From contig NZ_BMKK01000003.1 in the NCBI RefSeq assembly GCF_014644295.1, forward strand, positions 1 to 64,000: 64,000 nucleotides of DNA. Reading direction: 5' to 3'. This document shows, piece after piece, positions 1 to 64,000 of the stretch. The notes beneath the pieces were generated by a model. It had not been told where the DNA came from. It saw only the letters and a program-made list of their open reading frames with translations, and made no database searches. Every line of letters starts with the position of its first letter. The stretch's first letter is position 1. The position numbers were made by a program, and so were the translations under genes. The DNA is from Emticicia aquatilis (lineage in GTDB: Bacteria; Bacteroidota; Bacteroidia; Cytophagales; Spirosomataceae).

Positions 1-30
1 TCATCAGAAATGATGAGACTTTTTTTGTTA
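1..30 (+). terminator. Rho-independent terminator of a gene left of the window
   Basis: Stem TCATCA / TGATGA with loop GAAA at 1-16 is followed by a run of seven T. This is a classic intrinsic terminator reading rightward. The gene it serves lies outside the window. Confidence 0.7.
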
Positions 31-437
31 TTAGCCTATACCAACCAAATTAACAAACAAAAGCGTTGTGCCTCAAACTCGGGTGAAAGACGGACTGAGA
101 GCCCCTCCAAAATTTTATTATGCAAATCAAAGGTAGCTCATAAGGCTGCCTTTTTTGCGTTTAGGTAACTACGAAAATACTAAAATAAAGTCGCTCTGTT
201 TTTCAGTTCTCATTGAAACACAATCTTTCATACATCTACGCCTCCATATTAGCATATTTTTTGACTAATTTTATGCCCCTAACTTGGTGATATTCTGCTC
301 ATTTTAGTCCCGAACTAATATTGAAAGCGTATGTAAAAATACTTTTCCATTGTTACTTTATTGCCCTTCCTAATTTTCTATATAAACATTCACCAGTATT
401 TTTTTGTAATTTTGCAGACTACTAACTTTCAATTTAG
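31..437. other. Gene-free leader region with a second terminator and possible small RNA
   Basis: No convincing coding frame is seen here. At 129-153 the arms AAAGGTAGC and GCTGCCTTT (one G-U pair) with a 7-nt loop are followed by T-rich sequence, giving a rightward terminator ending near 156. A terminator about 100 nt after the first one, with no gene between, suggests a short transcript from about 40 to 156; I recognise no RNA family in it. Further on, TAATTTTG at 407-414 fits the Bacteroidota -7 box and would start transcription about 17 nt before the gene at 438. Confidence 0.4.
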
Positions 438-1607
438 ATGGCGTACATACTTTTTGATGATGAGTTAATCAGAAATCAATTGAAACCTTTTACTTTTACT
501 CGTCCAGTTGCCGATATTCGTTGTGGTATCTTGACTATTAGAGATAAATGGGCATTTAGACTAAAAACAAAAGTTACGTGTCTTTCAAAGCGTTATTTAG
601 AAGAAATTACGGCTGAGAGTTCGATAAATACTTACATCAATGGAGCTGTTTGTCCCGACGAAATTTTAATTACTGAAATTAATAAATTGGTCGTTGGTGA
701 GTGTTTAGTTGATAGTAGTAATAATGTATTGGCCATTCGGACTACTGAAAAACTTTCTTTCCCAATAAATTTTCAAGCATTTCGGCAAAAGAGATTTGAC
801 GGTGAGATAAGTATCATCACTCAATTGCCGCATATTTTCTTGAAAAATGGTGACCAGATTAAGGCAGATTTTAAACTAATTACAGAAGGGCGACAATCGC
901 AGGAAATAACAGACCCTTTTACACGTGTATATGGTTCGGAGAATATCTTTGTTGAAGAAGGTGCGAGTATCAAATCTGTGATTTTGAACGCTGAACAAGG
1001 CCCGATATATATAGGTAAAAATGCTTCGATACAGGAAGGTTCGATTGTGATTGGGCCAGTTTCGATTGATGAAGGTAGTGTAGTGGTTTGGGGTAGTAAA
1101 ATTCGACCTAATACTACGCTTGGGCCGTACTCTAAAGCAGGTGGTGAGGTTGGAAGTTCAGTAATCTTTGGTTATTCAAACAAAGCTCACGATGGATTTT
1201 TAGGGGCTTCGGTTATTGGAGAATGGTGTAATTTGGGTGCAAATTGCAACAATTCAAACCTTAAAAATGATTATTCGGAAGTAAAACTATATAATTATGC
1301 CACCGATAAACTCGAAAAAACGGGAGAATTATTCTGTGGTTTGTTTATGGGTGATTATACAAAGGCAGGAATTAGTACGATGTTTAATACGGGAACGGTA
1401 GTTGGTGTTTGTTCAAACATTTTTGGGGCAGGTTTTCAAGATAAGCACATTCCATCTTTTATGTGGGGGGGAGCAGATACCGAATATGTAGATTATCGTT
1501 TTGATAAAGCTTTAGAGGTTATTAGAGCTACAATGGCTCGACGAAATAAAGAACTTACAGATAAGGATATTGCTATTTTGAAGCATGTTCATGATTTTAA
1601 AAAATAA
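438..1607 (+). CDS. GlmU-family sugar nucleotidyltransferase-like protein
   Basis: A 389-residue protein of the Bacteroidota family related to GlmU and other sugar-1-phosphate nucleotidyltransferases. The N-terminal part (about 1-100) starts with the conserved stretch FTFTRPVADIRCGI seen in this family. The part from about 165 to 345 is a left-handed beta helix, visible as I-G-x-x-A and E-G-S-x-V hexapeptides and the Gly-rich LGPYSKAGGEVGSS segment. The family probably makes or modifies a nucleotide sugar for the envelope, but no substrate is proven and the classical GlmU pyrophosphorylase motif at the extreme N-terminus is not seen. ATG at 438 follows a TAATTTTG box at 407-414. The polymerase III gene follows 83 nt later, after a hairpin. 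Confidence 0.85.
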   Translation: MAYILFDDELIRNQLKPFTFTRPVADIRCGILTIRDKWAFRLKTKVTCLSKRYLEEITAESSINTYINGAVCPDEILITEINKLVVGECLVDSSNNVLAIRTTEKLSFPINFQAFRQKRFDGEISIITQLPHIFLKNGDQIKADFKLITEGRQSQEITDPFTRVYGSENIFVEEGASIKSVILNAEQGPIYIGKNASIQEGSIVIGPVSIDEGSVVVWGSKIRPNTTLGPYSKAGGEVGSSVIFGYSNKAHDGFLGASVIGEWCNLGANCNNSNLKNDYSEVKLYNYATDKLEKTGELFCGLFMGDYTKAGISTMFNTGTVVGVCSNIFGAGFQDKHIPSFMWGGADTEYVDYRFDKALEVIRATMARRNKELTDKDIAILKHVHDFKK

Positions 1608-1635
1608 AGGCGTACTTACGAGGGAAGCGTTATAG

Positions 1636-1664
1636 GTAAGTCTTCGCTTCAAGCGAAGACTTAC
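1636..1664. repeat. Perfect 14-bp intergenic palindrome
   Basis: Arms 1636-1649 and 1651-1664 are perfectly complementary around a single C (GTAAGTCTTCGCTT and its complement). It has no T-run, so it is more like the dispersed palindromes of this genome than a terminator. It lies between the GlmU-like gene and the polymerase III gene. Confidence 0.7.
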
Positions 1665-1690
1665 TTGGCTTCTTTGAATCTATTTTACCA

Positions 1691-2791
1691 ATGCTTTTTC
1701 GAGAAATTATAGGTTTAGACGACGTAAAACAATCGTTGATACAGGCGGTCAATAGTAATCATGTGGCACATGCTCAGCTTTTTCATGGAGCAGAGGGTAG
1801 TGCAAACTTGGCATTGGCGTTGGCGTATGCTACCTATATTAATTGCGAAAATAAGCAAGCCGATGATGCCTGCGGACGTTGCCCAAACTGCAATAAAATG
1901 AGCAAGTTGGCTCATCCTGATGTCAATTATATTTTTCCAACTGCGGGGGGGAAATCGGTTATTTCTGAAAATTTTATGCCTCAGTGGCGTACTTTTGTAA
2001 AAGATACGCCTTACGGAACACTTTCCGACTGGCTCGAACATATTGCTATCAAACAAGGAAATATTCCTGCCGAAGAATCTCGTCAGTTGATTCAGAAACT
2101 TTCTTTGAAATCTTATGAGGGGGGCTACAAAATAGCCATTATTTGGCAATCCGAAATGCTTAATATTGCGGCGGGAAATGCTCTTTTGAAAGTTTTGGAA
2201 GAACCGCCAGAACAAACGCTGTTTTTGTTGGTTGCCAGTAGCTCGGATAAGTTATTGACGACTATCATTTCACGTACGCAACGCATCGCTGTGAGAAATT
2301 TTACGGACGATGAAATTGTCAGTTATTTGACTCAAAAACAAGACATTGGCCCCGAAAGAGCCAAACAAATTGCTTACCTTTCTGACGGAAATCTGAATCA
2401 TGCTCTGGAGATAGCTCATAAAACAGACGATGACCAACACGCTTGGTTTGCCAACTGGATGCGAATGTGCTATGCGTTGAATATTCTGAAATTAGTGCCA
2501 ATGGCTGATGAATTTGATGCCAAAGGAAAAGAGTATCAGAAAGCTATGCTTGAATATGGTTTGAGTATTTTTAGAGAGATTTTCTTGTATTGTCATGGAG
2601 GAGAAAACTTAATTCGACTTGAAGGTGATGAATTGGTGTTTGTTCAGAAATTTTCTAATGTGTTGAATATCAGCAATTTAGAGGCTATTACTAATTTGCT
2701 GAGCGAATCCCATTATCATATTGAGAGAAATGGACGTGCAAAGATGATTTTCTTGGATATTTCGTTGGCGATAGCTCGTTTGATGCGGTGA
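1691..2791 (+). CDS. holB: DNA polymerase III subunit delta prime (HolB-like)
   Basis: A 366-residue clamp-loader protein of the AAA+ delta-prime/gamma-tau type. It would help open the beta clamp during DNA replication. The N-terminal AAA+ part carries a degenerate P-loop (HGAEGSANLA, residues 32-41, without the GKT of an active ATPase), as expected for delta prime. A zinc-binding set follows with Cys52, Cys61, Cys64 and Cys67. The sensor segment NALLKVLEEPPEQT and SRTQRI (about 160-200) are typical. The C-terminal third is the poorly conserved collar domain. The start ATG at 1691 lies four codons before the conserved EIIGLDDVK motif. It stands 83 nt after the GlmU-like gene, probably in the same transcript. 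Confidence 0.88.
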   Translation: MLFREIIGLDDVKQSLIQAVNSNHVAHAQLFHGAEGSANLALALAYATYINCENKQADDACGRCPNCNKMSKLAHPDVNYIFPTAGGKSVISENFMPQWRTFVKDTPYGTLSDWLEHIAIKQGNIPAEESRQLIQKLSLKSYEGGYKIAIIWQSEMLNIAAGNALLKVLEEPPEQTLFLLVASSSDKLLTTIISRTQRIAVRNFTDDEIVSYLTQKQDIGPERAKQIAYLSDGNLNHALEIAHKTDDDQHAWFANWMRMCYALNILKLVPMADEFDAKGKEYQKAMLEYGLSIFREIFLYCHGGENLIRLEGDELVFVQKFSNVLNISNLEAITNLLSESHYHIERNGRAKMIFLDISLAIARLMR

Positions 2792-2880
2792 GGTTGGTTA
2801 CTTGTTATTGGGAAATTTGTTATTTGTTTCGACTGAGTTTCTCAAAATTTCGTAAGTGTTTTTAAGTGAAAATAATTATA

Positions 2881-2928
2881 GGCGAACCAGAGGCAAACGT
2901 TGCCCGGTTCGCCCCACAGATAAATATG
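2881..2928 (+). promoter_or_regulatory. Leader hairpin plus CGCCCCACA box ending at the hemC start
   Basis: Outer arms GGCGAACC (2881-2888) and GGTTCGCC (2906-2913) enclose inner arms GGCAA (2892-2896) and TTGCC (2901-2905 region). CGCCCCACA (2910-2918) then precedes ATG at 2926 by seven A/T-rich bases. The same arrangement precedes three other genes in the window (at 24356, 45291 and 52490). It may shape translation initiation, or be a repeat that inserts beside start codons. Confidence 0.6.
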
Positions 2929-3864
2929 AAAATAAAGATTGGTACACGTGGTAGTAAATTGGCTCTTTGGCAGGCTTATTATATTGAAGATAAACTGAAA
3001 GCTGATGGCATTGAAACTGAAATAGTAATTATAGAAACAAAAGGCGATAAGATTCTTGACCGAGCTTTATCAAAAATTGGTAGTAAAGGAGTTTTTACCG
3101 AAGAATTGGAAGACCAATTGCGTTCGGGAGAAATTGATATTGCCGTTCACTCTGCCAAAGATTTGCAGTCGGAATTGGCTGATGATTTAGAACTAATTGC
3201 CTTTACTGAGCGTGAGAAAATTGCTGATGTTTTGGTGAGTTTCAATAAAAATTTATCGCTTGGTAGTGGCGAAAGCTTTGTGGTCGGAACTTCTTCTACT
3301 CGACGAGTGGCTATGCTTCGCCATTATTATCCACATATAAAAATTGTGGATATGCGTGGAAATTTGCAAACTCGCTTGCGTAAACTCGAAGAAGGACAAT
3401 GTGATGCTCTTTTGTTGGCTTATGCGGGCGTGCATCGCATGGGATACCATGAGATGATTGCTCAAGAACTTCTTACAACCCAGTTTACGCCGCCTGTGGG
3501 GCAAGGTTGTGTGGCGATTGAAGCCGCTAAGAGTTTATCGGAAGAAAAACGTGCTGCTATTCGTAATTTAATTAATGACGATGTAACTGAGAAGTGTTTA
3601 ATAGCCGAGAGAGCATATTTACGTAAGTTGCAAGGTGGTTGTTCGATTCCGTCGTTTGGGTGGTGTGTGGCAGAAGAAAAGAATGGAGAATTAGCTTTAA
3701 ATATGACTTCGGGAATCATTAGCCTTGATGGTAAAATGATTGTCAAGAAAAATGAGTCAAAATCAGCTGCTGAGGCCGAACAACTCGGTGAAACTTTGGC
3801 TGAAAAAGTGCTAAGAAGCGGCGGAGCAGAGATTTTGGAGGGAATTAGAAATAATATTTCGTAA
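2926..3864 (+). CDS. hemC: Hydroxymethylbilane synthase (porphobilinogen deaminase)
   Basis: Condenses four porphobilinogen molecules to hydroxymethylbilane in tetrapyrrole (heme, siroheme) synthesis; cytosolic. The N-terminus IGTRGSKLALWQA, the catalytic Asp79 in HSAKDLQ, the Arg-rich GTSSTRRVAML (about 121-131) and the cofactor-binding Cys239 in GGCSIP are all present. I prefer ATG at 2926 (312 residues) over the GTG at 2866. The protein family starts at the KIKIGTRGS segment, and the 20 extra residues would be encoded by a palindromic repeat. It lies 134 nt after the polymerase III gene and converges on the M16 peptidase gene. No other heme gene is adjacent. Confidence 0.95.
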   Translation: MKIKIGTRGSKLALWQAYYIEDKLKADGIETEIVIIETKGDKILDRALSKIGSKGVFTEELEDQLRSGEIDIAVHSAKDLQSELADDLELIAFTEREKIADVLVSFNKNLSLGSGESFVVGTSSTRRVAMLRHYYPHIKIVDMRGNLQTRLRKLEEGQCDALLLAYAGVHRMGYHEMIAQELLTTQFTPPVGQGCVAIEAAKSLSEEKRAAIRNLINDDVTEKCLIAERAYLRKLQGGCSIPSFGWCVAEEKNGELALNMTSGIISLDGKMIVKKNESKSAAEAEQLGETLAEKVLRSGGAEILEGIRNNIS

Positions 3865-3869
3865 GAACT

Positions 3870-3902
3870 AAACGTGTGAGGTATCCAAAACCTCACACGT
3901 TT
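3870..3902. terminator. Bidirectional terminator between hemC and the M16 gene
   Basis: 13-bp arms 3870-3882 (AAACGTGTGAGGT) and 3890-3902 with a 7-nt loop lie between two convergent stop codons. Flanking sequence is A/T-rich without a long T-run. Confidence 0.65.
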
Positions 3903-3909
3903 GATAATA

Positions 3910-5307
3910 TTAATCCTTAATTTCTTCTTTAATTTGTACCTCAGTTACTGGGCCGTATTTTTCGGCAATCTTCTTAATCTCGGACGATTTTCCTACCATT
4001 ACAAACTGCAATTTATCTTTCGGAAAATAAGTATCAATGATTGATTTGGCTTTTTCAAGCGTAAGTCCATCAACGTTTTTTTCGAAATTATTGATGAAAG
4101 ACTCATCGAAATTATACCAAAACATTTGTGTCAATAAACCTGATAATTGTCCTGCGGTTTCGTAGCGTGGCGGAAATTGTCCTTTTACATAGTTTTTGGC
4201 CGAAGCGAGAGCGTTTTCGTCGATGCCGTTTTTGTGAAGTTTATCCAGCACTTCCAAGGCTTTATCGATGGCGGCTTCGGTAGTTTTATTTGCCGTGAAT
4301 GTTGAAATGGCGAATGTTCCACCAGTTTTCAATGGACTGAAACGGCTATTGGCCCCGTAAGTAAGACCAGTATTTACACGAAGTTCGTCGTTAAGCATTG
4401 AGGTAAATCTGCCGCCAAAAAGCGTATTTATAACATCAATTGCTACGTAATCTGGGTTATTTCTACTAATTCCTGCGGCTCCGATATTGAAAGTTGTTTC
4501 ACGAGCATCATCTTTATTGATAAGCAAAACACGGTTTCCGGTTGGCTTTGCGATTGGCTTCGCTGCTAAGTTTTCCTGTGTTTTTGTGCCTTTTTTCCAC
4601 GAACCTAATAAAGCTGTTAAAATATTTTTCATTTCTACACTATTGAAATCACCAACTACTGAAATGGCTGAGGCTTCGGGTAAGTAATTTTCTTTGTAGA
4701 AAGTTTTTATATCTTCAACAGTCAGCGGACTAACAGTCGATTTTTTTCCTTGAATGATATTCCCATACACGTGGCTTCCGTACATAAATTTATCAAAATA
4801 AGCAGGCAAAACCGAGCGTGGACTTTCTTTTTGTTGGTCGAGATTTGAGAGTAAACGCTTCTTTTCTTTTTCAAATTCTGCATTATCGAAAGCTGGTTCG
4901 AGCAAAACTTCTTTGATAATACCCAACACTTTGTCTTTATCTTTGGTAGCAAATTTGGCCGATAAACCTGCTGACTCTTTTGAAGCATAGGTATTTACGT
5001 AAGCTCCTATGAAATCGAGTTCTTCGTCGAGTTGGGCTTTTGTGTAGCTTTTTGTGCCGTGTTTAAGAGCAGTTGCTGTCAAAGAAGCCAATCCTGCCTT
5101 TGTGCCGTCATAGATGGCTCCTGCTGGTAAAACTACCGATACGCTGATAACTGGCACTTCTTTCTGTTCCATCAAGTAAACAGTCAGGCCGTTAGCTAAT
5201 TTGAATTTTTGATATTTGGGCAACTGGTAATTTTGTGCCAAAATTAGGCTGCTGCTTAGGCATATCGCCAAAGCTGCGGTGAAGAATATTTTGATGTATT
5301 TAGACAT
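3910..5307 (-). CDS. M16-family peptidase-like protein, catalytic motif absent
   Basis: A 465-residue secreted protein with a signal peptide (MSKYIKIFFTAALAIC to about AQ at 25). It has the M16 fold: FKLANGLTVYLMEQKEVP near 36-53 and the VVLPAGAIYDG strand. Where active M16 enzymes have HxxEH, this one reads GLASLTATALKHGT (about 72-85), so zinc is not bound there. It is therefore probably the non-catalytic half of a two-protein peptidase. The half with HFFEH is encoded just upstream (5450-6766). ATG at 5307 gives a clean signal peptide; an earlier start at 5349 would translate an AGTC-type repeat. Expected location is periplasmic or outer-membrane associated. Confidence 0.88.
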   Translation of the reverse strand: MSKYIKIFFTAALAICLSSSLILAQNYQLPKYQKFKLANGLTVYLMEQKEVPVISVSVVLPAGAIYDGTKAGLASLTATALKHGTKSYTKAQLDEELDFIGAYVNTYASKESAGLSAKFATKDKDKVLGIIKEVLLEPAFDNAEFEKEKKRLLSNLDQQKESPRSVLPAYFDKFMYGSHVYGNIIQGKKSTVSPLTVEDIKTFYKENYLPEASAISVVGDFNSVEMKNILTALLGSWKKGTKTQENLAAKPIAKPTGNRVLLINKDDARETTFNIGAAGISRNNPDYVAIDVINTLFGGRFTSMLNDELRVNTGLTYGANSRFSPLKTGGTFAISTFTANKTTEAAIDKALEVLDKLHKNGIDENALASAKNYVKGQFPPRYETAGQLSGLLTQMFWYNFDESFINNFEKNVDGLTLEKAKSIIDTYFPKDKLQFVMVGKSSEIKKIAEKYGPVTEVQIKEEIKD

Positions 5308-5334
5308 GATTTTAGACAAGAGATTTGAGAATAA

Positions 5335-5372
5335 GTAGTCCACCGTCAATGGTCGGTAGTCTACAGTAAAGC
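5335..5372. repeat. AGTC-rich intergenic repeat
   Basis: The stretch around AGTCCACCGTCAATGGTC resembles stretches at 25622-25656, 53491-53522 and 62431-62462. All are built from AGTC/GACT words joined by CAC, GAT or AAT. It lies between the two M16 genes. Confidence 0.5.
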
Positions 5373-5414
5373 GTTCATTGTTAGTTTTTTACGCAAAAAA
5401 AAATAAAATATTTC

Positions 5415-5446
5415 AGTTATTGCCTGTGTCCTCACAGGCAATAACT
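5415..5446 (-). terminator. Terminator downstream of the catalytic M16 gene
   Basis: 14-bp arms 5415-5428 and 5433-5446 with a 4-nt loop. On the minus strand they are followed by a long T-rich tail. It sits directly after the stop codon at 5450 and should reduce read-through into the partner gene. Confidence 0.85.
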
Positions 5447-5449
5447 ACC

Positions 5450-6766
5450 TTATTCTTCGGTATTTGCTTTCAGGATACCTACTGTGCGAGTGGTTTTCTT
5501 GAAATATTTTTTTGCTACGTTTTTGATATCATCTACCGTTACTTTATTGAAGGCCGCTGGTGCGTCAAACATTTTTTTGTAGTCGCCAAAGAAAACTTCG
5601 TAGGTGCCGATATTATTTGATTTTCCATTAATGGTCTCGATTTGACCATAGAATTCCATCAATTTCTGATTCTTGATTTTCTGCAATTCTTTTTCGGTAA
5701 TACCTTCGGTTTTAATTTTCTCAATTTCTTCATAAATCGCTTTTTCTAAATCATTTTCGTTGACCTTAGCGGCTGCGGTTGCATAAATACCAAACAAAGT
5801 TGGGTCGAAACTTTCGCCAAAATTGGTGAAAACTTGGGTAGCCAATTGTTTTTTGTCAACCAACGAGCCATACAAACGAGAAGAATTACCGCTACTAAGA
5901 ATATCGCTTAAAATAGTAAGTGCATAATAATCTTCGTTTTTCGATTCTGGCACTTTGTAGGCAATCATCAAGGCTGGCGTAGAAACATCTTTTTGCACCC
6001 AAACACGGCGTTCGCCAGTTTGTGGAGGTTCAACAATCATTACTTTTGGGGGTTCGGGCTGGGCAGGAATTGACTCAATGTATTTTTCGGCCAAACGCTT
6101 TACTTCATCAAACTTTACATTTCCCGAAATTACAGTTACACAGTTATTTGGGGCATAGTAAGTCTTGAAATAACGCTCTAAATCTGACTGCTTCCAGTTT
6201 TTCATGTCATCTTCATAGCCAATAACTGGCCAATGATAAGGGTGTTCTTGAAAAGCAGTGCCTTGAACAGTTTCCGAAAGTAATCTCCACTTCGAGTTTT
6301 CGAGGCCTGTGCTACGTTCGCTCAAAACTACGCCTCTTTCACTCTCAACCATTTTAGGGTCGATACTTAGTGTTGCGATGCGGTCGCCTTCTAAATCGAA
6401 AATCACTTCGGTGGCCGATGAAGGAAACCAGTTGGTGTAAACTGTTACGTTTTCGGTGGTGTAAGCGTTGTTTGCTCCACCATTAAATTCCATAGTGCGG
6501 TCAAACATCTTTGGGCCGTACTTTTTCGCCCCGTTGAACATCATGTGTTCAAAAAAGTGCGAAAGTCCCGTAATACCTTGATATTCGTTGCGGCTACCTA
6601 CTCGGTAGAATAAATACATGTTGGCATTAGGAATAGAACTGTCTTCAATCACCAAAAATTTCATGCCGTTTCTGAGTGTGAATGTTTTTACGTCTTCTGC
6701 TTTCATTTGTGCATTGGCCGAGAGTAGCCCCACACACAAAAGTGCAGACATCAGAAGCTTTTTCAT
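5450..6766 (-). CDS. M16-family zinc metallopeptidase (catalytic)
   Basis: A 438-residue secreted peptidase with a signal peptide (MKKLLMSALLCVGLLSANAQ). The zinc motif HFFEHMMF is at residues 70-77, within the conserved GITGLSHFFEHMMFNG region. The distal zinc ligand should lie in the ERGVVLSER segment near 140-150. M16 peptidases degrade peptides inside a clamshell made of two homologous halves. The partner lacking the motif is encoded next (3910-5307), so the two probably act as a heterodimer in the periplasm. I chose ATG at 6766 because it begins the signal peptide; the upstream ATG at 6808 adds a non-hydrophobic extension. Confidence 0.92.
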   Translation of the reverse strand: MKKLLMSALLCVGLLSANAQMKAEDVKTFTLRNGMKFLVIEDSSIPNANMYLFYRVGSRNEYQGITGLSHFFEHMMFNGAKKYGPKMFDRTMEFNGGANNAYTTENVTVYTNWFPSSATEVIFDLEGDRIATLSIDPKMVESERGVVLSERSTGLENSKWRLLSETVQGTAFQEHPYHWPVIGYEDDMKNWKQSDLERYFKTYYAPNNCVTVISGNVKFDEVKRLAEKYIESIPAQPEPPKVMIVEPPQTGERRVWVQKDVSTPALMIAYKVPESKNEDYYALTILSDILSSGNSSRLYGSLVDKKQLATQVFTNFGESFDPTLFGIYATAAAKVNENDLEKAIYEEIEKIKTEGITEKELQKIKNQKLMEFYGQIETINGKSNNIGTYEVFFGDYKKMFDAPAAFNKVTVDDIKNVAKKYFKKTTRTVGILKANTEE

Positions 6767-6839
6767 TGGAATAAATTTTAATTGTTGATTAGCCTGTAAA
6801 ACTATCAATTTTAAGCTTTTGTTGTGCTTTTTTATTTCT

Positions 6840-6876
6840 TAAAAAAACATAAAGCGTTGGATGAATACCAACGCTC
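6840..6876 (-). terminator. Terminator after the EF-hand-like secreted protein gene
   Basis: Arms AGCGTTGG (6853-6860) and CCAACGCT (6868-6875). On the minus strand the stem is followed by TTATGTTTTTTT. It ends the transcript of the 6907-8706 gene. Confidence 0.85.
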
Positions 6877-6906
6877 GATAGGAGTAAAACCATGTTTCAA
6901 GAAACT

Positions 6907-8706
6907 TTAGTTGCTCCCACCAGTCTGTACACTACCAAAACTGAAAGTCGGTAATGGAATTTTTACGCTGAAAAACCAATATCTTTTATCATTCGGAACG
7001 TTGTAGCCGATGCCGCCTTGTAGCCAATCTTTAAACAGTGAAACCGTAAGTCCAACGCCAAGCTCTGGGACATCATCTTTATTAAAATCCATCGAAGCGA
7101 AGTTTAGCCCCCAACCCAGACCGAAGTATTTATTGTAGCTAACTGATTTTCGACGAAGTTTTTTGTCGAAAAGGCCTGTCATAATAAAACTATAAGAAGC
7201 TGCTGGCTGAAAAACTGTTTTGATAGGCAAAGTCTGTGAGTGTGGGTCTGCGAAAATCACACCTACGGTTGTATGTACACTCGGAAGCACTTTAAACAAG
7301 TAAATGCGGTCGGTTTCGAGCGTTTGAGTTGAATTTTGTCCAGTACTCGTGCCAATTTTAATAATCACAAAATCGCCTTCTTGGCGAAAACCAGTGTCTT
7401 TCAGCGAAAATTCGGTTTCTTGTGGCAGTGCATTAAAGGCCAGTTTTGTGTTCAAATCTGAAAATTGTAAGGTACTTTCATCAAAACTACTGCCTTTGAA
7501 AAAACCAATCAGCTCGTTTTTGGCTGTATTGAGGTTTTCTAAATCGCTATTGATGCCAGTCACAACGCCGTTGAGTTGCGTTTGTAGGGCAGTTAAATCG
7601 GTTTTTATTTCGCCTGCGGCTTGATTGGCAAGTTTCTGAACTAATGGAATGTATTTGTTTTTGAGGGTGTCAACAATCAATCGGCTGGTTGTATTATAAA
7701 GGTTACTCAAATCGCTTTGGGTTTGTAGTAAAAATTGCTGTGAACTCATGCCTTGAGCCGAGCTTGGATTCTTGTATTTTTCGCCCAAAGCTTTCAAGCT
7801 ATTAGCGTAGTTTTGTAAATCAATAAAAACTGGACGAACCTGTGCGATAACTGCTGGAGCTTGAGTTTTGTATTTATCGACCAGATTTTTAGCAAAATCT
7901 CGTAAACTCGCTAAGGATTTGAAAGTAGCTGTATTCTGAAAAACATCCGTAACGAGCTGCATCACTTCCTGATTCGTAACTTTTCCATTTTGATTGGTAT
8001 CAGTGATTAAATCCGAAAAAGTTTTGAGTTGTTGTTGCTGGGCATCGCTCAACTGAAAATTGAATCTTTCTACCTCATATCTATCGCCTTTTTGGAGTGA
8101 ATCGAAACCCGCCAAATGAATGGGTGTTTGCCCCTGTTTGGTTACTATCCAAGCTCCGAGTTGCACCAAAATCTTTTGATTACTGATGGAGTCTTTGATG
8201 ATTTTTCTTAAATCTTCGGATAAACTTTGGGCAGCATCAAACAAAGCACCATATTGTCCACTTTTTGTGGCGAGTTCGTTGAGTGGAAGTTTATTGAGTT
8301 TATCATCGAAATCGTCGGCAATTTCGGGAGCGGCATCTAAGATGGCGTTCGGGGCTTCGGCAGCATCGGCAATGGATTTGGCATAAACCGCAAACGAACC
8401 TGTATTATTCGTAAGGTTTTTGAAGTTTTTGTTCGATTCCTTGATTTTATCCAACGATTCTTTGCGTTTACTCAGAGCAATGCTGACTTTATTGACCTTA
8501 TCCCAAAAACTTTTTGGAAGCTGCGTTTTTGAACGCATACGACGAGCTAACGAATCAGAATTGATTTTTATCTGAATATCGCTGTTGATATCCACCACCT
8601 TTTTTTCGGTTGCTGAGCCGCCATCATCGTCTTTTTCTGTCCAATTTAAAATTTGGGCATTGACAACGGACGAAATTAAAAATAAGAAAAGGAAAAGTTT
8701 TTTCAT
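6907..8706 (-). CDS. Unknown secreted protein with one EF-hand-like loop
   Basis: A 599-residue protein that I do not recognise. It has a signal peptide (MKKLFLFLFLISSVVNAQ). A long helical middle (about 50-420) is rich in Lys, Asp, Gln and Leu. A calcium-type loop DTNQNGKVTNQE is near residues 236-247. The C-terminal 170 residues are beta-rich with alternating hydrophobics and Gly (FGLGWGLNFASM, GIGYNVPNDKRYWFF), as in a small outer-membrane barrel or its partner. ATG at 8706 is used; a TTG three codons earlier is less likely. Upstream lies the 148-residue unknown gene (33-nt gap), so the two are probably co-transcribed. An outer-membrane or periplasmic structural role is an inference only. 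Confidence 0.7.
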   Translation of the reverse strand: MKKLFLFLFLISSVVNAQILNWTEKDDDGGSATEKKVVDINSDIQIKINSDSLARRMRSKTQLPKSFWDKVNKVSIALSKRKESLDKIKESNKNFKNLTNNTGSFAVYAKSIADAAEAPNAILDAAPEIADDFDDKLNKLPLNELATKSGQYGALFDAAQSLSEDLRKIIKDSISNQKILVQLGAWIVTKQGQTPIHLAGFDSLQKGDRYEVERFNFQLSDAQQQQLKTFSDLITDTNQNGKVTNQEVMQLVTDVFQNTATFKSLASLRDFAKNLVDKYKTQAPAVIAQVRPVFIDLQNYANSLKALGEKYKNPSSAQGMSSQQFLLQTQSDLSNLYNTTSRLIVDTLKNKYIPLVQKLANQAAGEIKTDLTALQTQLNGVVTGINSDLENLNTAKNELIGFFKGSSFDESTLQFSDLNTKLAFNALPQETEFSLKDTGFRQEGDFVIIKIGTSTGQNSTQTLETDRIYLFKVLPSVHTTVGVIFADPHSQTLPIKTVFQPAASYSFIMTGLFDKKLRRKSVSYNKYFGLGWGLNFASMDFNKDDVPELGVGLTVSLFKDWLQGGIGYNVPNDKRYWFFSVKIPLPTFSFGSVQTGGSN

Positions 8707-8739
8707 GGCTATCAAGACTTTGTTCGGTTTTTTGAAGAA

Positions 8740-9186
8740 TTAATTTAAACCAGCCGAAAGCGGCGACATACGGTCGGGGCTAACGGTGCGGTCGGCTTCT
8801 GCCCGAATAAACCCGATAGCTATTTTGGCTTTGTTGAGTTCGTCTTCGGCTGTGATGCCATCGCAGATAACCCCACTCAGGGAAATGAAAACAGCTTTGA
8901 AAGTTGCTCCCTCATCAAACTTATTGATTACCAGTGGTTTGGCAGGAAACGTTTTCAGTAAATCAATAATTGGCTCGTAGGGCGGTGTATCAGCCCATAA
9001 GACTCGACGATGGTTCTCGGCGATATTTCCGCCCGCAATCACATCGGCTATTCCTGCCATTGTTTCGGAATCTGGGTCGTTTCCTGCCATCACCATCATG
9101 ACAAATGGCTGCGTTGCAATGAAGTTTTTGAGGGCATCGACTCCCGCTTGTCCTGCGGGAATCCGAGTAGTTTTGAATAAGTCCAT
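8740..9186 (-). CDS. Hypothetical protein with an IPAGQAG palindromic segment
   Basis: A 148-residue cytosolic-looking protein of unknown function. It has no signal peptide, membrane segment or recognised motif; the middle is alpha/beta in character (FVMMVMAGNDPDSETMAGI, PLVINKFDEGATFKAVFISL). Residues 9-16 (IPAGQAGV) are encoded by a short palindrome (9142-9160), suggesting a repeat inserted in frame. ATG at 9186 is chosen because the earlier start at 9207 lies within a hairpin (9193-9222). It precedes the EF-hand-like gene in the same direction, and the hydroxylase gene lies upstream. Confidence 0.65.
   Translation of the reverse strand: MDLFKTTRIPAGQAGVDALKNFIATQPFVMMVMAGNDPDSETMAGIADVIAGGNIAENHRRVLWADTPPYEPIIDLLKTFPAKPLVINKFDEGATFKAVFISLSGVICDGITAEDELNKAKIAIGFIRAEADRTVSPDRMSPLSAGLN
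9142..9160. repeat. Coding palindrome (TCCCGC / GCGGGA)
   Basis: Arms TCCCGC (9142-9147) and GCGGGA (9155-9160) with a 7-nt loop lie inside a reading frame. On the coding strand they encode IPAGQAG. Confidence 0.5.
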
Positions 9187-9192
9187 GACGAT

Positions 9193-9222
9193 AGAATTTT
9201 GCCTCAATTAAGGCAAAATTCT
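9193..9222. repeat. 12-bp hairpin just before the 9186 start codon
   Basis: Arms AGAATTTTGCCT (9193-9204) and AGGCAAAATTCT (9211-9222) with a 6-nt loop. On the minus strand it ends 6 nt before ATG at 9186. It could end the hydroxylase transcript (stop at 9256) or act as a leader structure; there is no clear T-run. Confidence 0.6.
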
Positions 9223-9255
9223 TGTATTTTCTTAGCGTAAAAACACCTGATTTTA

Positions 9256-10248
9256 TCAAGTGGTCTTGTGGCTTGCTAAATATTCGTTTCTGACAACGGT
9301 AGCCGTTTTGTGGTCGCCCGAATGATGCCAACCTGGGGGCATAAAAATATAAAGGATTTTATCTTTGAGCGTAGGAGCCGCCCAAACATCTTTAAAAAGT
9401 GCGATGAACTCACCGAAATAGACATCCCAAAGATTGCCCGAATCCATTGGTCGGGTGATGCCGTATTCGAGTTTTATTTCATCTTTTTCGAGTTGATATG
9501 TACCGAAAACTTTATCCCAAATATTTAATAGATTACAAAAATTAGTATCCATATAAAGTGGATTGCGGGCGTGATGCACTCGGTGGTGGGATGGCGTGAG
9601 AATGATATGATTCAAGAACCCCATTTTGCCGTTTTTCATGAGGTTTTCACCTACGTGAATAAACATTCCGTAAGTGCCATCAATAAACATAATAAAAAAC
9701 AACAATGCAGGATGAATGCCCAAAATGATGCAAATCGACCCACGAATGACATCAGCATAAGGGCCTTCGAGGAAAAAATGAGCGTGCGAAACTGACAGGT
9801 TCATGTTTTCGGGCGTGTGGTGAGTTGAATGTAAACACCAAAACAAACGAACTTTATGCCCCAAGAAATGATAGGCAAAATGCGAAAACTCCCAAACAAT
9901 ATAGCCATAAATGAGCCAATACCAAGTAAAAGTGGTTTGGAAAGGGGCATAAGGTTGAAGTGTAGCAATCAGAAACGAAATAGCTCCGATTGAAATAAAA
10001 CGACCAATAAAACGATTGAGGATGTAAATTAAGAAAGTCATTTTATAGACTTTGGTATGTGGATTTTTCTGAATGATACCACTGATAAGTTCGAGAACGA
10101 GCAGTAGTGGCAAAATTGGACCAATGCCCGTAAGGATACCATCGAAAGTAAGAAATTTGCTGAAATCGCCCGATTTAAGAATCTCTAAAGTACCACGAAG
10201 CCCCAAGAAACTGATTATTTCTTGGTACAAAAACTCAAGAATTTCCAT
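9256..10248 (-). CDS. Fatty acid hydroxylase / sterol desaturase family membrane enzyme
   Basis: A 330-residue integral membrane di-iron enzyme. The histidine motifs HFAYH (123-127), HSTHH (140-144) and HHRVHH (221-226) are the metal ligands of the fatty acid hydroxylase superfamily. Hydrophobic segments lie near 40-60, 70-95, 105-120 and 170-195. Members hydroxylate or desaturate lipids or sterol-like compounds; the substrate here cannot be told. The C-terminal part (KDEIKLEYGITRPMD) is typical of bacterial members. A divergent lipoprotein gene lies upstream. The 3' neighbour is an unknown gene separated by a hairpin. Confidence 0.9.
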   Translation of the reverse strand: MEILEFLYQEIISFLGLRGTLEILKSGDFSKFLTFDGILTGIGPILPLLLVLELISGIIQKNPHTKVYKMTFLIYILNRFIGRFISIGAISFLIATLQPYAPFQTTFTWYWLIYGYIVWEFSHFAYHFLGHKVRLFWCLHSTHHTPENMNLSVSHAHFFLEGPYADVIRGSICIILGIHPALLFFIMFIDGTYGMFIHVGENLMKNGKMGFLNHIILTPSHHRVHHARNPLYMDTNFCNLLNIWDKVFGTYQLEKDEIKLEYGITRPMDSGNLWDVYFGEFIALFKDVWAAPTLKDKILYIFMPPGWHHSGDHKTATVVRNEYLASHKTT

Positions 10249-10540
10249 CTGTTTATCTATAATATTTTGTTAAGGTTGAATATGAATTCAATTTCTAAAA
10301 TATTTTTATAAGTATGATGCTTTTGATAAAATTTTTTATTGAACTATTTTTTGTGCTTACCAAAGCTCTCTTTACTAATTGAAAAAAAAAATATTCTTTG
10401 GCTTCAAATATTTTAATTTTTTCTTGGAATATTTTAAAATATTTATTACGTTTAATAACCTTTAAAGGATACTTAGTGTAAGATGTTGATTCTATGAATC
10501 TACACAGTAATGACTTTGCTCACTATAAACTCTTACCATC

Positions 10541-11086
10541 ATGAAAGTACCTATTTTAGCTTCACTTTTACTGACAATTACAATATACTCATGTCAGAAA
10601 TCTTCATCGGCGGTCAATAGCGGAATCGTTGACCAAGCTAAAGAAGAAAAAGAAATCATCGCATGTATTGAGGCAGAAACTGACTGCTTTTTTAAACGAG
10701 ACTATAATTGTTGGCAAGACCAATTCACTCATTCAGAATATTCTTACCAAGCATGGAGCAATGCTGACGGCACTTTTGACGCAAGTGTTGGCTGGGAAAA
10801 TATTAATAAAAATCTTGGGAAATTTATTAAGGAAAATCCTGCTGAACCCGAAAAGGAGGGAAGTAGTCACCCGATTGTTAAACGGAAAAATATGAAATTT
10901 AAGTTTTATGGAAACAATGCCTCGCACGTAACTTGGGACCAATATAACAGCGACCGAGACCAAAAGTATTTTTTGCATAGCAAAGAAGTACGTTTGATGG
11001 AAAAGGGAAGCGATGGTAAATGGCGGATTGTCAATGTTTCTGCTTTTTGGAATTACAAAAACAAGATTCCAACAAATAAAATTTAG
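10541..11086 (+). CDS. NTF2/SnoaL-like lipoprotein
   Basis: A 181-residue predicted lipoprotein: hydrophobic N-terminus and lipobox TIYSC with lipidated Cys18. The rest fits the NTF2-like (SnoaL/DUF4440) cone fold: helical IIACIEAETDCFFKRDYN, then a strand-rich C-terminal half ending in DGKWRIVNVSAFWNY. Such proteins bind small ligands or act as periplasmic enzymes; no active residues can be assigned. It is a single gene, divergent from the hydroxylase across 292 nt of very AT-rich DNA where I see no other feature. It ends at a strong shared terminator. Confidence 0.72.
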   Translation: MKVPILASLLLTITIYSCQKSSSAVNSGIVDQAKEEKEIIACIEAETDCFFKRDYNCWQDQFTHSEYSYQAWSNADGTFDASVGWENINKNLGKFIKENPAEPEKEGSSHPIVKRKNMKFKFYGNNASHVTWDQYNSDRDQKYFLHSKEVRLMEKGSDGKWRIVNVSAFWNYKNKIPTNKI

Positions 11087-11091
11087 TAAAC

Positions 11092-11128
11092 AAAAGAGCC
11101 ATTTCTGAATATTAGAAATGGCTCTTTT
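11092..11128. terminator. Bidirectional terminator
   Basis: Perfect 15-bp arms 11092-11106 and 11114-11128 (AAAAGAGCCATTTCT) with a 7-nt loop give A- and T-tails on both strands, between convergent genes. Confidence 0.9.
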
Positions 11129-11130
11129 GT

Positions 11131-12201
11131 TTAATTTTCTTCGAGAGAAGATTTCGCTTTAGCTTCTAATCTTTCTTTCATTGTGATTCTTCCTTTTTCA
11201 AAATTCTTTTTATTGAGAGCGTTGTGCTGTTCTTTGGTGATTCTCAAACCTTTTCTCGATGCAAACTTAACAACGGAAGAGCGAGTTCGTTTGAGATTTT
11301 GGGCAATTTCTGAAAATGAAATCTGTCCATAATTTTTGAGGATGTATTTCTCTTCACTGGCTGTAAACTCACTTCTGTTCCAGCGGTTTCTGATAGCCTC
11401 TGTTTCTTCGAGAGTTTTTAAAAAACCATGTTTCTCGCAAAGATATTTTACCTGAGTCCAGCTTAGATTACCCAAGATATTGCTCATTTCTCGGGCGGTC
11501 ATTGTGCGATAGTTGGCTTTCAAAAAGTTTATTGTTTCTTGAGGAATTGCTTCACTTAGTGGTTTTCTGAGAGGTTTAATATTGAGCCTATGGAAGGCAA
11601 TTCTGATGACATCGCCACTACAATTGAGCTTTTGGGCAAACTCTTTTACGGTGTATTTTTTATGATTTTCTTGGATAAATTTTTGTCGCTCCAATAAGTG
11701 CGACGGTGTAGGCAAGGTTGGTTTAATGGATTTTATGTTCAAACATTTAAGATGATATCTAACCGAAGTGATTGAGGTATTCAACATTTTGGACATTTCA
11801 ATAGCAGTGTGTTGCTTGTAGTGTTTCAGAATGAAATCAATCTTTCTTGCTGCAATCGCACTTTTCTTTCGCTCTTTAGTTTTCATTGCCGACACCGTTA
11901 CATCGGATTTTGCAGGAACTTCAATAACTATCGGAACTTCTTTTATTGGTTCTACTGCCACTGGCTGAGGTTGCTCTTTAGGTACTTGTACATCGAGCGT
12001 AGAAACCAATTTCTCTTTTTTTATAAACTTTTCAATCACTTCGAGCGGTTTTCCAATTCTAAAAGCCAATTGTTGCTTAGTAAGAGTATTGATATTATTA
12101 CGGATAGAATTTTTATCTGACGCACTTAATTCGTTAGGCTTGGCAGACTTAAATCTCTTGCCTGTCACACTCATTCTACCTATTGGGGCAATTTTTTTCA
12201 T
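11131..12201 (-). CDS. Multi-helix-turn-helix DNA-binding protein
   Basis: A 356-residue basic protein made of about five repeated helix-turn-helix-like units: residues 30-62, 121-157, 174-208, 223-260 and 283-320. Each unit reads roughly F-I-x-x-N/H-Y...T-x-x-E-M/I-A-x-x-L-N-x-S-x-x-x-V-x-x-x-x-x-x-L-N/G-I. Between units 1 and 2 is a Pro/Val/Glu-rich linker (about 66-103). The units look like Myb/SANT- or homeodomain-like bacterial HTHs repeated in tandem. It is likely a sequence-specific DNA-binding protein, perhaps architectural or regulatory. No enzymatic or ligand domain is seen. It is divergent from the DJ-1 gene. Confidence 0.75.
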   Translation of the reverse strand: MKKIAPIGRMSVTGKRFKSAKPNELSASDKNSIRNNINTLTKQQLAFRIGKPLEVIEKFIKKEKLVSTLDVQVPKEQPQPVAVEPIKEVPIVIEVPAKSDVTVSAMKTKERKKSAIAARKIDFILKHYKQHTAIEMSKMLNTSITSVRYHLKCLNIKSIKPTLPTPSHLLERQKFIQENHKKYTVKEFAQKLNCSGDVIRIAFHRLNIKPLRKPLSEAIPQETINFLKANYRTMTAREMSNILGNLSWTQVKYLCEKHGFLKTLEETEAIRNRWNRSEFTASEEKYILKNYGQISFSEIAQNLKRTRSSVVKFASRKGLRITKEQHNALNKKNFEKGRITMKERLEAKAKSSLEEN

Positions 12202-12338
12202 TTGTTAAACATTTTTCTCAATTTCAAATATAGTACTATTTGAGTGGATTTGGTAGAAAATTTGTATATTTCTGTAATTCATGGGGTCTTACGTATAATG
12301 TCTTTATATTTGTTTTTTATTCAACTTTATTTTATACA

Positions 12339-12896
12339 ATGAAAGAAAAAATATTAATTATCACTGGTGATGCTGGTGAAGGTTACGAATGTTTATACGG
12401 AAAACATCGCTTTGAAGAAGCTGGTTATGAGGCAGTTATTGCTGCACCGAGTGTAAAAAGGCTCAATTTGGTTATCCACGACTTTGAACCTGGCTGGGAT
12501 ACTTATATCGAAAAACCAGGCTATATCGTAGAGGCTAATATTGCCTTCGCTGATGTAATAGTTGAAGATTACATTGCGGTTTTAATTTTGGGTGGAAGGG
12601 CCCCTGAATTTCTGCGACACAACGAAAAAGTAATCGAAATCGTAAGAGAATTTGATAAAACTGATAAGTTTGTGTTCTCAATTTGCCACGGAATTCAGAT
12701 TCTGACAGCCGCAGGTTTGGTCAAAAATAAAACCATTACGTGCTACGAAAATGTAAGATTTGAAGTAGAAGCCTGTGGAGGAAATTTTGTGGGTAAAGAT
12801 GAAGCCGTAAGAGATGGTAAGTATGTTTCTGGCCAAACGTGGCAATCGCACCCCGACTTTTATCGAATGGTTTTTGAATGCTTGAATGAGAAATAG
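12339..12896 (+). CDS. DJ-1/PfpI family protein
   Basis: A 185-residue protein of the class I glutamine amidotransferase-like DJ-1/PfpI superfamily. The nucleophile-elbow Cys117 is in FSICHGIQ, and Glu14 in DAGEGYE is the usual partner acid. The family includes glyoxalase/deglycase-like and protease-like enzymes as well as stress chaperones; which applies here is unknown. ATG at 12339 (MKEKILIITGDAGE) is chosen over an in-frame upstream ATG at 12240, because the family starts at this strand. A TATATTTG -7-like box lies at 12305-12312, inside the longer frame. Confidence 0.88.
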   Translation: MKEKILIITGDAGEGYECLYGKHRFEEAGYEAVIAAPSVKRLNLVIHDFEPGWDTYIEKPGYIVEANIAFADVIVEDYIAVLILGGRAPEFLRHNEKVIEIVREFDKTDKFVFSICHGIQILTAAGLVKNKTITCYENVRFEVEACGGNFVGKDEAVRDGKYVSGQTWQSHPDFYRMVFECLNEK

Positions 12897-12900
12897 ATAC

Positions 12901-12938
12901 AAAAAGGCCTCTGCTAACTGTTTAGCAGAGGCCTTTTT
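12901..12938. terminator. Bidirectional terminator
   Basis: 17-bp arms 12901-12917 and 12922-12938 (AAAAAGGCCTCTGCTAA) with a 4-nt loop and T/A tails on both strands lie between the DJ-1 gene and the M13 peptidase gene. Confidence 0.92.
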
Positions 12939-12960
12939 TGATTTATAGATAACGAAATTC

Positions 12961-14973
12961 TTACCAAACCATAATGCGTTCGCTTTCGGGTTTGTACATT
13001 TTATCGCCAGGTTTTACATCAAATGCTTTGTAGAATGGCGTAAAGTTCATCAATGGGCCGTTCACACGCCACATAGCTGGTGAGTGTGGGTTAGTGTTTA
13101 CATACGTACGCATATAGGCATCTTTGGTTTTTACACGCCAGATTCGGGCAATGGAAATGAAAAAGCGTTGTTCGGGAGTGAAACCATCAATTTTTTCGTT
13201 GCTTTTTGCTTGTTCAGTTAGTTTAAAGGCATCGTAAGCAATGGCAATTCCTGCAATATCGGCTGTGTTTTCTCCAACGGTTAATGCTCCTTTGATGTGC
13301 ATCGAATCGAGTACCGTAAATTTGTTATACTGCTCAATCACGAGTTGAGTTTTGGCCTTGAATTTCTTAAAATCATCGGCTTTCCACCAGTTTTTTACAT
13401 TCCCTTGCTTATCATACAATGCTCCTTGGTCATCAAACGAGTGCGTGATTTCGTGACCAATTACCATTCCAATTCCACCATAGTTGAGGGCATCGTCGGC
13501 ATTCATATCGAAATACGGTGGTTGAAGAATTCCCGCAGGAAAAACAATCTCATTTAATGGTGGATTGTTATAGGCCGTTACCGTTGGTGGAGTTGTTCCC
13601 CATTCGGTGCGGTCAACTGGCTGACCTATTTTTGAAATTCCATAAACAAAATCATTTTTGCTCGTAGCCAGTCGATTTTCAAAATAAGTACCACGATTGA
13701 TAACCACTTTTGAGTAGTCTCTCCATTTGTCAGGGTAGCCAATCTTTTCAGTAAATGCGTAGAGCTTTTCTTTGGCTTTCGCTTTAGTCGAATCGCTCAT
13801 CCAATCGAGGTTAGTAATTCGATTTTCAAAAGCTGTTTTCAAATTTTTCACCAATTCTTTCATGCGTCGCTTGGCTTCTTCGGGGAAGTATTTTTTCACA
13901 TAAAGTTGAGCAAGCCCATGCCCAAGCGACCTATCCACGGCTTCTGTAATTTCTTCACCACGTGGTTTTTGAGTAGATTGTCCTGATAGCACCTTAGCGT
14001 ATTCAAAAGAAGCTTTTGTGAAAGGTTTGCTCAGAAAATCAGCATACGAAACCAGCGTTTTGGCTCTTAGATAAGCTTTCCAGTCTTCGATTGATGCCGA
14101 AGCCAATAAAGAGTTTAAGTGGTCATAATAAGCAGGTTGTTGCATATTTAGCGAATCTATTTTCACACCCAACGCTGCAAAAAACGCTTGCCAACCAATG
14201 TTTGGTTGTTTTTGGGCAATGCCCGAAACTGCGAGTTTATTATAGTTTGCTTGCACATTTCGGCGTTCGATATTGGTCTTGTGCGATGCCGCCAATTCTT
14301 TCTCGATGGCGTATGCAGCCGAGGCCATTTTGCTTGCAGTAGCCGCATCAATCCCCGTAAGTTTAAACAAGGTACTTAGGTAATTTTGATAAGACTTTTG
14401 AATAAAAAGTGTAGAAGAATCAGTTCTGAAATAATAATCTCTTTCGGGTAAACCGATTCCTGTTTGACCTAAATTGACGATATTAATAGCACTATTTTTA
14501 ATATCTGGCCCAACACGAAAGCCTATGATAGAAAAATTATTGAATTTCTGCTGGTCGGCCACGTATTTCATAATGCCAGCCACATCTTTGATGCCATCAA
14601 TTTGTTTGAGCATTGGCTTTATGGGGTCGAAACCTCTTTTGTTGATAGTGGTGGTATCCATGCCCGAAGCATAGAAGTCGCCTACTTTTTGTTCGATGCT
14701 ACCTTTGAGATTTTTAGTAGCCGAAACACTATCCAAAATGCCTTGGAGGCGTATGCGTTGCGGATAATTCATAAACGAATATGCCCCAATACCCGATTGG
14801 GTAGAAGGAATTTCAACTGAATTATACCACTTACTGTTGACATACATAAAGAAATCATCGCCAGGTTTTAGGGTTGGGTCAATGCCAGTGATGCTTACTT
14901 TTTGGGCGAAGCTTGTACTGATACAGCTTATGATAAACCAGAAAATTAATAAGAGAGGGTAGTTTTTTTTCAT
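12961..14973 (-). CDS. M13-family metallopeptidase (neprilysin/PepO-like)
   Basis: A 670-residue secreted zinc endopeptidase with a signal peptide ending near SFAQ (residue 24). The N-terminal M13 domain begins at DPTLKPGDDFFMYVNSKW. The catalytic domain has HEITH (about 505) in MVIGHEITHSFDDQG, and the third zinc ligand in GENTADIAG about 60 residues later. The C-terminal NPHSPAMWRVNGPL stretch is diagnostic of M13. It cleaves peptides in the periplasm or on the outer surface. It is a single gene ending at a strong terminator. ATG at 14973 gives a clean signal peptide. Confidence 0.95.
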   Translation of the reverse strand: MKKNYPLLLIFWFIISCISTSFAQKVSITGIDPTLKPGDDFFMYVNSKWYNSVEIPSTQSGIGAYSFMNYPQRIRLQGILDSVSATKNLKGSIEQKVGDFYASGMDTTTINKRGFDPIKPMLKQIDGIKDVAGIMKYVADQQKFNNFSIIGFRVGPDIKNSAINIVNLGQTGIGLPERDYYFRTDSSTLFIQKSYQNYLSTLFKLTGIDAATASKMASAAYAIEKELAASHKTNIERRNVQANYNKLAVSGIAQKQPNIGWQAFFAALGVKIDSLNMQQPAYYDHLNSLLASASIEDWKAYLRAKTLVSYADFLSKPFTKASFEYAKVLSGQSTQKPRGEEITEAVDRSLGHGLAQLYVKKYFPEEAKRRMKELVKNLKTAFENRITNLDWMSDSTKAKAKEKLYAFTEKIGYPDKWRDYSKVVINRGTYFENRLATSKNDFVYGISKIGQPVDRTEWGTTPPTVTAYNNPPLNEIVFPAGILQPPYFDMNADDALNYGGIGMVIGHEITHSFDDQGALYDKQGNVKNWWKADDFKKFKAKTQLVIEQYNKFTVLDSMHIKGALTVGENTADIAGIAIAYDAFKLTEQAKSNEKIDGFTPEQRFFISIARIWRVKTKDAYMRTYVNTNPHSPAMWRVNGPLMNFTPFYKAFDVKPGDKMYKPESERIMVW

Positions 14974-15113
14974 GATTGTTGATAATTTTTCTTAAAACGA
15001 AAGGTACTACTATCAGCCGGAAAAATCTACAAGCAATGAAGGTATTTTCGATGTTTATCGACCTGTTGAGGGAAATTATCGACTTTGTTGGTGAATTTTT
15101 TGTAGGCTTGCTG

Positions 15114-15236
15114 TGCAAAAACTGGGTGTTCTCGTTTCAAACTTTGCTCGGGTGAGTTTCGTTCTCCAGAACGCAATTTTCAAGTTGACATCAGGAGAGG
15201 TCAGAACACCTCTGCGAAGAAAGATTCTTCGCAGAG
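15114..15236. repeat. Structured dispersed repeat, copy A
   Basis: The core (about 15148-15190) resembles 18336-18378 closely; the shared words GGGTGAGTTT, GAACG, AATTTTCAA and TTGACA occur in the same order. It also contains IR GGTGTTCT (15125-15132) / AGAACACC (15203-15210) and an 11-bp hairpin CTCTGCGAAGA (15210-15220) / TCTTCGCAGAG (15226-15236). It lies after the HD-domain gene. Confidence 0.6.
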
Positions 15237-15248
15237 CGAGTGGAGATA

Positions 15249-15827
15249 TTACAATAATTTAGATTTAACAATTCTTAGGTTTTCTTCTTTTTTCGGTTTT
15301 CGTTTTTGGATAGAGGTTTTTGTAAAGAAATTATGACTTTCCAAGAATTTCTCCTGCAAAAAATTCCAATCACGCTCTGAACTTATGATGCCGAGCATCG
15401 TAAGTTCATCAAAAAGTTTGTCTCCAATAGTAAAAAAGTCATCCCGACCCAGATAATCCAAATCAGCATCAGCCAGAATTTCTTCTAAGTGGTTATGCGG
15501 CGTTTGTGGTATCTTGGTGGCCATTATCATGCCTTTTATAGTGTCTATTTGAGATTGAGTATAACCATAATTGGGCAAATGCTTTTGGGCAATGACGCAC
15601 GAGTTGGCTTCGTGGTCTTTAGCACCATGCAAAAACCCTGTATCATGAAACAACGCAGCTGTTTTTAGCAACTTTATATCTTCGGCGTTCTTTTGTTCGG
15701 CTTTACCTATTTCGGTAGCTGCCTTTATGACGTCTTCTACGTGATTTACACTATGGTAAGTCAAATGCTTGGGAAGGTTGTTTTTAAGCTCCGCAATAAT
15801 CACTTTTTTAATTTCATTGTATCTCAT
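15249..15827 (-). CDS. HD-domain phosphohydrolase
   Basis: A 192-residue cytosolic protein. The metal ligands of the HD superfamily are visible: His in TYHSVNH (about 24-29), the HD pair in LFHDTGF (61-62), His72 in DHEANS and Asp in ADADLDYLG (about 119-125). HD proteins hydrolyse phosphate esters, often of nucleotides. It starts 6 nt after the stop of the adenylate cyclase gene, so the two are translationally close and probably co-transcribed. A role in cyclic nucleotide turnover is possible but is an inference from position only. Confidence 0.88.
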   Translation of the reverse strand: MRYNEIKKVIIAELKNNLPKHLTYHSVNHVEDVIKAATEIGKAEQKNAEDIKLLKTAALFHDTGFLHGAKDHEANSCVIAQKHLPNYGYTQSQIDTIKGMIMATKIPQTPHNHLEEILADADLDYLGRDDFFTIGDKLFDELTMLGIISSERDWNFLQEKFLESHNFFTKTSIQKRKPKKEENLRIVKSKLL

Positions 15828-15833
15828 AAAATA

Positions 15834-18155
15834 TCAAATGCTTTTATTGACAAAATACATATCTAATGCCCCTTTACCTTTGGTATCTATTTTGCCTCGG
15901 TGTTCACAATCAAACTTTTCGTGAATAAGGGCATACGTAGAACCCGAAACATTCAATCTACCTTTTACCCCATTTTGTTCCATTCTGGCGGCCGTATTTA
16001 CAGTATCACCCCAAATATCGTAGGCAAACTTTTTCACTCCAACTATGCCCGCAATAACAGGGCCTGAATGAATACCAATTCTTATTTCAAAAGAATTTTC
16101 GTTCAAAGACTTCTTTTTGTTGATAAACTCCAATATTTCAAGACCAGCGTTTACGGCATTCTGTGCATGATTAACGTTGGTTGATGGTAGGCCACTTACG
16201 GCCAAATAGGCGTCGCCAATGGTTTTTATTTTTTCTAAACCATACTTTTCCATTATTTTATCAAACTCAGTGAAGCATACATTTAGTTCATTTAGCATTT
16301 TTTGAACCCCCAACTCCTCTGATTTCTGAGTAAAATTAACAAAATCAGTGAATAATACGGACACTTCATCATAATGTCTGGCACTACTTTCACCATTTAG
16401 CTTTAGTTCCTCGGCTACTTCATGAGGTAAAATATTCAGAAGCAATTCATCAGATTTTCGTTTTTCGTAGGCTATTTTTTTGTTGTCTTTTTGTTTTTGA
16501 TAATAGGAGAAACCCGCAAAACCCAATAAAGCCAAAGAGAGAGCCATTCCTAAAGCCCACATATTTTTCATATATCTGGAATTCTCAATTTCTGCCTTTG
16601 CGAGAGCATCCTTTTTCTCCTGATTTATTCTGGCAATTTCTTTTTCTTGGTTGAATTTCAGCGTGATAGCCTTTTGCTTTTCTTCGTATTTCAATAGTAT
16701 CAATTTTCTTTTAAGCTCTTCCTCCAGAACGAGCCTCTTCTTTTCTTCTTCGGTTTTGGCCAAAGCTTGTTTTTTTTCAAATTCAAATTTTATTGCCTTT
16801 AATTCTATCTGTTTTTCCAGTTCGAGACGTTTGGTTTCTTCTTCCAATTTAATTCTACTTTTCTCAATTTTCATTTCGTACTCCGACTCAAAATCAGCGA
16901 ATTCTCTGAGTTTTTCTTGACCATATACTACATTTTTCGAAGCGATGGCTTTCTTCAAGTAAGAAAGTGCCAAATCATAATTCTCTGCATACTCATAGCC
17001 CTTTGCCAGTTTTTCGTAGTTTTCATATAAGCCATATTGGGCTCCCATATTACCTTCAATATCTTTGGAAGAGTTCTCCAACTTGCCTAACCAACCCTTC
17101 AATTCATTTTGTTTCTTGGGGTCGGTTTTCAGTGTTAGACTATCTTGAAATAACTTACTCAGTTTTATTATATATAGTTGGTTTTGATAAGTAGATTTCG
17201 CTTTCTGTATATCCTCCTCTGGTGCAAGTTCAATTGCCTTTAGTATATTTTCTTCAGCTTTGTCAAAATCCTTTTCTTTTTCCTGAATCTGTGAGTTTGT
17301 ATAATATACTTGTGCGAGTAAGGGGTTATTACCAGTTTTTTCAAAATATTCTTTGTTGCCCTTTAAGTAATATTTGGCCGAATCTAATTTATTGGATTCC
17401 ACATAAGCCAATGCAAGGAAAGTTTTGGCCTGAGCATCAAATAAGGTGTTTTCTTTTTTATTTAAACTCAAACTTTTCTGAAATGCTGAAATACCTTTTT
17501 TAAAATCTCGACTTGTCACATAAAATATCCCCAACATGAAATTCGCATCATTAAGTTTATCAGGAAAATTGATTTTTATAAAATCGTAATATTTGTTTAG
17601 TGCTTCGAAGGTATTTTTAAGATTATTTTGAGCAAAGTTGGTTGAAAATAAACTTTGGTATGATGCCAAGACCAAATTTTTATCTATGCTCTTACCCTTA
17701 GTATATGAATCTATATTTTTTTTATAATATTCTTCCCCTTTTTGGGTTTCCTTTTTCAAGAAATAATAAGCCCCTAATAAATAGTTTAATACAGCTGCTT
17801 GATTGATATCATTTGAATTTTCTAATAATTTTTCGGCCTTGCTCAAATATGGATACGCCCCATCTGGCTTCCCTTTCATTAGGTGCTGCTGAGCCATCCA
17901 TACATTCATAGATGCTAACTTATCCTTATCATCAATTGTGGCATTTGCAGTGAGCATTTTGTCGATATAGACAATGGCACTATCATACTTTTGAATTCCA
18001 AAATATTCTCGTGAAAGCTGTCCAAGAAGCGATGTTTTCGTTTTTAGTGTAGAAGCGGTATCTAATTTGCTTTTTAAACCCGTGATTGTGGCAGATTCTT
18101 GGGCTTTGAGAACAAAGCTGAAAAAGAAAAGAATTATTGTGAGGGATGTTTTCAA
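15834..18155 (-). CDS. Membrane adenylate cyclase with TPR sensor region
   Basis: A 773-residue class III nucleotide cyclase. Order: signal sequence (MKTSLTIILFFFSFVLKAQ); TPR repeats from about 35 to 420; a charged coiled coil (about 430-525) of Glu/Lys-rich heptads; one membrane helix (MWALGMALSLALLGFAGF, about 528-546); cytosolic cyclase domain (about 575-773). Metal aspartates lie in SVLFTDFVNF and IKTIGDAYLAV. The Lys before TIGD and the Asp in FAYDIWGD are the adenine-specifying pair, and N and R in DTVNTAARM are the transition-state residues. This supports cAMP rather than cGMP. The TPR part would be periplasmic and the coiled coil would signal inward. Confidence 0.92.
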   Translation of the reverse strand: MKTSLTIILFFFSFVLKAQESATITGLKSKLDTASTLKTKTSLLGQLSREYFGIQKYDSAIVYIDKMLTANATIDDKDKLASMNVWMAQQHLMKGKPDGAYPYLSKAEKLLENSNDINQAAVLNYLLGAYYFLKKETQKGEEYYKKNIDSYTKGKSIDKNLVLASYQSLFSTNFAQNNLKNTFEALNKYYDFIKINFPDKLNDANFMLGIFYVTSRDFKKGISAFQKSLSLNKKENTLFDAQAKTFLALAYVESNKLDSAKYYLKGNKEYFEKTGNNPLLAQVYYTNSQIQEKEKDFDKAEENILKAIELAPEEDIQKAKSTYQNQLYIIKLSKLFQDSLTLKTDPKKQNELKGWLGKLENSSKDIEGNMGAQYGLYENYEKLAKGYEYAENYDLALSYLKKAIASKNVVYGQEKLREFADFESEYEMKIEKSRIKLEEETKRLELEKQIELKAIKFEFEKKQALAKTEEEKKRLVLEEELKRKLILLKYEEKQKAITLKFNQEKEIARINQEKKDALAKAEIENSRYMKNMWALGMALSLALLGFAGFSYYQKQKDNKKIAYEKRKSDELLLNILPHEVAEELKLNGESSARHYDEVSVLFTDFVNFTQKSEELGVQKMLNELNVCFTEFDKIMEKYGLEKIKTIGDAYLAVSGLPSTNVNHAQNAVNAGLEILEFINKKKSLNENSFEIRIGIHSGPVIAGIVGVKKFAYDIWGDTVNTAARMEQNGVKGRLNVSGSTYALIHEKFDCEHRGKIDTKGKGALDMYFVNKSI

Positions 18156-18307
18156 AGTAGTTTTTTTTCAAAAATATACAAATACTATTTGTCGTACAAA
18201 TTATATTTCAAATTCTGAATAGCATAAATCAAGGCCATATTTTTCAAAATATAATTTTGTAGAATGGCGTTTATACGAAGTTTTGTATTTTTATTTCAAC
18301 TTTAGGC

Positions 18308-18401
18308 CTTGTTGTGTGAATACTGGAACTTTGTATGGGTGAGTTTGATTTTCTCGAACGTAATTTTCAAATTGACACCTCGTGATGCCAATTTGAAAAT
18401 T
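18308..18401. repeat. Structured dispersed repeat, copy B
   Basis: It matches copy A (15114-15236) over about 55 nt in the same orientation. It contains perfect 13-bp arms AATTTTCAAATTG (18362-18374) and CAATTTGAAAATT (18389-18401). Copies A and B bracket the HD-cyclase operon. Confidence 0.6.
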
Positions 18402-18410
18402 AATTACTTC

Positions 18411-18463
18411 GTTTGGCTAAATGTTTTACATTTAGTCATTGTGAAATGCGTTCTTAGAACGCA
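18411..18463 (+). repeat. REP-like element, copy 1
   Basis: GTTTGGCT, then a hairpin with arms TAAATGT (18418-18424) and ACATTTA (18428-18434), then GTC and ATTGTG, then a second hairpin GCGTTC/GAACGC (18448-18462). The first 29 nt match copy 2 at 19315-19343 with three differences. Confidence 0.75.
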
Positions 18464-18494
18464 ACTTCAAAGAAGCACCTTTAAGATACCGTTC

Positions 18495-19250
18495 TTAGTT
18501 AAATTCGATCGAATTTGGTAAAATGTATTTTAATAAAAAACTTTCACAATAGTTCTTTATGAGTCTTAATACTTCTATACCATTAATCAATTTTATCTTT
18601 TTATATAAAGTTTTGACTTTTTCTATCACATCTTTTGTAAAATCAGTATTAGTAACCATTACTCCACCATGAACTCTATTTTCTTCAACAACTTGTATAA
18701 AACTTCTAAATTGGCTAATATTAACCTTCTTTTCTTTCTGAAACGATTTACATTCTAATAATTGGTGTACAGGTATAAAGCCATTTTTTATGATTAGTGC
18801 GTCATAGCCACCATCTCTTGTTGCTTTTGTAGGTTCAACTTCATACCCTAAAAAGGTAAATAGCTTATTGACTAATTTTTCAAAATCATTATGATGAATA
18901 AACTTCAAATTGTTATTGTCTTTATAAATTGTTAATGCACAGGCATCAATAAAGTCCATTTTAATACTAAACTTTTTATTTATAAGATTAACCCAAGATT
19001 GTAGATTATAAGTGTCATATTTAGATATTTCATTAGGTTCATAAATTGTTGAATCCTTCATTATATTATTGATAATATCATCATCTGAGATAATATTTTT
19101 TAGCACTCGATATTCTGTCTGAATAGAAATGCTCGAATCTAATTTAAATAATAAATTTTCTATGATAGGTATTACAGGATTTGAAGAAATTATTCCATTT
19201 ATGGTTGATAAATGCTTCAATAGAGTGTTTGAAGAAATTACAAACTTCAT
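18495..19250 (-). CDS. Chimera: DnaN N-terminus joined to Mrr-like restriction endonuclease domain
   Basis: A 251-residue protein. Residues 1 to about 41 (MKFVISSNTLLKHL..., then SSNPVIPIIENLLFKLD) read as the first strands and helix of the Bacteroidota DNA polymerase III beta clamp, DnaN. The similarity then stops abruptly. Residues 42-118 are unrecognised. Residues 120-235 fit the Mrr-type restriction endonuclease domain: FEKLVNKLFTFLGYEVE, RDGGYDAL with Asp150, and LECK with Glu166 and Lys168 (the D...ExK active site), then GGVMVTNTDFTKD. All catalytic residues are intact. Start at 19250 is fixed by the DnaN match; an upstream ATG at 19289 adds 13 unrelated residues. The DNA is clearly more AT-rich than its neighbours and is framed by REP-like repeats, which points to transfer. 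A likely role is DNA cleavage in defence or element maintenance; this is an inference. Confidence 0.72.
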   Translation of the reverse strand: MKFVISSNTLLKHLSTINGIISSNPVIPIIENLLFKLDSSISIQTEYRVLKNIISDDDIINNIMKDSTIYEPNEISKYDTYNLQSWVNLINKKFSIKMDFIDACALTIYKDNNNLKFIHHNDFEKLVNKLFTFLGYEVEPTKATRDGGYDALIIKNGFIPVHQLLECKSFQKEKKVNISQFRSFIQVVEENRVHGGVMVTNTDFTKDVIEKVKTLYKKIKLINGIEVLRLIKNYCESFLLKYILPNSIEFN

Positions 19251-19310
19251 AGTATTTAACTTAATATTGATACATACAAATTTAATCAAAAGGACTGGTA
19301 TATTATTATC

Positions 19311-19384
19311 GTTCGGCTAAATGTCTCACATTTAGTCGTTGTGTTAGCCACAACGGAATTGTCGTTTTAAGAACGACAATTCCG
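19311..19384 (+). repeat. REP-like element, copy 2
   Basis: GGCT followed by arms TAAATGT (19318-19324) / ACATTTA (19328-19334), a hairpin CGTTGTG (19337-19343) / CACAACG (19349-19355), then a 13-bp hairpin 19354-19366 / 19372-19384. It lies between the chimera start and the RAYT stop codon, and may also end the RAYT transcript. Confidence 0.78.
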
Positions 19385-19389
19385 TTAGC

Positions 19390-19971
19390 TCAAAAAGTAA
19401 TATTTCTATTTGTATCAATTACTCTTGTTCCGTAGTATTCAACCCCAATGAGCCCACCTTTATCCATAAAATTACTGGCAGAAGAATAAAGGTAGTCTTC
19501 CGCTTTAGCTACAATTCCTGCACGTACTGGATTTTGATGAATATAGTCTGCTTTCTGAAAGAAAAATTTATCACTAAATATTTCGACTGCATGATTCTCA
19601 TGTGTCCAAAATTGCGAACTTGTCATATTAGATTTGCTTCTTGCAGCGAACTCAAATCGTTTTAACATCCATTCTCGGCGACTTTCTGGTTCGGTTTCAA
19701 TAGCTTTCAAAATCTTAGCTGCTGTAAATTTCTTAATATCACGTATTAAATCTGAAAGTTTTGCATCTTTTGAAGCAGCTATTAAATGTATGTGGTTTGA
19801 CATTATCACGTATGAATATAGCCACAAACCTTTTTCTTTTTGACAATATCGAAAACTATCCAATACAATATCTCTGTATAACTGCCTTGAAAAAACATCA
19901 ACCCAATCGACTACTTGAAAAGTTAAATAATGTATAGCCGACTGATTGATAATTTGATAACCTTGGCTCAT
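19390..19971 (-). CDS. REP-associated tyrosine transposase (RAYT, Y1_Tnp)
   Basis: A 193-residue single-strand DNA transposase of the IS200/IS605-like Y1 family. The metal-binding HUH motif is HIH at 60-62 in MSNHIHLIA. The catalytic tyrosine is Tyr143 in YIHQNPVRAG, a signature of RAYT proteins. RAYTs cut and join at REP hairpins and are usually single-copy and domesticated. REP-like elements lie on both sides, copy 2 and copy 3 in opposite orientations, as expected for the native locus. ATG at 19971 (MSQGYQIINQSAIHYLTF) is used; the frame open to 20034 would read through REP copy 3. The gene is intact and probably active. Confidence 0.9.
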   Translation of the reverse strand: MSQGYQIINQSAIHYLTFQVVDWVDVFSRQLYRDIVLDSFRYCQKEKGLWLYSYVIMSNHIHLIAASKDAKLSDLIRDIKKFTAAKILKAIETEPESRREWMLKRFEFAARSKSNMTSSQFWTHENHAVEIFSDKFFFQKADYIHQNPVRAGIVAKAEDYLYSSASNFMDKGGLIGVEYYGTRVIDTNRNITF

Positions 19972-20011
19972 AATTTTCTTCTTATTTTGAATCTGAAACT
20001 TATTTCGCAAT

Positions 20012-20061
20012 GCCGTTCTAAGAACGGCTGACACACCGACTGAATAAAAATTCAGCCAAAC
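20012..20061 (-). repeat. REP-like element, copy 3 (inverted)
   Basis: Read on the minus strand: GTTTGGCT, arms CTGAAT/ATTCAG (20040-20045 and 20050-20055), AGTCGGTGTG, then hairpin GCCGTTC/GAACGGC (20012-20018 and 20022-20028). It has the same order of parts as copy 1. Substitutions in the stem arms are mutually compensated. Confidence 0.72.
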
Positions 20062-20079
20062 TCAAAAAACTATCATATC

Positions 20080-22569
20080 CTACACCGCATCAACATCCAC
20101 CACCACATAAACCCCTCTAAACTCACGTTGAGTCATTACGGCGTCGATTTGTTCTTGCAAGAAAACCTTGGCCGATTTTATATTGATTTTATCTTTTTCG
20201 AGTTTTAGCAAAATATCAAACAAAAACTTGTTTCTCACTCGCTCAACCATGCCTTTTTCGGGGCCGAGTACACGAGCCTTGCCGAGTTTTTCGAGCAATT
20301 TATTGGCCAACCAATGAGCCGCTTTTTCGGCTTTGTCTTGTTCTTCGTGCTTCACGGTTATCGAAATCACACGAGTAAAAGGCGGATAAAAATACCCTTC
20401 TCGCTCCTTGATTTCATCATTATAATAACCCATGTAATCGTTCGCCACAACTTTGTGTAGCAAACTCTGCTGCGTATTATTGGTCTGAATCAGCACCAAA
20501 CCTTTTTTCTCACGTCGGCCTGCACGCCCGCTCACCTGCGTAAGCATCTGAAATGCCCTTTCTGCCGCCCGAAAATCAGGGAAATGAATCATACGGTCGG
20601 CATCAAAAATTCCAACTAAACTCACTCTGTCGAAATCCAACCCTTTACTAATCATCTGCGTTCCGACCAAAATATCGGTATTTCCTTGCTCAAACTCCCC
20701 AAGAATTGTCTGATAAGCATTTTTTGTGCGAGTCGTGTCTAAATCCATGCGTTGTACTCGTGCCGCTGGATACATAATTCGGAGGTCATCTTCGAGTTTT
20801 TCAGTACCAAAACCAACCGTTCTGATTTTTCCCGAACCACAAGCTGGACAAGCCCTCGGAATCTCCTCTTTATGTCCGCAATAGTGGCAACGCAATTCTT
20901 TCGAGTCGAGGTGATAAGTCAAACTCACCGCACATTGCTCACATTCACCAATCCAATTACATTCTTGGCAATTCAAATACGGCGAATACCCCCGTCGGTT
21001 TTGGAAAATGATTGTCTGCTCACCAATCGCCAAATTTTGCTCAATATGCTGGCACAAAGTTCCCGAAAAATCATTTTTCATGGTTTTTGCCTTACGTTCA
21101 GCTTTTAAATCAATCAGTTGAATATCAGGTAATTGAGCATTTCCGTAGCGTTGGTTGAGCGTAACCAAACCATATTTGCCAGTAGAAGCCTGATAATAAC
21201 TTTCGAGAGATGGCGTGGCCGAACCCAACAAGATTTTTGCACCTTGTTTTAGCCCCAACATAATGCCCACATCACGGGCGTGATAGCGTGGAGCGGGGTC
21301 ATATTGTTTATACGAACTTTCGTGTTCTTCGTCAATAATCACCAAGCCCAAATTATCCATCGGCAAGAAAACCGCCGAACGCACGCCTACCACAAACTGG
21401 TAGCGTCCTTCAAGCACACCTTTCCAAACCTCAACTCGTTCATTATCTGAAAATTTAGAGTGATAAACACCCATTTTATCGCCAAAAACTCGCTTCATTC
21501 GCACCACAATTTGGGTCGTCAGGGCAATTTCGGGCAATAAAAACAATACTTGCGAGCCACCTTCCAGCACTTGCAGAATCAAATCAATATAAATCTCAGT
21601 TTTGCCACTTCCCGTAATTCCGTGCAGTAAAACAATGTCTTTTTCTTGAAAATTCGATAAAATCTCGTTGCTGGCTTGCTGTTGGGCTTCGGTCAGTTCG
21701 ATTTTAACTGGCTCAGTTGGCATATCATCGCCAAAACGAGAAACCACGATTTCAAACTGCTCCAAAATTCCTTTTTCAATCAATTTATTGAGCGAAGAAT
21801 CAGAAGTTTCGCCTTGCGTAAAAAACGATTTATCAACGCCAAACTGATTACGTTCACGGAGTTGGTGCATCGGAACTTGGCGTAAATACTCTAAAACCAC
21901 CGTTTGTTGTTTGACATTTTTGGTCAACGAATCAATCAAATTAGCTACTTCTTCACTGCCCTCATAAACCCTTTTTAGGCGAATCTTCTTGGCAATTTTC
22001 GGCTTATATTTTTCCTTAACTTCCTCATACATAATAATTGCGTGCTTACCAATCAACGATTTTATCATGGTGTTGATATTGGTTTCGCCCACAAATTTCA
22101 AGGCATCATCATAAGTCAACGAAGCGTGGTTTTTCAGAATCTCCAAAAACTCAATTTCGTTTTCTTCCAAAAGCTCAGGATGGTCAAAGTCAGGATTGAG
22201 TTGAATCCTCGATTGGCTCGTAACTTTCAAGCCCGACGGCACTGCCACATTCATCACTTCGCCCACGCAACACATATAGTAATCGGCAATCCAATCGAAT
22301 AGCCAAAGTTGTTGCTTCGTGATAAGTGGCTCTGTATCAAGTAATTCGAGAATGTATTTTGCTTGGTATTTTGCTGGAGGTGTTTCATGAATCCGTCCGA
22401 CAACCGCCGTCACGACCCGATTTTTGCCGAATTCAACAATGACTCTCGCCCCGATTTTTATCTCATCAACAAAATTTCTCGGCACCCGATACGTAAACAT
22501 TCGAGGAATCGGCACGGGCAAAATCACATCAGCAAAATATGTTGTTTCAACAGAAAAAAGACCTTCCAT
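20080..22569 (-). CDS. priA: Primosomal replication protein N' (PriA helicase)
   Basis: An 829-residue superfamily 2 DNA helicase that restarts stalled replication forks. The N-terminal 3'-end-binding domain covers about 1-105. The helicase core has Walker A (HGITGSGKTEIY, about 318), the DEEH box (IIDEEHESSYKQYD) and motif III GSATPS. Eight zinc-binding cysteines follow: CQECNWIGECEQC and CHYCGHKEEIPRACPACG. Motifs V/VI are GTQMISKGLDF and QVSGRAGR. Length and order are as in typical Bacteroidota PriA. It is a single gene, divergent from the Fe-S protein gene. Confidence 0.97.
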   Translation of the reverse strand: MEGLFSVETTYFADVILPVPIPRMFTYRVPRNFVDEIKIGARVIVEFGKNRVVTAVVGRIHETPPAKYQAKYILELLDTEPLITKQQLWLFDWIADYYMCCVGEVMNVAVPSGLKVTSQSRIQLNPDFDHPELLEENEIEFLEILKNHASLTYDDALKFVGETNINTMIKSLIGKHAIIMYEEVKEKYKPKIAKKIRLKRVYEGSEEVANLIDSLTKNVKQQTVVLEYLRQVPMHQLRERNQFGVDKSFFTQGETSDSSLNKLIEKGILEQFEIVVSRFGDDMPTEPVKIELTEAQQQASNEILSNFQEKDIVLLHGITGSGKTEIYIDLILQVLEGGSQVLFLLPEIALTTQIVVRMKRVFGDKMGVYHSKFSDNERVEVWKGVLEGRYQFVVGVRSAVFLPMDNLGLVIIDEEHESSYKQYDPAPRYHARDVGIMLGLKQGAKILLGSATPSLESYYQASTGKYGLVTLNQRYGNAQLPDIQLIDLKAERKAKTMKNDFSGTLCQHIEQNLAIGEQTIIFQNRRGYSPYLNCQECNWIGECEQCAVSLTYHLDSKELRCHYCGHKEEIPRACPACGSGKIRTVGFGTEKLEDDLRIMYPAARVQRMDLDTTRTKNAYQTILGEFEQGNTDILVGTQMISKGLDFDRVSLVGIFDADRMIHFPDFRAAERAFQMLTQVSGRAGRREKKGLVLIQTNNTQQSLLHKVVANDYMGYYNDEIKEREGYFYPPFTRVISITVKHEEQDKAEKAAHWLANKLLEKLGKARVLGPEKGMVERVRNKFLFDILLKLEKDKINIKSAKVFLQEQIDAVMTQREFRGVYVVVDVDAV

Positions 22570-22849
22570 TTAGAATTTATAATGTAAAATGAAGAATGTA
22601 GAATGAACACGTCGTAAAAAACGTCCATTAAATACATCCTGAAGAATGCTTCAAAGGTACTAAATTCAATCATTGCTTGGGAAAAAGTACCTTACAAATA
22701 TCATAACACTAAATGAGTGTAAATAATTTTCTACTTCTCGCTTGCAAATATTATGCACGCATACTATTTTTGTTAATGTTGAGTTACAATAAAAATCATT
22801 CTTAATTCTAACGCAGCGGCGTACCGCTTCTTAATTCTTAATTAAAAAA
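22570..22849. other. Intergenic region between priA and the Fe-S gene
   Basis: Both promoters should lie here, but I see no full consensus. A small hairpin AGCGG/CCGCT lies near 22815-22827, and AATTCTTAATT-type simple repeats lie directly before ATG 22850. No coding frame is seen. Confidence 0.4.
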
Positions 22850-23644
22850 ATGGCAGAAACTATCGAATATAAAGTGCCAACGATGGCAGAAATGGCAGCA
22901 AGCGGTCAAGAACCCGAAGTATTGTTTTGGGTAGGTTGTGCTGGTTCGTTTGATGACCGATATAAAAAAGTTACGATTTCGTTTGTGAAGATTTTGAATA
23001 AAATTGGGGTAAAATTCGCTGTTCTCGGCACGGAAGAAGCTTGTACGGGTGACCCCGCACGTAGAGCAGGTAACGAATTTACATTCCAGATGTTGGCTCA
23101 ACAAAACATACAAGTTTTGAATGGCTACGGCGTAAAGAAAATCGTCACGGCTTGTCCGCATTGCTTCAATACGCTTAAAAATGAATATCCAGAATTGGGC
23201 GGAAACTATGAAGTAATTCACCATTCGACCTATTTACAGCAATTAATCAACGAAGGGCGAGTGAAAATTGAAGGAGGAGGCTCGTTTAAAGGACAAAAAA
23301 TTACGTACCACGATTCTTGTTATTTGGGTCGTGCGAATGATATTTATGAAGCTCCACGTCAGTTACTCGAAAATTTGGATGCTGAACTCGTAGAAATGAA
23401 GCGTTGCAAAACCAACGGACTTTGCTGCGGTGCGGGTGGCGGACAAATGTTTAAAGAACCAGAAAAAGGCACTAAAGACGTAAACATCGAACGAATAGAA
23501 GATGCACTTGCAACTGGAGCGAAAACTATTGCGGTGGCATGTCCGTTCTGCATGGTGATGATGTCAGATGGCGTAAAAAACAAAGAGCGTGAGCATGATG
23601 TAAAAGTTTATGACTTGGCGGAATTGCTTGAGCAAGCAATGTAA
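22850..23644 (+). CDS. CCG-domain Fe-S binding protein (heterodisulfide reductase-like)
   Basis: A 264-residue protein with two cysteine-rich CCG-type domains, as in HdrB/HdrD, GlpC and LutA. Cysteine sets: WVGCAG (about 28), EEACTGD, TACPHCFN, HDSCYLGR, CCGAGGG and ACPFCMVM. Such domains hold unusual [4Fe-4S] clusters and pass electrons between donors and quinones or disulfides. In many Bacteroidota this gene follows a 4Fe-4S ferredoxin partner gene. None is next to it here, since priA is divergent upstream, so the partner must be elsewhere. The substrate is unknown. Confidence 0.88.
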   Translation: MAETIEYKVPTMAEMAASGQEPEVLFWVGCAGSFDDRYKKVTISFVKILNKIGVKFAVLGTEEACTGDPARRAGNEFTFQMLAQQNIQVLNGYGVKKIVTACPHCFNTLKNEYPELGGNYEVIHHSTYLQQLINEGRVKIEGGGSFKGQKITYHDSCYLGRANDIYEAPRQLLENLDAELVEMKRCKTNGLCCGAGGGQMFKEPEKGTKDVNIERIEDALATGAKTIAVACPFCMVMMSDGVKNKEREHDVKVYDLAELLEQAM

Positions 23645-23645
23645 A

Positions 23646-23662
23646 ACAAGTTTCTAACTTGT
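23646..23662. repeat. Small hairpin after the Fe-S gene
   Basis: ACAAGTT (23646-23652) and AACTTGT (23656-23662) around TCT, two bases after the stop codon. There is no T-run, so it is probably one of the dispersed palindromes; GGAACAAGTT recurs near 23698. Confidence 0.5.
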
Positions 23663-23795
23663 CTCTGAGCGAGAATAATATTTTGAATATCAATAAGGAA
23701 CAAGTTGAAAATCGGGTTACCGATGCGATTGTTCTACAAAAATTTAATTGACTTTATCGGAGACTATTTTCATAAAAATATTGTTTATAAACTAA

Positions 23796-23829
23796 TTGTG
23801 GCACACTTCAAAAGTGTGCCACAAATTTT
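23796..23829 (+). terminator. GTGTGCCAC hairpin followed by T-run
   Basis: Perfect 13-bp arms 23796-23808 (TTGTGGCACACTT) and 23812-23824 with loop CAA, then ATTTTT. It can end the Fe-S transcript, but also lies 14 nt before the next start codon. It is related in sequence to hairpins at 25671-25716 and 48960-48972. Confidence 0.65.
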
Positions 23830-23842
23830 TAACCATATTGTT

Positions 23843-24343
23843 ATGTACGTAGATTTCGATAAAATTCCGCAAGATGCCCGCATTTGGGTTTATCAAGCTA
23901 ATCGTCAGTTGACTGATGATGAGGTAAATACGGTTGAGAGTTATCTCAAGCCAGCCGTTAATCAATGGGCTGCTCATGGAGCTGCCTTATTGGCATCGGC
24001 TAAGGTGCTGCATAATCGTTTCGTGATTATTGCCCTTGACCAAAACATGAATGCCGCCAGTGGTTGCTCGATAGATGCCTCTACTCGTTGGTTTAAAGAG
24101 CTTGGCGATGCTCTAAACATAGATTTCTTCGACCGCTCACAGGCATATCTCGATGGCGACGAAATAAAAACTTTCTCGGTTTTTCAATACAAAAAAGCCG
24201 TTGAAAGCGGTCTTGTTTCTCCTGAAACTATCATCTTCAATAATATTATTTTATCGACTTTGGATGATTTGAACAGCAAATGGCAAATGAAAGCCATTGA
24301 TGCTCCGACTTTGAAAAGGTTTTTTGTTAATACATTGGCTTAA
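23843..24343 (+). CDS. Conserved Bacteroidota protein, often labelled ABC transporter ATPase
   Basis: A 166-residue cytosolic protein. I recognise the start MYVDFDKIPQDARIWVYQ as that of a conserved Bacteroidota family often named 'ABC transporter ATPase'. No Walker A, signature or Walker B motif is present, so that name is not supported by the sequence. The central region has a conserved-looking DQNMNAASGCSIDASTRW segment with one Cys. ATG at 23843 is chosen because the frame open from 23705 would run through a terminator-like hairpin. It lies 38 nt before the GAF reductase gene and probably shares its transcript. Confidence 0.78.
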   Translation: MYVDFDKIPQDARIWVYQANRQLTDDEVNTVESYLKPAVNQWAAHGAALLASAKVLHNRFVIIALDQNMNAASGCSIDASTRWFKELGDALNIDFFDRSQAYLDGDEIKTFSVFQYKKAVESGLVSPETIIFNNIILSTLDDLNSKWQMKAIDAPTLKRFFVNTLA

Positions 24344-24355
24344 ACTTACTTTGGA

Positions 24356-24384
24356 CGATGTAGGAACATCGCCCCACAAATATG
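24356..24384 (+). promoter_or_regulatory. Leader hairpin plus CGCCCCACA box at the GAF reductase start
   Basis: Arms CGATGT (24356-24361) and ACATCG (24366-24371), then CGCCCCACA (24370-24378), AAT and ATG. It is the same module as before hemC, gltX and the polyprenyl synthase gene. Confidence 0.6.
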
Positions 24385-24873
24385 GCTGAAACATTATATA
24401 TTCCAGAAAATGCCTCTCGCAAAGAGGTATATAATAGTATTATTCCACAAGTAGAGGGACTTCTGAGTGGCGAAACCGACCAAACTGCTAACTTGGCTAA
24501 TTTTGCTGCTGCTCTCAGAGAAGCTTTTGGATTCTTTTGGGTTGGATTTTATCTCAAAAAAGAAAATCAATTAGTTTTGGGTCCATTTCAAGGTCCGATT
24601 GCTTGTACTCGTATCAATTTCGACAAGGGCGTTTGTGGCTATTGTTATCGTACGAAAGAAACGGTTATTGTACCAAATGTCGAAGAGTTTCCTGGGCATA
24701 TTGCTTGTAGTTCGGCCTCAAAATCTGAAATTGTAGTGCCTGTTTTTGATAAAAATGGCGATGTTTCAATGGTTTTGGATGTTGATAGCGATAAATTAAA
24801 TGATTTTTCGGAAGTTGACAAAGAAGGTTTAGAAGCTTTAGTAAGAATGTTAGAAAAAACTTTCAAAGATTAA
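24382..24873 (+). CDS. msrC: Free methionine-(R)-sulfoxide reductase (GAF domain)
   Basis: A 163-residue GAF-domain enzyme that reduces free Met-R-sulfoxide and so repairs oxidative damage to the methionine pool; cytosolic. Cys75 (IACTRI), Cys85 (GVCGYC) and Cys109 (HIACSS) have the same spacing (10 and 24) as the three redox cysteines known in E. coli fRMsr. The segments GPFQGPIAC and ASKSEIVVPVF are diagnostic. It is probably co-transcribed with the 166-residue gene upstream. A palindromic leader module directly precedes the ATG. Confidence 0.92.
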   Translation: MAETLYIPENASRKEVYNSIIPQVEGLLSGETDQTANLANFAAALREAFGFFWVGFYLKKENQLVLGPFQGPIACTRINFDKGVCGYCYRTKETVIVPNVEEFPGHIACSSASKSEIVVPVFDKNGDVSMVLDVDSDKLNDFSEVDKEGLEALVRMLEKTFKD

Positions 24874-24910
24874 TGATTTAACTTTACATAGTTTAGATTA
24901 ATGTGATTTT

Positions 24911-24989
24911 GTTCGACCCCATTCGGGGTCGTATATTGGTAGAACATAATTTAATTACTACCGATATTTGACCCCGAATGGGGTCGAAC
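24911..24989. repeat. Two-hairpin inverted repeat with ATATTGGTAG/CTACCGATAT boxes
   Basis: 20-bp perfect inverted arms 24911-24930 and 24970-24989, each itself a hairpin (CGACCCC-attc-GGGGTCG). Just inside are TATATTGGTAG (24932-24942) and CTACCGATAT (24958-24967), almost complementary. The core is 15 nt of AT. The same inner boxes occur at 45956 and 46072. Confidence 0.8.
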
Positions 24990-25058
24990 TTCATACTTTA
25001 TCGAGAGTGATAAATAATTTTGTAAAATATCCCAAGTGCCTTATATTATCCATTAAAA

Positions 25059-25625
25059 ATGAATACATTATTTCCAGTATTTCTGAAACTTGAAGAATTG
25101 AACACGCTTGTAGTAGGCGGAGGAAATGTGGGTTTGGAAAAGCTCGAAGCTATTTTTAGAAATTCTCCAAAAGCGACGGTGACGCTCGTTGCCCCCGAAA
25201 TTCGTGATGAAATCAAGGCTTTAGTGCCACATCATAATCTTACTTTGATTCAAGAAAGATACAATATTTCTCATTTGGAAGGGATGAACATCGTTACGGC
25301 AGGAACTGATAGCAAAGAAGTAAACCGACAAGTACGAGACGATTGTAAAGCTAAACGAATATTGGTAAATATAGCAGATACACCGGATTTATGCGATTTT
25401 TATTTGAGTTCGGTAGTGGTAAAAGAAGATTTGAAAATTGCCATTTCAACCAACGGAAAATCACCGACTTTTGCCAAGCGTTTCCGTGAGATTTTAGAAG
25501 AAATCATTCCCGAAAACTTGCAAGAAACATTGAATAATTTGCAGACAATCAGAAATAAACTCAAAGGAGATTTCCAGAGTAAAGTGCAGAAGCTGAATGA
25601 GATTACGAAGGTTATGCAGGAGTAG
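25059..25625 (+). CDS. Precorrin-2 dehydrogenase / sirohydrochlorin ferrochelatase (siroheme synthase N-domain)
   Basis: A 188-residue stand-alone version of the N-terminal half of CysG (Met8/SirC type). It oxidises precorrin-2 with NAD and may insert iron to form siroheme. The NAD-binding Rossmann loop is VVGGGNVGLEKL (about 17-28). The catalytic Asp region is NIADTPDLCDFYLSS (about 109-123), and ISTNGKSPTFAKRFRE is typical. It is a single gene here with no uroporphyrinogen methyltransferase nearby. It shares a terminator with the ABC exporter gene. Confidence 0.9.
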   Translation: MNTLFPVFLKLEELNTLVVGGGNVGLEKLEAIFRNSPKATVTLVAPEIRDEIKALVPHHNLTLIQERYNISHLEGMNIVTAGTDSKEVNRQVRDDCKAKRILVNIADTPDLCDFYLSSVVVKEDLKIAISTNGKSPTFAKRFREILEEIIPENLQETLNNLQTIRNKLKGDFQSKVQKLNEITKVMQE

Positions 25626-25656
25626 TCCACGGTCGATGGCCAACAGTCCATAGCCT
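25622..25656. repeat. AGTC-rich intergenic repeat
   Basis: AGTCCACGGTCGATGG followed by CCAACAGTCCATAG, overlapping the stop codon region of the siroheme gene. Similar to 5335, 53491 and 62431. Confidence 0.5.
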
Positions 25657-25670
25657 TAGAGTTATAAAGT

Positions 25671-25716
25671 AAATGTGCCACACCTTTTGTCAATGATGAC
25701 AAGGTGTGGCACATTT
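25671..25716. terminator. Bidirectional GTGTGCCAC-type terminator
   Basis: Perfect 16-bp arms 25671-25686 (AAATGTGCCACACCTT) and 25701-25716 with a 14-nt loop, between convergent genes. A T-run follows on the plus strand. Confidence 0.85.
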
Positions 25717-25735
25717 TTTAATAGTGCTTTTACAT

Positions 25736-27502
25736 TTAAGCAGCTACCAATTTATTCTTGCGTTCGCCAATTTGTTGACGCCACATGGCATAATAAAGCC
25801 CTTTTTCTACCAAAAGTTCTTCGTGTTTGCCTACTTCAATGATTTTTCCTTGTTCCAAAACAAAAATTCTATCGGCGTGCATCACGGTACTTAGTCGGTG
25901 AGCAATCATTACCGTTATGTAGTCGCCTTGGGCAGTTACGTCTTTTACCGTGTTTGTGATTTCTTCTTCGGTCAATGAATCTAATGCTGAAGTAGCTTCA
26001 TCAAAAACAAAAATCTTTGGATTTCTCAATAAGGCTCTTGCAATCGAAAGACGTTGTTTTTCTCCGCCCGAAATTTTGATTCCACCTTCACCGATTACGG
26101 TATCAACGCCATTATCGGCTCTTGCCAAAAGATTCTGACACGAAGCTTTATACAAAGCGTCCATGATTTCTTCATCGGTCGCACGAGGTTGGGCAAAGAG
26201 TAGGTTTTCTTTGATTGTTCCCGAAAATAATTGCGTATCCTGCGTTACGAAGCCAATTTGCGAGCGTAATTCTTCGATATTGATTTCGTCAGATGGCAGT
26301 CCATTATAAAATACTTTTCCTTCCGATGGATTATAAAGCCCAACCAAGAGTTTCACCAAAGTAGTTTTTCCCGAACCCGATGGCCCAACAAATGCTACGG
26401 TTTGACCTTTTTTTACTTCAAAACTTACATCTTCTAATGCTTTTCCTGCGGCAGTTAGGTGTTTGAAACTCACATCTTCAAAACGAAGGTTTTCAACCAT
26501 TCCGAGTTTAGTCGGAAACTCTGGCGTTACTTCAATTGGGTTATTGAGTAATTTCTCAAAGTTATTCAATGATGCTTCGGCCTCACGGTAAGCAATAATT
26601 ACATTGCCCATTTCTTGCATTGGTCCAAAGACAAAAAATGAACAAAATTGTAGCGTAAGTAATTGACCAACAGTCATTTGGTCTTTGAAAATCAATAACA
26701 ATAAAAGGAATAAAATTGCTTGACGCAAGAAGTTTACGAAAGTACCTTGAATAAAACCAATACTACGTATGCTACGAACTTTCTTCAATTCAAGTTGTAA
26801 AATCTTAAATGTGTTAAGATTCAAACGTTTGATTTCTTGGTCAGTTAGTCCTAAACTTTTTATCAATTCGATGTTTCGGAGCGATTCGGTGGTTGTTCCT
26901 GCCAGTGCCGTTGTTTCTTTCGTAATTGTCTGCTGAATCTTCTTGATTTTTCGACTCAAAACTCTTGTCAGAGCCGCCAAAGCTGCTGCTCCACCCAAAT
27001 ACACAAAAAACAACCACGGACTAATGCCGAAATGGAAGATATACACATTTAGCACAATAATACCAATCAAGGAAGTAAAACCAACATTCACAAAAAGTGT
27101 GATAAACTTCTCGGTGTCGGTGCGTACTTTCTGTAAAACCGAAAGGGTTTCGCCGCTTCGTTGGTCTTCAAATTGTTGGTAGGGAAGTTTGAGCGTATGT
27201 TTTAGACCATCAGTAAAGATAGATGCTCCAAATTTCTGAATCACCATGTTCATTACGTAATCTTGGAGAGTTTTGGCAATTCTACTTACCATCGCCACGC
27301 CTACAACGGCTGCAAGCATCAACAAAACACCTGTTGTATAATCGGATTGTGTAAAGGTTTTTGCTTTACCAGCATACTCATCTACGATTTTTCCGAAAAT
27401 GAGCGGGTCGAGCAATGAAAATGTTTGGTTAATGGCAGCTAAAAATAAAGCCAGCACTACCTGCCAACGGTAGCGGCCTAAGTATTGTAATAGTAATTTC
27501 AT
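25736..27502 (-). CDS. ABC transporter, fused permease and ATPase (exporter type)
   Basis: A 588-residue half-transporter of the MsbA/multidrug exporter type, acting as a dimer in the inner membrane. The membrane domain (about 1-310) has six helices, the first at QVVLALFLAAINQTFSLLDP. The ATPase domain (about 345-580) has Walker A GPSGSGKTT, signature ISGGEKQRLSIARAL, Walker B IFVFDEATSALD and the H-loop IAHRLST. The substrate cannot be inferred; lipids, peptides or drugs are all possible. It is a single gene with no partner half nearby, so a homodimer is likely. Confidence 0.93.
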   Translation of the reverse strand: MKLLLQYLGRYRWQVVLALFLAAINQTFSLLDPLIFGKIVDEYAGKAKTFTQSDYTTGVLLMLAAVVGVAMVSRIAKTLQDYVMNMVIQKFGASIFTDGLKHTLKLPYQQFEDQRSGETLSVLQKVRTDTEKFITLFVNVGFTSLIGIIVLNVYIFHFGISPWLFFVYLGGAAALAALTRVLSRKIKKIQQTITKETTALAGTTTESLRNIELIKSLGLTDQEIKRLNLNTFKILQLELKKVRSIRSIGFIQGTFVNFLRQAILFLLLLLIFKDQMTVGQLLTLQFCSFFVFGPMQEMGNVIIAYREAEASLNNFEKLLNNPIEVTPEFPTKLGMVENLRFEDVSFKHLTAAGKALEDVSFEVKKGQTVAFVGPSGSGKTTLVKLLVGLYNPSEGKVFYNGLPSDEINIEELRSQIGFVTQDTQLFSGTIKENLLFAQPRATDEEIMDALYKASCQNLLARADNGVDTVIGEGGIKISGGEKQRLSIARALLRNPKIFVFDEATSALDSLTEEEITNTVKDVTAQGDYITVMIAHRLSTVMHADRIFVLEQGKIIEVGKHEELLVEKGLYYAMWRQQIGERKNKLVAA

Positions 27503-27606
27503 AAGATAGAAGTAAAGAAAGGCAAAAAGTTCTTGTTTGTACTAAACTTTAACAAAGCATAACGGCAAATAATTCCGTTGGAGGATTTATCGCCAAATGG
27601 CAGAAA

Positions 27607-27648
27607 TTAAAAAGGGTAACTATCTGATTAACAGATAGTTACCCTTTA
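27607..27648 (-). terminator. Terminator downstream of tRNA-Gln
   Basis: 16-bp arms 27611-27626 and 27632-27647 (AAAGGGTAACTATCTG) with a 5-nt loop. On the minus strand a T-run follows. It lies right after the tRNA 3' end. Confidence 0.88.
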
Positions 27649-27654
27649 AGGTTG

Positions 27655-27725
27655 TTGACCTACCAGGATTCGAACCTAGAAAGACGGTACCAAAAACCGT
27701 AGTGTTACCATTACACCATAGGTCA
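27655..27725 (-). tRNA. tRNA-Gln (anticodon TTG)
   Basis: Read on the minus strand: 7-bp acceptor stem TGACCTA/TAGGTCA, D-loop with AATGGTAA, anticodon stem ACGGT/ACCGT with loop TTTTGGT (anticodon TTG) and T-arm CTAGG-TTCGAAT-CCTGG. The discriminator base is A. CCA is not encoded. Confidence 0.95.
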
Positions 27726-27801
27726 GTCCTGAATTATGATGCAAAATTAATATTTTTGAGTTAACAACGCAAGTCTCTCCTCAAAAATTTTTTATTTTTT
27801 T

Positions 27802-29073
27802 TTATTGAGCTTGTGCAGCACGACGTAATTCTTCCAAAATCACTTCCTTCATCAAGAGCTTACGCTTTTGAGTTTGAATATTCGATTGCGTGATTTTATC
27901 TAAATCTGGCCCTTGCGAAACGCCCTCATTGCTTTCAATCAAAATCTTCAATTCGCCTCTTGCACGAATCACGATGTTTTCCATTTCACGGAATTTCGTC
28001 AAGACTTGTTGTTTTTCGCTCAAGTAATTGTAATTAGGCAATTTTCGAGTAACCACTTTCATCAAGTAGCTCAATTCAAAAATCTTATCACAAGCTGCTC
28101 TGAAACGCTCAGCAACATTGCGTACTGCTAAATGCGATGGCACTTTGATGTTTTTCCAGTCATTGAGCATTACTTTCGCACGCTCAGTTGCTGCAAAAAT
28201 ATCTTTCGATTCTGCCAAGCTTTCAGCTTCTTCCATCATTTTTTGTTGAGCTTCTACACGAGGGTCAACACGTACTTTGATTTGAATGCCTTTAGCAGCA
28301 CAATATTTTTCGTAATATAATGTAGTGAGTTTCTTGAATCTACGGAACTCATATTTCAATCGCTTTGGTGGTACGTCGCCCACATTACGCCATTCTGATT
28401 GTAGGCGTTTTAATTCTGCGAAAGAAAGTTCCCAGTTACCCATTCTGAATAACATCTCGGCACCACGAACAAGCTCAGCATATTTTTCCATACGCTCGCC
28501 AATGATACGATTTTGTTCTTCATAGAAAGCCTTTCTACGTTGATAGAAATCATCTAAAACCTCTTTAAAAGTTTGTTCGATTGATTCCTGATAAGGCTTA
28601 TCAACTGGACCTGTTCTAATCCAGCGGGTTTTGATGTCTTGGAGTTGCTCAGCAACGATATTCCAATCAACCTCTTCTTTAGCTACCTTAGCTTCTTCAA
28701 TAAGAGCTTCTTTGATAGCCAAGTTATTGGCCTGATTGCCCACAATCAATCCACGTAGAAATTCCTCTTGCTCATCGAGAGTTTTGAGCAATGGAATAAA
28801 GTCGCCGATGCCGTCGAAATTCAGCAAGCGTTTGCGGAGTTGCGTGAGTTTTGTCAAGAAAGAACCCTTATTTTGGGCCTCGGTAATCTCAGATTCCAAT
28901 TGAGTAACCTTGTTTACCGCAATTTGGTAACGGTTAATGAAATACTGGAAAGCCTCTTCTTCTGTGCGTTTAACTTCTCCGATTTGTCGGTCGGGCATAT
29001 CTAAATACCCTTTCAAGAATACCTTACCGTCTTTTATGTAAGCATATTCGTTTTCTAATGTTACGCCGTTCAT
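27802..29073 (-). CDS. DUF349 domain protein
   Basis: A 423-residue highly charged helical protein with several repeated DUF349 units of about 70 residues. Each has a W-x-x-x-G/I and K-x-L-x-x-E/K-F-R pattern, for example RWIRTGPVDKPYQ, EWRNVGDVPPKRLKYEFRRF and DWKNIKVPSHLAVRNV. DUF349 proteins are widespread in Bacteroidota and Actinobacteria, and their function is not established. It is probably cytosolic with long coiled coils. It is a single gene ending near the tRNA and is divergent from ettA. Confidence 0.9.
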   Translation of the reverse strand: MNGVTLENEYAYIKDGKVFLKGYLDMPDRQIGEVKRTEEEAFQYFINRYQIAVNKVTQLESEITEAQNKGSFLTKLTQLRKRLLNFDGIGDFIPLLKTLDEQEEFLRGLIVGNQANNLAIKEALIEEAKVAKEEVDWNIVAEQLQDIKTRWIRTGPVDKPYQESIEQTFKEVLDDFYQRRKAFYEEQNRIIGERMEKYAELVRGAEMLFRMGNWELSFAELKRLQSEWRNVGDVPPKRLKYEFRRFKKLTTLYYEKYCAAKGIQIKVRVDPRVEAQQKMMEEAESLAESKDIFAATERAKVMLNDWKNIKVPSHLAVRNVAERFRAACDKIFELSYLMKVVTRKLPNYNYLSEKQQVLTKFREMENIVIRARGELKILIESNEGVSQGPDLDKITQSNIQTQKRKLLMKEVILEELRRAAQAQ

Positions 29074-29287
29074 AATAAAAAAATCACATGGCTTGTGAGT
29101 CAGGGATGGTGGTTTGTTTGGGTAAAATTCGCAGTTTTTTTGTATAATACAAACAGCTTTACCGATATTTGCGTAAAAATTTATTAAATATAGTAAAAAA
29201 TTACTGATTTGATAGATTTTGATGTGAAATTATTGAAAAATTAACATTAATTTTTGTTTTCATACCTAATTACAGATTTATTCAACC
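29074..29287. other. Divergent promoter region between DUF349 and ettA
   Basis: AT-rich and without coding capacity. Both promoters should be here; several TTTTTG and TATA-like words occur, but no clear TTTG-N20-TAnnTTTG pair that I trust. Confidence 0.35.
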
Positions 29288-30952
29288 ATGAGCGAACAAA
29301 TTATCTTTTCGATGGAGCGAGTGAGTAAAATCATTCCACCCAATCGTCAAATCTTAAAAAATATTTACCTTTCGTTCTTCTACGGAGCCAAAATTGGGGT
29401 TTTGGGTTTGAATGGCTCAGGTAAATCTACCCTTCTCCGAGTAATTGCAGGCATCGACAAAAACATCAATGGTGATGTGGTTTTCTCGCCAGGTTACACC
29501 GTTGGTATGCTTGAGCAGGAACCAAAGCTTGACCCAACAAAAACGGTTCGTCAGATTGTGGAGGAAGGCGTACAGGAAATCGTAGATTTATTGAAAGAAT
29601 TCGACGAAATTAATGAAGCATTCGGCGACCCCGATGCTGATTTTGATAAACTTTTGGCTCGCCAAGGCGAAGTACAGGAGAAACTCGACAACTTTGATGC
29701 GTGGGAATTAGATACTCGCTTGGAGCGTGCAATGGACGCTTTGCGTTGTCCACCAGAAGATGCTTTGGTTGAAAACCTTTCGGGTGGAGAAAAACGCCGA
29801 GTAGCACTTTGCCGTTTGCTTTTGAAACAACCTGATGTATTATTGCTCGATGAGCCTACCAACCACTTGGATGCTGAATCGGTGCTTTGGTTGGAAGAAC
29901 ACCTACGTCAATATAAAGGAACGGTTATTGCCGTTACCCACGACCGTTATTTCTTGGATAATGTGGCTGGCTGGATTTTAGAATTAGACAGGGGCGAAGG
30001 TATTCCGTGGAAAGGAAATTACTCTTCGTGGTTGGAGCAAAAACAAAATCGCTTAGAAAAAGAAGAAAAAACCGAATCGAAACGTCAGAAAACTTTGCAA
30101 CGAGAATTGGAGTGGGTGAAAATGGCTCCGAAGGCACGTCAGGCAAAATCTAAGGCTCGTTTGGCAGCATACGACCGCATGGTGAGCGAAGACGTGAAAG
30201 AAAGAGAAGATAAACTCGAACTTTTCATTCCACCAGGGCCACGTTTGGGTAATAAAGTAATTGAAGCATCGGGCGTGAAAATGGGCTTTGGCGATAAATT
30301 ATTGTACGAAGACCTTAATTTCAGCTTACCACAAAATGGTATTGTCGGAATCATCGGGCCAAATGGTGCGGGTAAAACAACTTTATTCAAATTGATTACG
30401 GGCCAACTTCAGCCATTGGCAGGTACTTTTGAAGTTGGTGAAACCGTGAAGCTTTCATACGTTGACCAAGAGCATAATCAACTCGACCCTAATAAATCAG
30501 TTTATGAATTGATTTCGGGGGGAAATGATTGGGTAATGCTCGGAAATAAGCAAGTCAACGCCCGTGGATATGTGAGCCGTTTCAATTTCCAAGGTTCTGA
30601 CCAAGAGAAAAAAGTTGGTACACTTTCGGGCGGTGAGCGTAACCGTGTGCATTTGGCTATGATGCTCAAAGAAGGCGGTAACTTATTGCTTTTAGATGAG
30701 CCTACCAATGATTTGGACGTAAACACGCTCCGTGCCTTAGAAGAAGGTCTCGAAAACTTTGCGGGTTGTGCGGTGGTTATTTCCCACGATCGTTGGTTCT
30801 TAGATAGAATTGCTACGCATATTTTGGCATTTGAAGGAGATTCGCAAGTATATTGGTTTGAAGGAAACTTCTCAGAATACGAAGAAAACCGCAAAAAACG
30901 CCTCGGAACTGATGTAACGCCGAAGCGTATCAAGTATAGAAAATTGCAGTAG
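29288..30952 (+). CDS. ettA: Energy-dependent translational throttle protein EttA (ABC-F)
   Basis: A 554-residue cytosolic ABC-F ATPase that binds the ribosomal E site and gates elongation according to ATP level. It has two ABC domains: Walker A GLNGSGKST and GPNGAGKTT; signatures LSGGEKRRVALCR and LSGGERNRVHLAM; Walker B VLLLDEPTNHLD and LLLLDEPTNDLD. The length and the arm-plus-linker region (about 95-135 and 240-320) fit EttA. The N-terminus IIFSMERVSKIIPPNRQILKN is typical of the subfamily. It is a single gene ending at its own terminator. Confidence 0.95.
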   Translation: MSEQIIFSMERVSKIIPPNRQILKNIYLSFFYGAKIGVLGLNGSGKSTLLRVIAGIDKNINGDVVFSPGYTVGMLEQEPKLDPTKTVRQIVEEGVQEIVDLLKEFDEINEAFGDPDADFDKLLARQGEVQEKLDNFDAWELDTRLERAMDALRCPPEDALVENLSGGEKRRVALCRLLLKQPDVLLLDEPTNHLDAESVLWLEEHLRQYKGTVIAVTHDRYFLDNVAGWILELDRGEGIPWKGNYSSWLEQKQNRLEKEEKTESKRQKTLQRELEWVKMAPKARQAKSKARLAAYDRMVSEDVKEREDKLELFIPPGPRLGNKVIEASGVKMGFGDKLLYEDLNFSLPQNGIVGIIGPNGAGKTTLFKLITGQLQPLAGTFEVGETVKLSYVDQEHNQLDPNKSVYELISGGNDWVMLGNKQVNARGYVSRFNFQGSDQEKKVGTLSGGERNRVHLAMMLKEGGNLLLLDEPTNDLDVNTLRALEEGLENFAGCAVVISHDRWFLDRIATHILAFEGDSQVYWFEGNFSEYEENRKKRLGTDVTPKRIKYRKLQ

Positions 30953-30960
30953 AAATTAAT

Positions 30961-31005
30961 AACATCCCGAAAATACTAACTTTCGGGATGTTTAGTTTTT
31001 AGGGT
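30961..31005 (+). terminator. Terminator after ettA
   Basis: 12-bp arms AACATCCCGAAA (30961-30972) and TTTCGGGATGTT (30981-30992) with an 8-nt loop, then TAGTTTTT. Confidence 0.85.
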
Positions 31006-31019
31006 TAGGGCTTAGTGTT

Positions 31020-31523
31020 TTACTTCCTTGCCTCTCTAATTGCACTTTCAAAGTGCTGAGTTATTTCTTTCACCACATTTTCATCCTTTGTTGCGAGTGT
31101 AAATGATGTATGGCTATCTTTCTCATCATCTTTTACATTAAACGAGCCACCGATATTATTATCTTTCCCAAAGCCTAAATCTACTTTCACACGGTCGGCT
31201 GGTACATCTAATACCAACTCATAATTACCATTTTTTTCTTTTTTATAACTTACTTTTCGTACATCTTTCAAAGACCAGCTAATATTAAAACCCATCGAAA
31301 AATCTTTGTCTTTGGCACTGATGTCCATCAACATTTTATTTCCTGCAAACGAAAAAACAGGCTTAGATTTATTCCCGTTTACGTTCAATTGTTTGTCATC
31401 GTCATTAATAACGAGTTTGTTTAAGTGAGTTGTGAGCCAATCGGTATTAGATTTTAGGGTAGATTGGGCAAAAATAAATGTCGAACAGCCAAGCAGACTG
31501 AGTGTTAAAAGAAGCTTTTTCAT
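31020..31523 (-). CDS. Secreted hypothetical protein
   Basis: A 167-residue protein with a signal peptide (MKKLLLTLSLLGCSTFIFAQ). The mature part is beta-rich and charged, for example KPVFSFAGNKMLMDISAKD and NYELVLDVPADRVKVDLGFG. No Cys is left after cleavage and I see no catalytic motif. I do not recognise the family. It is a single gene, divergent from the M28 peptidase gene by about 100 nt. A periplasmic location is expected. Confidence 0.75.
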   Translation of the reverse strand: MKKLLLTLSLLGCSTFIFAQSTLKSNTDWLTTHLNKLVINDDDKQLNVNGNKSKPVFSFAGNKMLMDISAKDKDFSMGFNISWSLKDVRKVSYKKEKNGNYELVLDVPADRVKVDLGFGKDNNIGGSFNVKDDEKDSHTSFTLATKDENVVKEITQHFESAIREARK

Positions 31524-31629
31524 AGTTTTTATAATTTTGTTTGATAGGTAGATGCAAAAAATGACAATGTGGTTGCGTAGCTTTAAACAAGAACCTTTAC
31601 TTTTGATAAAAAAACAGAAATTACACTTT

Positions 31630-33282
31630 ATGAAGAAAACATTCCTAACTATTCTCTCTTTTCTAAGTCTTTCAGCATTTGCTCAGAATAGTATTTCTGA
31701 ACAAGTCTTAAAACACCTCGATAACATTGATACTAATAGAATCAAAGCTCACGTAGCTTATTTATCAGACGATAAGCTCAAAGGGCGTTTACCTGGGAAA
31801 GAAGGTTACCAAATGGCGGTTGATTATGCGATTAATCAATACAAAGAAATGGGTTTAAAACCAGCAGGCGAAAAAGGGACTTATACCCAAAGAGTAATGC
31901 TCCGCAAAGCCAAGCTGGTAAAAGAAACGGCCAAATTTACGCTCACTTTACCCAATGGCGAAAAGAAAGAATTATCACTCGGAAATGATTTGTCGATTTA
32001 TCCACACCCCGAATTAAAAAGTGTTGATTTCAAGGCCTCTTTGGTTTTTGTTGGGTCAGGATTTGATGCTCCGCAGATAAATATTGAAGATTATAAAGGT
32101 CTTGATGTAAAAGGGAAAATTGTAGTTGTGTTGCGTCGAATTCCTGAAAACTTACCCGCAAATGTGAAGCTACATTTGGGCTATCCAGCCACATTGCAAG
32201 CATTTGCTGCTCAAAACGGTGCAATTGGCGTGCTAGTTTGTAATTATACGAATAGTGTTGTGCAGTTTAAAGCTGCTGCTAATAGTATGGTTTCAAATGG
32301 TATTTCGGCATCTGTAACTGCTAAGGGTAAACGTGCAAGTTCGGCAACCGTTTTAGGCGGAAAAATCAAAGTTGCTGGTGGAATTTCGGTTGCTGCTTTA
32401 CAAGATTTGATGCGTGCCGAAAATAATATGCTTGATAGTACTTGGCAACAACTCGAAAAAGGAAAATATGTAAGTAAAACGCTGAAAAGTACGATTTCGG
32501 GACATTATGAAAGTTCATATCAAGATATAGAAAGCTATAATGTTGTAGCTAAACTTGAAGGAACTAATAAAAAACTAAAGAAAGAATACGTAATTCATTC
32601 GGCTCATCTTGACCATTTAGGTGTTGGCCGACCAATCAACGGTGACTCAATCTATAATGGTGCTCACGATAACGCCTCAGGCGTGGCGTGTGCTTTAGAA
32701 ATTGCTCGTTCGTATGCTACTTTACCAGCGGTCGAAAAACCTAAACGTTCGTTGCTTTTCTTATTGGTTACAGCTGAAGAAATGGGACTGCTTGGTTCTG
32801 GCTATTTTGCAGCATACCCAACAGTAAAGAAAAGCCGAATCGTGGCCGATATAAATACTGATATGCCTACATTGCTTGCTCCATTAGAATCTGTTGCTCC
32901 ATTGGGTGCAGAACACAGTAGCTTACAGAAAGTAGTAGAAACGGCGGCAAGTATTGTGAAGTTAGAAGTTGAGCCAGACCCAGACCCAAGCGAAGGGCGT
33001 TTTGTACGTAGTGACCAGTATAATTTTGTAAAAGCAGGTATTCCTGCTCTTCACATTAAGTATGGTTATAGATTTAGTAATCCAAGCTTAAATCTGGCCG
33101 AAAAGGTAAAGAAATGGCGTGAAGCTCACTACCATAAACCATCTGACGAAATAACAAATGGTTTTGTGTGGGCAGCAGGTAAAACGTATGCTCGGGTAAA
33201 CTTTTTGGTAAGTTATTTAATTGCTCAAACTCCCGAAAAACCAACTTGGAATAAGGGCGATTTTTTTGAAGTAAAGAAGTAA
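31630..33282 (+). CDS. M28-family aminopeptidase with PA domain
   Basis: A 550-residue secreted zinc exopeptidase with a signal peptide (MKKTFLTILSFLSLSAFAQ). A protease-associated (PA) insert lies at about 115-240 (GLDVKGKIVVVLRR). The M28 core has the first zinc ligand pair in HSAHLDHLG, the bridging Asp in NGAHDNASGVA, the general base and ligand Glu in TAEEMGLLGSGY, and Asp and His ligands further on (DINTDMP, HYHKPSDE). It probably releases N-terminal amino acids from peptides in the periplasm. ATG at 31630 is chosen because it starts the signal peptide. Confidence 0.92.
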   Translation: MKKTFLTILSFLSLSAFAQNSISEQVLKHLDNIDTNRIKAHVAYLSDDKLKGRLPGKEGYQMAVDYAINQYKEMGLKPAGEKGTYTQRVMLRKAKLVKETAKFTLTLPNGEKKELSLGNDLSIYPHPELKSVDFKASLVFVGSGFDAPQINIEDYKGLDVKGKIVVVLRRIPENLPANVKLHLGYPATLQAFAAQNGAIGVLVCNYTNSVVQFKAAANSMVSNGISASVTAKGKRASSATVLGGKIKVAGGISVAALQDLMRAENNMLDSTWQQLEKGKYVSKTLKSTISGHYESSYQDIESYNVVAKLEGTNKKLKKEYVIHSAHLDHLGVGRPINGDSIYNGAHDNASGVACALEIARSYATLPAVEKPKRSLLFLLVTAEEMGLLGSGYFAAYPTVKKSRIVADINTDMPTLLAPLESVAPLGAEHSSLQKVVETAASIVKLEVEPDPDPSEGRFVRSDQYNFVKAGIPALHIKYGYRFSNPSLNLAEKVKKWREAHYHKPSDEITNGFVWAAGKTYARVNFLVSYLIAQTPEKPTWNKGDFFEVKK

Positions 33283-33303
33283 GAATGGTTAAGTTGGACG
33301 AAC

Positions 33304-33338
33304 CATTCTCAATTCTCAATTTTTAATTCTCAATTCAA
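33304..33338. repeat. AATTCTCAATT simple repeat before a start codon
   Basis: Three near-copies of TTCTCAATT/TTCTCAATT/TTAATTCTCAATT run into the ATG at 33340. Similar AATTCTTAATT words precede ATG 22850. It is probably an A/T-rich initiation region of repeat origin. Confidence 0.5.
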
Positions 33339-33339
33339 T

Positions 33340-34164
33340 ATGCCACATCATTGTTATCTGAATGGGGTTATTGCTCCTGTCGAAAATACAAATATTCATA
33401 TTACAGACTTAGGACTTTTACGTGGCTATGGGTTATTTGATTATTTTCGTACTTATAATGGCCGTCCGTTTCAATGGGACTGGTACTGGGAACGTTTTGA
33501 GCGTTCGGCAAGGTTGATGTATTTACCTAATCCTATCTCGAAAGATGAGGCTTACATAACCGTAATGGATTTAATCAAAAAAAGCGGTTTAGAAGACTGT
33601 GGAATTCGTTTTGTACTTACGGGTGGATATTCAGCCGATAGCATGAAAATGACCCATCCAAACCTGCTTATTATCAGCGAAGATATTCATCCAGTAAAGC
33701 CACAAGAATACGAAACTGGAATAAAGGTGATTTCACATGAGTACGTGCGTGATTACCCCGAAATTAAAAGCACCGATTATAAGCATTTGATGATTCTACA
33801 AACCAATATTAAAGCCGCTGAAGCAAGCGATGTGTTATTTCATAAAGATGGATTTATTAGCGAATTAAGCCGCAGCAATGTGTTTGTGGTGAAAGATAAT
33901 GTAATTGCCACGCCTGATACCCAAATTTTGAAAGGAATAACCCGACGATACGTTTTAGAACTGGCTAAAGAAAATTTTAAGGTTGAGGAGCGAAGCGTGA
34001 CTTTACAAGAACTTCTTGAAGCCGATGAAGTTTTCACAACAAGTACAACCAAGAAAGTTTTGCCTATTACAAAAATAGATGAGGTAACTATTGGGGCGGG
34101 TAAGGAACGAAATGTGTCTAAGTTTTTATTGAATTCAATGAATGAAAAACTAAAAACTTGGTAA
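33340..34164 (+). CDS. Class IV PLP aminotransferase
   Basis: A 274-residue fold-type IV pyridoxal-phosphate enzyme of the branched-chain aminotransferase / aminodeoxychorismate lyase / D-amino acid aminotransferase group. The N-terminus ends in GLLRGYGLFDYFRTYNGRPF. The PLP lysine is in STDYKHLMIL (about residue 148), and SELSRSNVFVV and GITRRYVLELA are conserved. The exact substrate is not determined; a separate, more typical IlvE is encoded at 49019. It follows the M28 gene by 57 nt and ends at a strong terminator. Confidence 0.88.
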   Translation: MPHHCYLNGVIAPVENTNIHITDLGLLRGYGLFDYFRTYNGRPFQWDWYWERFERSARLMYLPNPISKDEAYITVMDLIKKSGLEDCGIRFVLTGGYSADSMKMTHPNLLIISEDIHPVKPQEYETGIKVISHEYVRDYPEIKSTDYKHLMILQTNIKAAEASDVLFHKDGFISELSRSNVFVVKDNVIATPDTQILKGITRRYVLELAKENFKVEERSVTLQELLEADEVFTTSTTKKVLPITKIDEVTIGAGKERNVSKFLLNSMNEKLKTW

Positions 34165-34184
34165 AAGCTTGATTATTAGGCAAT

Positions 34185-34218
34185 AAAAAAACCTTGTTCT
34201 GATGAACAAGGTTTTTTT
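34185..34218. terminator. Bidirectional terminator
   Basis: 15-bp arms AAAAAAACCTTGTTC (34185-34199) and its complement (34204-34218) around TGAT. Serves the aminotransferase gene and the small lipoprotein gene. Confidence 0.93.
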
Positions 34219-34235
34219 ATATAACTCAAGAAAAA

Positions 34236-34421
34236 TTATTTCTTAGTTGTATCAGCAGCAGCAGCAGCTGAATCTACAGTTGCAGTAGCTGAATCAGCAA
34301 CAGCTGTTACAGTTGAATCTACAGCAGCTACAGTTGAGTCAGCAGCAGTTTCAGATTTAGAAGTACAAGCAGCTAAAGAAGCTACACATGCTACGAATAA
34401 GATTGCGATTACTTTTTTCAT
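34236..34421 (-). CDS. Small Ala/Thr-rich lipoprotein
   Basis: A 61-residue lipoprotein with lipobox SLAAC (Cys19). The mature part repeats units like AVDSTVTAVADSATATVDSA and has almost only Ala, Val, Asp, Ser and Thr. It looks like an unstructured or coiled spacer on the membrane, as in small abundant Bacteroidota lipoproteins; no function is known. It has a good promoter (34466-34497, minus) and a strong terminator, so it is a single highly expressed unit. Confidence 0.82.
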   Translation of the reverse strand: MKKVIAILFVACVASLAACTSKSETAADSTVAAVDSTVTAVADSATATVDSAAAAADTTKK

Positions 34422-34465
34422 TGTCTTTGTTTGCGGTGTTTTAAGGTTTTATTTTAAACGCATTG

Positions 34466-34497
34466 CAAATTTAAGACAATTTTAAGATACGGTGCAA
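34466..34497 (-). promoter_or_regulatory. Bacteroidota-type promoter of the small lipoprotein gene
   Basis: On the minus strand, TTG (34497-34495), 21 nt, then TAAATTTG (34473-34466), matching the TTG/TAnnTTTG pattern. It lies about 45 nt before the ATG. Confidence 0.7.
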
Positions 34498-34572
34498 GTG
34501 TTTGCTTAAAAAATATTTAAAATTTTCTTAAATTCTTTTTAAGAAAACAGGTTTTCTTGTTTTTGTACAATT

Positions 34573-35109
34573 TTATCGAATAGAACGAGCTTTGATTTTA
34601 TCATAAACACCCGTACTTCTGAAAGTTAAGAACTTATGACCATAAAAATTAGCAAAAAAACTAAAGCCCATTCCTACAACGTGCGAACCTTTTTCTCTCA
34701 AGAAAAGCGATAAATTACTGAAGAATGGATTAGCGATATAATCGAGTGCTAATGATGAAATACCTACTTGAATTCCCAAAGCAACCGTTGCAATAATGAG
34801 GTACTTGATTGACTCACGTTTTGAATTTCCCGATTCTTTAGCTGAGAACGCAAACACTTTTGCTGGAATAAAACTAACCACTGTGGCCGTTAGATAACCA
34901 GCAAAAACACTGAGATTAAAGGCTGGTTTATCGGAATATCCTAAACTTAAAAACAAAGATTTGTATGGAATTTGAGTTACAAAGTTTGTTCCCGCTCCTA
35001 AAACAGCGGTAAGAAAGAACGTTATGAATGACCTTAACTCCTTATTTTTTATTTTGTCAAGTAATTTCACAAATAGATTTAGTCCAGTAATGTTTAAAAT
35101 ATGCTCCAT
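34573..35109 (-). CDS. GtrA-like membrane protein
   Basis: A 178-residue protein with four hydrophobic segments: about 25-48, 65-90, 103-122 and 145-163. The ending GFSFFANFYGHKFLTFRS is the usual GtrA-family signature (F-x-x-N-x-x-x-x-K-x-x-x-F). GtrA proteins are thought to help flip or use lipid-linked sugars in polysaccharide synthesis. It starts about 30 nt after the nuoN stop, so it may be co-transcribed with nuoKLMN. A 7-bp hairpin GATTTGC/GCAAATC (35118-35137) lies in the gap. Confidence 0.8.
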   Translation of the reverse strand: MEHILNITGLNLFVKLLDKIKNKELRSFITFFLTAVLGAGTNFVTQIPYKSLFLSLGYSDKPAFNLSVFAGYLTATVVSFIPAKVFAFSAKESGNSKRESIKYLIIATVALGIQVGISSLALDYIANPFFSNLSLFLREKGSHVVGMGFSFFANFYGHKFLTFRSTGVYDKIKARSIR

Positions 35110-35139
35110 AGTTTGACGATTTGCAGGTTAGCAAATCTT

Positions 35140-36534
35140 TTAGAGCAATTCACGTACCAAGTCAGGGAATAAGCCAAGTAAAATTGAGCCTGCGGTAGTA
35201 AACCCAAGGATTATTTTATAGAATGAGCTTAATTGAATATTATCTCCTTCACCATCCTTCATGTATGCTGCAATAATCGGTTTGAAATAATAATAAATAC
35301 CAACCGCCGACATTGCTATTGCAATTACAAGCACCCAAATGTGTCCACGTGAGGCTGCATCTGCAAATACATAAAATTTACCCCAAAAACCTGCCGTTAG
35401 TGGAATACCAGCCAACGATAACATCGAGATTGCCAAAACTGCTGCTAAGAAAGGACTTTTCTTTGATAAACCGTTTAAGACCGCAATATTTTCGTTCGGA
35501 CGACCATCAACTAAGCGGTCTTTTGATACTACCATCAACACGCCAAATGCACTAATAGTTGCCAAAGCATAAGCCAATGAATAGAATACGATAGAATCAC
35601 CAGATTTATTGTTTAGACCTACAACAGCCAATAACATATATCCAGCGTGCGAGATACTCGAAAACGCCAACATACGCTTGAAACTGTTCTGAGAAACTGC
35701 CGTAATGTTACTGATAAACAAGCTTAGGATAGCCATCGTTACGACCATCACCCACCAGAAATTATACATTGGTGAGAATGATACTTCGAGAATACGGTAA
35801 ATTGCAGCAAAACCAGCCGTTTTTACAACTGTTGACATAAAAGTTGTAAAAATAGTTGGGGCTCCTTCATATACGTCTGGTGTCCAGAAGTGGAAAGGTG
35901 CTGCCGAAACTTTGAATAATAAACCAATTAATAAAAATGTAACTCCAACATATAAAAATACTGGACGAACATCAGTTACTGGTTGTAATAGTAATGTACG
36001 AGCATCAGTGATATTAAAGGTATAATTTGCTCCGTATAGCATTGCAATACCAAAAAGCATAATACCCGTAGCAAAGGCACCCATTAAGAAATATTTAAGG
36101 GCTGCTTCGTTTCCTCGTAAATTACGTTTATCGCTTCCTGTAAGAATATACATCGAAACCGAAAGAATTTCTACCCCGATGAACAACATGATGAGGTTTT
36201 GGAAATTAGTCATCATGATAGCTCCTACCAACGAAAACTGCAATAATGCAAAGTATTCAGCAGGGTGAGCGTGTTCGTCATCAATGAAGCCTTTCGATAA
36301 TGCCATAATCAAAAATGCAGAAAGCAAGATGATTGATGTAAACAAAATAGAAAGATTACTTGCTTCGAGCATCTCGTAGAAGTATAACCCTGGAGAGTTC
36401 CAATCAATAAGATTAGAAAGGAAAGCTACCGCTACAAAAAGTAAAGAAGCTGGTAAAAGTATTTTCTTTGATTTTAGGAAACCTAAAAACAAGGTAACAA
36501 GTCCAGTAACAGAGAGTACGAGTATTGGATACAT
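35140..36534 (-). CDS. nuoN: NADH-quinone oxidoreductase subunit N
   Basis: A 464-residue, about 14-helix membrane subunit of complex I related to Mrp antiporters. It forms part of the proton-pumping arm. Conserved features: the Lys in SDKRNLRGNEAALKYFLMGAF, LLFKVSAAPFHFWTPDVYEGAPT, FKRMLAFSSISHAGYML and LAGIPLTAGFWGKFYVF. It is the last of nuoK-L-M-N in one direction, 125 nt after nuoM. The gap contains a CCCC/GGGG repeat, so read-through is assumed, not shown. Confidence 0.96.
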   Translation of the reverse strand: MYPILVLSVTGLVTLFLGFLKSKKILLPASLLFVAVAFLSNLIDWNSPGLYFYEMLEASNLSILFTSIILLSAFLIMALSKGFIDDEHAHPAEYFALLQFSLVGAIMMTNFQNLIMLFIGVEILSVSMYILTGSDKRNLRGNEAALKYFLMGAFATGIMLFGIAMLYGANYTFNITDARTLLLQPVTDVRPVFLYVGVTFLLIGLLFKVSAAPFHFWTPDVYEGAPTIFTTFMSTVVKTAGFAAIYRILEVSFSPMYNFWWVMVVTMAILSLFISNITAVSQNSFKRMLAFSSISHAGYMLLAVVGLNNKSGDSIVFYSLAYALATISAFGVLMVVSKDRLVDGRPNENIAVLNGLSKKSPFLAAVLAISMLSLAGIPLTAGFWGKFYVFADAASRGHIWVLVIAIAMSAVGIYYYFKPIIAAYMKDGEGDNIQLSSFYKIILGFTTAGSILLGLFPDLVRELL

Positions 36535-36549
36535 ATTTTATTTGATAAA

Positions 36550-36570
36550 CCCCCAGCCCCTTGAGGGGAG
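36550..36570. repeat. CCCCC..CCCC-4 nt-GGGG repeat
   Basis: CCCCCAGCCCCTTGAGGGGAG. Similar words occur at 50092-50113 and, reversed, at 57054-57075. It lies in the nuoM-nuoN gap. Confidence 0.55.
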
Positions 36571-36659
36571 GAATTGAGTTTTATAATATTTCTATTTTTT
36601 GATAAAATTTAATGTGAGATTTTCAAGAATCATCAACATCAAAAAACTATCGACCGAGA

Positions 36660-38105
36660 TTATTTCATCATCTGTAAAATACTATTTACAGCAGGCTCGG
36701 TGATTTTTAAGAAAACATTAGGGAAAAGACCCATAATCAAAACTACCGCTGCAATTGGCAATAAAACTGCCACTTCGCTGCCACTTACATCTTTAAATTT
36801 TGCTGTAATGTCATTGCTTTCTCCAAACATTGAGCGTTGCATCAAGCGAAGCATATAAACTGCACCTAAAATGATTGTAAGACCAGCAAAACCACCTAAC
36901 CAAGCATTTTTATCATAAACTCCTTTGAGTAATAAAAACTCTCCAACGAAACCATTTGTAAGTGGTAGAGCAACACTTCCCAACATAATAATCATGAAAT
37001 AAATACTCAAAGCAGGTGTTTTTTGTGTAATTCCACCCAAAGCCGTCAAATCACGAGTTCCAGTGCGGTCGTAGATGATTTTTACGATAAAGAATAAACC
37101 AACTGCATTTACACCATGAGCAACCATTTGAAGTAATGCTCCTTGAATACCGTTAATATTACCCGATAAAACACCCGCTGCCATCAATCCCATGTGAGCA
37201 AAAGATGAGTAAGCAATAAGGCGTTTGATATTGTTTTGCTGAATAGCAATGATAGAACCGTAAATTAAACCAATGATTGAAAGAACCATTCCGAATTGTC
37301 CCCAGTTGGCCACACCCACAGGAGCGAAAGGAAGCATAATACGAATCAGACCGTAAACCCCCATCTTAGAAAGTAAACCCGAAAGTAACATCGTTGCTGG
37401 TGTTGGTGATTCTGAATAAGCATCTGGCTGCCAAGTGTGGAACGGAAGCACTGGCATTTTGATGGCAAATGCAATGAAAAATGCCCAGAATAAAAGATTT
37501 TGTGCGTTTGGTGAAAGCAGTTTCGCTGTTGTGGCTAATTGGTCAATTTCAGCACTTGCCCCTTTCATATACAAATAAACAAGAGCAACCAACATAAACA
37601 AACTTCCGAAGATGGTGTAAACAAACATCTTGAAAGTAATGCGTGGTGCGTCTTTTCCTCCCCAGATAGCTGCAATGAAATAAACAGGAATCAAAGCTGC
37701 TTCGTAGAAGAAATAGAATAAGAAAATATCACGAGCCATAAACACACCCATCAAAGCTGTTTCGGCCAAGAGAATGAGAGCGTAAAATGAAGCGTGATTT
37801 TTGTAAGTATGCTTAAATGTTGAAGCTATGATAAGTGGTACTAAGAATGCTGTAAGCAATACCAATAAAAGACTGATTCCATCAATAGACACATGGAAAT
37901 TGATGTTTAGGTCTTTCATCCAACTGTATTTTACTCCGATAGTTGTTTGAGTACTGAAGGTCGTAAAAGCATAAATAGCAACAGCAAGTGTAGCCAATGA
38001 TACTACAAGAGCTGTATTTTTTGATGAACCTACGCTACTTCCTTTCAATAAGAGTAGTACAAGACTACCAATGAGGGGTATAAGTATGAGTGTTAGTGCC
38101 AACAT
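36660..38105 (-). CDS. nuoM: NADH-quinone oxidoreductase subunit M
   Basis: A 481-residue membrane subunit of complex I, Mrp-antiporter-like. The conserved Glu is in FYFFYEAALIPVYFI (about 133-147); other conserved segments are KMPVLPFHTWQPDAYSESPTP, IKRLIAYSSFAHMGLM and LPLTNGFVGEFLLLKG. It pumps protons together with NuoL and NuoN. It lies 75 nt after nuoL. ATG at 38105 (MLALTLILIPLIGSL) matches the family start. Confidence 0.97.
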   Translation of the reverse strand: MLALTLILIPLIGSLVLLLLKGSSVGSSKNTALVVSLATLAVAIYAFTTFSTQTTIGVKYSWMKDLNINFHVSIDGISLLLVLLTAFLVPLIIASTFKHTYKNHASFYALILLAETALMGVFMARDIFLFYFFYEAALIPVYFIAAIWGGKDAPRITFKMFVYTIFGSLFMLVALVYLYMKGASAEIDQLATTAKLLSPNAQNLLFWAFFIAFAIKMPVLPFHTWQPDAYSESPTPATMLLSGLLSKMGVYGLIRIMLPFAPVGVANWGQFGMVLSIIGLIYGSIIAIQQNNIKRLIAYSSFAHMGLMAAGVLSGNINGIQGALLQMVAHGVNAVGLFFIVKIIYDRTGTRDLTALGGITQKTPALSIYFMIIMLGSVALPLTNGFVGEFLLLKGVYDKNAWLGGFAGLTIILGAVYMLRLMQRSMFGESNDITAKFKDVSGSEVAVLLPIAAVVLIMGLFPNVFLKITEPAVNSILQMMK

Positions 38106-38180
38106 TCGAAATTAATTTTATTATTATTACTTAACCGTAATTTTATGAATATCAATAAGTCTAAAACAAAGACCTAAGTT

Positions 38181-40127
38181 TTATTTTTTTCCAACAAAAG
38201 CCAAGATAGTTTCCAAAACTTGGTAGCCGAGATTCATTCCCAAGATTACGGCAATACCGATAACCATCGCAAATAAATAGAATCCTGTTCCTCCTGCTTG
38301 TAGTTTTCGAGCAACGCCGCTGAATGTATTTACAAAACCACCAATGCCATTTACTGCACCATCGAATCCTTTTAGCTCAATAATGTTAGCAAATACATTT
38401 GATAAACGTTTTACTGGGTTTACGAAAACTCCCCAATAAGCCTCGTCAATGTAGTATTTGTTGTAAATAGTTTTTTGTAAGCCTGTAATTTCTGAATCTT
38501 CGGCAGGAACATTTTTGCTTCCACCAAATTTAGAATAAGCAAAAACGATAGAAATAACTGCTGCCGCAACCGAAATTCCCATCAGCATCCATTCGGTTGA
38601 GTGGTCGATTGGTGTACCGCCAAACTCAGGATTTACCGCTTTCGAACCTTCGTATAGTGGACTCATAAACTCAGCAAGTGCATGAGGGAAGTGGAAAATT
38701 TCGGGCATTCCGATAAAACCACCCACGATTGATAACACTGCAAGTACCATCAAAGGGAGTGTCATGCTGAAGGGTGACTCGTGTAAGTGATGCTCTTGCT
38801 CGTGTGTACCTCTGAAACTTCCCGTGAAAGTCAAGAAATACAAACGGAACATATAGAAAGCAGTCATCATCGAGCCAGCTACTGCCAAAACCCACATAAT
38901 TTTATTGTGTTCGTAAACGTGTGCTAAGATTTCATCTTTTGAGAAGAAACCAGCAAATGGAGGAATACCAGAGATGGCAATCGTACCGATAAGGAATGTA
39001 ATGGCTGTAATTTTGATTTTACCACCAAGTCCACCCATGCGACGAATATCTTGTTCGCCACTCATTGCGTGAATAACGCTACCAGCACCCAAGAATAACA
39101 ATGCTTTGAAGAATGCGTGAGTTACGACATGGAAGAAGCCCGACGTATAAGCCGAAACACCCATTGCCATAAACATATAACCCAATTGACTCACGGTTGA
39201 GTAAGCCAATACTTTTTTAATATCATTTTGGAAGATACCAATTGTTGCCGCAAAAAGAGCCGTTGCTACCCCAACCCATGCCACAACTTCAAGTGTGCCA
39301 GGTGCGAGGGTGTAGAGGATATTTGAGCGAACAATCATGTAAAGACCAGATGTTACCATGGTAGCAGCGTGAATCAAGGCCGAAACTGGTGTTGGACCCG
39401 CCATCGCATCTGGTAACCAAGTATAAAGAGGAATCTGAGCTGATTTTCCCATTGCTCCGATAAACAAGAAAGCTGTAATGGCTACGATTGTAGCATCGCC
39501 AACCGAGAAACCTTTCGCTTTATCGAAAACTTGAAGGTATTCTACTGTGCCAAATTGATTGATAATCAAGAAAATACCAATCAAAAATCCCAAGTCACCA
39601 ACACGGTTCATGATAAATGCTTTGCGAGCGGCATTGCCATATTCAAAATTTTTGTTCCAGAAACCAATCAATAGATAAGAACAAAGACCTACACCTTCCC
39701 AACCGATAAACATCACGATGTAGTTTGAACCCATCACGAGCAACAACATCGAGAATAAGAATAGATTTAAGAAAGCGAAGAACTTGCCAAAACCTTCATC
39801 ATCGTGCATATAGCCCATCGAATATACGTGAATGAGCGTACCCACACCCGTCACGACGAAGAGCATCAAGATAGAAAGTTGGTCAATTTGGAAAGAGAAA
39901 TTGATATTGAGTGTTCCGACCGTAATCCAATCAAAAATACTAACGATGATTGGTTGTTGGCCACCTGCAATAAATGCTTGATAAGCTGAGAAAGCTCCAA
40001 CAAAAGAAAGAAGAGCCGCTCCTGTGCCAATCCAACCTGCCAGACCTTTAGATACTTTGCGGAAACCAAGCCCATTGATTAAAAAACCGATGAGTGGAAA
40101 TAAAGGTATAAGTTTTATTAATAACAT
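38181..40127 (-). CDS. nuoL: NADH-quinone oxidoreductase subunit L
   Basis: A 648-residue membrane subunit of complex I, the distal proton channel with a long lateral helix. Conserved parts: FIGWEGVGLCSYLLIGFW, KSAQIPLYTWLPDAMAGPTPV, IKKVLAYSTVSQLGYMF, the His-rich VVTHAFFKALLFLGAGSVIH and ISGIPPFAGFFSKDEIL. The C-terminal 100 residues hold the last helices after the lateral helix. It follows nuoK by 80 nt. Start at 40127 (MLLIKLIPLFPLIGFLING) is as expected for the family. Confidence 0.97.
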   Translation of the reverse strand: MLLIKLIPLFPLIGFLINGLGFRKVSKGLAGWIGTGAALLSFVGAFSAYQAFIAGGQQPIIVSIFDWITVGTLNINFSFQIDQLSILMLFVVTGVGTLIHVYSMGYMHDDEGFGKFFAFLNLFLFSMLLLVMGSNYIVMFIGWEGVGLCSYLLIGFWNKNFEYGNAARKAFIMNRVGDLGFLIGIFLIINQFGTVEYLQVFDKAKGFSVGDATIVAITAFLFIGAMGKSAQIPLYTWLPDAMAGPTPVSALIHAATMVTSGLYMIVRSNILYTLAPGTLEVVAWVGVATALFAATIGIFQNDIKKVLAYSTVSQLGYMFMAMGVSAYTSGFFHVVTHAFFKALLFLGAGSVIHAMSGEQDIRRMGGLGGKIKITAITFLIGTIAISGIPPFAGFFSKDEILAHVYEHNKIMWVLAVAGSMMTAFYMFRLYFLTFTGSFRGTHEQEHHLHESPFSMTLPLMVLAVLSIVGGFIGMPEIFHFPHALAEFMSPLYEGSKAVNPEFGGTPIDHSTEWMLMGISVAAAVISIVFAYSKFGGSKNVPAEDSEITGLQKTIYNKYYIDEAYWGVFVNPVKRLSNVFANIIELKGFDGAVNGIGGFVNTFSGVARKLQAGGTGFYLFAMVIGIAVILGMNLGYQVLETILAFVGKK

Positions 40128-40207
40128 ATCTTACAAATTATATTTTCAAAGAATAATGATTAATGAAGTATGAAAACGAAGAGTTGCGTTTTACATTTCA
40201 TTGAATC

Positions 40208-40537
40208 TTACCACTTTAATTTATCTAAAAGACCAACGTCGATTGAGCGAATGTTGCGGTAAATCATTACGATAATGGCGAGTCCGACGGCTACTTCGGC
40301 AGCGGCTACGGCCATAATGAAGAATACAAAGACTTGTCCCGCTGGGTCTGAACGATACGACGAAAATGCAACCAAAAGTAGGTTTACGGCATTGAGCATT
40401 AACTCGACAGACATGAAGATAATGATGGCATTTCGGCGAATAAGTACACCCACGATGCCAATGATAAATAAGATACTGGCTAATAATACATAATTTATTA
40501 GGGGTATCTGAAAAATGTCAGGTATTTGGCTTTGCAT
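40208..40537 (-). CDS. nuoK: NADH-quinone oxidoreductase subunit K
   Basis: A 109-residue membrane subunit of complex I with three helices. The buried glutamates lie in [14 protein letters not shown] and [14 protein letters not shown], as in the family. ATG at 40537 gives the usual length; an earlier in-frame ATG at 40573 adds 12 residues. It is the first nuo gene of this cluster. Upstream on the same strand is a DnaQ-like exonuclease gene rather than nuoJ, so the operon is split from the other subunits. Confidence 0.95.
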
Positions 40538-40690
40538 TTCTTTATCAATTAACAGTTTAATTAATTCTTTCAAAATACGCCTTTCGGGGGCGTGCGTTTA
40601 AGAATATTTCCGCAAAAATAAACAATATTCGTTTTTGTAGTGTGCTTTTTAAGAAAATTGTTGAATGTGCCGTGATATTCAGTCTTTTAT

Positions 40691-41506
40691 CTATTTATCA
40701 AGCATCATTTTGAGCTTAATTTCAGTGAGTTTACGCTTGGTGTCGAGCGGAAAATCTCCGTTTATCATCCAATCATAGTACTGAGGCTCGTTTTTTAATA
40801 TTTGTTTTACAGGCTTTCCGCTATGTTTACCAAAATTAAACACAATTTCGCCCTTATTGTTTAAAGTCATTCTTTGAGCAAAATCAACGATATTAGCCGA
40901 AGTAAGCTGATGCAATACTTCCATATCATTTTTTACTGGTTCGTATTCTTCGCCTTTATCATTTTTGATTTTCACACCTTCATAGCGTTCTACCTGCGAG
41001 CAGAGAACTTCGAGCGTAGCGAGTGTATCAGCTTCGGCACTGTGGGCATTTTCGAGGCTTTTATTACAGAAAAACTTATAAGCGGCTGAAAGCGTACGAG
41101 GCTCCATGAGATGGAAAATACGTTGAGCATCAATCAATTTGCGATTTTTAATATCGAAATCAATATCCATTCTCAAAAACTCTTCTACCAACATTGGCAC
41201 ATCGAAGCGATTACTATTAAAGCCCGCCAAATCGCAACCCTCTAAAAACTGAGCAAGAGCCTTGCCAATTTGCTTGAAAGTTGGTGCGTCTTTAACGTCT
41301 TCGTCATAAATTCCGTGAATAAGACTCGTTTCGAGTGGAATCGGAATGCCAGGGTTGATGAGCTTGGTTTTTACTTCTACTGTACCATCGAGTTTTGCTT
41401 TGGCGATACAGAGTTCTACGATTTTATCTTTGGCTACATTTACACCCGTTGTTTCGAGGTCTATTACTGCTAAGGGTTTACGTAGTTTGAGCGAATGGGT
41501 GTGCAT
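40691..41506 (-). CDS. DnaQ-like 3'-5' exonuclease (DEDDh)
   Basis: A 271-residue exonuclease of the DNA polymerase III epsilon / RNase T superfamily. Motif I is VIDLETTG (Asp and Glu), motif II is AGFNSNRFDVPML, and the final part is NAHSAEADTLATLEVL with catalytic His and Asp. The C-terminal 80 residues (KGEIVFNFGKHSGKPVKQIL) form an extra domain common in Bacteroidota homologues. It may proofread or trim DNA or RNA; with no polymerase domain its partner is unknown. ATG at 41506 is chosen by homology at MHTHSLKLRKPLAVIDLE. Confidence 0.9.
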   Translation of the reverse strand: MHTHSLKLRKPLAVIDLETTGVNVAKDKIVELCIAKAKLDGTVEVKTKLINPGIPIPLETSLIHGIYDEDVKDAPTFKQIGKALAQFLEGCDLAGFNSNRFDVPMLVEEFLRMDIDFDIKNRKLIDAQRIFHLMEPRTLSAAYKFFCNKSLENAHSAEADTLATLEVLCSQVERYEGVKIKNDKGEEYEPVKNDMEVLHQLTSANIVDFAQRMTLNNKGEIVFNFGKHSGKPVKQILKNEPQYYDWMINGDFPLDTKRKLTEIKLKMMLDK

Positions 41507-41648
41507 TGGGGATAATTTTAATTCAATGTGCAAAGTTATGAATTAAAAAATAATAATAGCTGAAATCAAAGGATTAGATTATGTTGTTGATTTGTCAAAG
41601 CATTGATTGTAATAGAAAATCTAAAATTTCGTTAGTTTTCAAGGTTTT

Positions 41649-41715
41649 ATCTGCGAATGTTTTTATTCCCGCAGACTTCGCAGAAATTACGTACTTTTTC
41701 TGCGAATATTAGCGT
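41649..41715. repeat. TCTGCGAA-type inverted repeat
   Basis: TTCGCAGAAA (41677-41686) and TTTCTGCGAA (41697-41706) form a 10-bp hairpin. CTGCGAAT also occurs at about 41651 and GCAGACTTCGCAG at 41671. The TCTGCGAAG word recurs in the hairpin at 15210. It lies upstream of the patatin gene. Confidence 0.55.
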
Positions 41716-41763
41716 TTTCAGCGGGCAATAAAAAGATAAACGCATTATATTTTCAATAAAGCT

Positions 41764-42798
41764 ATGACTATTAATATGTATAAAATTATTATTTGCTTAT
41801 TGGTTTCAGTGGTGGGTTTTGCTCAACAGAAGGTTTATAGAAATTTGGTGATGGAAGGTGGAGGCATCAAAGGCATTGCTTATGGCGGAGCATTGATTGA
41901 ACTCGAAAATCGAGGTGTTTTGCCACAGATTCAGCGGGTAGGAGGAACTTCGGCAGGAGCAATACAGGCGTGTTTGTTGGCAGTTGGCTACTCGGCGGCC
42001 GAGATTTCGCAGATTATTGCCGATACGCCCATTGAGACTTTCAATGATGGGGGAACTGTCTTTCGAGCAGGTGAAAGGTTCTTGAAAAAATTTGGTTGGT
42101 ATGAAGGGAAAAGCTTTTTGAACACAATTCAAAAGCTTATCGCCGACCGCACTAATAAACCCAATTTGACATTTGCCGAATTGCACGAATTGGCTCAGAC
42201 TGTACCGTACAGAGATTTGTATGTAACTGGCGTAAATCTTTCCAAACAAAAAGTTGTTGTGTTCTCGTACGAAACATATCCAGATATGCGTATATGTGAT
42301 GCCGTTAGAGTTTCGATGTCAATTCCACTGTACTATCAGTCGATTTCTGTGAATCCAAAAGGGAAAATTATTGAGAATCCTTTGCCGAGCGATGAATGTG
42401 ATGTTTTTGTTGATGGTGGACTTCTAATGAATTATCCGATTGAGCTTTTTGACCAAACAAAATATTTAAGTACTGCAACTGATAGCACAGTAAACGAACC
42501 CGTTTTTAATGAAGAAACTTTGGGCTTACGCTTAGAAAGATGCGAACAAATTGACCACGAAACTCGCTTGAAAACGGGTTTTGCTCCTTTTGAAATTCAA
42601 GATTTTAAAGGCTACGTTTCAGCTTTATATAATATCATGACCGAAACCGTATGCCGACCCAAACCCGAAGATATTGTGCGGACAATTTATATCAACGACT
42701 ATGATATGAACCCGAAAGTGCGAAAACTATCGGAGGAAGAGAAACAAAAAATGATGATTAGCGGTCAACAGGGCGTTGTTGAGTTTTTTTATCGTTAA
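41764..42798 (+). CDS. Patatin-like phospholipase
   Basis: A 344-residue lipid acyl hydrolase with a short signal peptide (IIICLLVSVVGFAQQ). The oxyanion loop is EGGGIKGIAYGG (about 31-42), the nucleophile Ser lies in GGTSAGAIQ, and the catalytic Asp in VDGGLLMNYP, giving the Ser-Asp dyad. It would release fatty acids from phospholipids, probably in the periplasm or outer membrane. ATG at 41764 or 41776 are both possible. It is a single gene. Confidence 0.92.
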   Translation: MTINMYKIIICLLVSVVGFAQQKVYRNLVMEGGGIKGIAYGGALIELENRGVLPQIQRVGGTSAGAIQACLLAVGYSAAEISQIIADTPIETFNDGGTVFRAGERFLKKFGWYEGKSFLNTIQKLIADRTNKPNLTFAELHELAQTVPYRDLYVTGVNLSKQKVVVFSYETYPDMRICDAVRVSMSIPLYYQSISVNPKGKIIENPLPSDECDVFVDGGLLMNYPIELFDQTKYLSTATDSTVNEPVFNEETLGLRLERCEQIDHETRLKTGFAPFEIQDFKGYVSALYNIMTETVCRPKPEDIVRTIYINDYDMNPKVRKLSEEEKQKMMISGQQGVVEFFYR

Positions 42799-42814
42799 GG
42801 AAACTCTGCACAAA

Positions 42815-42997
42815 TTACTTGCGATTTCTAAGTTTCTTATCATCAACGGTTTTGTTGAGAAACTGATTGATTTTCTCGATGTCGTAACTCATCTGTATTT
42901 CGCCGAAAGAGTTTATTTTTATGTCGAAGCCATCCAAATCTTTGTGTACACGAGGCTTTTCAGTATTTGGTTTTTCGTCGTTTTTTTTCTTTGCCAT
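42815..42997 (-). CDS. Small conserved hypothetical protein
   Basis: A 60-residue, highly charged cytosolic protein (MAKKKNDEKPNTEKPRVHKD, then DGFDIKINSFGEIQ). I recall a Bacteroidota family with the same KPRVHKDL..F.IKIN.FGE pattern and a DDKKLR ending, but cannot check it here. The plus strand also has an open frame; this strand is preferred because of composition and that family pattern. Function unknown. Confidence 0.7.
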   Translation of the reverse strand: MAKKKNDEKPNTEKPRVHKDLDGFDIKINSFGEIQMSYDIEKINQFLNKTVDDKKLRNRK

Positions 42998-43081
42998 GAT
43001 TGTAGTATGTTTGTGTCGTGAACCTATAATATTGTACTTCTACTTTTTTGTTTGAATACAAAATCTTACCAAAAAACAACT

Positions 43082-43768
43082 ATGCTGAAAGTTGGGATAA
43101 TTACCTCACTACTCGCTCTCGAATTGGGCTTATATTATACTTTGGGCAATTTTCCGTCTTTTATTGTACAAGTAGCCATTATTGGCTATATGTTTTATTG
43201 GTATTATTCTGAAAGAAAAGCCGATTTTAATATAAGCGATAAACTCTTAATTGCTTCTACTGTAGTATCTCTTTTCTCGCCTCTTACTGTTTATCTGACT
43301 AACTTTTTCGTTAGTAGTACCATTAAATTTACATTAATAGCACTTAACTATATTTTGGTCATTATACTGTTTAGGCTCGAAGGTGCGAAGATAGATTTTT
43401 CAGGAAAATCAAAAACGTTTTTGGTCTTTGTTTCTTATATCTTCACACCTTTTGCCTTTTTATTTGCGGTAATTTTTCCACTTACGAGCCTCCAAAATGC
43501 AATTCTCTCGGGAGCGTATATTTTGCCGCTTACTTACATGGTTTTGTTATCAACCTTTTTGCCATTTCCCGAAAAAAGCAAGTTTTACATCTCAATCTCA
43601 ATGTTTACGGTACTTTTGGCAAGTGGGGTAAGTGCTTATCATTTATATGTGTCCTCTTTTCCGTTTGATTATCCGATTCTCAGGTCTTTGATAACGACGA
43701 GCCGTGTATGTATGTTACTCGGGATGTTAAATCGTTTTGATTCAAGCGAAAAAACATTCTTAACCTAA
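43082..43768 (+). CDS. Polytopic membrane protein of unknown function
   Basis: A 228-residue protein with about seven hydrophobic segments and almost no soluble loops (GIITSLLALELGLYYTLG, IKFTLIALNYILVIILF, FVSYIFTPFAFLFAVIF). It could belong to the YhhN (lysoplasmalogenase-like) group by topology, but I see no diagnostic motif. ATG at 43082 is chosen; the frame is open from a TTG at 43052. It converges with gltX and the two stop regions overlap by nine bases. Confidence 0.65.
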   Translation: MLKVGIITSLLALELGLYYTLGNFPSFIVQVAIIGYMFYWYYSERKADFNISDKLLIASTVVSLFSPLTVYLTNFFVSSTIKFTLIALNYILVIILFRLEGAKIDFSGKSKTFLVFVSYIFTPFAFLFAVIFPLTSLQNAILSGAYILPLTYMVLLSTFLPFPEKSKFYISISMFTVLLASGVSAYHLYVSSFPFDYPILRSLITTSRVCMLLGMLNRFDSSEKTFLT

Positions 43769-45265
43769 AGCAACAACGGCTTTTTCGATACGTGAAATAA
43801 CCTCGGCTTTGCCCAAAATCTCCAACGTTAGCATCAAATCTGGGCCTTTTCCTACACCTGTAATTGCCAAACGGAATGCTTGCATGACTTTACCTGCTTT
43901 GATTCCCGCTGCTTCAAGAGCTGGGAAAATCGTATCGTGGATATTCTGAGAAGTAAAATCAGCATCGCTAATACCTGCCACTGCTTCTTTGATTACGCCC
44001 ATGGCTTTACGAGCATCATCATTCCACTTTGATTTTGCTACTTCTTCATCATAAGCACTCGGTGCGTCAAAAATGAAAGGTACTTCAGTGATAATTTCCT
44101 GCGGGAAAGTTACACGGTCTTTCATTAAGCTTACCAATTTGACAGCCAATTCATTAGATAAATCTGCTTTTGATTCTTTGATGATAGCGGCTAACTCACT
44201 TTCAGATTTTGATTTGATATAGTGCTGATTAAACCATTTGGCTTTATCAATCATAAATCTTGCACCTGCTTTATGAATTTTATCTAAGCTGAAAGAATCA
44301 ATCAATTCGTCCATCGTGAAGAATTCCTGTTCAGTGCCAGGATTCCAACCCAAAAATGCTAAGAAATTGACAACCGCTTCGGGCAAATATCCATCTTGCT
44401 TGAAACCACGAGCAATTTCTTCGGTGAAAGGGTCTTTCCACTCTAATGGGAAAATTGGAAAATTACCCAACAAACCATCTCGTTTGCTAAGTTTTCCGTT
44501 ACCTTCTGGTTTCAAAAGTAGCGGTAAGTGAGCAAATTCTGGAGCTTTCCAACCAAAGGCTTTATACAATAATATATGTAAAGGTGCAGAAGGCAACCAT
44601 TCTTCGCCACGAATTACGTGTGTAACCTCCATGAGGTGGTCGTCAACGATATTGGCTAAGTGATAAGTTGGCATGCCATCTGACTTCAATAAAACCTTAT
44701 CATCAATCGTCGAAGAATGTACCACAACCCAGTCACGGATAATATCTTTGAAGCGAATTTCTTCTTTCAAAGGCACTTTTAAACGTATTACGTAAGCATC
44801 GCCATTAGCTATTCTTGCCTCAACTTCTTCTTTTGGAAGCGTAAGCGAGTTTTTCATTTGCATTCTCGTAACGGCATTGTACGACATATTGTCAACTTTT
44901 GCTTCTTCGAGACGCTTACGCATTTCATCTAACTCTTCCGCTGTATCGAAAGCATAATAAGCTTTGCCTTCCGAAATCAGTTGCTCGGCATATTGGCGAT
45001 ACATTGGTTTTCTTTCCGACTGGCGATAAGGTGCGTGAGGCCCACCAACGCCTTGACCTTCGTCGATTTCGATACCTACCCATTTTAAGGCTTCCAAAAT
45101 ATAATCTTCCGCACCAGGCACGTAGCGAGTTTGGTCTGTATCCTCGACACGGAGGAGCATTTTTCCGCCCATTTTGCGGGCAAAAAGATAATTATACAAA
45201 GCAGTACGAACACCTCCGATATGCAGAGGGCCTGTTGGACTGGGAGCAAATCTTACACGAACCAT
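43760..45265 (-). CDS. gltX: Glutamyl-tRNA synthetase
   Basis: A 501-residue class I aminoacyl-tRNA synthetase that charges tRNA-Glu. The HIGH-type motif is in FAPSPTGPLHIGGVRTALYN, and the KMSKS equivalent is GKLSKRDG. RVEDTDQTRYV and HVIRGEEWLPSAPLH are conserved. ATG at 45265 (MVRVRFAPSPTG) is chosen; the frame extends upstream to 45328, but that would read through the hairpin leader. A TAATTTTG -7-type box lies on the minus strand at 45364-45357. Confidence 0.96.
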   Translation of the reverse strand: MVRVRFAPSPTGPLHIGGVRTALYNYLFARKMGGKMLLRVEDTDQTRYVPGAEDYILEALKWVGIEIDEGQGVGGPHAPYRQSERKPMYRQYAEQLISEGKAYYAFDTAEELDEMRKRLEEAKVDNMSYNAVTRMQMKNSLTLPKEEVEARIANGDAYVIRLKVPLKEEIRFKDIIRDWVVVHSSTIDDKVLLKSDGMPTYHLANIVDDHLMEVTHVIRGEEWLPSAPLHILLYKAFGWKAPEFAHLPLLLKPEGNGKLSKRDGLLGNFPIFPLEWKDPFTEEIARGFKQDGYLPEAVVNFLAFLGWNPGTEQEFFTMDELIDSFSLDKIHKAGARFMIDKAKWFNQHYIKSKSESELAAIIKESKADLSNELAVKLVSLMKDRVTFPQEIITEVPFIFDAPSAYDEEVAKSKWNDDARKAMGVIKEAVAGISDADFTSQNIHDTIFPALEAAGIKAGKVMQAFRLAITGVGKGPDLMLTLEILGKAEVISRIEKAVVALG

Positions 45266-45291
45266 AACTGTGGGGCGAACTTCCAGTTCGC
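45263..45291 (-). promoter_or_regulatory. Leader hairpin plus CGCCCCACA box at the gltX start
   Basis: Arms GCGAACT/AGTTCGC (45291-45285 and 45281-45275 on the minus strand), then CGCCCCACA (45277-45269), GTT and ATG at 45265. It matches the modules before hemC, the GAF reductase and the polyprenyl synthase gene. Confidence 0.62.
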
Positions 45292-45382
45292 TCAAAAAAT
45301 AGAATAATAAAAAAAACAGAAAACACAACTCAGAGAATTGTGGTACAAACGGGTCGCAAAATTACAGAAAATTATGCAAGAA

Positions 45383-45895
45383 TTATACTTTCGGCTTTTT
45401 ATAAAGTGGCACAGTGCTGCAAGGTTCGCCAAACATGATGCTTTGGGCATACGGACGTAAACGACGAGTGACTTCCACATACGCACTTGTGGGTACTGAA
45501 ACTTTGCTGCAACCTTTTACCACCACTCTCGTGCCTTCGTATTCTTGGAAATTGATTTTTGAAAGTGCTTCTTCGTAGAGTTTGGTTTCTAAATCGGCTA
45601 AACTTCCAAAAACTACCATGTGGGCGTAAGGTTCAAGTTGAATTGCCAAAAGCATATAGGCCCAAGTTGGCACAATGGCATCTTCGGAGCAGGTAATGGC
45701 TACGTTTTTGCCAGAATATTGGCTCCAATCATGAGCTTTGATAAATTCTCTAAAATCTTTTTCTTTCAGAATCAAGCCCATAAAAAGATTATCTTTCAAA
45801 TCATAAACTACTCGTTCGCCTGGGTGGTAATAATCTTCTAAGTCGAGCGATAATAAACCGCTTTTGGCTACTCTATTTACTATTATATCTTCCAT
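45383..45895 (-). CDS. DUF2480 family protein
   Basis: A 170-residue cytosolic protein matching the Bacteroidota DUF2480 family: KSGLLSLDLEDYYHPGERVVYDLK near the start, then W-x-x-Y-x-x-K, CSEDAIVPTWAYMLL and KGCSKVSVPTSAYVEVTRRL. Two repeated C-S-x-x-x-V-P-T-x-A-Y segments suggest internal duplication. Function unknown. It lies 117 nt upstream of gltX in the same direction. Confidence 0.9.
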   Translation of the reverse strand: MEDIIVNRVAKSGLLSLDLEDYYHPGERVVYDLKDNLFMGLILKEKDFREFIKAHDWSQYSGKNVAITCSEDAIVPTWAYMLLAIQLEPYAHMVVFGSLADLETKLYEEALSKINFQEYEGTRVVVKGCSKVSVPTSAYVEVTRRLRPYAQSIMFGEPCSTVPLYKKPKV

Positions 45896-46317
45896 TTTAA
45901 TTCTTTGGATAACTTTCCTGTTAAATTATTCAAATTCTTAGTCCGTAGGACTTCTATATTGGTAGAATTTGTGGTTGTATTAATTTTCGGAATGCCGTAG
46001 GTATTCAACAAATAGGAGGAGAATGAGTTGAATACCTACGGCATTCTTGTTATACTATTTGGGCTCTATACTACCGATATGAAAGTCCTACGGACTAAAT
46101 AGCTTTTATTTAATTTATTACTCCTTATCTCAACCATTTAATCGGATATTTAATCGGAAAGGTTATAGTCTTCGTTATTGTGCGTAATATGAGTTATCAA
46201 ATAAATCACCCCTTACTTTACTTTTTCTGGGTAAAGATTTGTAATCTTTATAAAATCCTTGTGCTGTATTAATCGATATACAGAGGTTCTTGGTTACTTT
46301 TTTTAATAACAAGTCTC
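45896..46317. other. Long intergenic region with nested inverted repeats
   Basis: No coding frame. It holds the nested repeat element 45939-46099, a hairpin TAAAGATT (46232-46239) / AATCTTTA (46243-46250) and an imperfect palindrome CTGTAT...ATACAG near 46264-46283. The last two may form the 3' end of the minus-strand gene at 46318. Confidence 0.6.
45939..46099. repeat. Nested inverted-repeat element with ATATTGGTAG/CTACCGATAT boxes
   Basis: Outer 16-bp perfect arms 45939-45954 and 46084-46099, each with an inner GTCC-GTAGGAC palindrome. Inside are TATATTGGTAG (45956-45966) and CTACCGATAT (46072-46081). In the centre is a separate perfect 20-bp inverted repeat, 45991-46010 and 46028-46047, with a 17-nt loop. 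The outer design equals that at 24911-24989. Confidence 0.82.
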
Positions 46318-47274
46318 TTATTCAGAAAGTTTAGTTTCCGAATCTTGTTCTTCGTCGGTTTGTGTTTCCTGACTTGTTTCTTCTATAACTTCGGGTTCAA
46401 TAATTATTGGCTTAGGTGTAAGCGGAATTGGGCGGAGAGACACAAAATCAAATGCATTGCTAAGATTCCAAGTACGAATAAAAACCTTACAAAAGATAAA
46501 AAACTGTTGAATGATAAACATCAACCAGATTTTAAAACCCGAAGTCATACCAATATTCGATTCAAGCATTAAGTAAACCAGCATCACCGCAAAGCTAACC
46601 ACCACAACAGCCCAGTAGATTTGCATGGTTTTGAAATTTCGGAAAATATACTCAGTTGCTTTCCAAAATGCTTTCCACGGATTCAATAAATCATCTCGGT
46701 GCAATAAAACTTTGGCATAGTCACCCACGTTGAGCAACAATGTAATAATGAAGAAGGCAAAAGCACTCGGAAAAATCATCCACGCCACGAAAGTTGGTTC
46801 AGTTTTTCCATCAGCTATTACTCCAAAAATGCCGTAAACAATAAATACCAGTAAAATCGCTAAAACAAGGAAAACAACTTGAAGTAAAAATAACAAGAAG
46901 AATCGGAGAAAATAATGTCCAGAATTTTTCAGAAATTCGTTCAGTTTGAAAGAATTACGAAGTGTAAACTGGCTCAAAATTCCACCTGAAAAGAAAATAT
47001 TTAGTGCAATATAAAAACCACTTAAAACCAAACTAATAGGAATCATTGAGATTAGCGATTTGCCGCTTTTGTGCATGAAATCATAGAAAACCGTAAAGTC
47101 AAAATCTTTGATTAGCTTCTCGAACGCCAACGATTGTTCAGATTCAGCCTTGATGATACTAAAACTCGGAAAAGCAATGACAAGCCCCAAAATGAAGTTT
47201 ACGAGAAATATAACCAAAACTATTTGCCAGTTTTGAGCAGTTCGACGGAAGGCTTGTCTCAGAATTGTAAACAT
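46318..47274 (-). CDS. Membrane protein of unknown function
   Basis: A 318-residue protein with about six membrane segments (IVLVIFLVNFILGLVIAF, ISMIPISLVLSGFYIALN, FLLQVVFLVLAILLVFIV, FPSAFAFFIITLLLNV, YWAVVVVSFAVMLVYLML and a last one near 265). The cytosolic tail is Pro/Glu/Thr-rich and acidic (EETSQETQTDEEQDSETK). I know no function. Its start overlaps the stop of the MazG-like gene by one base (TAATG), so the two are translationally coupled. Confidence 0.78.
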   Translation of the reverse strand: MFTILRQAFRRTAQNWQIVLVIFLVNFILGLVIAFPSFSIIKAESEQSLAFEKLIKDFDFTVFYDFMHKSGKSLISMIPISLVLSGFYIALNIFFSGGILSQFTLRNSFKLNEFLKNSGHYFLRFFLLFLLQVVFLVLAILLVFIVYGIFGVIADGKTEPTFVAWMIFPSAFAFFIITLLLNVGDYAKVLLHRDDLLNPWKAFWKATEYIFRNFKTMQIYWAVVVVSFAVMLVYLMLESNIGMTSGFKIWLMFIIQQFFIFCKVFIRTWNLSNAFDFVSLRPIPLTPKPIIIEPEVIEETSQETQTDEEQDSETKLSE

Positions 47275-47609
47275 TACGTAGTTGGATTCAGTTTTTCATT
47301 GTTTTTATGGCGTAATAAATCACGTTTGGTTTTCTTTTCGAGATTTTTGCGGAGAGCTTCCGTGAGGTCGATACCCGTCTGATTAGCCAAACAAATCAAT
47401 ACAAAAAGTACATCGGCCATTTCGTCGCCTAAATCTTTGTCTTTATCCGATTCTTTTTCTGATTGTTCGCCGTAGCGACGTGCCATGATTCGAGCCACTT
47501 CGCCTACTTCTTCCATCAGCATTGCCATATTGGTCAATTCATTAAAATATCTTACGCCAATGGTCGTAATCCATTCATCAACAATCTTTTGTGCTTCTTC
47601 TATGGTCAT
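47274..47609 (-). CDS. MazG-like nucleotide pyrophosphohydrolase
   Basis: A 111-residue all-alpha NTP pyrophosphatase of the MazG/dUTPase-like family. Metal ligands are in MEEVGEVAR (about 31-40) and LGDEMADVLFVLI (about 60-72), the E-x-x-E...E-x-x-D pattern. It probably hydrolyses non-canonical or excess NTPs to NMP and PPi. It is upstream of and overlaps a membrane protein gene by one base. Confidence 0.9.
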   Translation of the reverse strand: MTIEEAQKIVDEWITTIGVRYFNELTNMAMLMEEVGEVARIMARRYGEQSEKESDKDKDLGDEMADVLFVLICLANQTGIDLTEALRKNLEKKTKRDLLRHKNNEKLNPTT

Positions 47610-47843
47610 TTTTTATCAGATATTTAGACAATAGACATGAGACAAAAGCAGAAAATAGCTTGTGAAATTTCTTTTGTTTCTTGTCTGATGTCTTGAATTC
47701 TATTTCACAAAGCTAATCAAAAAAACGATTCTTGAAATACTTAATTCAATTCAACGTTAGTAGAAAAGAATCAAAACTTATAACTTTGCTCAACCACTGG
47801 CGACGCTTCGCTCAGGTGCATCCGCTTTTATACAAATTTTATT

Positions 47844-48866
47844 ATGAATTTACTAAAATACACTTGTTGTCTATCTGTTTTTGCCATTTCCACGGCTTTT
47901 GTTGGTTGTAAGCAATCGGCCAGCTCGGAAGAAACCTCTACCTCAACCGAAACCGTGAAACTCGCTACTGCACCATCATTCAACGCTGACACAGCTTATA
48001 ATTATATAGCAAAACAAGTAAAGTTTGGACCAAGAATCCCAAATTCGGCAGCCCATGTAAAATGTGGCGATTGGATGGTCAGTGAACTAAAAAAACTCGG
48101 TTGCGAAGTAATTGAGCAAAAATTCAAGCCAGTAACTTACGATGGAAAAGTGCTAAATGCCCGAAATATCATCGGGACGTACAATCCACAAGCTACCAAA
48201 CGCATCATTTTGGCTTCGCACTGGGACACACGACCGTTTTCGGATGATGATTCAACGGCCAAAGATAAACCTTTCGACTCGGCCAACGATGGCCCAAGTG
48301 GTGTAGCTGTTATTTTCGAGATTTTACGCACAATTCAAAATTCTGCACAAAAACCAAACATTGGCATTGATGTTGTGTTATTTGATGTAGAAGATTGGGG
48401 ACCGCCAAATAGTTATACAAAAGAAGTGACGATTCCAAACGGTGGTTGGTTGATGGGTTCGGAGTATTGGTCAAGAAATTTGCATAAACCAAACTACTCG
48501 GCCTATTTCGGAATTTTGTTTGATATGGTTGGAGCAAAAGGAGCAACTTTCACGAAAGACAACGCTTCGATGCAATACGCTCCTGCTGTCATGAATAGCG
48601 TTTGGAGCATTGCGAGTCAGTTAGGTTATAGCCAATATTTCTTGAATCAAGATTTTGGAAATATTACTGACGACCACGTGCCTGTAAACGTCAATGCAAA
48701 AATACCAATGATTGATATTTGTGATTTACGCCCAACAACAGGCAATACTTTTGGCGACTATCATCACACTCAAAAAGATAACATGAGCATCATTGATAAA
48801 GGTACTTTAAAGGCTGTTGGACAGACAGTTTTGCAAGTTTTATACGAAGAAAGTAAGGTGCAATAA
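47844..48866 (+). CDS. M28-family lipoprotein, glutaminyl cyclase-like
   Basis: A 340-residue lipoprotein (lipobox AFVGC, Cys22). The fold is that of M28 / glutaminyl-peptide cyclotransferase: ASHWDTRPFSDDDST with a zinc His and Asp region, SANDGPSGVAVIFEI with the bridging Asp, LFDVEDWG with the Glu region, ITDDHVPVN and HHTQKDNM with further ligands. The DVEDWG segment resembles glutaminyl cyclases more than aminopeptidases. It would form N-terminal pyroglutamate or trim peptides on the periplasmic face. It is a single gene, divergent from MazG-like. Confidence 0.85.
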   Translation: MNLLKYTCCLSVFAISTAFVGCKQSASSEETSTSTETVKLATAPSFNADTAYNYIAKQVKFGPRIPNSAAHVKCGDWMVSELKKLGCEVIEQKFKPVTYDGKVLNARNIIGTYNPQATKRIILASHWDTRPFSDDDSTAKDKPFDSANDGPSGVAVIFEILRTIQNSAQKPNIGIDVVLFDVEDWGPPNSYTKEVTIPNGGWLMGSEYWSRNLHKPNYSAYFGILFDMVGAKGATFTKDNASMQYAPAVMNSVWSIASQLGYSQYFLNQDFGNITDDHVPVNVNAKIPMIDICDLRPTTGNTFGDYHHTQKDNMSIIDKGTLKAVGQTVLQVLYEESKVQ

Positions 48867-48906
48867 AAAAAAGATTGTCTTGACAACTATTTTTGCATTT
48901 TTCCTT

Positions 48907-48974
48907 GACAGTGTGGTATATTATTTGTTACTTCGCAAGTATAAATAACTAATAAGTCGAGTGTGCCACACTTA
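48907..48974. repeat. GTGTGCCAC hairpin region upstream of ilvE
   Basis: AGTGTGG (48910-48916) pairs with CCACACT (48966-48972). AGTGTG (48960-48965) and CACACT (48967-48972) are also self-complementary, giving alternative folds. It resembles hairpins at 23796 and 25671. The ilvE start is 47 nt downstream. Confidence 0.5.
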
Positions 48975-49018
48975 GGCTAAAGTAAATCAAATCGCCATTC
49001 ATTCAAATTTTTTTGTTT

Positions 49019-50089
49019 ATGACAGAAACACTTAACATAGACGTTACGCTGGTTGCTGAGAGCCGAATCCAACAACTTGACCCAAACAACATTGTTTTCG
49101 GAACGGTATTTACTGACCACATGTTGGTTGCAGACTGCATTAATGGTGTGTGGCAAACACCAAAGATTATGCCTTATGGCGATATTAGCTACAACCCAGC
49201 TCTGGCTACACTGCATTATGGACAGTCGATTTTTGAAGGAATGAAAGCTTTCAAAAATGATAAAGATGAAGTTTTGATGTTTCGCCCGTTAGAGAACTTC
49301 AAACGTTTCAATATTTCGGCTGAACGTATGTGCATGGCACAAGTTCCAGAGGAAATCTTTATCGGAGGTTTAGAAGAATTACTAAGAATTGATGCTGCGT
49401 GGGTACCAAAAGGCGAAGACAACTCGCTTTATTTGCGTCCGTTCATGTTTGCGAGCGATGTGTATTTGGGCGTACGTGCCTCACAAAACTACCGCTTCAT
49501 GATTATCATGAGTCCAGCAGGAAAATATTACTCGACTCCACCAAAAGTGAAAGTCGAAACTGAGTTTATCCGTGCCGCTCCGGGTGGTGTTGGTTATGCA
49601 AAATGTGCAGGAAACTATGCTGCATCGTTGTACCCAGCAAAATTAGCACAAGAGCAAGGTTATACACAATTATTATGGACAGATGCTATCGAACATAAAT
49701 ATTTTGAAGAGTCGGGTACTATGAACGTAATGTTTGTGAAAGATGGCAAACTTATAACGCCAAATACAAGCACAACGATTTTGAAAGGTATCACGCGTGA
49801 TACTTTATTGCAAATCGCCAAATCAATGGGTGTTGAAGTAGAAGAAAGAAGAGTTTCGGTAGAAGAAATTATTTCTGGAATTGAAAACGGAAGCGTAACC
49901 GAAGTATTTGGTGCAGGAACTGCCGTAGTGGTTTCGCCATTTGCTGCTATTGGTTTTGAAGGTAAAGATTACGCATTACCAGCAATCACTGACGATTCGA
50001 TGTCAACTCGCTTGAAAAACGCTTTGAACGATATTCGTACTGGTAAAGTAGAAGATACATTTGGTTGGGTTTGGAATATTCATGCTTAA
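49019..50089 (+). CDS. ilvE: Branched-chain amino acid aminotransferase
   Basis: A 356-residue fold-type IV PLP enzyme that interconverts Leu, Ile and Val with their 2-oxo acids. The PLP lysine is in GGVGYAKCAGNYAASL (about residue 198). ALHYGQSIFEGMKAF, YLRPFMFASD, YFEESGTMNVMFV and TEVFGAGTAVVVSP are conserved in the large (class II-like) IlvE group. ATG at 49019 is used instead of the TTG two codons before. It is a single gene ending at its own terminator. Confidence 0.95.
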   Translation: MTETLNIDVTLVAESRIQQLDPNNIVFGTVFTDHMLVADCINGVWQTPKIMPYGDISYNPALATLHYGQSIFEGMKAFKNDKDEVLMFRPLENFKRFNISAERMCMAQVPEEIFIGGLEELLRIDAAWVPKGEDNSLYLRPFMFASDVYLGVRASQNYRFMIIMSPAGKYYSTPPKVKVETEFIRAAPGGVGYAKCAGNYAASLYPAKLAQEQGYTQLLWTDAIEHKYFEESGTMNVMFVKDGKLITPNTSTTILKGITRDTLLQIAKSMGVEVEERRVSVEEIISGIENGSVTEVFGAGTAVVVSPFAAIGFEGKDYALPAITDDSMSTRLKNALNDIRTGKVEDTFGWVWNIHA

Positions 50090-50091
50090 CT

Positions 50092-50113
50092 GCCCCCCCG
50101 CTCCTAAAGGGGT
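50092..50113. repeat. CCCC/GGGG repeat after ilvE
   Basis: GCCCCCCCGCTCCTAAAGGGG; same family as 36550 and 57054. It starts two bases after the ilvE stop codon. Confidence 0.5.
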
Positions 50114-50121
50114 GTTTATAC

Positions 50122-50158
50122 AAAACGCCACTGCGATTTTTCGTAGTGGCGTTTTTGT
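50122..50158 (+). terminator. Terminator after ilvE
   Basis: 15-bp arms 50122-50136 (AAAACGCCACTGCGA) and 50141-50155 with one G-U pair and loop TTTT; the distal arm ends in T-rich sequence. Confidence 0.88.
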
Positions 50159-50217
50159 TATGAAATATATTTCATAATTTATTAAAACTTGATAAATTCG
50201 TACAAAAAATCAAATAA

Positions 50218-50826
50218 ATGCTTGTATTCGACGAAATATTGCAGTCTCCTAATCTTCGTGAAATCATTGACGAACTCGAAGCCGCTTGGGCTGACGAACA
50301 GAAACGTCGCCATGAATTTTGGGCAGATATTGATGAAAATGTCAAAGCCGAGTTTATTATGGGCGAAATTATTTATCATTCGCCCATTTATGGAAGACAT
50401 TGGATGGCTTCGTCTAATTTAACAAGAAGACTATTGCCTTTTGTTTATGAAAAAGATTTAGGAAAAATTGCCTACGAAAAAGTAATGGTTAGGCTCACAA
50501 GAAATGATTATGAGCCTGATATTTGTTTTTGGAAAAAAGAACGTACGCTTGATTTTGGAAAAAAGCAATCAGCATTTCCTGCTCCTGACTTTATTATTGA
50601 AATTCTATCTGATAGCACCAAAGAACGTGATTATGGTATTAAAATGACCGATTACGCACTTCATGGTGTGCAAGAATATTGGATTGTTGACACCGATGCT
50701 CAGACAGTTGAGCAATATCTACTGGAAAACCATACTTACAAATTAGCCCAAAAGTTGAAAGATGGTATTTTATACTCAGAAGCAATAGTGGGTTTCGGAA
50801 TGAACGTAAAAGAAATATTTGAGTGA
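50218..50826 (+). CDS. Uma2-family (DUF820) putative endonuclease
   Basis: A 202-residue protein of the Uma2 family, with a restriction-endonuclease-like fold. PDICFWKKER holds the first acidic residue. PAPDFIIEILSDSTKERDYGIK gives the D...E-x-L-S and Lys pattern of the family, and GVQEYWIVDTDAQTVEQY is the typical final part. Biological role is unproven; such genes occur in many copies in Cyanobacteria and Bacteroidota. It is a single gene. Confidence 0.88.
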   Translation: MLVFDEILQSPNLREIIDELEAAWADEQKRRHEFWADIDENVKAEFIMGEIIYHSPIYGRHWMASSNLTRRLLPFVYEKDLGKIAYEKVMVRLTRNDYEPDICFWKKERTLDFGKKQSAFPAPDFIIEILSDSTKERDYGIKMTDYALHGVQEYWIVDTDAQTVEQYLLENHTYKLAQKLKDGILYSEAIVGFGMNVKEIFE

Positions 50827-50832
50827 GATATT

Positions 50833-52242
50833 TTACTTTAACAACCCTATTCCAATCATGGCTACCTCTTCTGCTGAGTTTGAAAGCACTACTACGCCAA
50901 TTTGGCGTTCTTTATCGAAGCCCACAAAAGTTCTGAATCCTCCCGTGCCGCCTGAGTGCTGATAAATTGTATTTCGTTTTCGTTTGGTAATATGCCAGCC
51001 TAATCCAACAGTATTTTGTCCGCTTTCAAAAGTTACTTTTTGGCTTAAATCAATGGCTTCTTGTAGTTGTTTTGGGGCTTTAGTCATATTTGCCTCTACA
51101 TATTTTGCCATGTCGTTGGTTGTGGAGCGAATGCCACCAGCACCAGCCAGCATATTCAAATCCCATGCTGAGGTGGCTTTGCCTTTTTCGTTATATCCTT
51201 GAGCAAAATTATTTTTGTCAGTAGCATATAAGCTGATTTTTGTGTTTTCAAGTTTCAATGGCTTGCAGATTTTTTGCAACAATAATTCTTCGTAAGTAAG
51301 CTGATTTTGTTGGGCTAAGATAGTTCCGAGCAAACCCACCGCAAAATTTGAATATTCATAATTTACACCAACTTCACGGTAAGGCTTAAAGGTTTTCAGA
51401 TAACTATACATTCGGTCAATATCATAATTTTTATATGGATTATTTAAATCATCGCCTAATTTATAAAGATTCATCGGTAAACGAGGAAATCCCGACGTGT
51501 GGTTAGATAAAGTTTTGAGTGTGATTTGCACACCTTTATACGCCATTTTTCCAATAGAGTCGGGTAGATATTTATTGATGGGGTCATCGAGCGACATTTT
51601 GCCTTTCACAACTTCATCGGCAAGCAAGATGCCCGTAAAAGTCTTACTGATTGAGCCAATCTCAAAAAAGGTTTTATCGGCATCGGGGAGTTGTTTTTCG
51701 TCTTTTTTTACTTCTCCGTAGCTGTAAGTAATCGTTTTTCCATCTTTTATGAATGCCACACAAATGCCTGCCGTGTGCTGCATCTGAATATAAGGTCTTA
51801 CCAAACTGTCAATCCGTAAATCAAGCGGTGTTTTCATCGGATTATTACTCGCAACTTGATAATCCTTCTTTGGTACATCGCTTTTGTAAGGTTGAAAAAG
51901 CAGTGTCGAAATTTTATCGTTTTTATCCAGTCCAATAAAGAAATTCTGACTTCCTTTATCAAAGATAGCTTTGTAAAGTGCTACACCATCGGTTGTTTTC
52001 TGAAATTCCGACGTTTTCCACTTTCCGAACTGAGTATAAAGCATTGATGATACCTGTACGATTTGAGTTTCTGAAACTTGCTTCTGAAAACCTTCGTTCG
52101 TTAGAGCATATAAAGCTTTACTGTTTTTTTCATTGAAAGTTGTTTCAACTAATTTTCGCACAGAATCTATTTTGGCAGAAACAGCTTGCGAAAAGCTTGT
52201 AAATGAACTTGTTAGTAGTAAAATTGTGAATAAAGTTCGCAT
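50833..52242 (-). CDS. Beta-lactamase-fold serine hydrolase with DUF3887-like domain
   Basis: A 469-residue secreted serine hydrolase with a signal peptide (MRTLFTILLLTSSFTSFSQ). Residues about 25-118 form a DUF3887-like domain. Residues about 140-469 are a class C beta-lactamase/DD-peptidase fold: Ser197-x-x-Lys200 in EIGSISKTF, Tyr-x-Asn in YEYSNFAVG, and HSGGTGGF in place of KTG. It probably acts on peptidoglycan or small esters; a drug-resistance role is not implied. ATG at 52242 is chosen as the start of the signal peptide. Confidence 0.9.
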   Translation of the reverse strand: MRTLFTILLLTSSFTSFSQAVSAKIDSVRKLVETTFNEKNSKALYALTNEGFQKQVSETQIVQVSSMLYTQFGKWKTSEFQKTTDGVALYKAIFDKGSQNFFIGLDKNDKISTLLFQPYKSDVPKKDYQVASNNPMKTPLDLRIDSLVRPYIQMQHTAGICVAFIKDGKTITYSYGEVKKDEKQLPDADKTFFEIGSISKTFTGILLADEVVKGKMSLDDPINKYLPDSIGKMAYKGVQITLKTLSNHTSGFPRLPMNLYKLGDDLNNPYKNYDIDRMYSYLKTFKPYREVGVNYEYSNFAVGLLGTILAQQNQLTYEELLLQKICKPLKLENTKISLYATDKNNFAQGYNEKGKATSAWDLNMLAGAGGIRSTTNDMAKYVEANMTKAPKQLQEAIDLSQKVTFESGQNTVGLGWHITKRKRNTIYQHSGGTGGFRTFVGFDKERQIGVVVLSNSAEEVAMIGIGLLK

Positions 52243-52415
52243 TATATACGGTTTGTTTGATAACCCAATTTGCAGAAGAATCATTAAATTCAGACCGAAA
52301 TTTTGACAGGTGGTAAAATAAAATGATTTGGAGGACGAAAAATTAAAATCATAAACCAAAACCAAATTCCACTATAATAAGTTGATATTCAAAGTCTTTC
52401 GATTTTATGCCATGC

Positions 52416-52444
52416 TTGAGTGCATAATTTAGTTGTTAGTTTTG
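52416..52444 (+). promoter_or_regulatory. Promoter of the polyprenyl diphosphate synthase gene
   Basis: TTG (52416-52418), 18 nt, TAGTTTTG (52437-52444) fits the Bacteroidota consensus. The predicted transcript start is near 52451, which supports a start codon downstream of the hairpin module. Confidence 0.65.
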
Positions 52445-52489
52445 CCAAGTTTGGCGTTATTTGTTGTTCAATCTATATCTCTGATTTCG

Positions 52490-52519
52490 GCGAACAGGAT
52501 GTTCGCTCCACATTTTATG
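52490..52519 (+). promoter_or_regulatory. Leader hairpin plus CGCTCCACA box at the polyprenyl synthase start
   Basis: Arms GCGAAC (52490-52495) and GTTCGC (52501-52506), then CGCTCCACA (52504-52512), TTTT and ATG at 52517. It is the fourth copy of the module seen before hemC, the GAF reductase and gltX. Confidence 0.6.
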
Positions 52520-53491
52520 TCATTAGAAGTATTCCTTAAAGCAATTCAAACCGAAATTGCCAGTACAAAATACGGCGAAAGTCCCGTTGAACTCTATGAA
52601 CCCATCGAATATTTGATGTCGCTTGGTGGAAAAAAAATGCGTCCATTGCTTACCGTGATGGCTACCAATATTTTTGTTGATGACTGGCAAAAATCAGTTA
52701 AGCCAGCACTTGGCGTAGAGGTTTTTCATAATTTCACGCTTATGCACGATGATATTATGGATGCCGCTCCACTACGAAGAGGCAAGCCAACGGTGCATGA
52801 AAAATGGAATGAAAACGTAGCGATTCTTTCGGGTGATGTGATGCTCGTATGTGCATACGAGTTAATGACAGCCGTTGATGATAAAATTTTCAAGCATGTA
52901 ATTAGAAGATTTAATCGTACGGCAGCCGAAGTTTGTGAAGGCCAGCAATGGGATATGAATTTTGCGACCCGAAACGATGTTACAGAAGACGAGTACATTA
53001 ATATGATTCGCCTAAAAACATCAGTTTTGCTGGGCTTTGCCTTGGAATTGGGCGGTTTGATTGCCGAAGCAGGAGAAGAAGCTACACAATTATTATATGA
53101 TTTTGGAACGAATATCGGAATTGGTTTTCAGCTAAAAGATGATATTTTAGATGTTTATGGAGACCCCGAGAAATTTGGCAAACAAGTAGGTGGCGATATT
53201 ATCGAAAATAAAAAAACTTGGCTTTTGCTGAAAGCCCTCAAAATCGGTAAAGGCACTGCCCAAGAAGCTGAGCTACAAGCATGGATTTATGCCAAAGAAT
53301 TTGATAAAGACGAAAAAGTAAAAGCTGTAAGAGCCATTTACGATGCCTTGAACATCAGGCAATTGGCCGAACAAAAAATGAATGCGTTTTTTGATAAAGG
53401 CTTGGCTGATTTAGAAAAGCTCAACGCTTCGGCAGAAAGAAAACAGCCGTTGATTGAGCTTACCAAACAATTAATAGAACGAGAATCATAG
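52517..53491 (+). CDS. Polyprenyl diphosphate synthase
   Basis: A 324-residue trans-isoprenyl diphosphate synthase that extends allylic diphosphates with IPP, giving the side chain of menaquinone or another polyprenyl. GGKKMRPLL binds IPP; the first Asp-rich motif is HDDIMDAAPLRRGKPTVH and the second is LKDDILDVYGD. Length and the residues before the first motif suggest a long-chain product; the chain length is not certain. ATG at 52517 is chosen because earlier starts lie within the promoter and the hairpin. Confidence 0.92.
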   Translation: MSLEVFLKAIQTEIASTKYGESPVELYEPIEYLMSLGGKKMRPLLTVMATNIFVDDWQKSVKPALGVEVFHNFTLMHDDIMDAAPLRRGKPTVHEKWNENVAILSGDVMLVCAYELMTAVDDKIFKHVIRRFNRTAAEVCEGQQWDMNFATRNDVTEDEYINMIRLKTSVLLGFALELGGLIAEAGEEATQLLYDFGTNIGIGFQLKDDILDVYGDPEKFGKQVGGDIIENKKTWLLLKALKIGKGTAQEAELQAWIYAKEFDKDEKVKAVRAIYDALNIRQLAEQKMNAFFDKGLADLEKLNASAERKQPLIELTKQLIERES

Positions 53492-53522
53492 AAAGTCAAC
53501 AGTCGATAGTCCACAGTCGACA
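53491..53522. repeat. AGTC-rich intergenic repeat
   Basis: AAGTCAACAGTCGATAG followed by TCCACAGTCGACAG, a tandem of AGTC words, between the prenyl synthase and rhomboid genes. Related to 5335, 25622 and 62431. Confidence 0.55.
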
Positions 53523-53536
53523 GAAAAAATAAACAA

Positions 53537-54172
53537 ATGGAACAACTGACCGCAAATTTTTTAATTATACTCGTCACAGTAGGTGTGAGTCTTTACGCAC
53601 TCAGTAACCCAACGATGCTTTATAGTTGGATGATGAACCCTAAAGCAATTGACCGCAACCGTGAATACCACCGTTTCGTCACTTCGGGCTTTGTTCATGC
53701 CGATTTTATGCACTTGTTTTTCAACATGTTCACCTTATACAGTTTCGGTGATTTTATTGAGCAGGTTTTCATTCAAAAATTCGATAATGACCCTCGTCTT
53801 GGCTCGGTGGCTTATGTTATTTTCTATGTAGTAGCAATCGTGGTGTCTGATTTATCGACATTTTTCAAGCACCGTAAAGACGGAAATTATAACTCACTCG
53901 GAGCTTCAGGAGCAGTTTCTGCCGTAATTTTTGGAGCGATTTTATTCGTTCCTACTGCAAAGCTTGGGGTATTTTTTATTCCGATGCCTGCTTTTATTTT
54001 TGCCATACTTTATTTGGCTTTTACGTACTACGAAATGCAGCGTGGTAATGGCTATATCAACCATTCTGCTCACTGGTGGGGAGCTGTTTTTGGAATTGTT
54101 GTGATGATTGTAATGTACCCAGAAGTTGTGCCGAGTTTTATTAACCAAATTGCAAACTGGCGACCGTTTTAG
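53537..54172 (+). CDS. Rhomboid-family intramembrane serine protease
   Basis: A 211-residue membrane protease with six hydrophobic segments. HLFFNMFTLYSFG gives His59 and Asn63 of the oxyanion region. The nucleophile is Ser124 in NSLGASGAVSAVIFG (GxSG). The catalytic His is His179 in SAHWWGAVFG. It cuts single-pass or unstable membrane helices. The next gene starts 6 nt after its stop and encodes a membrane-tethered LytTR transcription factor, which could be a substrate or a functional partner; this is an inference from position. Confidence 0.93.
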   Translation: MEQLTANFLIILVTVGVSLYALSNPTMLYSWMMNPKAIDRNREYHRFVTSGFVHADFMHLFFNMFTLYSFGDFIEQVFIQKFDNDPRLGSVAYVIFYVVAIVVSDLSTFFKHRKDGNYNSLGASGAVSAVIFGAILFVPTAKLGVFFIPMPAFIFAILYLAFTYYEMQRGNGYINHSAHWWGAVFGIVVMIVMYPEVVPSFINQIANWRPF

Positions 54173-54178
54173 AGAAAA

Positions 54179-55057
54179 ATGCTTAAAATCCTTCAACAAC
54201 CATATCCTTTTGGCGAAAAATCGAACACTAAGTTGCTCTTACAAAGCTTGGGGGAAGGAACTTTTATTGCTTTATTTTTAATTCTATTTCAACCTTTAGG
54301 GGTTTCGGATTGGCACGACCCTAACAAAGTTTGGTATTTGGCGTGTTACGGACTCATCACTACTTTGTGCGGTCTTGTGCTGCGTTTTGGGATTTTCAAG
54401 AGTTTTCCTAAATACCACAACGAAACAACTTGGAATGTAGGCAAAGAAATACTTTCAATCCTGCTTCTTATTTTGATGATTACGGTCGTCAATGTTTTTT
54501 TCAGTAGGATTGCTTTTAACCTCAACATCAGCCTGAAAAGTTTTTTTTGGATGCTTATTGGCGTAATGATTATCGGCATTTTTCCTGCTACTTTCGGAGT
54601 AATGCTCAACTATATCATTCAGCTAAAGAAATATAATCAACCAATCGTTGTGCATCATCATGCACCCGAAATAGGCTTAAACGAAAATAATATTGAAAAT
54701 AAAGCACCGAACAATGACGTCGTTCGCTTAAAACTTATTGCCGAAAACGATAGAGATTCGATAGAGTTGAGTACCGAATCGCTCTATTTTATTGAATCGT
54801 CTGATAATTATTCAACTATATATTACGAAAAGCAAGGCAAACTCCAAAAAGAACTTCTTCGTAGCAGCCTTACTCGCCTCGAAAGCCAAATACCTTCCGA
54901 AAACATTGTGCGTTGTCATCGCTCGTTTATTGTCAATCTTGATAAAGTCGAGAAAGTAACGGGTAATGCACAAGGCTATAAACTTCACCTCGAAGCTCCC
55001 GAATTGCTTGTGCCAGTTGCTCGCAAATACTCAGAGATTGTTGAGCGATTGAAATAA
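54179..55057 (+). CDS. Membrane-tethered LytTR DNA-binding regulator
   Basis: A 292-residue protein with four membrane segments (about 20-42, 53-74, 92-115 and 122-145) and a C-terminal LytTR DNA-binding domain (about 185-292). The latter shows IELSTESLYFIESSDNYSTIYY, LLRSSLTRLE and RCHRSFIVNLDKVEKV. It lacks a receiver domain, so control must act through the membrane part or another protein. It lies 6 nt after the rhomboid protease gene. Target promoters are unknown. Confidence 0.9.
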   Translation: MLKILQQPYPFGEKSNTKLLLQSLGEGTFIALFLILFQPLGVSDWHDPNKVWYLACYGLITTLCGLVLRFGIFKSFPKYHNETTWNVGKEILSILLLILMITVVNVFFSRIAFNLNISLKSFFWMLIGVMIIGIFPATFGVMLNYIIQLKKYNQPIVVHHHAPEIGLNENNIENKAPNNDVVRLKLIAENDRDSIELSTESLYFIESSDNYSTIYYEKQGKLQKELLRSSLTRLESQIPSENIVRCHRSFIVNLDKVEKVTGNAQGYKLHLEAPELLVPVARKYSEIVERLK

Positions 55058-55125
55058 ATCTACAAAGAGGCGTTTGATACTAATTAAATGAGTTTTTGGG
55101 TCTGCAACAGCGATAGTTGAAAGGT

Positions 55126-55605
55126 TCAGTATAAATAAGCCATTAATTGCTCATCAATAAAACGCTCTTCAGCTTGAATGTAGGTATAGTTTTTCATGAC
55201 TCCTTCAAAAACAAAACCATGTTTCTCGTAAAGTTTTATTGCCTTTGTATTGAAGGTTGCCGTACTAAGTTCGAGTCTTTTCAAGCCTCTTTGTTTGCCC
55301 AAATCAATAATTTCTGTCATCATTTTTGAACCAAAACCTTTTCCTGTAAAATCAGGATGAATAGCAAGACCGCCAATGTAATTAATGTGTTTGGTTCGGT
55401 GATGGAAAGGGATAAGTTTAAACATTCCTATATTTTGTCCTGCGTCAGCGTAAATAAAGATAATATTTTGCTTCAGTAAATCATTAAAAATAGGCATAAA
55501 CGCCTCTCTATCCATCAATTCGTAAAGCAAATACGGATTAGTGGCCGGATTCATATAAAGCCCATAAATAAAATCAAAATCATTAGCCGTAATATTGCGA
55601 ACCAT
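55126..55605 (-). CDS. GNAT-family N-acetyltransferase
   Basis: A 159-residue GNAT enzyme. The acetyl-CoA loop is AIHPDFTGKGFGSKMM (Q/R-x-x-G-x-G/A form), and the final part is LELSTATFNTKAIKLYEKHGFVFEG. The substrate is unknown; the RimJ/RimL-like or PhnO-like group is possible. It is convergent with the LytTR gene and divergent from the DUF2141 gene. Confidence 0.88.
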   Translation of the reverse strand: MVRNITANDFDFIYGLYMNPATNPYLLYELMDREAFMPIFNDLLKQNIIFIYADAGQNIGMFKLIPFHHRTKHINYIGGLAIHPDFTGKGFGSKMMTEIIDLGKQRGLKRLELSTATFNTKAIKLYEKHGFVFEGVMKNYTYIQAEERFIDEQLMAYLY

Positions 55606-55748
55606 ATTAAAATACAGAGATATTATTGATGAAAAGCAAAGATAATATTTTGAAAACTAAAACAAACCTTTGTCATTCGTCCCACAATTTTGTTAAATCT
55701 CCCTTCGCTTTGTCAAACTCCCCAACTGTTTGATAATCAGCCCTTTGA

Positions 55749-55780
55749 TTTGCATAGTTTTTTAAGCCATTCTACCTTTG
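55749..55780 (+). promoter_or_regulatory. Promoter of the DUF2141 gene
   Basis: TTTG (55749-55752), 20 nt, TACCTTTG (55773-55780): a full Bacteroidota consensus about 48 nt before ATG 55828. Confidence 0.75.
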
Positions 55781-55827
55781 TGTCATTCAAATAACACAAA
55801 AAATATTTCAAAAAAACACGTAATCAA

Positions 55828-56262
55828 ATGAAAACGCTCTTCAAAACAATCATCCTAATCGCAATTTTTGCATTTACTTCAACTATCACTTTTGCTCAAA
55901 ACAAATACAGTGTAACAGTTACGATAAAAGGCATTCAGCAACGAACAGGAAAAATTTTAGCTACGATTTCAAACGATGAAAATAGCTTCCCACAAGGTGG
56001 AGGTATAAAATCGGCCACGGCAGAAGTAACTAAAGAAGGTGAAGTAACTTTAAAGTTTGAAGGAATGTTGGAAGGCAAATATGCCATTGTTTTATACCAA
56101 GATTTAAACGGCGATAACAAACTCGATATGAACGGGCAAATGCCAGCCGAACCTTTTGGTTTTTCAAATGTAACGATGCTTATGGGGCCGCCAAATTTCG
56201 AGCAATGTGCCTTCGATTTGAATGAAAATAAAAATATTACCATCAGTTTATTCTCTTTCTAA
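55828..56262 (+). CDS. DUF2141 secreted protein
   Basis: A 144-residue periplasmic protein with a signal peptide (MKTLFKTIILIAIFAFTSTITFAQ). The DUF2141 family pattern is clear: VTIKGIQQRTGKILATISND, then YAIVLYQDLNGDNKLDMNGQMPAEPFGFSN. DxNGDxKLD looks like a calcium-type loop. The fold is a beta sandwich. Function unknown; it is often next to membrane or TonB genes. It lies 24 nt before a polytopic membrane protein gene and probably shares its transcript. Confidence 0.9.
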   Translation: MKTLFKTIILIAIFAFTSTITFAQNKYSVTVTIKGIQQRTGKILATISNDENSFPQGGGIKSATAEVTKEGEVTLKFEGMLEGKYAIVLYQDLNGDNKLDMNGQMPAEPFGFSNVTMLMGPPNFEQCAFDLNENKNITISLFSF

Positions 56263-56286
56263 GAATTTACCTTAAAAAATACAACA

Positions 56287-57042
56287 ATGGAAACGCTCAT
56301 CTATAAATCTTCAATTGCAGTTCATGTCTTGTGTGGCATTTTATCATTGATAGCTGGTTTGGTAGCTATGATAGCCAATAAGGGTGGAAAAGTACATAAC
56401 CGTGCGGGTGTAATTTTTTATTGGTCAATGTTTATGATATTCGTTACGACCACTATCTTTTTTATCTTATATCCAACCAATCTAAAATATCAATTTTTCT
56501 TAGGAATCGGTATCGTAAGTTTTTATCCAAACTGGTCTGGCAAAAGAATGCTGGCCATGAAAAAAGGCTTAAAGCCAACTTTGGTAGATAAAATCGGTGC
56601 GTGGTTGATTGGCTTTTCGGGCGTGTGTATGTTGGCTTATGGCGTTTATCTGACAGTTAATCCAGCTAAGTATTTCGGAGAATTAAATGTACTGTTTTTT
56701 ATTTTCGGAACAGTAAGTTTATTGAATGCCTATGGAGACCTAAAATTATACTTAGGTTATGTAAAAGCCGAAAAAATGCACTGGTTTTTTGCCCATGCTG
56801 GCAAAATGATGGGAGCATACACAGCAGCAATCACGGCTTTTTGTGTAAATATCGTACCAAGATTTATGCCTGATAATACACCAAGTTTTGTATTCATCCT
56901 TACTTGGACAGCCCCAGGTATTATACTCGGAATTCTTTCGGCTCGCATCATCAAAAAATATAAAGTCAAGTTCAAAATCGAAACAAAGCCAAGCCTTTCC
57001 GCTAAAATTAAACAACTTTTTGCTAAGAAAGAATTGATATGA
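56287..57042 (+). CDS. DUF2306-like polytopic membrane protein
   Basis: A 251-residue protein with about seven hydrophobic segments. Conserved-looking His residues occur in SIAVHVLCGILSLIAG (His13) and KGGKVHNRAGVIFYWS, and HWFFAHAGKMMGAYTA is further on. That is the pattern of DUF2306-type predicted membrane proteins; heme or quinone contact is possible but unproven. It is co-directional with and close to the DUF2141 gene. Confidence 0.75.
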   Translation: METLIYKSSIAVHVLCGILSLIAGLVAMIANKGGKVHNRAGVIFYWSMFMIFVTTTIFFILYPTNLKYQFFLGIGIVSFYPNWSGKRMLAMKKGLKPTLVDKIGAWLIGFSGVCMLAYGVYLTVNPAKYFGELNVLFFIFGTVSLLNAYGDLKLYLGYVKAEKMHWFFAHAGKMMGAYTAAITAFCVNIVPRFMPDNTPSFVFILTWTAPGIILGILSARIIKKYKVKFKIETKPSLSAKIKQLFAKKELI

Positions 57043-57053
57043 GTCAGTTCTTT

Positions 57054-57075
57054 CTCCCCTTTAGGGGTCGGGGGC
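57054..57075. repeat. CCCC/GGGG repeat (reverse orientation)
   Basis: CTCCCCTTTAGGGGTCGGGGG; on the minus strand this reads CCCCCgaCCCCtaaaGGGG, the same design as at 36550. It lies after the membrane protein stop codon. Confidence 0.55.
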
Positions 57076-57157
57076 AATTCCGCAAAAATCAGATTGTCCA
57101 TCAACGTAATCCAACGTAATTTTGACGAAAGATTCAAGAAAAGCTAAATCAAAAGCG

Positions 57158-58006
57158 ATGGAAAATATTGATAACCAAGAATATATAGATTATAACAGAA
57201 TAGAAAAAGCGATTCGATTCATCGAAGAAAACTTCCAAAATCAACCAAGCGTAAAAGAAATTGCCGACCACGTTGCATTATCAGAATTTCATTTTAATCG
57301 GTTATTTTCGAAGTGGGCAGGCACAAGTCCGCAGCGATTCATGCGATTCTTGACCAAAGAATTTGCCAAAGAAAAACTCGCCGAAAGTAGCAATTTACTC
57401 GAAGCAACTTTCGAGTCAGGCCTTTCAAGTTCAAGCCGTTTACACGACTTATTTGTGAGCTACGAAGCCATGACTCCCGCCGAATTTAAAGCAAAAGGGC
57501 AGGGTTTAACAGTTCATTACGGAATCCATGAAACACCATTTGGCGAATGTCTGATTGCCATTACTGAGCGAGGAATTACCGATTTTAGATTTCTTGAAGA
57601 GTCGTCTAAAGATTTGATAATAAAAGAATTACAACAAGATTTTGAAAAAGCTAAACTCATTTTTGATAATAACTTCACGAAGCCATTTATCGAACAAATT
57701 TTCTATGAAAACATCAACACAAGCGAACCGCTCACGCTTTTGTTGCGAGGAACAAATTTTCAGATAAAAGTTTGGGAAGCCCTTCTTAAAATTCCGTTTG
57801 GACAAATGGTCAGCTACGAAACCATTGCCAACGCCATCGGCAAACCCACTGCCCAACGAGCTGTCGGGACAGCCATCGGAAGCAATCGACTTGGCTATAT
57901 TATTCCGTGCCACCGAGTGCTGCAAAAAGTAGGAGGAATTGGCGGCTACCGTTGGGGTACAACTCGTAAAAAAGCAATTTTGGGCTGGGAAATGGGGCAT
58001 TCGTAG
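57158..58006 (+). CDS. AraC-type HTH fused to O6-methylguanine-DNA methyltransferase (Ada-like)
   Basis: A 282-residue fusion. Residues about 15-100 are an AraC-type DNA-binding domain (IEKAIRFIEENFQNQPSVK, FHFNRLFSKWAGTSPQRFMR). Residues about 130-282 are the MGMT domain: FQIKVWEALLKIPFGQMVSY, then the acceptor Cys in IIPCHRVLQKVGGIGGYRWG. It removes methyl groups from O6-methylguanine and may regulate repair genes. The Ada N-terminal zinc domain is missing here, but a separate protein of that family is encoded just downstream on the other strand. ATG at 57158 is used, not the TTG at 57122. Confidence 0.92.
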   Translation: MENIDNQEYIDYNRIEKAIRFIEENFQNQPSVKEIADHVALSEFHFNRLFSKWAGTSPQRFMRFLTKEFAKEKLAESSNLLEATFESGLSSSSRLHDLFVSYEAMTPAEFKAKGQGLTVHYGIHETPFGECLIAITERGITDFRFLEESSKDLIIKELQQDFEKAKLIFDNNFTKPFIEQIFYENINTSEPLTLLLRGTNFQIKVWEALLKIPFGQMVSYETIANAIGKPTAQRAVGTAIGSNRLGYIIPCHRVLQKVGGIGGYRWGTTRKKAILGWEMGHS

Positions 58007-58057
58007 CACAAGTTGCCCGTAACCGCTACGGCGGACCGTTCCGATTTCAAATTGTGC
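58006..58057. repeat. Imperfect inverted repeat between convergent stops
   Basis: GCACAAGTT (58006-58014) and AAATTGTGC (58049-58057) pair over eight of nine positions; between them lies CGTA-accgc-TACG. It could act as a weak bidirectional terminator. Confidence 0.45.
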
Positions 58058-58310
58058 CTTTCCAAATCAAATACTCCGACCGCATACAAATCGCACAGGG
58101 GCGATAACCAAGATTTATCGCCTCTGCTTCGCTCTGAAAAAATACTCTATTTTCCACTTTCATTCGTTTCCCCGCTCGGCAATCCAAACGTCCAAAAATC
58201 TTCAATTTTCTGTTTCCCCCTAATGAGATTTCACCTGATTCTATTTTCAAAAATAGATTTCTCGAACGCTCAAAATTACTTTTTCCTAAGTCAATATGTT
58301 TTAAACTCAC
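58047..58310 (-). CDS. Ada-type zinc-binding domain protein, acceptor Cys replaced
   Basis: An 87-residue stand-alone protein of the Ada metal-binding family. KIFGRLDCRAGKRM and FFQSEAEAINLGYRPCAICM match Ada. Cys44, Cys72 and Cys75 are kept. The position of the phosphotriester-accepting Cys (the first of the Ada CRPSC motif) is Gly40. So methyl transfer from phosphotriesters is not expected; zinc or DNA binding remains possible. It overlaps the 2OG oxygenase gene by four bases (ATGA type), so the two are coupled. Confidence 0.86.
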   Translation of the reverse strand: MSLKHIDLGKSNFERSRNLFLKIESGEISLGGNRKLKIFGRLDCRAGKRMKVENRVFFQSEAEAINLGYRPCAICMRSEYLIWKGTI

Positions 58311-58999
58311 TTCGCATCATGAAAAATAATTCCAAGATTAATTCTTTTACCGCTCCGTACTTCACTTACCCCATGCCGCATTGAAGTTCGATAATACCCA
58401 CGGCTGCCCAGCGTTGGTCGGAAATTCGTTGTAAAAATCACTGCATCGCCTTTATTTGGCTGTAAAACTATTCCCTTCGATTGCATTCTTGGGCGATTTT
58501 CGAGCATCATAAATTCTCCACCCGTATAATCACCATTAGGTTGAGTCAAGAAAATAACCATCTGAAAAGGGAAAAAGATTTCACCGTATAAATCTTGGTG
58601 CAGGGCATTCCAATCGCCAGTTTCGTATTTCAAAATCAAAGGAGTTGGGCGGTTTTGCCCATTTTCGTGACACAATTTCAATAACTCACTCAACTGATTC
58701 GGGAAAGTTTTCTCGATACCCAATTTTATCATCCAATCATTGGCAATGTGTGCTAAATGTGGATAAATCTCATGCCGTATTTCATCAATAATAGTAGGTA
58801 GCGGATACTTAAAATATTTGTATTCACCACTTCCAAACTGATAACGTTTCATATTAATTACACTTCTGAAATTCTCAGATTCATCATAAGTTGTGGCCAA
58901 TTCATCGCAAATTTCATCCGAAAATAACTTGGGCAAAACTGCATAACCATTTTGATTAATATTAGCTAAATGAGTTTTAAAATCTATATTTTTAAGCAT
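58307..58999 (-). CDS. 2-oxoglutarate/Fe(II)-dependent oxygenase
   Basis: A 230-residue oxygenase. The iron ligands are His134-x-Asp136 in NALHQDLYGEIFFPFQ and His209 in TSMRHGVSEVRSGKR; Arg219 would hold 2-oxoglutarate. The family includes AlkB-type demethylases and prolyl hydroxylases; this one is of the 2OG-FeII_Oxy type. It is coupled by overlap to the Ada-type zinc protein and stands next to an MGMT gene, so a role in alkylation repair is plausible but inferred. Confidence 0.88.
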   Translation of the reverse strand: MLKNIDFKTHLANINQNGYAVLPKLFSDEICDELATTYDESENFRSVINMKRYQFGSGEYKYFKYPLPTIIDEIRHEIYPHLAHIANDWMIKLGIEKTFPNQLSELLKLCHENGQNRPTPLILKYETGDWNALHQDLYGEIFFPFQMVIFLTQPNGDYTGGEFMMLENRPRMQSKGIVLQPNKGDAVIFTTNFRPTLGSRGYYRTSMRHGVSEVRSGKRINLGIIFHDAK

Positions 59000-59101
59000 T
59001 TTTCATTTGTTTTTCTGCAAAAATGACATACTTTCTTGCATTTATCAAACCGAATCTTGCTTTGTTTTTAGTAGAAAAATAAAAAAATAATCGTCTTCAT
59101 C

Positions 59102-59131
59102 TTGCAAATCTTTTTAATCGTGCTACTTTTG
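59102..59131 (+). promoter_or_regulatory. Promoter of the MarR-family gene
   Basis: TTG (59102-59104), 19 nt, TACTTTTG (59124-59131), a full Bacteroidota consensus. The operator-like palindrome 59133-59156 covers the expected start of transcription. Confidence 0.75.
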
Positions 59132-59132
59132 C

Positions 59133-59156
59133 GTAATCAATTACGTAACTAATTAC
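59133..59156. promoter_or_regulatory. Candidate MarR operator
   Basis: A 24-bp near-palindrome centred on ACGT, with 20 of 24 positions symmetric (GTAAT...ATTAC arms). It lies between the -7 box and the ATG at 59160 and is of the size bound by MarR dimers. It suggests autoregulation. Confidence 0.6.
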
Positions 59157-59159
59157 ATA

Positions 59160-59651
59160 ATGCAAGATGTTTTTTCAAAACTGGGGCCATTAATCATTGC
59201 CAGCCGAATGAAACGCATGAGCGATTATATCATGCGAGCAGGGGCAGAATTTTATCGGAGTAATGGAGTGGAGTTTGAGCCTAAGTGGTTTCCGTTATAC
59301 TATTTGCTTTCGCAAGAAAAGGAACTGGGTATTATGGATATTGCCCAAAAACTCAATATTTCGCATCCAGCGGTTATTCAGTTGGCCAAAGAATTAGAAA
59401 AAGAAGGTTGGATAACTTCTACAAAATCGAAAGAAGACGCTCGCAAAAGATTATTAAAATTAAGCAAGAAAGGGCTTAGTATGCTGCCGCAACTACAACT
59501 TATTTGGGACGATATTCGAGAAGTAAACCGCCAAGTTGTAGAGTCTCAACCAACCAATATTTTAGATGCTTTAGGTGAAATAGAATTGTTTTTTGCTTCA
59601 AAATCTTACACCGAACGCATGAAAGAATTTCAAGAATCGAAGAAAAAATAG
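59160..59651 (+). CDS. MarR-family transcriptional regulator
   Basis: A 163-residue winged-helix regulator. The recognition part is LGIMDIAQKLNISHPAVIQLAKELEKEGWI, and the wing is TKSKEDARKRLLKLSKKG. The ligand is unknown. It is followed by GNAT, PLP decarboxylase and GNAT genes in the same direction, which it may control. A promoter and near-palindromic operator directly precede the ATG. It is divergent from the 2OG oxygenase gene. Confidence 0.92.
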   Translation: MQDVFSKLGPLIIASRMKRMSDYIMRAGAEFYRSNGVEFEPKWFPLYYLLSQEKELGIMDIAQKLNISHPAVIQLAKELEKEGWITSTKSKEDARKRLLKLSKKGLSMLPQLQLIWDDIREVNRQVVESQPTNILDALGEIELFFASKSYTERMKEFQESKKK

Positions 59652-59717
59652 TTGTAGGGGCATATCGCATACGTCTGCTACGGAATAATATTTAGTCAAT
59701 ATTAATAAGAAAAATTT

Positions 59718-60209
59718 ATGAAAATTTCAATACAGACATATTCAAATATCTACCAAAAGCAAGTTGAGAAATTAGTTTTGGGCATTCAAAACGACGAATT
59801 TGGTTTAGGATTGACCGCACAAGACCAACCAGATTTGCCAAATATCGAAGAATTTTATAAAAACGGGAGGTTTTGGATTGCACTTGATGAAAATAACCAA
59901 TTAATGGGAACAATCGGTATAGAGCCACTCACTGGTAGACAAGCTTCACTACGAAAAATGTTTTTGGATAAAACCATGCGTGGAAATAAAGATGAAAATT
60001 TAGCCCAGCGACTTTTTGAAACCTTGCTTCAATACGCCAAAGAAAAAGGTTATCAAGAATTATGGCTCGATACGCCGCCGCCAGCAAAAGCTGCCCACCG
60101 ATTTTATGAACGAAACGGTTTTGAGCTGATGCCCGTTGAAAGTACGCCTTCAACCTACAAGCACCCAGCCATTGAAGGTTTGAAAATTTACCGATTGACA
60201 ATAAAATAA
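59718..60209 (+). CDS. GNAT-family N-acetyltransferase
   Basis: A 163-residue GNAT enzyme. FWIALDENNQLMGTIGIEPL and RKMFLDKTMRGNKDENLAQRL form strand 4 and the acetyl-CoA region, although the usual Q-x-x-G-x-G/A loop is replaced by RGNKDENLA. KAAHRFYERNGFELMP is the final signature. The substrate is unknown. It lies 66 nt after the MarR gene. Confidence 0.87.
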   Translation: MKISIQTYSNIYQKQVEKLVLGIQNDEFGLGLTAQDQPDLPNIEEFYKNGRFWIALDENNQLMGTIGIEPLTGRQASLRKMFLDKTMRGNKDENLAQRLFETLLQYAKEKGYQELWLDTPPPAKAAHRFYERNGFELMPVESTPSTYKHPAIEGLKIYRLTIK

Positions 60210-60216
60210 AGGTTTT

Positions 60217-60302
60217 CGTAGGAACGTCCAAACTGGACGTTCACAAACAGATGAAACAAATTGTAATTTTCATTGAGAACGTCCAATTTGGACGTTCCTA
60301 CG
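60217..60302. repeat. Two-hairpin inverted repeat
   Basis: 26-nt arms 60217-60242 and 60277-60302 are inverted copies with one mismatch. Each arm is itself a hairpin (GAACGTCC/GGACGTTC). The interior is 34 nt. The design equals that of 24911-24989, but without the ATATTGGTAG boxes. Confidence 0.75.
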
Positions 60303-60330
60303 GTGGAAACAAATCTAAATTAAATAACCT

Positions 60331-61776
60331 ATGAATAATAATACTTTAGATTTTAGTCAAGAAGAGTTTAGTAAGATTTTGGAGAAAGCATCTTCGATGA
60401 TTCTTGAAAAATACGCCAATCTTGATGCTATCAAGGGGTTTAATGTAAACTCCCAAGAAGAAGTTGAAAGTTGGTTTGATGAACCACTTCCCCGAATTGG
60501 AAAAGATAGCTTTGAGCTGCTCGACGAAGTAAAAACAAAGGTTTTTGATAGTGCAACGGGCAATTTGGGCAAAAATATGTACGCCTATGTGATGTCGGGT
60601 GGAAATCAGATTTCTACGGTGGCCGAGTTGTTGCTCTCAACCGTCAATCAAAATAATACGAAATGGCATTTGGCTCCAGCCATGACCGAAATCGAAAAAC
60701 GTGTCATTAAATGGGCGGCCGAAATGATTGATTATACACCAGAGGCGGGTGGTGCAATGGTGAGTGGTGGCTCGGAAGCTAATTTGGCTGGTTTGACGGT
60801 TGCCCGAAATATCTTTTTCAAGAAATTTGATATTAAACGCAACGGGCTTTTTGGCTTAAAGCCTTTTATGGTTTACTGCTCAAAAGAAACCCATAATTGT
60901 ACTGATAAAAGTTTATCATTGTTGGGTATCGGCACAAATCAACTTCGTAGAATAGACACAAACGCTGATTTGACGATTGATGTAAATGCTCTTGAAAAAC
61001 AAATCGAAGCCGATATTACCAGTGGTTTTATGCCTTTTTGTGTAGTGGGAAACGCTGGAACAGTGAATACGGGTGCTATTGACAACCTAACTGCATTGGC
61101 CGATATTGCCCAAAAATACGAAATGTGGTTTCACGTTGACGGTGCTTATGGTGGTTTGGCTTCGGCTTTGCCTTCAATCAAACATAAATATGCAGGTTTG
61201 GAGCGTGCCGATTCGATTGCCCTTGATTTTCATAAATGGCTCTATCAGCCTTTTGAAATCGGTTGTGTTTTGGTGCAAGATTGGGAGAAAATGCGAGAAA
61301 CGTATTACAAAGAAGCAGATTATTTGGCGACTGAATTGCAGACAAATGCCAATGCTCGCTTGGAATTTAATGAGCATTATTTCCAACTTTCTCGCAATGC
61401 AAAAGCCTTTAAAGCATGGATGTCGGTGAAGGCGTATGGTTTTGACCGAATCAGAGAGATGATTCAAAAAGACATTGATTTGACCAATTATTTGATAAAA
61501 CTCGTGGAAGAATCGACTGATTTTGAATTGAAGTCAAAGGCCGATTTAGCAGTGGCGTGTTTTAGGTATAAAGGAAAAATGGCTGATAATGAGGCGATTA
61601 GCGATTTAAATCAAAAACTGATTCCTGCTCTCGAAGCTGATGGACGAGTGTTTATTACCAGTACAAAACTTAATGGAGAGTTTGTGTTACGGGCGTGTAT
61701 CATCAATCACCGAAAAACTGAAACTTCGATAGAATATTTGTTGGATACAATTCGTGATGTGGCTTCTAAACTATAA
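60331..61776 (+). CDS. PLP-dependent decarboxylase (group II)
   Basis: A 481-residue fold-type I PLP enzyme of the glutamate/aromatic amino acid/diaminobutyrate decarboxylase group. GGAMVSGGSEANLAGL binds phosphate, AYGGLASALP follows HVDGA, and the PLP lysine is Lys302 in DFHKWLYQPFE. The substrate is not determined; aromatic amino acids, glutamate and diaminobutyrate are all possible. A GNAT gene follows 7 nt later, so the product amine may be acetylated next. It lies in the MarR-led cluster. Confidence 0.9.
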   Translation: MNNNTLDFSQEEFSKILEKASSMILEKYANLDAIKGFNVNSQEEVESWFDEPLPRIGKDSFELLDEVKTKVFDSATGNLGKNMYAYVMSGGNQISTVAELLLSTVNQNNTKWHLAPAMTEIEKRVIKWAAEMIDYTPEAGGAMVSGGSEANLAGLTVARNIFFKKFDIKRNGLFGLKPFMVYCSKETHNCTDKSLSLLGIGTNQLRRIDTNADLTIDVNALEKQIEADITSGFMPFCVVGNAGTVNTGAIDNLTALADIAQKYEMWFHVDGAYGGLASALPSIKHKYAGLERADSIALDFHKWLYQPFEIGCVLVQDWEKMRETYYKEADYLATELQTNANARLEFNEHYFQLSRNAKAFKAWMSVKAYGFDRIREMIQKDIDLTNYLIKLVEESTDFELKSKADLAVACFRYKGKMADNEAISDLNQKLIPALEADGRVFITSTKLNGEFVLRACIINHRKTETSIEYLLDTIRDVASKL

Positions 61777-61782
61777 ATTATC

Positions 61783-62253
61783 ATGCAAAAAATAGAAATC
61801 ATCGAACTTGACCCAAATAATGAAGCCCAAAAATTGGCTTTCAAACAAATCAATTATGAGTGGATTGAGAAATATTTCAAAGTAGAAAAAGGTGATTTGG
61901 CTTCGCTCGAAGACCCCGAAAAATATTTCTTGATAACTGGCGGAGCGGTACTTTTAGCACGTAGAGGAGAAGAGTATCTCGGAACTTCTGCTTTAAAACC
62001 AATGGGCAATGACTCTTATGAACTTTGTAAAATGGGCGTAAGTGAAGCCGCTCGTGGCTTAGGAATTGGTGGACTAATTGGTGAGGCAGCTATTCAGAAA
62101 GCCCGTGAGTTGGGAGCCAAACGTGTATATCTCGAAACCAACTCGAGTCTTACGCCTGCACTCACACTTTATGCAAAATTGGGTTTTGTACGAATCGAAA
62201 ACTTTACATCGCCCTACGAGCGTGCCGATGTGGCTATGGAGTTGTATTTGTAA
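61783..62253 (+). CDS. GNAT-family N-acetyltransferase
   Basis: A 156-residue GNAT enzyme with a canonical acetyl-CoA loop (KMGVSEAARGLGIGGLIGEA) and final TNSSLTPALTLYAKLGFVRI. YFLITGGAVLLARRGEEYLG forms the central strands. It starts 7 nt after the PLP decarboxylase stop and is surely in the same transcript. It may acetylate the decarboxylase product; this is an inference. Confidence 0.9.
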   Translation: MQKIEIIELDPNNEAQKLAFKQINYEWIEKYFKVEKGDLASLEDPEKYFLITGGAVLLARRGEEYLGTSALKPMGNDSYELCKMGVSEAARGLGIGGLIGEAAIQKARELGAKRVYLETNSSLTPALTLYAKLGFVRIENFTSPYERADVAMELYL

Positions 62254-62254
62254 C

Positions 62255-62302
62255 ACAATTCTCCGAATTGTAATCTTGACCAAACAATTTAGAAAATTGT
62301 TC
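62255..62302. terminator. Tandem hairpins after the GNAT gene
   Basis: ACAATTC (62255-62261) / GAATTGT (62265-62271), then ACAATTT/AAATTGT near 62284-62300. They begin two bases after the stop codon, so a weak terminator is likely. Confidence 0.5.
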
Positions 62303-62313
62303 TACAATTTCAA

Positions 62314-62345
62314 TTTGTCAGACTATTAAAAAAGCGGTATCTTTG
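62314..62345 (+). promoter_or_regulatory. Promoter of tpiA
   Basis: TTTG (62314-62317), 20 nt, TATCTTTG (62338-62345). The predicted leader of about 135 nt contains the AGTC-rich repeat at 62431-62462. Confidence 0.75.
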
Positions 62346-62430
62346 GGCGTTTAAGAGGGTATTTTATGTAATGTAAGTGTAAAACATAAAATTATTACCC
62401 CAAGTCAACTATTAATTAAATTAGTCGTTT

Positions 62431-62462
62431 TCTGTGGACTGTCGTCTATTGACCATCGACTA
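62431..62462. repeat. AGTC-rich intergenic repeat in the tpiA leader
   Basis: CTGTGGACTGTCGTC followed by TATTGACCATCGACTA, the reverse of the AGTC/CAC/GAT words at 25622 and 53491. Confidence 0.5.
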
Positions 62463-62486
62463 AAAACAATCAAAGATTCTAAGAAA

Positions 62487-63248
62487 ATGAGAAAAAAAAT
62501 CGCCGCTGGTAACTGGAAAATGAACAAAACTTTTGAAGAAGGTCAAATCTTGCTTTCGGAAGTTGTAAATATGGTAAAAGACGAAGTTGTAAATCCTAAC
62601 GTACAAGTTGTGATTTGCGTACCGTTTCCTTATTTAAGCACTTTCGGAAAATTGATTGATACGCCAAAGGTTTCGTTGGGTGCTCAAAACTGTTATCCAA
62701 AAGCTTCGGGTGCATATACAGGTGAAGTTTCGGTACCGATGTTGAAATCAGTTGGCGTTGGTCACGTAATCATTGGTCACAGTGAGCGTCGTCAGTATTT
62801 CAATGAATCTGATGCGTTTTTAGCTGAGAAAGTCGATGCTATTTTGGCTGAAGGTCTTACACCGATTTTCTGTTGTGGTGAAACTTTGGAACAACGCAAC
62901 GAAGGTATTCATTTCGATTTCGTTTGTGGACAAATCACTAATAGCCTTTTCCATCTTTCGGCTGAAGATTTGAAGAAAACCGTAATTGCTTATGAGCCAA
63001 TTTGGGCAATCGGTACGGGTGTAACTGCTTCAAACGACCAAGCACAAGAAATGCACAAAGTTTTGAGAGACCACTTAGCATCAAAATACGGTCAAGAAGT
63101 AGCTGACGAAATCTCTATCCTTTATGGTGGAAGCGTAAACGGAGGAAATGCTCAAGAACTTTTCGCTTGTCCAGATGTTGATGGTGGCTTAGTTGGTGGA
63201 GCTTCGTTGAAATCAAGAGAGTTTACGAATATTGCAAAGTCATTCTGA
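62487..63248 (+). CDS. tpiA: Triosephosphate isomerase
   Basis: A 253-residue TIM barrel that interconverts dihydroxyacetone phosphate and glyceraldehyde 3-phosphate in glycolysis; cytosolic. Lys11 (GNWKMN), His98 (IGHSERRQYF) and Glu170 (AYEPIWAIGTG) are the catalytic residues; loop 6 is GTGVTAS and the phosphate loop LYGGSVNGGNA. Length is standard. It is a single gene with its own promoter. Confidence 0.97.
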   Translation: MRKKIAAGNWKMNKTFEEGQILLSEVVNMVKDEVVNPNVQVVICVPFPYLSTFGKLIDTPKVSLGAQNCYPKASGAYTGEVSVPMLKSVGVGHVIIGHSERRQYFNESDAFLAEKVDAILAEGLTPIFCCGETLEQRNEGIHFDFVCGQITNSLFHLSAEDLKKTVIAYEPIWAIGTGVTASNDQAQEMHKVLRDHLASKYGQEVADEISILYGGSVNGGNAQELFACPDVDGGLVGGASLKSREFTNIAKSF

Positions 63249-63435
63249 TTAAAATAAATTTTGTTAGAAACCTTACAGGATTGAGAAGTGTTGCAATCTT
63301 GTAAGGTTTTTTATGTAAGACCCTTTTATAGGAATTCTATCAATAGTTGTAACTTTTTAGTATATAATTTTAAGTACCTGTTTTTACAAAAATTTGAAAT
63401 ATATCTTTATATTTGTTTCAAAACATATAAGAAAT

Positions 63436-63684
63436 ATGCTAACTGATGCACAGTTGAAACCTGCTTTTCATCAATTAATTGATACGATTGATAATAAAGA
63501 GTATCTGCGTGAACTCTACGATAGCATTGCAGGTCTTTTACCTATCAAAGGAGATATACTTGATGGTTTAACTCAAAAAGAACTTGAAAGAACGCAACAA
63601 TCTATTAATCAAGCTAAATCAAATGAGACAATATCTGACGATTTAGTTCGTCAAAAAATTGCTCAAAAATGGAATATTCAATAG
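63436..63684 (+). CDS. Antitoxin-like small protein of a type II TA pair
   Basis: An 82-residue helical, charged protein (MLTDAQLKPAFHQLIDTI..., ending RQKIAQKWNIQ). I see no clear DNA-binding motif. The assignment rests on size, on overlap of 16 bases with the downstream ParE/RelE-like gene and on the mirrored pattern of other ParD-like proteins with a C-terminal I-x-Q-K-W ending. ATG at 63436 is used; a frame open from 63394 starts inside a TATATTTG box (63408-63415). Confidence 0.75.
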   Translation: MLTDAQLKPAFHQLIDTIDNKEYLRELYDSIAGLLPIKGDILDGLTQKELERTQQSINQAKSNETISDDLVRQKIAQKWNIQ

Positions 63685-63956
63685 TTTGGACTACAACTGC
63701 TGAAGCAGACTTTGATGCAATTATTGGATATATCTCAACAAGTCAAAATCATGAACGAGCTATTGATTTTGTTCGTTTGGTTTATAGTAAAATTGATTTG
63801 ATTGCAAAAATGCCCTTTATTGGTATCGAATCTCAACAAATAAAGACAATTCGTCGTATTTTAATTTCAAAAAACTACTCCCTGCTTTATCAGGTAAATA
63901 ACGAACAAGTGCTTCTAATCAGAATTGTAGATAATCGAAGTGCATTTAGTTTTTGA
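63669..63956 (+). CDS. ParE/RelE-family toxin
   Basis: A 95-residue toxin-like protein. The order is MEYSIVWTTTAEADFDAI, a helical hairpin AIDFVRLVYSKIDLIAKMPFIG, then strands RRILISKNYSLLYQVN and VLLIRIVDNRSAF, the ParE/RelE fold. ParE members act on gyrase, RelE members on ribosome-bound mRNA; which holds here cannot be told. It overlaps the antitoxin gene by 16 bases. Confidence 0.88.
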   Translation: MEYSIVWTTTAEADFDAIIGYISTSQNHERAIDFVRLVYSKIDLIAKMPFIGIESQQIKTIRRILISKNYSLLYQVNNEQVLLIRIVDNRSAFSF

Positions 63957-64000
63957 AAGTTTAACCTTCAATCAAATGTCCGCAAAATTGAGCTTTATTA

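What the first reader, a model, noticed from the sequence alone, without database searches (positions are those of the whole stretch)
18495..19250. DnaN N-terminus fused to an Mrr-like nuclease
Residues 1-41 read as the start of the Bacteroidota beta clamp (MKFVISSNTLLKHL, SSNPVIPIIENLLF). Then the similarity ends and an intact Mrr-type endonuclease domain follows (D150, E166-x-K168). The reading frame is uninterrupted and all catalytic residues remain, so this is unlikely to be a decayed dnaN copy. Possible explanations: an element that inserts in dnaN and carries its 5' end to use the dnaN start region; a nuclease directed to the replication fork through a clamp fragment; or an accidental fusion that was kept. 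I know of no described system of this form.
Basis: partly seen in the sequence, partly recalled or inferred. Interest (0 to 1): 0.88.

Follow-up and report, generated by a model that had tools for sequence, protein, structure and literature searches.

The report
Nuclease wearing its host's clamp N-terminus
A small bacterial DNA-cutting enzyme begins with a copy of the first part of the host cell's own DNA-replication clamp, and in four related genera that copy matches each host's own version of the clamp protein, which suggests a bait or docking device that evolves together with the host.

Summary
In detail: window 18495-19250 (-) encodes 251 aa, residues 1 to about 50 from DnaN domain I, residues about 99-240 an intact Mrr nuclease. 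It is not a one-off: 7 intact fusions in 4 genera (7 of 222 genomes searched in the family, plus one decayed copy), in four kinds of place; none outside the family in order, class and phylum samples. Their nuclease domains form one clade (100/99). Yet the first 18 residues match the DnaN of the own genus best among 33 genera (7 of 7, one tie), including 26 of 27 lineage-specific residues, while synonymous codons are randomised. So it is not a recent DNA capture; the N-terminus seems to have followed the host clamp at protein level. Best mechanism (inferred, about 0.35): a decoy or sensor for a factor that attacks helix 1 of the clamp, with Mrr as effector. A host partner of the DnaN N-terminus and docking into the clamp are live rivals. 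I found no description in print.

The parts
18495..19250 (-). DnaN-Mrr fusion gene, 251 aa, ATG start (an in-frame TTG lies upstream at 19289)
19197..19250 (-). residues 1-18: clamp strand 1 and most of helix 1, the part that matches the host's own DnaN best (17 of 18 here)
   Evidence: secondary structure of a clamp 83% like the host's
19101..19250 (-). residues 1-50: DnaN-like segment; after about residue 36 the match weakens (strand 3, TASD in DnaN, is replaced)
18957..19100 (-). residues 51-98: linker without detectable relatives; about 25 residues longer in this genus than in the other three
18546..18956 (-). residues 99-235: Mrr-type nuclease domain with its short N-terminal extension; Pfam Mrr_cat at 119-231
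18747..18803 (-). catalytic core: D150 (18801-18803), E166 (18753-18755), K168 (18747-18749), invariant in 7 of 7 fusions
19277..19284 (-). TAAATTTG, a match to the Bacteroidota -7 promoter consensus TAnnTTTG (consensus recalled); the exact motif is within 100 bases upstream in 3 of 7 fusions, against 6-9% expected in shuffles of each
19390..20034 (-). IS200-like Y1 transposase between priA and the fusion; absent between them in the G010 locus, so not part of the system
20080..22569 (-). priA, the housekeeping neighbour of the fusion in this genus

Best explanation
A single-gene nuclease whose N-terminal module imitates strand 1 and helix 1 of the cell's own beta clamp. SHOWN by sequence: a conserved family of one origin in this sample, with the catalytic residues kept, whose first 18 residues match the host's own DnaN at amino-acid level without codon similarity; and a second, unrelated partner (helix-turn-helix) for the same kind of module. 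INFERRED: the copy is a decoy or sensor for a foreign factor, most likely a phage protein that binds or alters the clamp through the helix that lines its DNA channel. Binding of that factor would release or place the Mrr domain, which cuts DNA (phage DNA, or the chromosome as abortive infection). The host match is needed because the bait must look like the real target, and it must follow the clamp as the clamp changes.
For: (1) The own-genus DnaN is the best match to the first 18 and the first 36 residues among 33 genera (80 DnaNs) for 7 of 7 fusions; G254 ties with g19 (which repeats without G023). Lineage-specific DnaN residues in positions 1-18: 26 of 27 matched by the own fusion over all 7, 15 of 15 with one fusion per genus (G000, G079, G064, G256); fusions of other genera match 0 or 1 of each set. 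(2) Own-dnaN codons agree about as often as own codon use predicts: 8 of 27 (expected 11.0) G000, 10 of 26 (10.4) G010, 10 of 30 (8.2) G079, 9 of 32 (8.2) G064, 8 of 33 (10.1) G254, 10 of 33 (10.4) G256, 5 of 31 (10.8) G251. (3) Nuclease domains of the fusions lie on one side of a branch, 100/99, against 16 non-fused relatives. (4) In genus g9, L4 and T16 occur in DnaN of 2 of 5 genomes sampled (G064, G018), 0.39 synonymous changes per site apart; the G064 fusion has both, although it is saturated against dnaN. (5) Positions 7-20 are helix 1 of the clamp; clamp helices line the inner ring, and phage Twort protein Gp168 binds that DNA channel (PMC11139829, passages only). (6) Related Mrr proteins carry other N-terminal modules. 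(7) A DnaN piece with equally randomised codons stands before a helix-turn-helix in a mobile element of G023. (8) Clamp genes occur in viral contigs (89 found, 80 kept, 24-100% identical to the query; two contigs carry the query clamp, 83% like the host's), and 6 of the 222 family genomes were seen to hold extra full-length clamps.
Against: No phage factor that targets these clamps is known; Gp168 is from an unrelated host. I saw no shared partner gene or defence island at the four kinds of place. Only four lineages carry the fusion, and some lineage-specific residues (I4, N13, T16) are common in the family. Channel-facing helix 1 is hidden in a closed ring on DNA, so the factor would have to act on free or nascent clamp. 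A DNA-binding partner (G023) suits docking or a host partner at least as well as a decoy. The N-terminus was not modelled with confidence (pLDDT under 50). The fusions are AT-richer than dnaN (GC 0.25-0.37 against 0.39-0.55), which may have sped up loss of codon similarity. In nucleotides the own genus ranks first in all three g5 fusions, and in G079 over the first 18 codons.
Confidence: 0.35

Rival explanations
1. Recognition by a host factor that normally binds the DnaN N-terminus (a chaperone, protease or replication regulator). The tag makes the nuclease subject to the same silencing, turnover or placing as the clamp; release when that factor is lost or hijacked would set it off.
For: The followed stretch is a short N-terminus of about 18 residues; host-specific matching follows if the partner evolves with DnaN. 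Two unrelated C-terminal partners (nuclease, helix-turn-helix) with the same N-terminus suit a general binding tag.
Against: No such partner of the DnaN N-terminus is known to me, and I saw no shared neighbour gene in the ORF lists of four loci.
Confidence: 0.25
2. Clamp docking: the strand-helix-strand segment takes the place of the same segment in a nascent or open host clamp (segment swap), so that the nuclease rides on the replisome and acts on replicating DNA, for example phage or plasmid forks. Identity with the host clamp is needed for a proper fit.
For: The matched segment is a contiguous structural unit (strand 1, helix 1), and a swap explains protein-level matching. A helix-turn-helix partner in an integrase-bearing element would make sense as a bridge between element DNA and clamp.
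Against: The match falls off in strand 2 and is lost in strand 3, which a swapped segment should keep: positions 19-36 match in 11, 13, 15 and 17 of 18 (G000, G079, G064, G256) against 17-18 of 18 in positions 1-18; in G079 the end of strand 2 is changed.
Confidence: 0.2
3. Gene conversion or repeated old capture: the 5' end was overwritten by host dnaN DNA in each lineage long ago and then kept by ordinary purifying selection, without any role for host matching today.
For: In g5 the own genus is also the best nucleotide match. Patchy spread and different sites suggest transfers, after which conversion could act. A mobile element with a DnaN piece exists (G023).
Against: No clear excess of shared codons remains in any of 7. 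In g9 the matched residues look younger than the codon divergence allows. Synonymous divergence of fusion orthologues is not faster than that of dnaN by more than about twofold: 0.37 against 0.59 in g1; 1.14, 1.22, 1.37 against 1.52, 1.28, 0.68 in g5.
Confidence: 0.12
4. The DnaN piece is only a folding or expression tag and the host match is coincidence of conserved sequence.
For: DnaN N-termini are conserved in the family.
Against: 26 of 27 lineage-specific residues are matched by the own fusion against 0 or 1 per set of 3-4 by fusions of other genera.
Confidence: 0.05

Closest known systems
Mrr-type restriction endonucleases (Pfam PF04471 Mrr_cat; PADLOC mREase_IV and PDC-S02)
   Same: Nuclease domain with D...ExK core; Foldseek neighbours MspJI and AspBHI; a variable N-terminal part before the nuclease
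   Different: The N-terminal module is a piece of the host's own replication clamp; modified-DNA recognition is untested
Beta sliding clamp DnaN (PF00712, N-terminal domain)
   Same: Residues 1 to about 50; best match the DnaN of the own genus
   Different: Domains II and III, most of domain I and the TASD motif are missing; it should not form a ring by itself (inference)
DnaN-HTH_17 chimera of an integrase-bearing element in G023 (found here)
   Same: Same kind of DnaN N-terminal piece (Pfam 31.4 bits, residues 1-70), codons randomised
   Different: Helix-turn-helix partner instead of a nuclease; a single case; own dnaN of that genome not found, so host matching untested
Integrated decoys of plant NLR receptors (recalled; no call)
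   Same: A copy of an attacked host protein built into an immune effector
   Different: Single small bacterial nuclease, no NTPase; decoy role not tested
Phage Twort Gp168 acting on the S. aureus clamp (PMC11139829, passages)
   Same: Shows that a phage attacks the clamp's DNA channel, where helix 1 lies
   Different: An attacker, not a defence; host unrelated

Membership tests
Mrr_cat nuclease (PF04471) | profile score over the curated cut-off | tested here: met
   65 bits against 21
Mrr_cat nuclease (PF04471) | PD-(D/E)xK catalytic residues present | tested here: met
   D150, E166, K168 invariant in 7 of 7
Type IV (modification-dependent) restriction enzyme | a modified-base recognition domain | tested here: not met
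   no such domain among Pfam hits up to E 1; PADLOC matches lie within residues 78-239
Type IV (modification-dependent) restriction enzyme | cuts modified DNA | not testable with these tools
   needs enzyme assay
DnaN sliding clamp | N-terminal domain PF00712 over cut-off | tested here: inconclusive
   22.1 bits against 24.4 for the single protein; family profile matches clamps at E 7.9e-8
DnaN sliding clamp | three clamp domains in one chain | tested here: not met
   only residues 1 to about 50 of domain I
dnaN-targeting mobile element | located at, or carrying a nucleotide-identical copy of, the dnaN 5' end | tested here: not met
   sites at priA, dnaE, clpB, pmbA/tldD; 70-79 of 108 nt to own dnaN in 7 fusions
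Integrated-decoy immune receptor | bait module follows the host protein | tested here: met
Integrated-decoy immune receptor | a pathogen factor binds the bait and triggers the effector | not testable with these tools
   no candidate factor known

The most novel reading that the evidence does not exclude
A bacterial integrated-decoy nuclease: one protein that carries the host's own clamp helix as bait and co-evolves residue by residue with it, so that the host allele itself sets the specificity of an anti-phage effector; the same module is plugged onto a DNA-binding domain in a mobile element. It would point to an unseen class of phage clamp inhibitors in Bacteroidota that act on helix 1.
Probability: 0.3. 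Interest if true: 0.92.

Novelty: new variant of a known kind. Interest (0 to 1): 0.8.

Why it matters
Matching at the level of host-specific amino acids, without matching codons, is a natural record of a protein contact that must be kept like the host clamp. It marks the N-terminal strand and helix of DnaN, not the usual protein-binding pocket, as a contested surface, and it gives a testable single-gene case of mimicry of an essential replication protein in bacteria. That a DnaN piece of the same kind also stands before a helix-turn-helix in a mobile element suggests a reusable module. If the decoy reading holds, the 18-residue bait can be used to fish for the phage factor.

Tried and rejected
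Element inserted in dnaN: not supported for this gene, by location and codons. Decayed dnaN copy: rejected by purifying selection between orthologues (dN/dS from about 0.03 to 0.19 in 11 of 12 segment comparisons, 0.48 in one linker comparison; computed) and by catalytic conservation. The rest of DnaN domain I hidden in the linker: suspected, because ITAVILINELN resembles DnaN helix 2, but residues 44-98 of G254 taken alone gave no match to a profile of 42 DnaNs. Conflict of gene tree and host tree as proof of transfer: the branching of g9, g21 and g5 is unresolved. Plasmids and phages: Mrr part only, no fusion. Viral contigs: no fusion, only clamps; one scan with the window's Mrr part alone found no relative. 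Structure: the Mrr domain modelled well except around 141-150, the N-terminus not; a mixed alignment meant to help the N-terminus was misaligned and not used (A6). Papers: searches list no title on a DnaN-nuclease fusion (one search lists 10 of 407); titles and starts of abstracts only; of PMC11139829 passages were read.

That was wrong. The 38-aa query over 222 genomes flagged second copies in 13 genomes: the 7 fusions, G249 (decayed copy, plus an extra full-length clamp), and G066, G086, G208, G267, G273, whose extra copies are full-length clamps. But G023, with a single match of frame 226 aa, is a DnaN-helix-turn-helix chimera; I had counted it as a DnaN. One search repeats both without it: panel 80 DnaNs of 33 genera, results unchanged except for one nucleotide rank (G064 over 18 codons, 5 to 4). 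The 239-aa frame of G273 is an ordinary dnaN cut by the end of the stretch. The list of places is cut, so further single-match chimeras may be hidden. No relative of the G023 chimera beyond its DnaN part appeared in 197 genomes (E up to 1e-12), plasmids, phages or viral contigs. Because of this second partner I lowered the decoy from 0.40 to 0.35 and raised the host-partner reading from 0.20 to 0.25.

Full report
What is there. The gene at 18495-19250 (-) is a 251-aa open frame starting at ATG 19250. Pfam sees Mrr_cat at residues 119-231 (65 bits) and, just under the cut-off, the DnaN N-terminal domain at 1-40. A profile of seven family members matches 27 solved sequences up to E 1, all beta clamps, best at positions 1-57 (E 7.9e-8). 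The Mrr part is well modelled (pLDDT 80-94 by blocks of ten over residues 121-240, except 62 at 141-150), and its nearest solved structures are MspJI and AspBHI. The middle (51-98) has no detectable relative.

A family, not an accident. Searches of whole genomes found seven intact fusions: the window's genome, G010 (by its coordinates the same stretch as record L004, a Cytophagaceae MAG; 90% identical), G079, G064, and G254, G256, G251. That is 7 of 222 genomes and 4 of 36 genera of the family. An eighth copy, in G249, is decayed (internal deletion and stop) at the same place, after clpB, as its relatives. No other-family genome had one in samples of 390 (order, nuclease part as query), 395 (class) and 395 (phylum); the samples overlap each other and the family. 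Plasmid and phage records and viral contigs had none.

Genomic places. The fusion follows priA in G010 at 122 bp, dnaE in G079 at 116 bp and clpB in G256 at 80 bp, in the same direction in these three, and lies beside pmbA/tldD in G064 (names by Pfam). In the window an IS200-like transposase lies between priA and the fusion. The stretch after priA is variable: among 11 genomes of the genus only G000 and G010 have the fusion; downstream of priA the others show the same transposase, an ATPase-like gene or other genes (by eye). In G079 and the three g5 genomes a terminator-like hairpin (by eye) precedes the fusion, and promoter-like TATATTT or TAnnTTTG motifs are seen upstream, so the gene probably has its own promoter. 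I saw no partner gene shared between the places.

One origin. A tree of the nuclease domains puts the seven fusions on one side of a branch with 100/99 support against 16 non-fused relatives, which carry other N-terminal parts, some rich in cysteine pairs. In residues 40-49, 5 of 7 fusions share a V followed by D or N where DnaN has A-S; the two g1 fusions do not.

Host matching. I compared the first residues with 80 DnaNs of 33 genera (one search did the same with one chimera, G023, wrongly included). For all seven fusions no genus matches better than the own one over 18 and over 36 residues; G254 ties with g19. Against the family consensus, DnaN of the seven hosts have 3 or 4 special residues each in positions 1-18, 27 in all; the own fusion has 26. 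With one fusion per genus (G000, G079, G064, G256) it is 15 of 15. Fusions of other genera have 0 or 1 of each set. Some of these residues (I4, N13, T16) are common in the family; L4, T9, L15, H16 and Q15 are rare. The match is 17-18 of 18 in positions 1-18 and 11-17 of 18 in positions 19-36 for the four. In a model of a clamp 83% like the host's, strand 1 is residues 2-6 and helix 1 residues 7-20, so the best-matched part is strand 1 plus helix 1.

Not recent DNA capture. Fusion and own dnaN share 70-79 of 108 nt. At positions with the same amino acid, identical codons are about as frequent as codon use predicts in all 7. In nucleotides over 36 codons the own genus ranks 4, 4, 7, 2 (G000, G010, G079, G064) and 1 in the three g5 fusions; over 18 codons G079 also ranks first. 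I count this as a result against a pure protein-level reading. Synonymous divergence of fusion orthologues is like that of dnaN: 0.37 against 0.59 in g1; 1.14, 1.22, 1.37 against 1.52, 1.28, 0.68 in g5. The estimates are rough (Nei-Gojobori, experimental module, few codons). In g9, DnaN residues L4 and T16 occur in G064 and G018 but not in G049, G076 and G086; G064 is 0.39 from G018 and 0.72-1.19 from the others over 36 codons, while fusion and dnaN of G064 are saturated. The fusion nevertheless has L4, L15 and T16. The simplest reading is that the fusion changed in step with the clamp. A shift of base composition (fusions are AT-richer) could also hasten codon divergence, so this is strong but not final.

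A second partner. It lies between a tyrosine integrase and an ATPase-like gene, near DUF6371 and HSDR_N genes, in a contig that also holds ubiE. Its first 48 residues match DnaNs of other genera in up to 39, with codons again near or below expectation (6 of 38 against 10.9 for the best match; at most 14 of 37 against 10.5 among the ten best). The genome's own dnaN was not found (82% complete), so host matching cannot be tested. Two unrelated partners make it likely that the DnaN piece has a function of its own.

Mechanism. Three readings make protein-level matching necessary: decoy or sensor, recognition by a host partner of the DnaN N-terminus, or docking. I favour the decoy. The special residues that are followed are mostly in helix 1 (9, 13, 15, 16), and clamp helices line the DNA channel; a phage protein that binds this channel is known (Gp168 of Twort; PMC11139829, passages seen; the original paper is not held). 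Clamp genes are found in viral contigs and extra full-length clamps in 6 of 222 family genomes. Docking by segment swap fits less well because strands 2 and 3 are not kept. The helix-turn-helix partner in G023 suits a host partner or docking at least as well, for which I lowered the decoy a little. Which reading is right cannot be settled by sequence.

What is known. I found no paper on a DnaN-nuclease fusion in five searches (listings only). The nuclease is a known kind; a host-clamp module that follows its host is, as far as I could find, new.

Noticed in passing
L256 1578-2225 (G023:C70), = L193 1501-2148: A DnaN N-terminus fused to a helix-turn-helix domain in an integrase-bearing element: a second partner for the same kind of module.
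   Followed up: partly
L093 3660-4775 and L094 780-1895 (IMG/VR contigs): Viral contigs with a KilAC antirepressor gene encode a full-length clamp 83% like the host DnaN, with a changed helix 1 (E13, A16 where the host has H13, T16).
   Followed up: partly
L198 and L204 (G086): Two extra full-length clamps in one genome; their N-termini (KNLLN) resemble that host's own (KNLLN).
   Followed up: partly
L077 1355-1677 (G249): Decayed copy of the fusion downstream of clpB; shows loss within genus g5.
   Followed up: yes
window 19390-20080 and loci L180-L190: The stretch after priA is variable in this genus: IS200-like transposase, ATPase-like gene, fusion or other genes in different species.
   Followed up: partly
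L095-L099 (IMG/VR contigs): Relatives of the Mrr domain in viral contigs with N-terminal parts rich in cysteine pairs: a nuclease family with exchangeable front ends.
   Followed up: partly
upstream of the fusions in L048-L050 and L010: The fusion starts about 30-60 bases after a terminator-like hairpin (by eye) of the upstream housekeeping gene (clpB, dnaE), perhaps a preferred landing place.
   Followed up: no
window 15834-18155 (-): TPR protein with a guanylate/adenylate cyclase domain beside the fusion in the window but not in L004.
   Followed up: no
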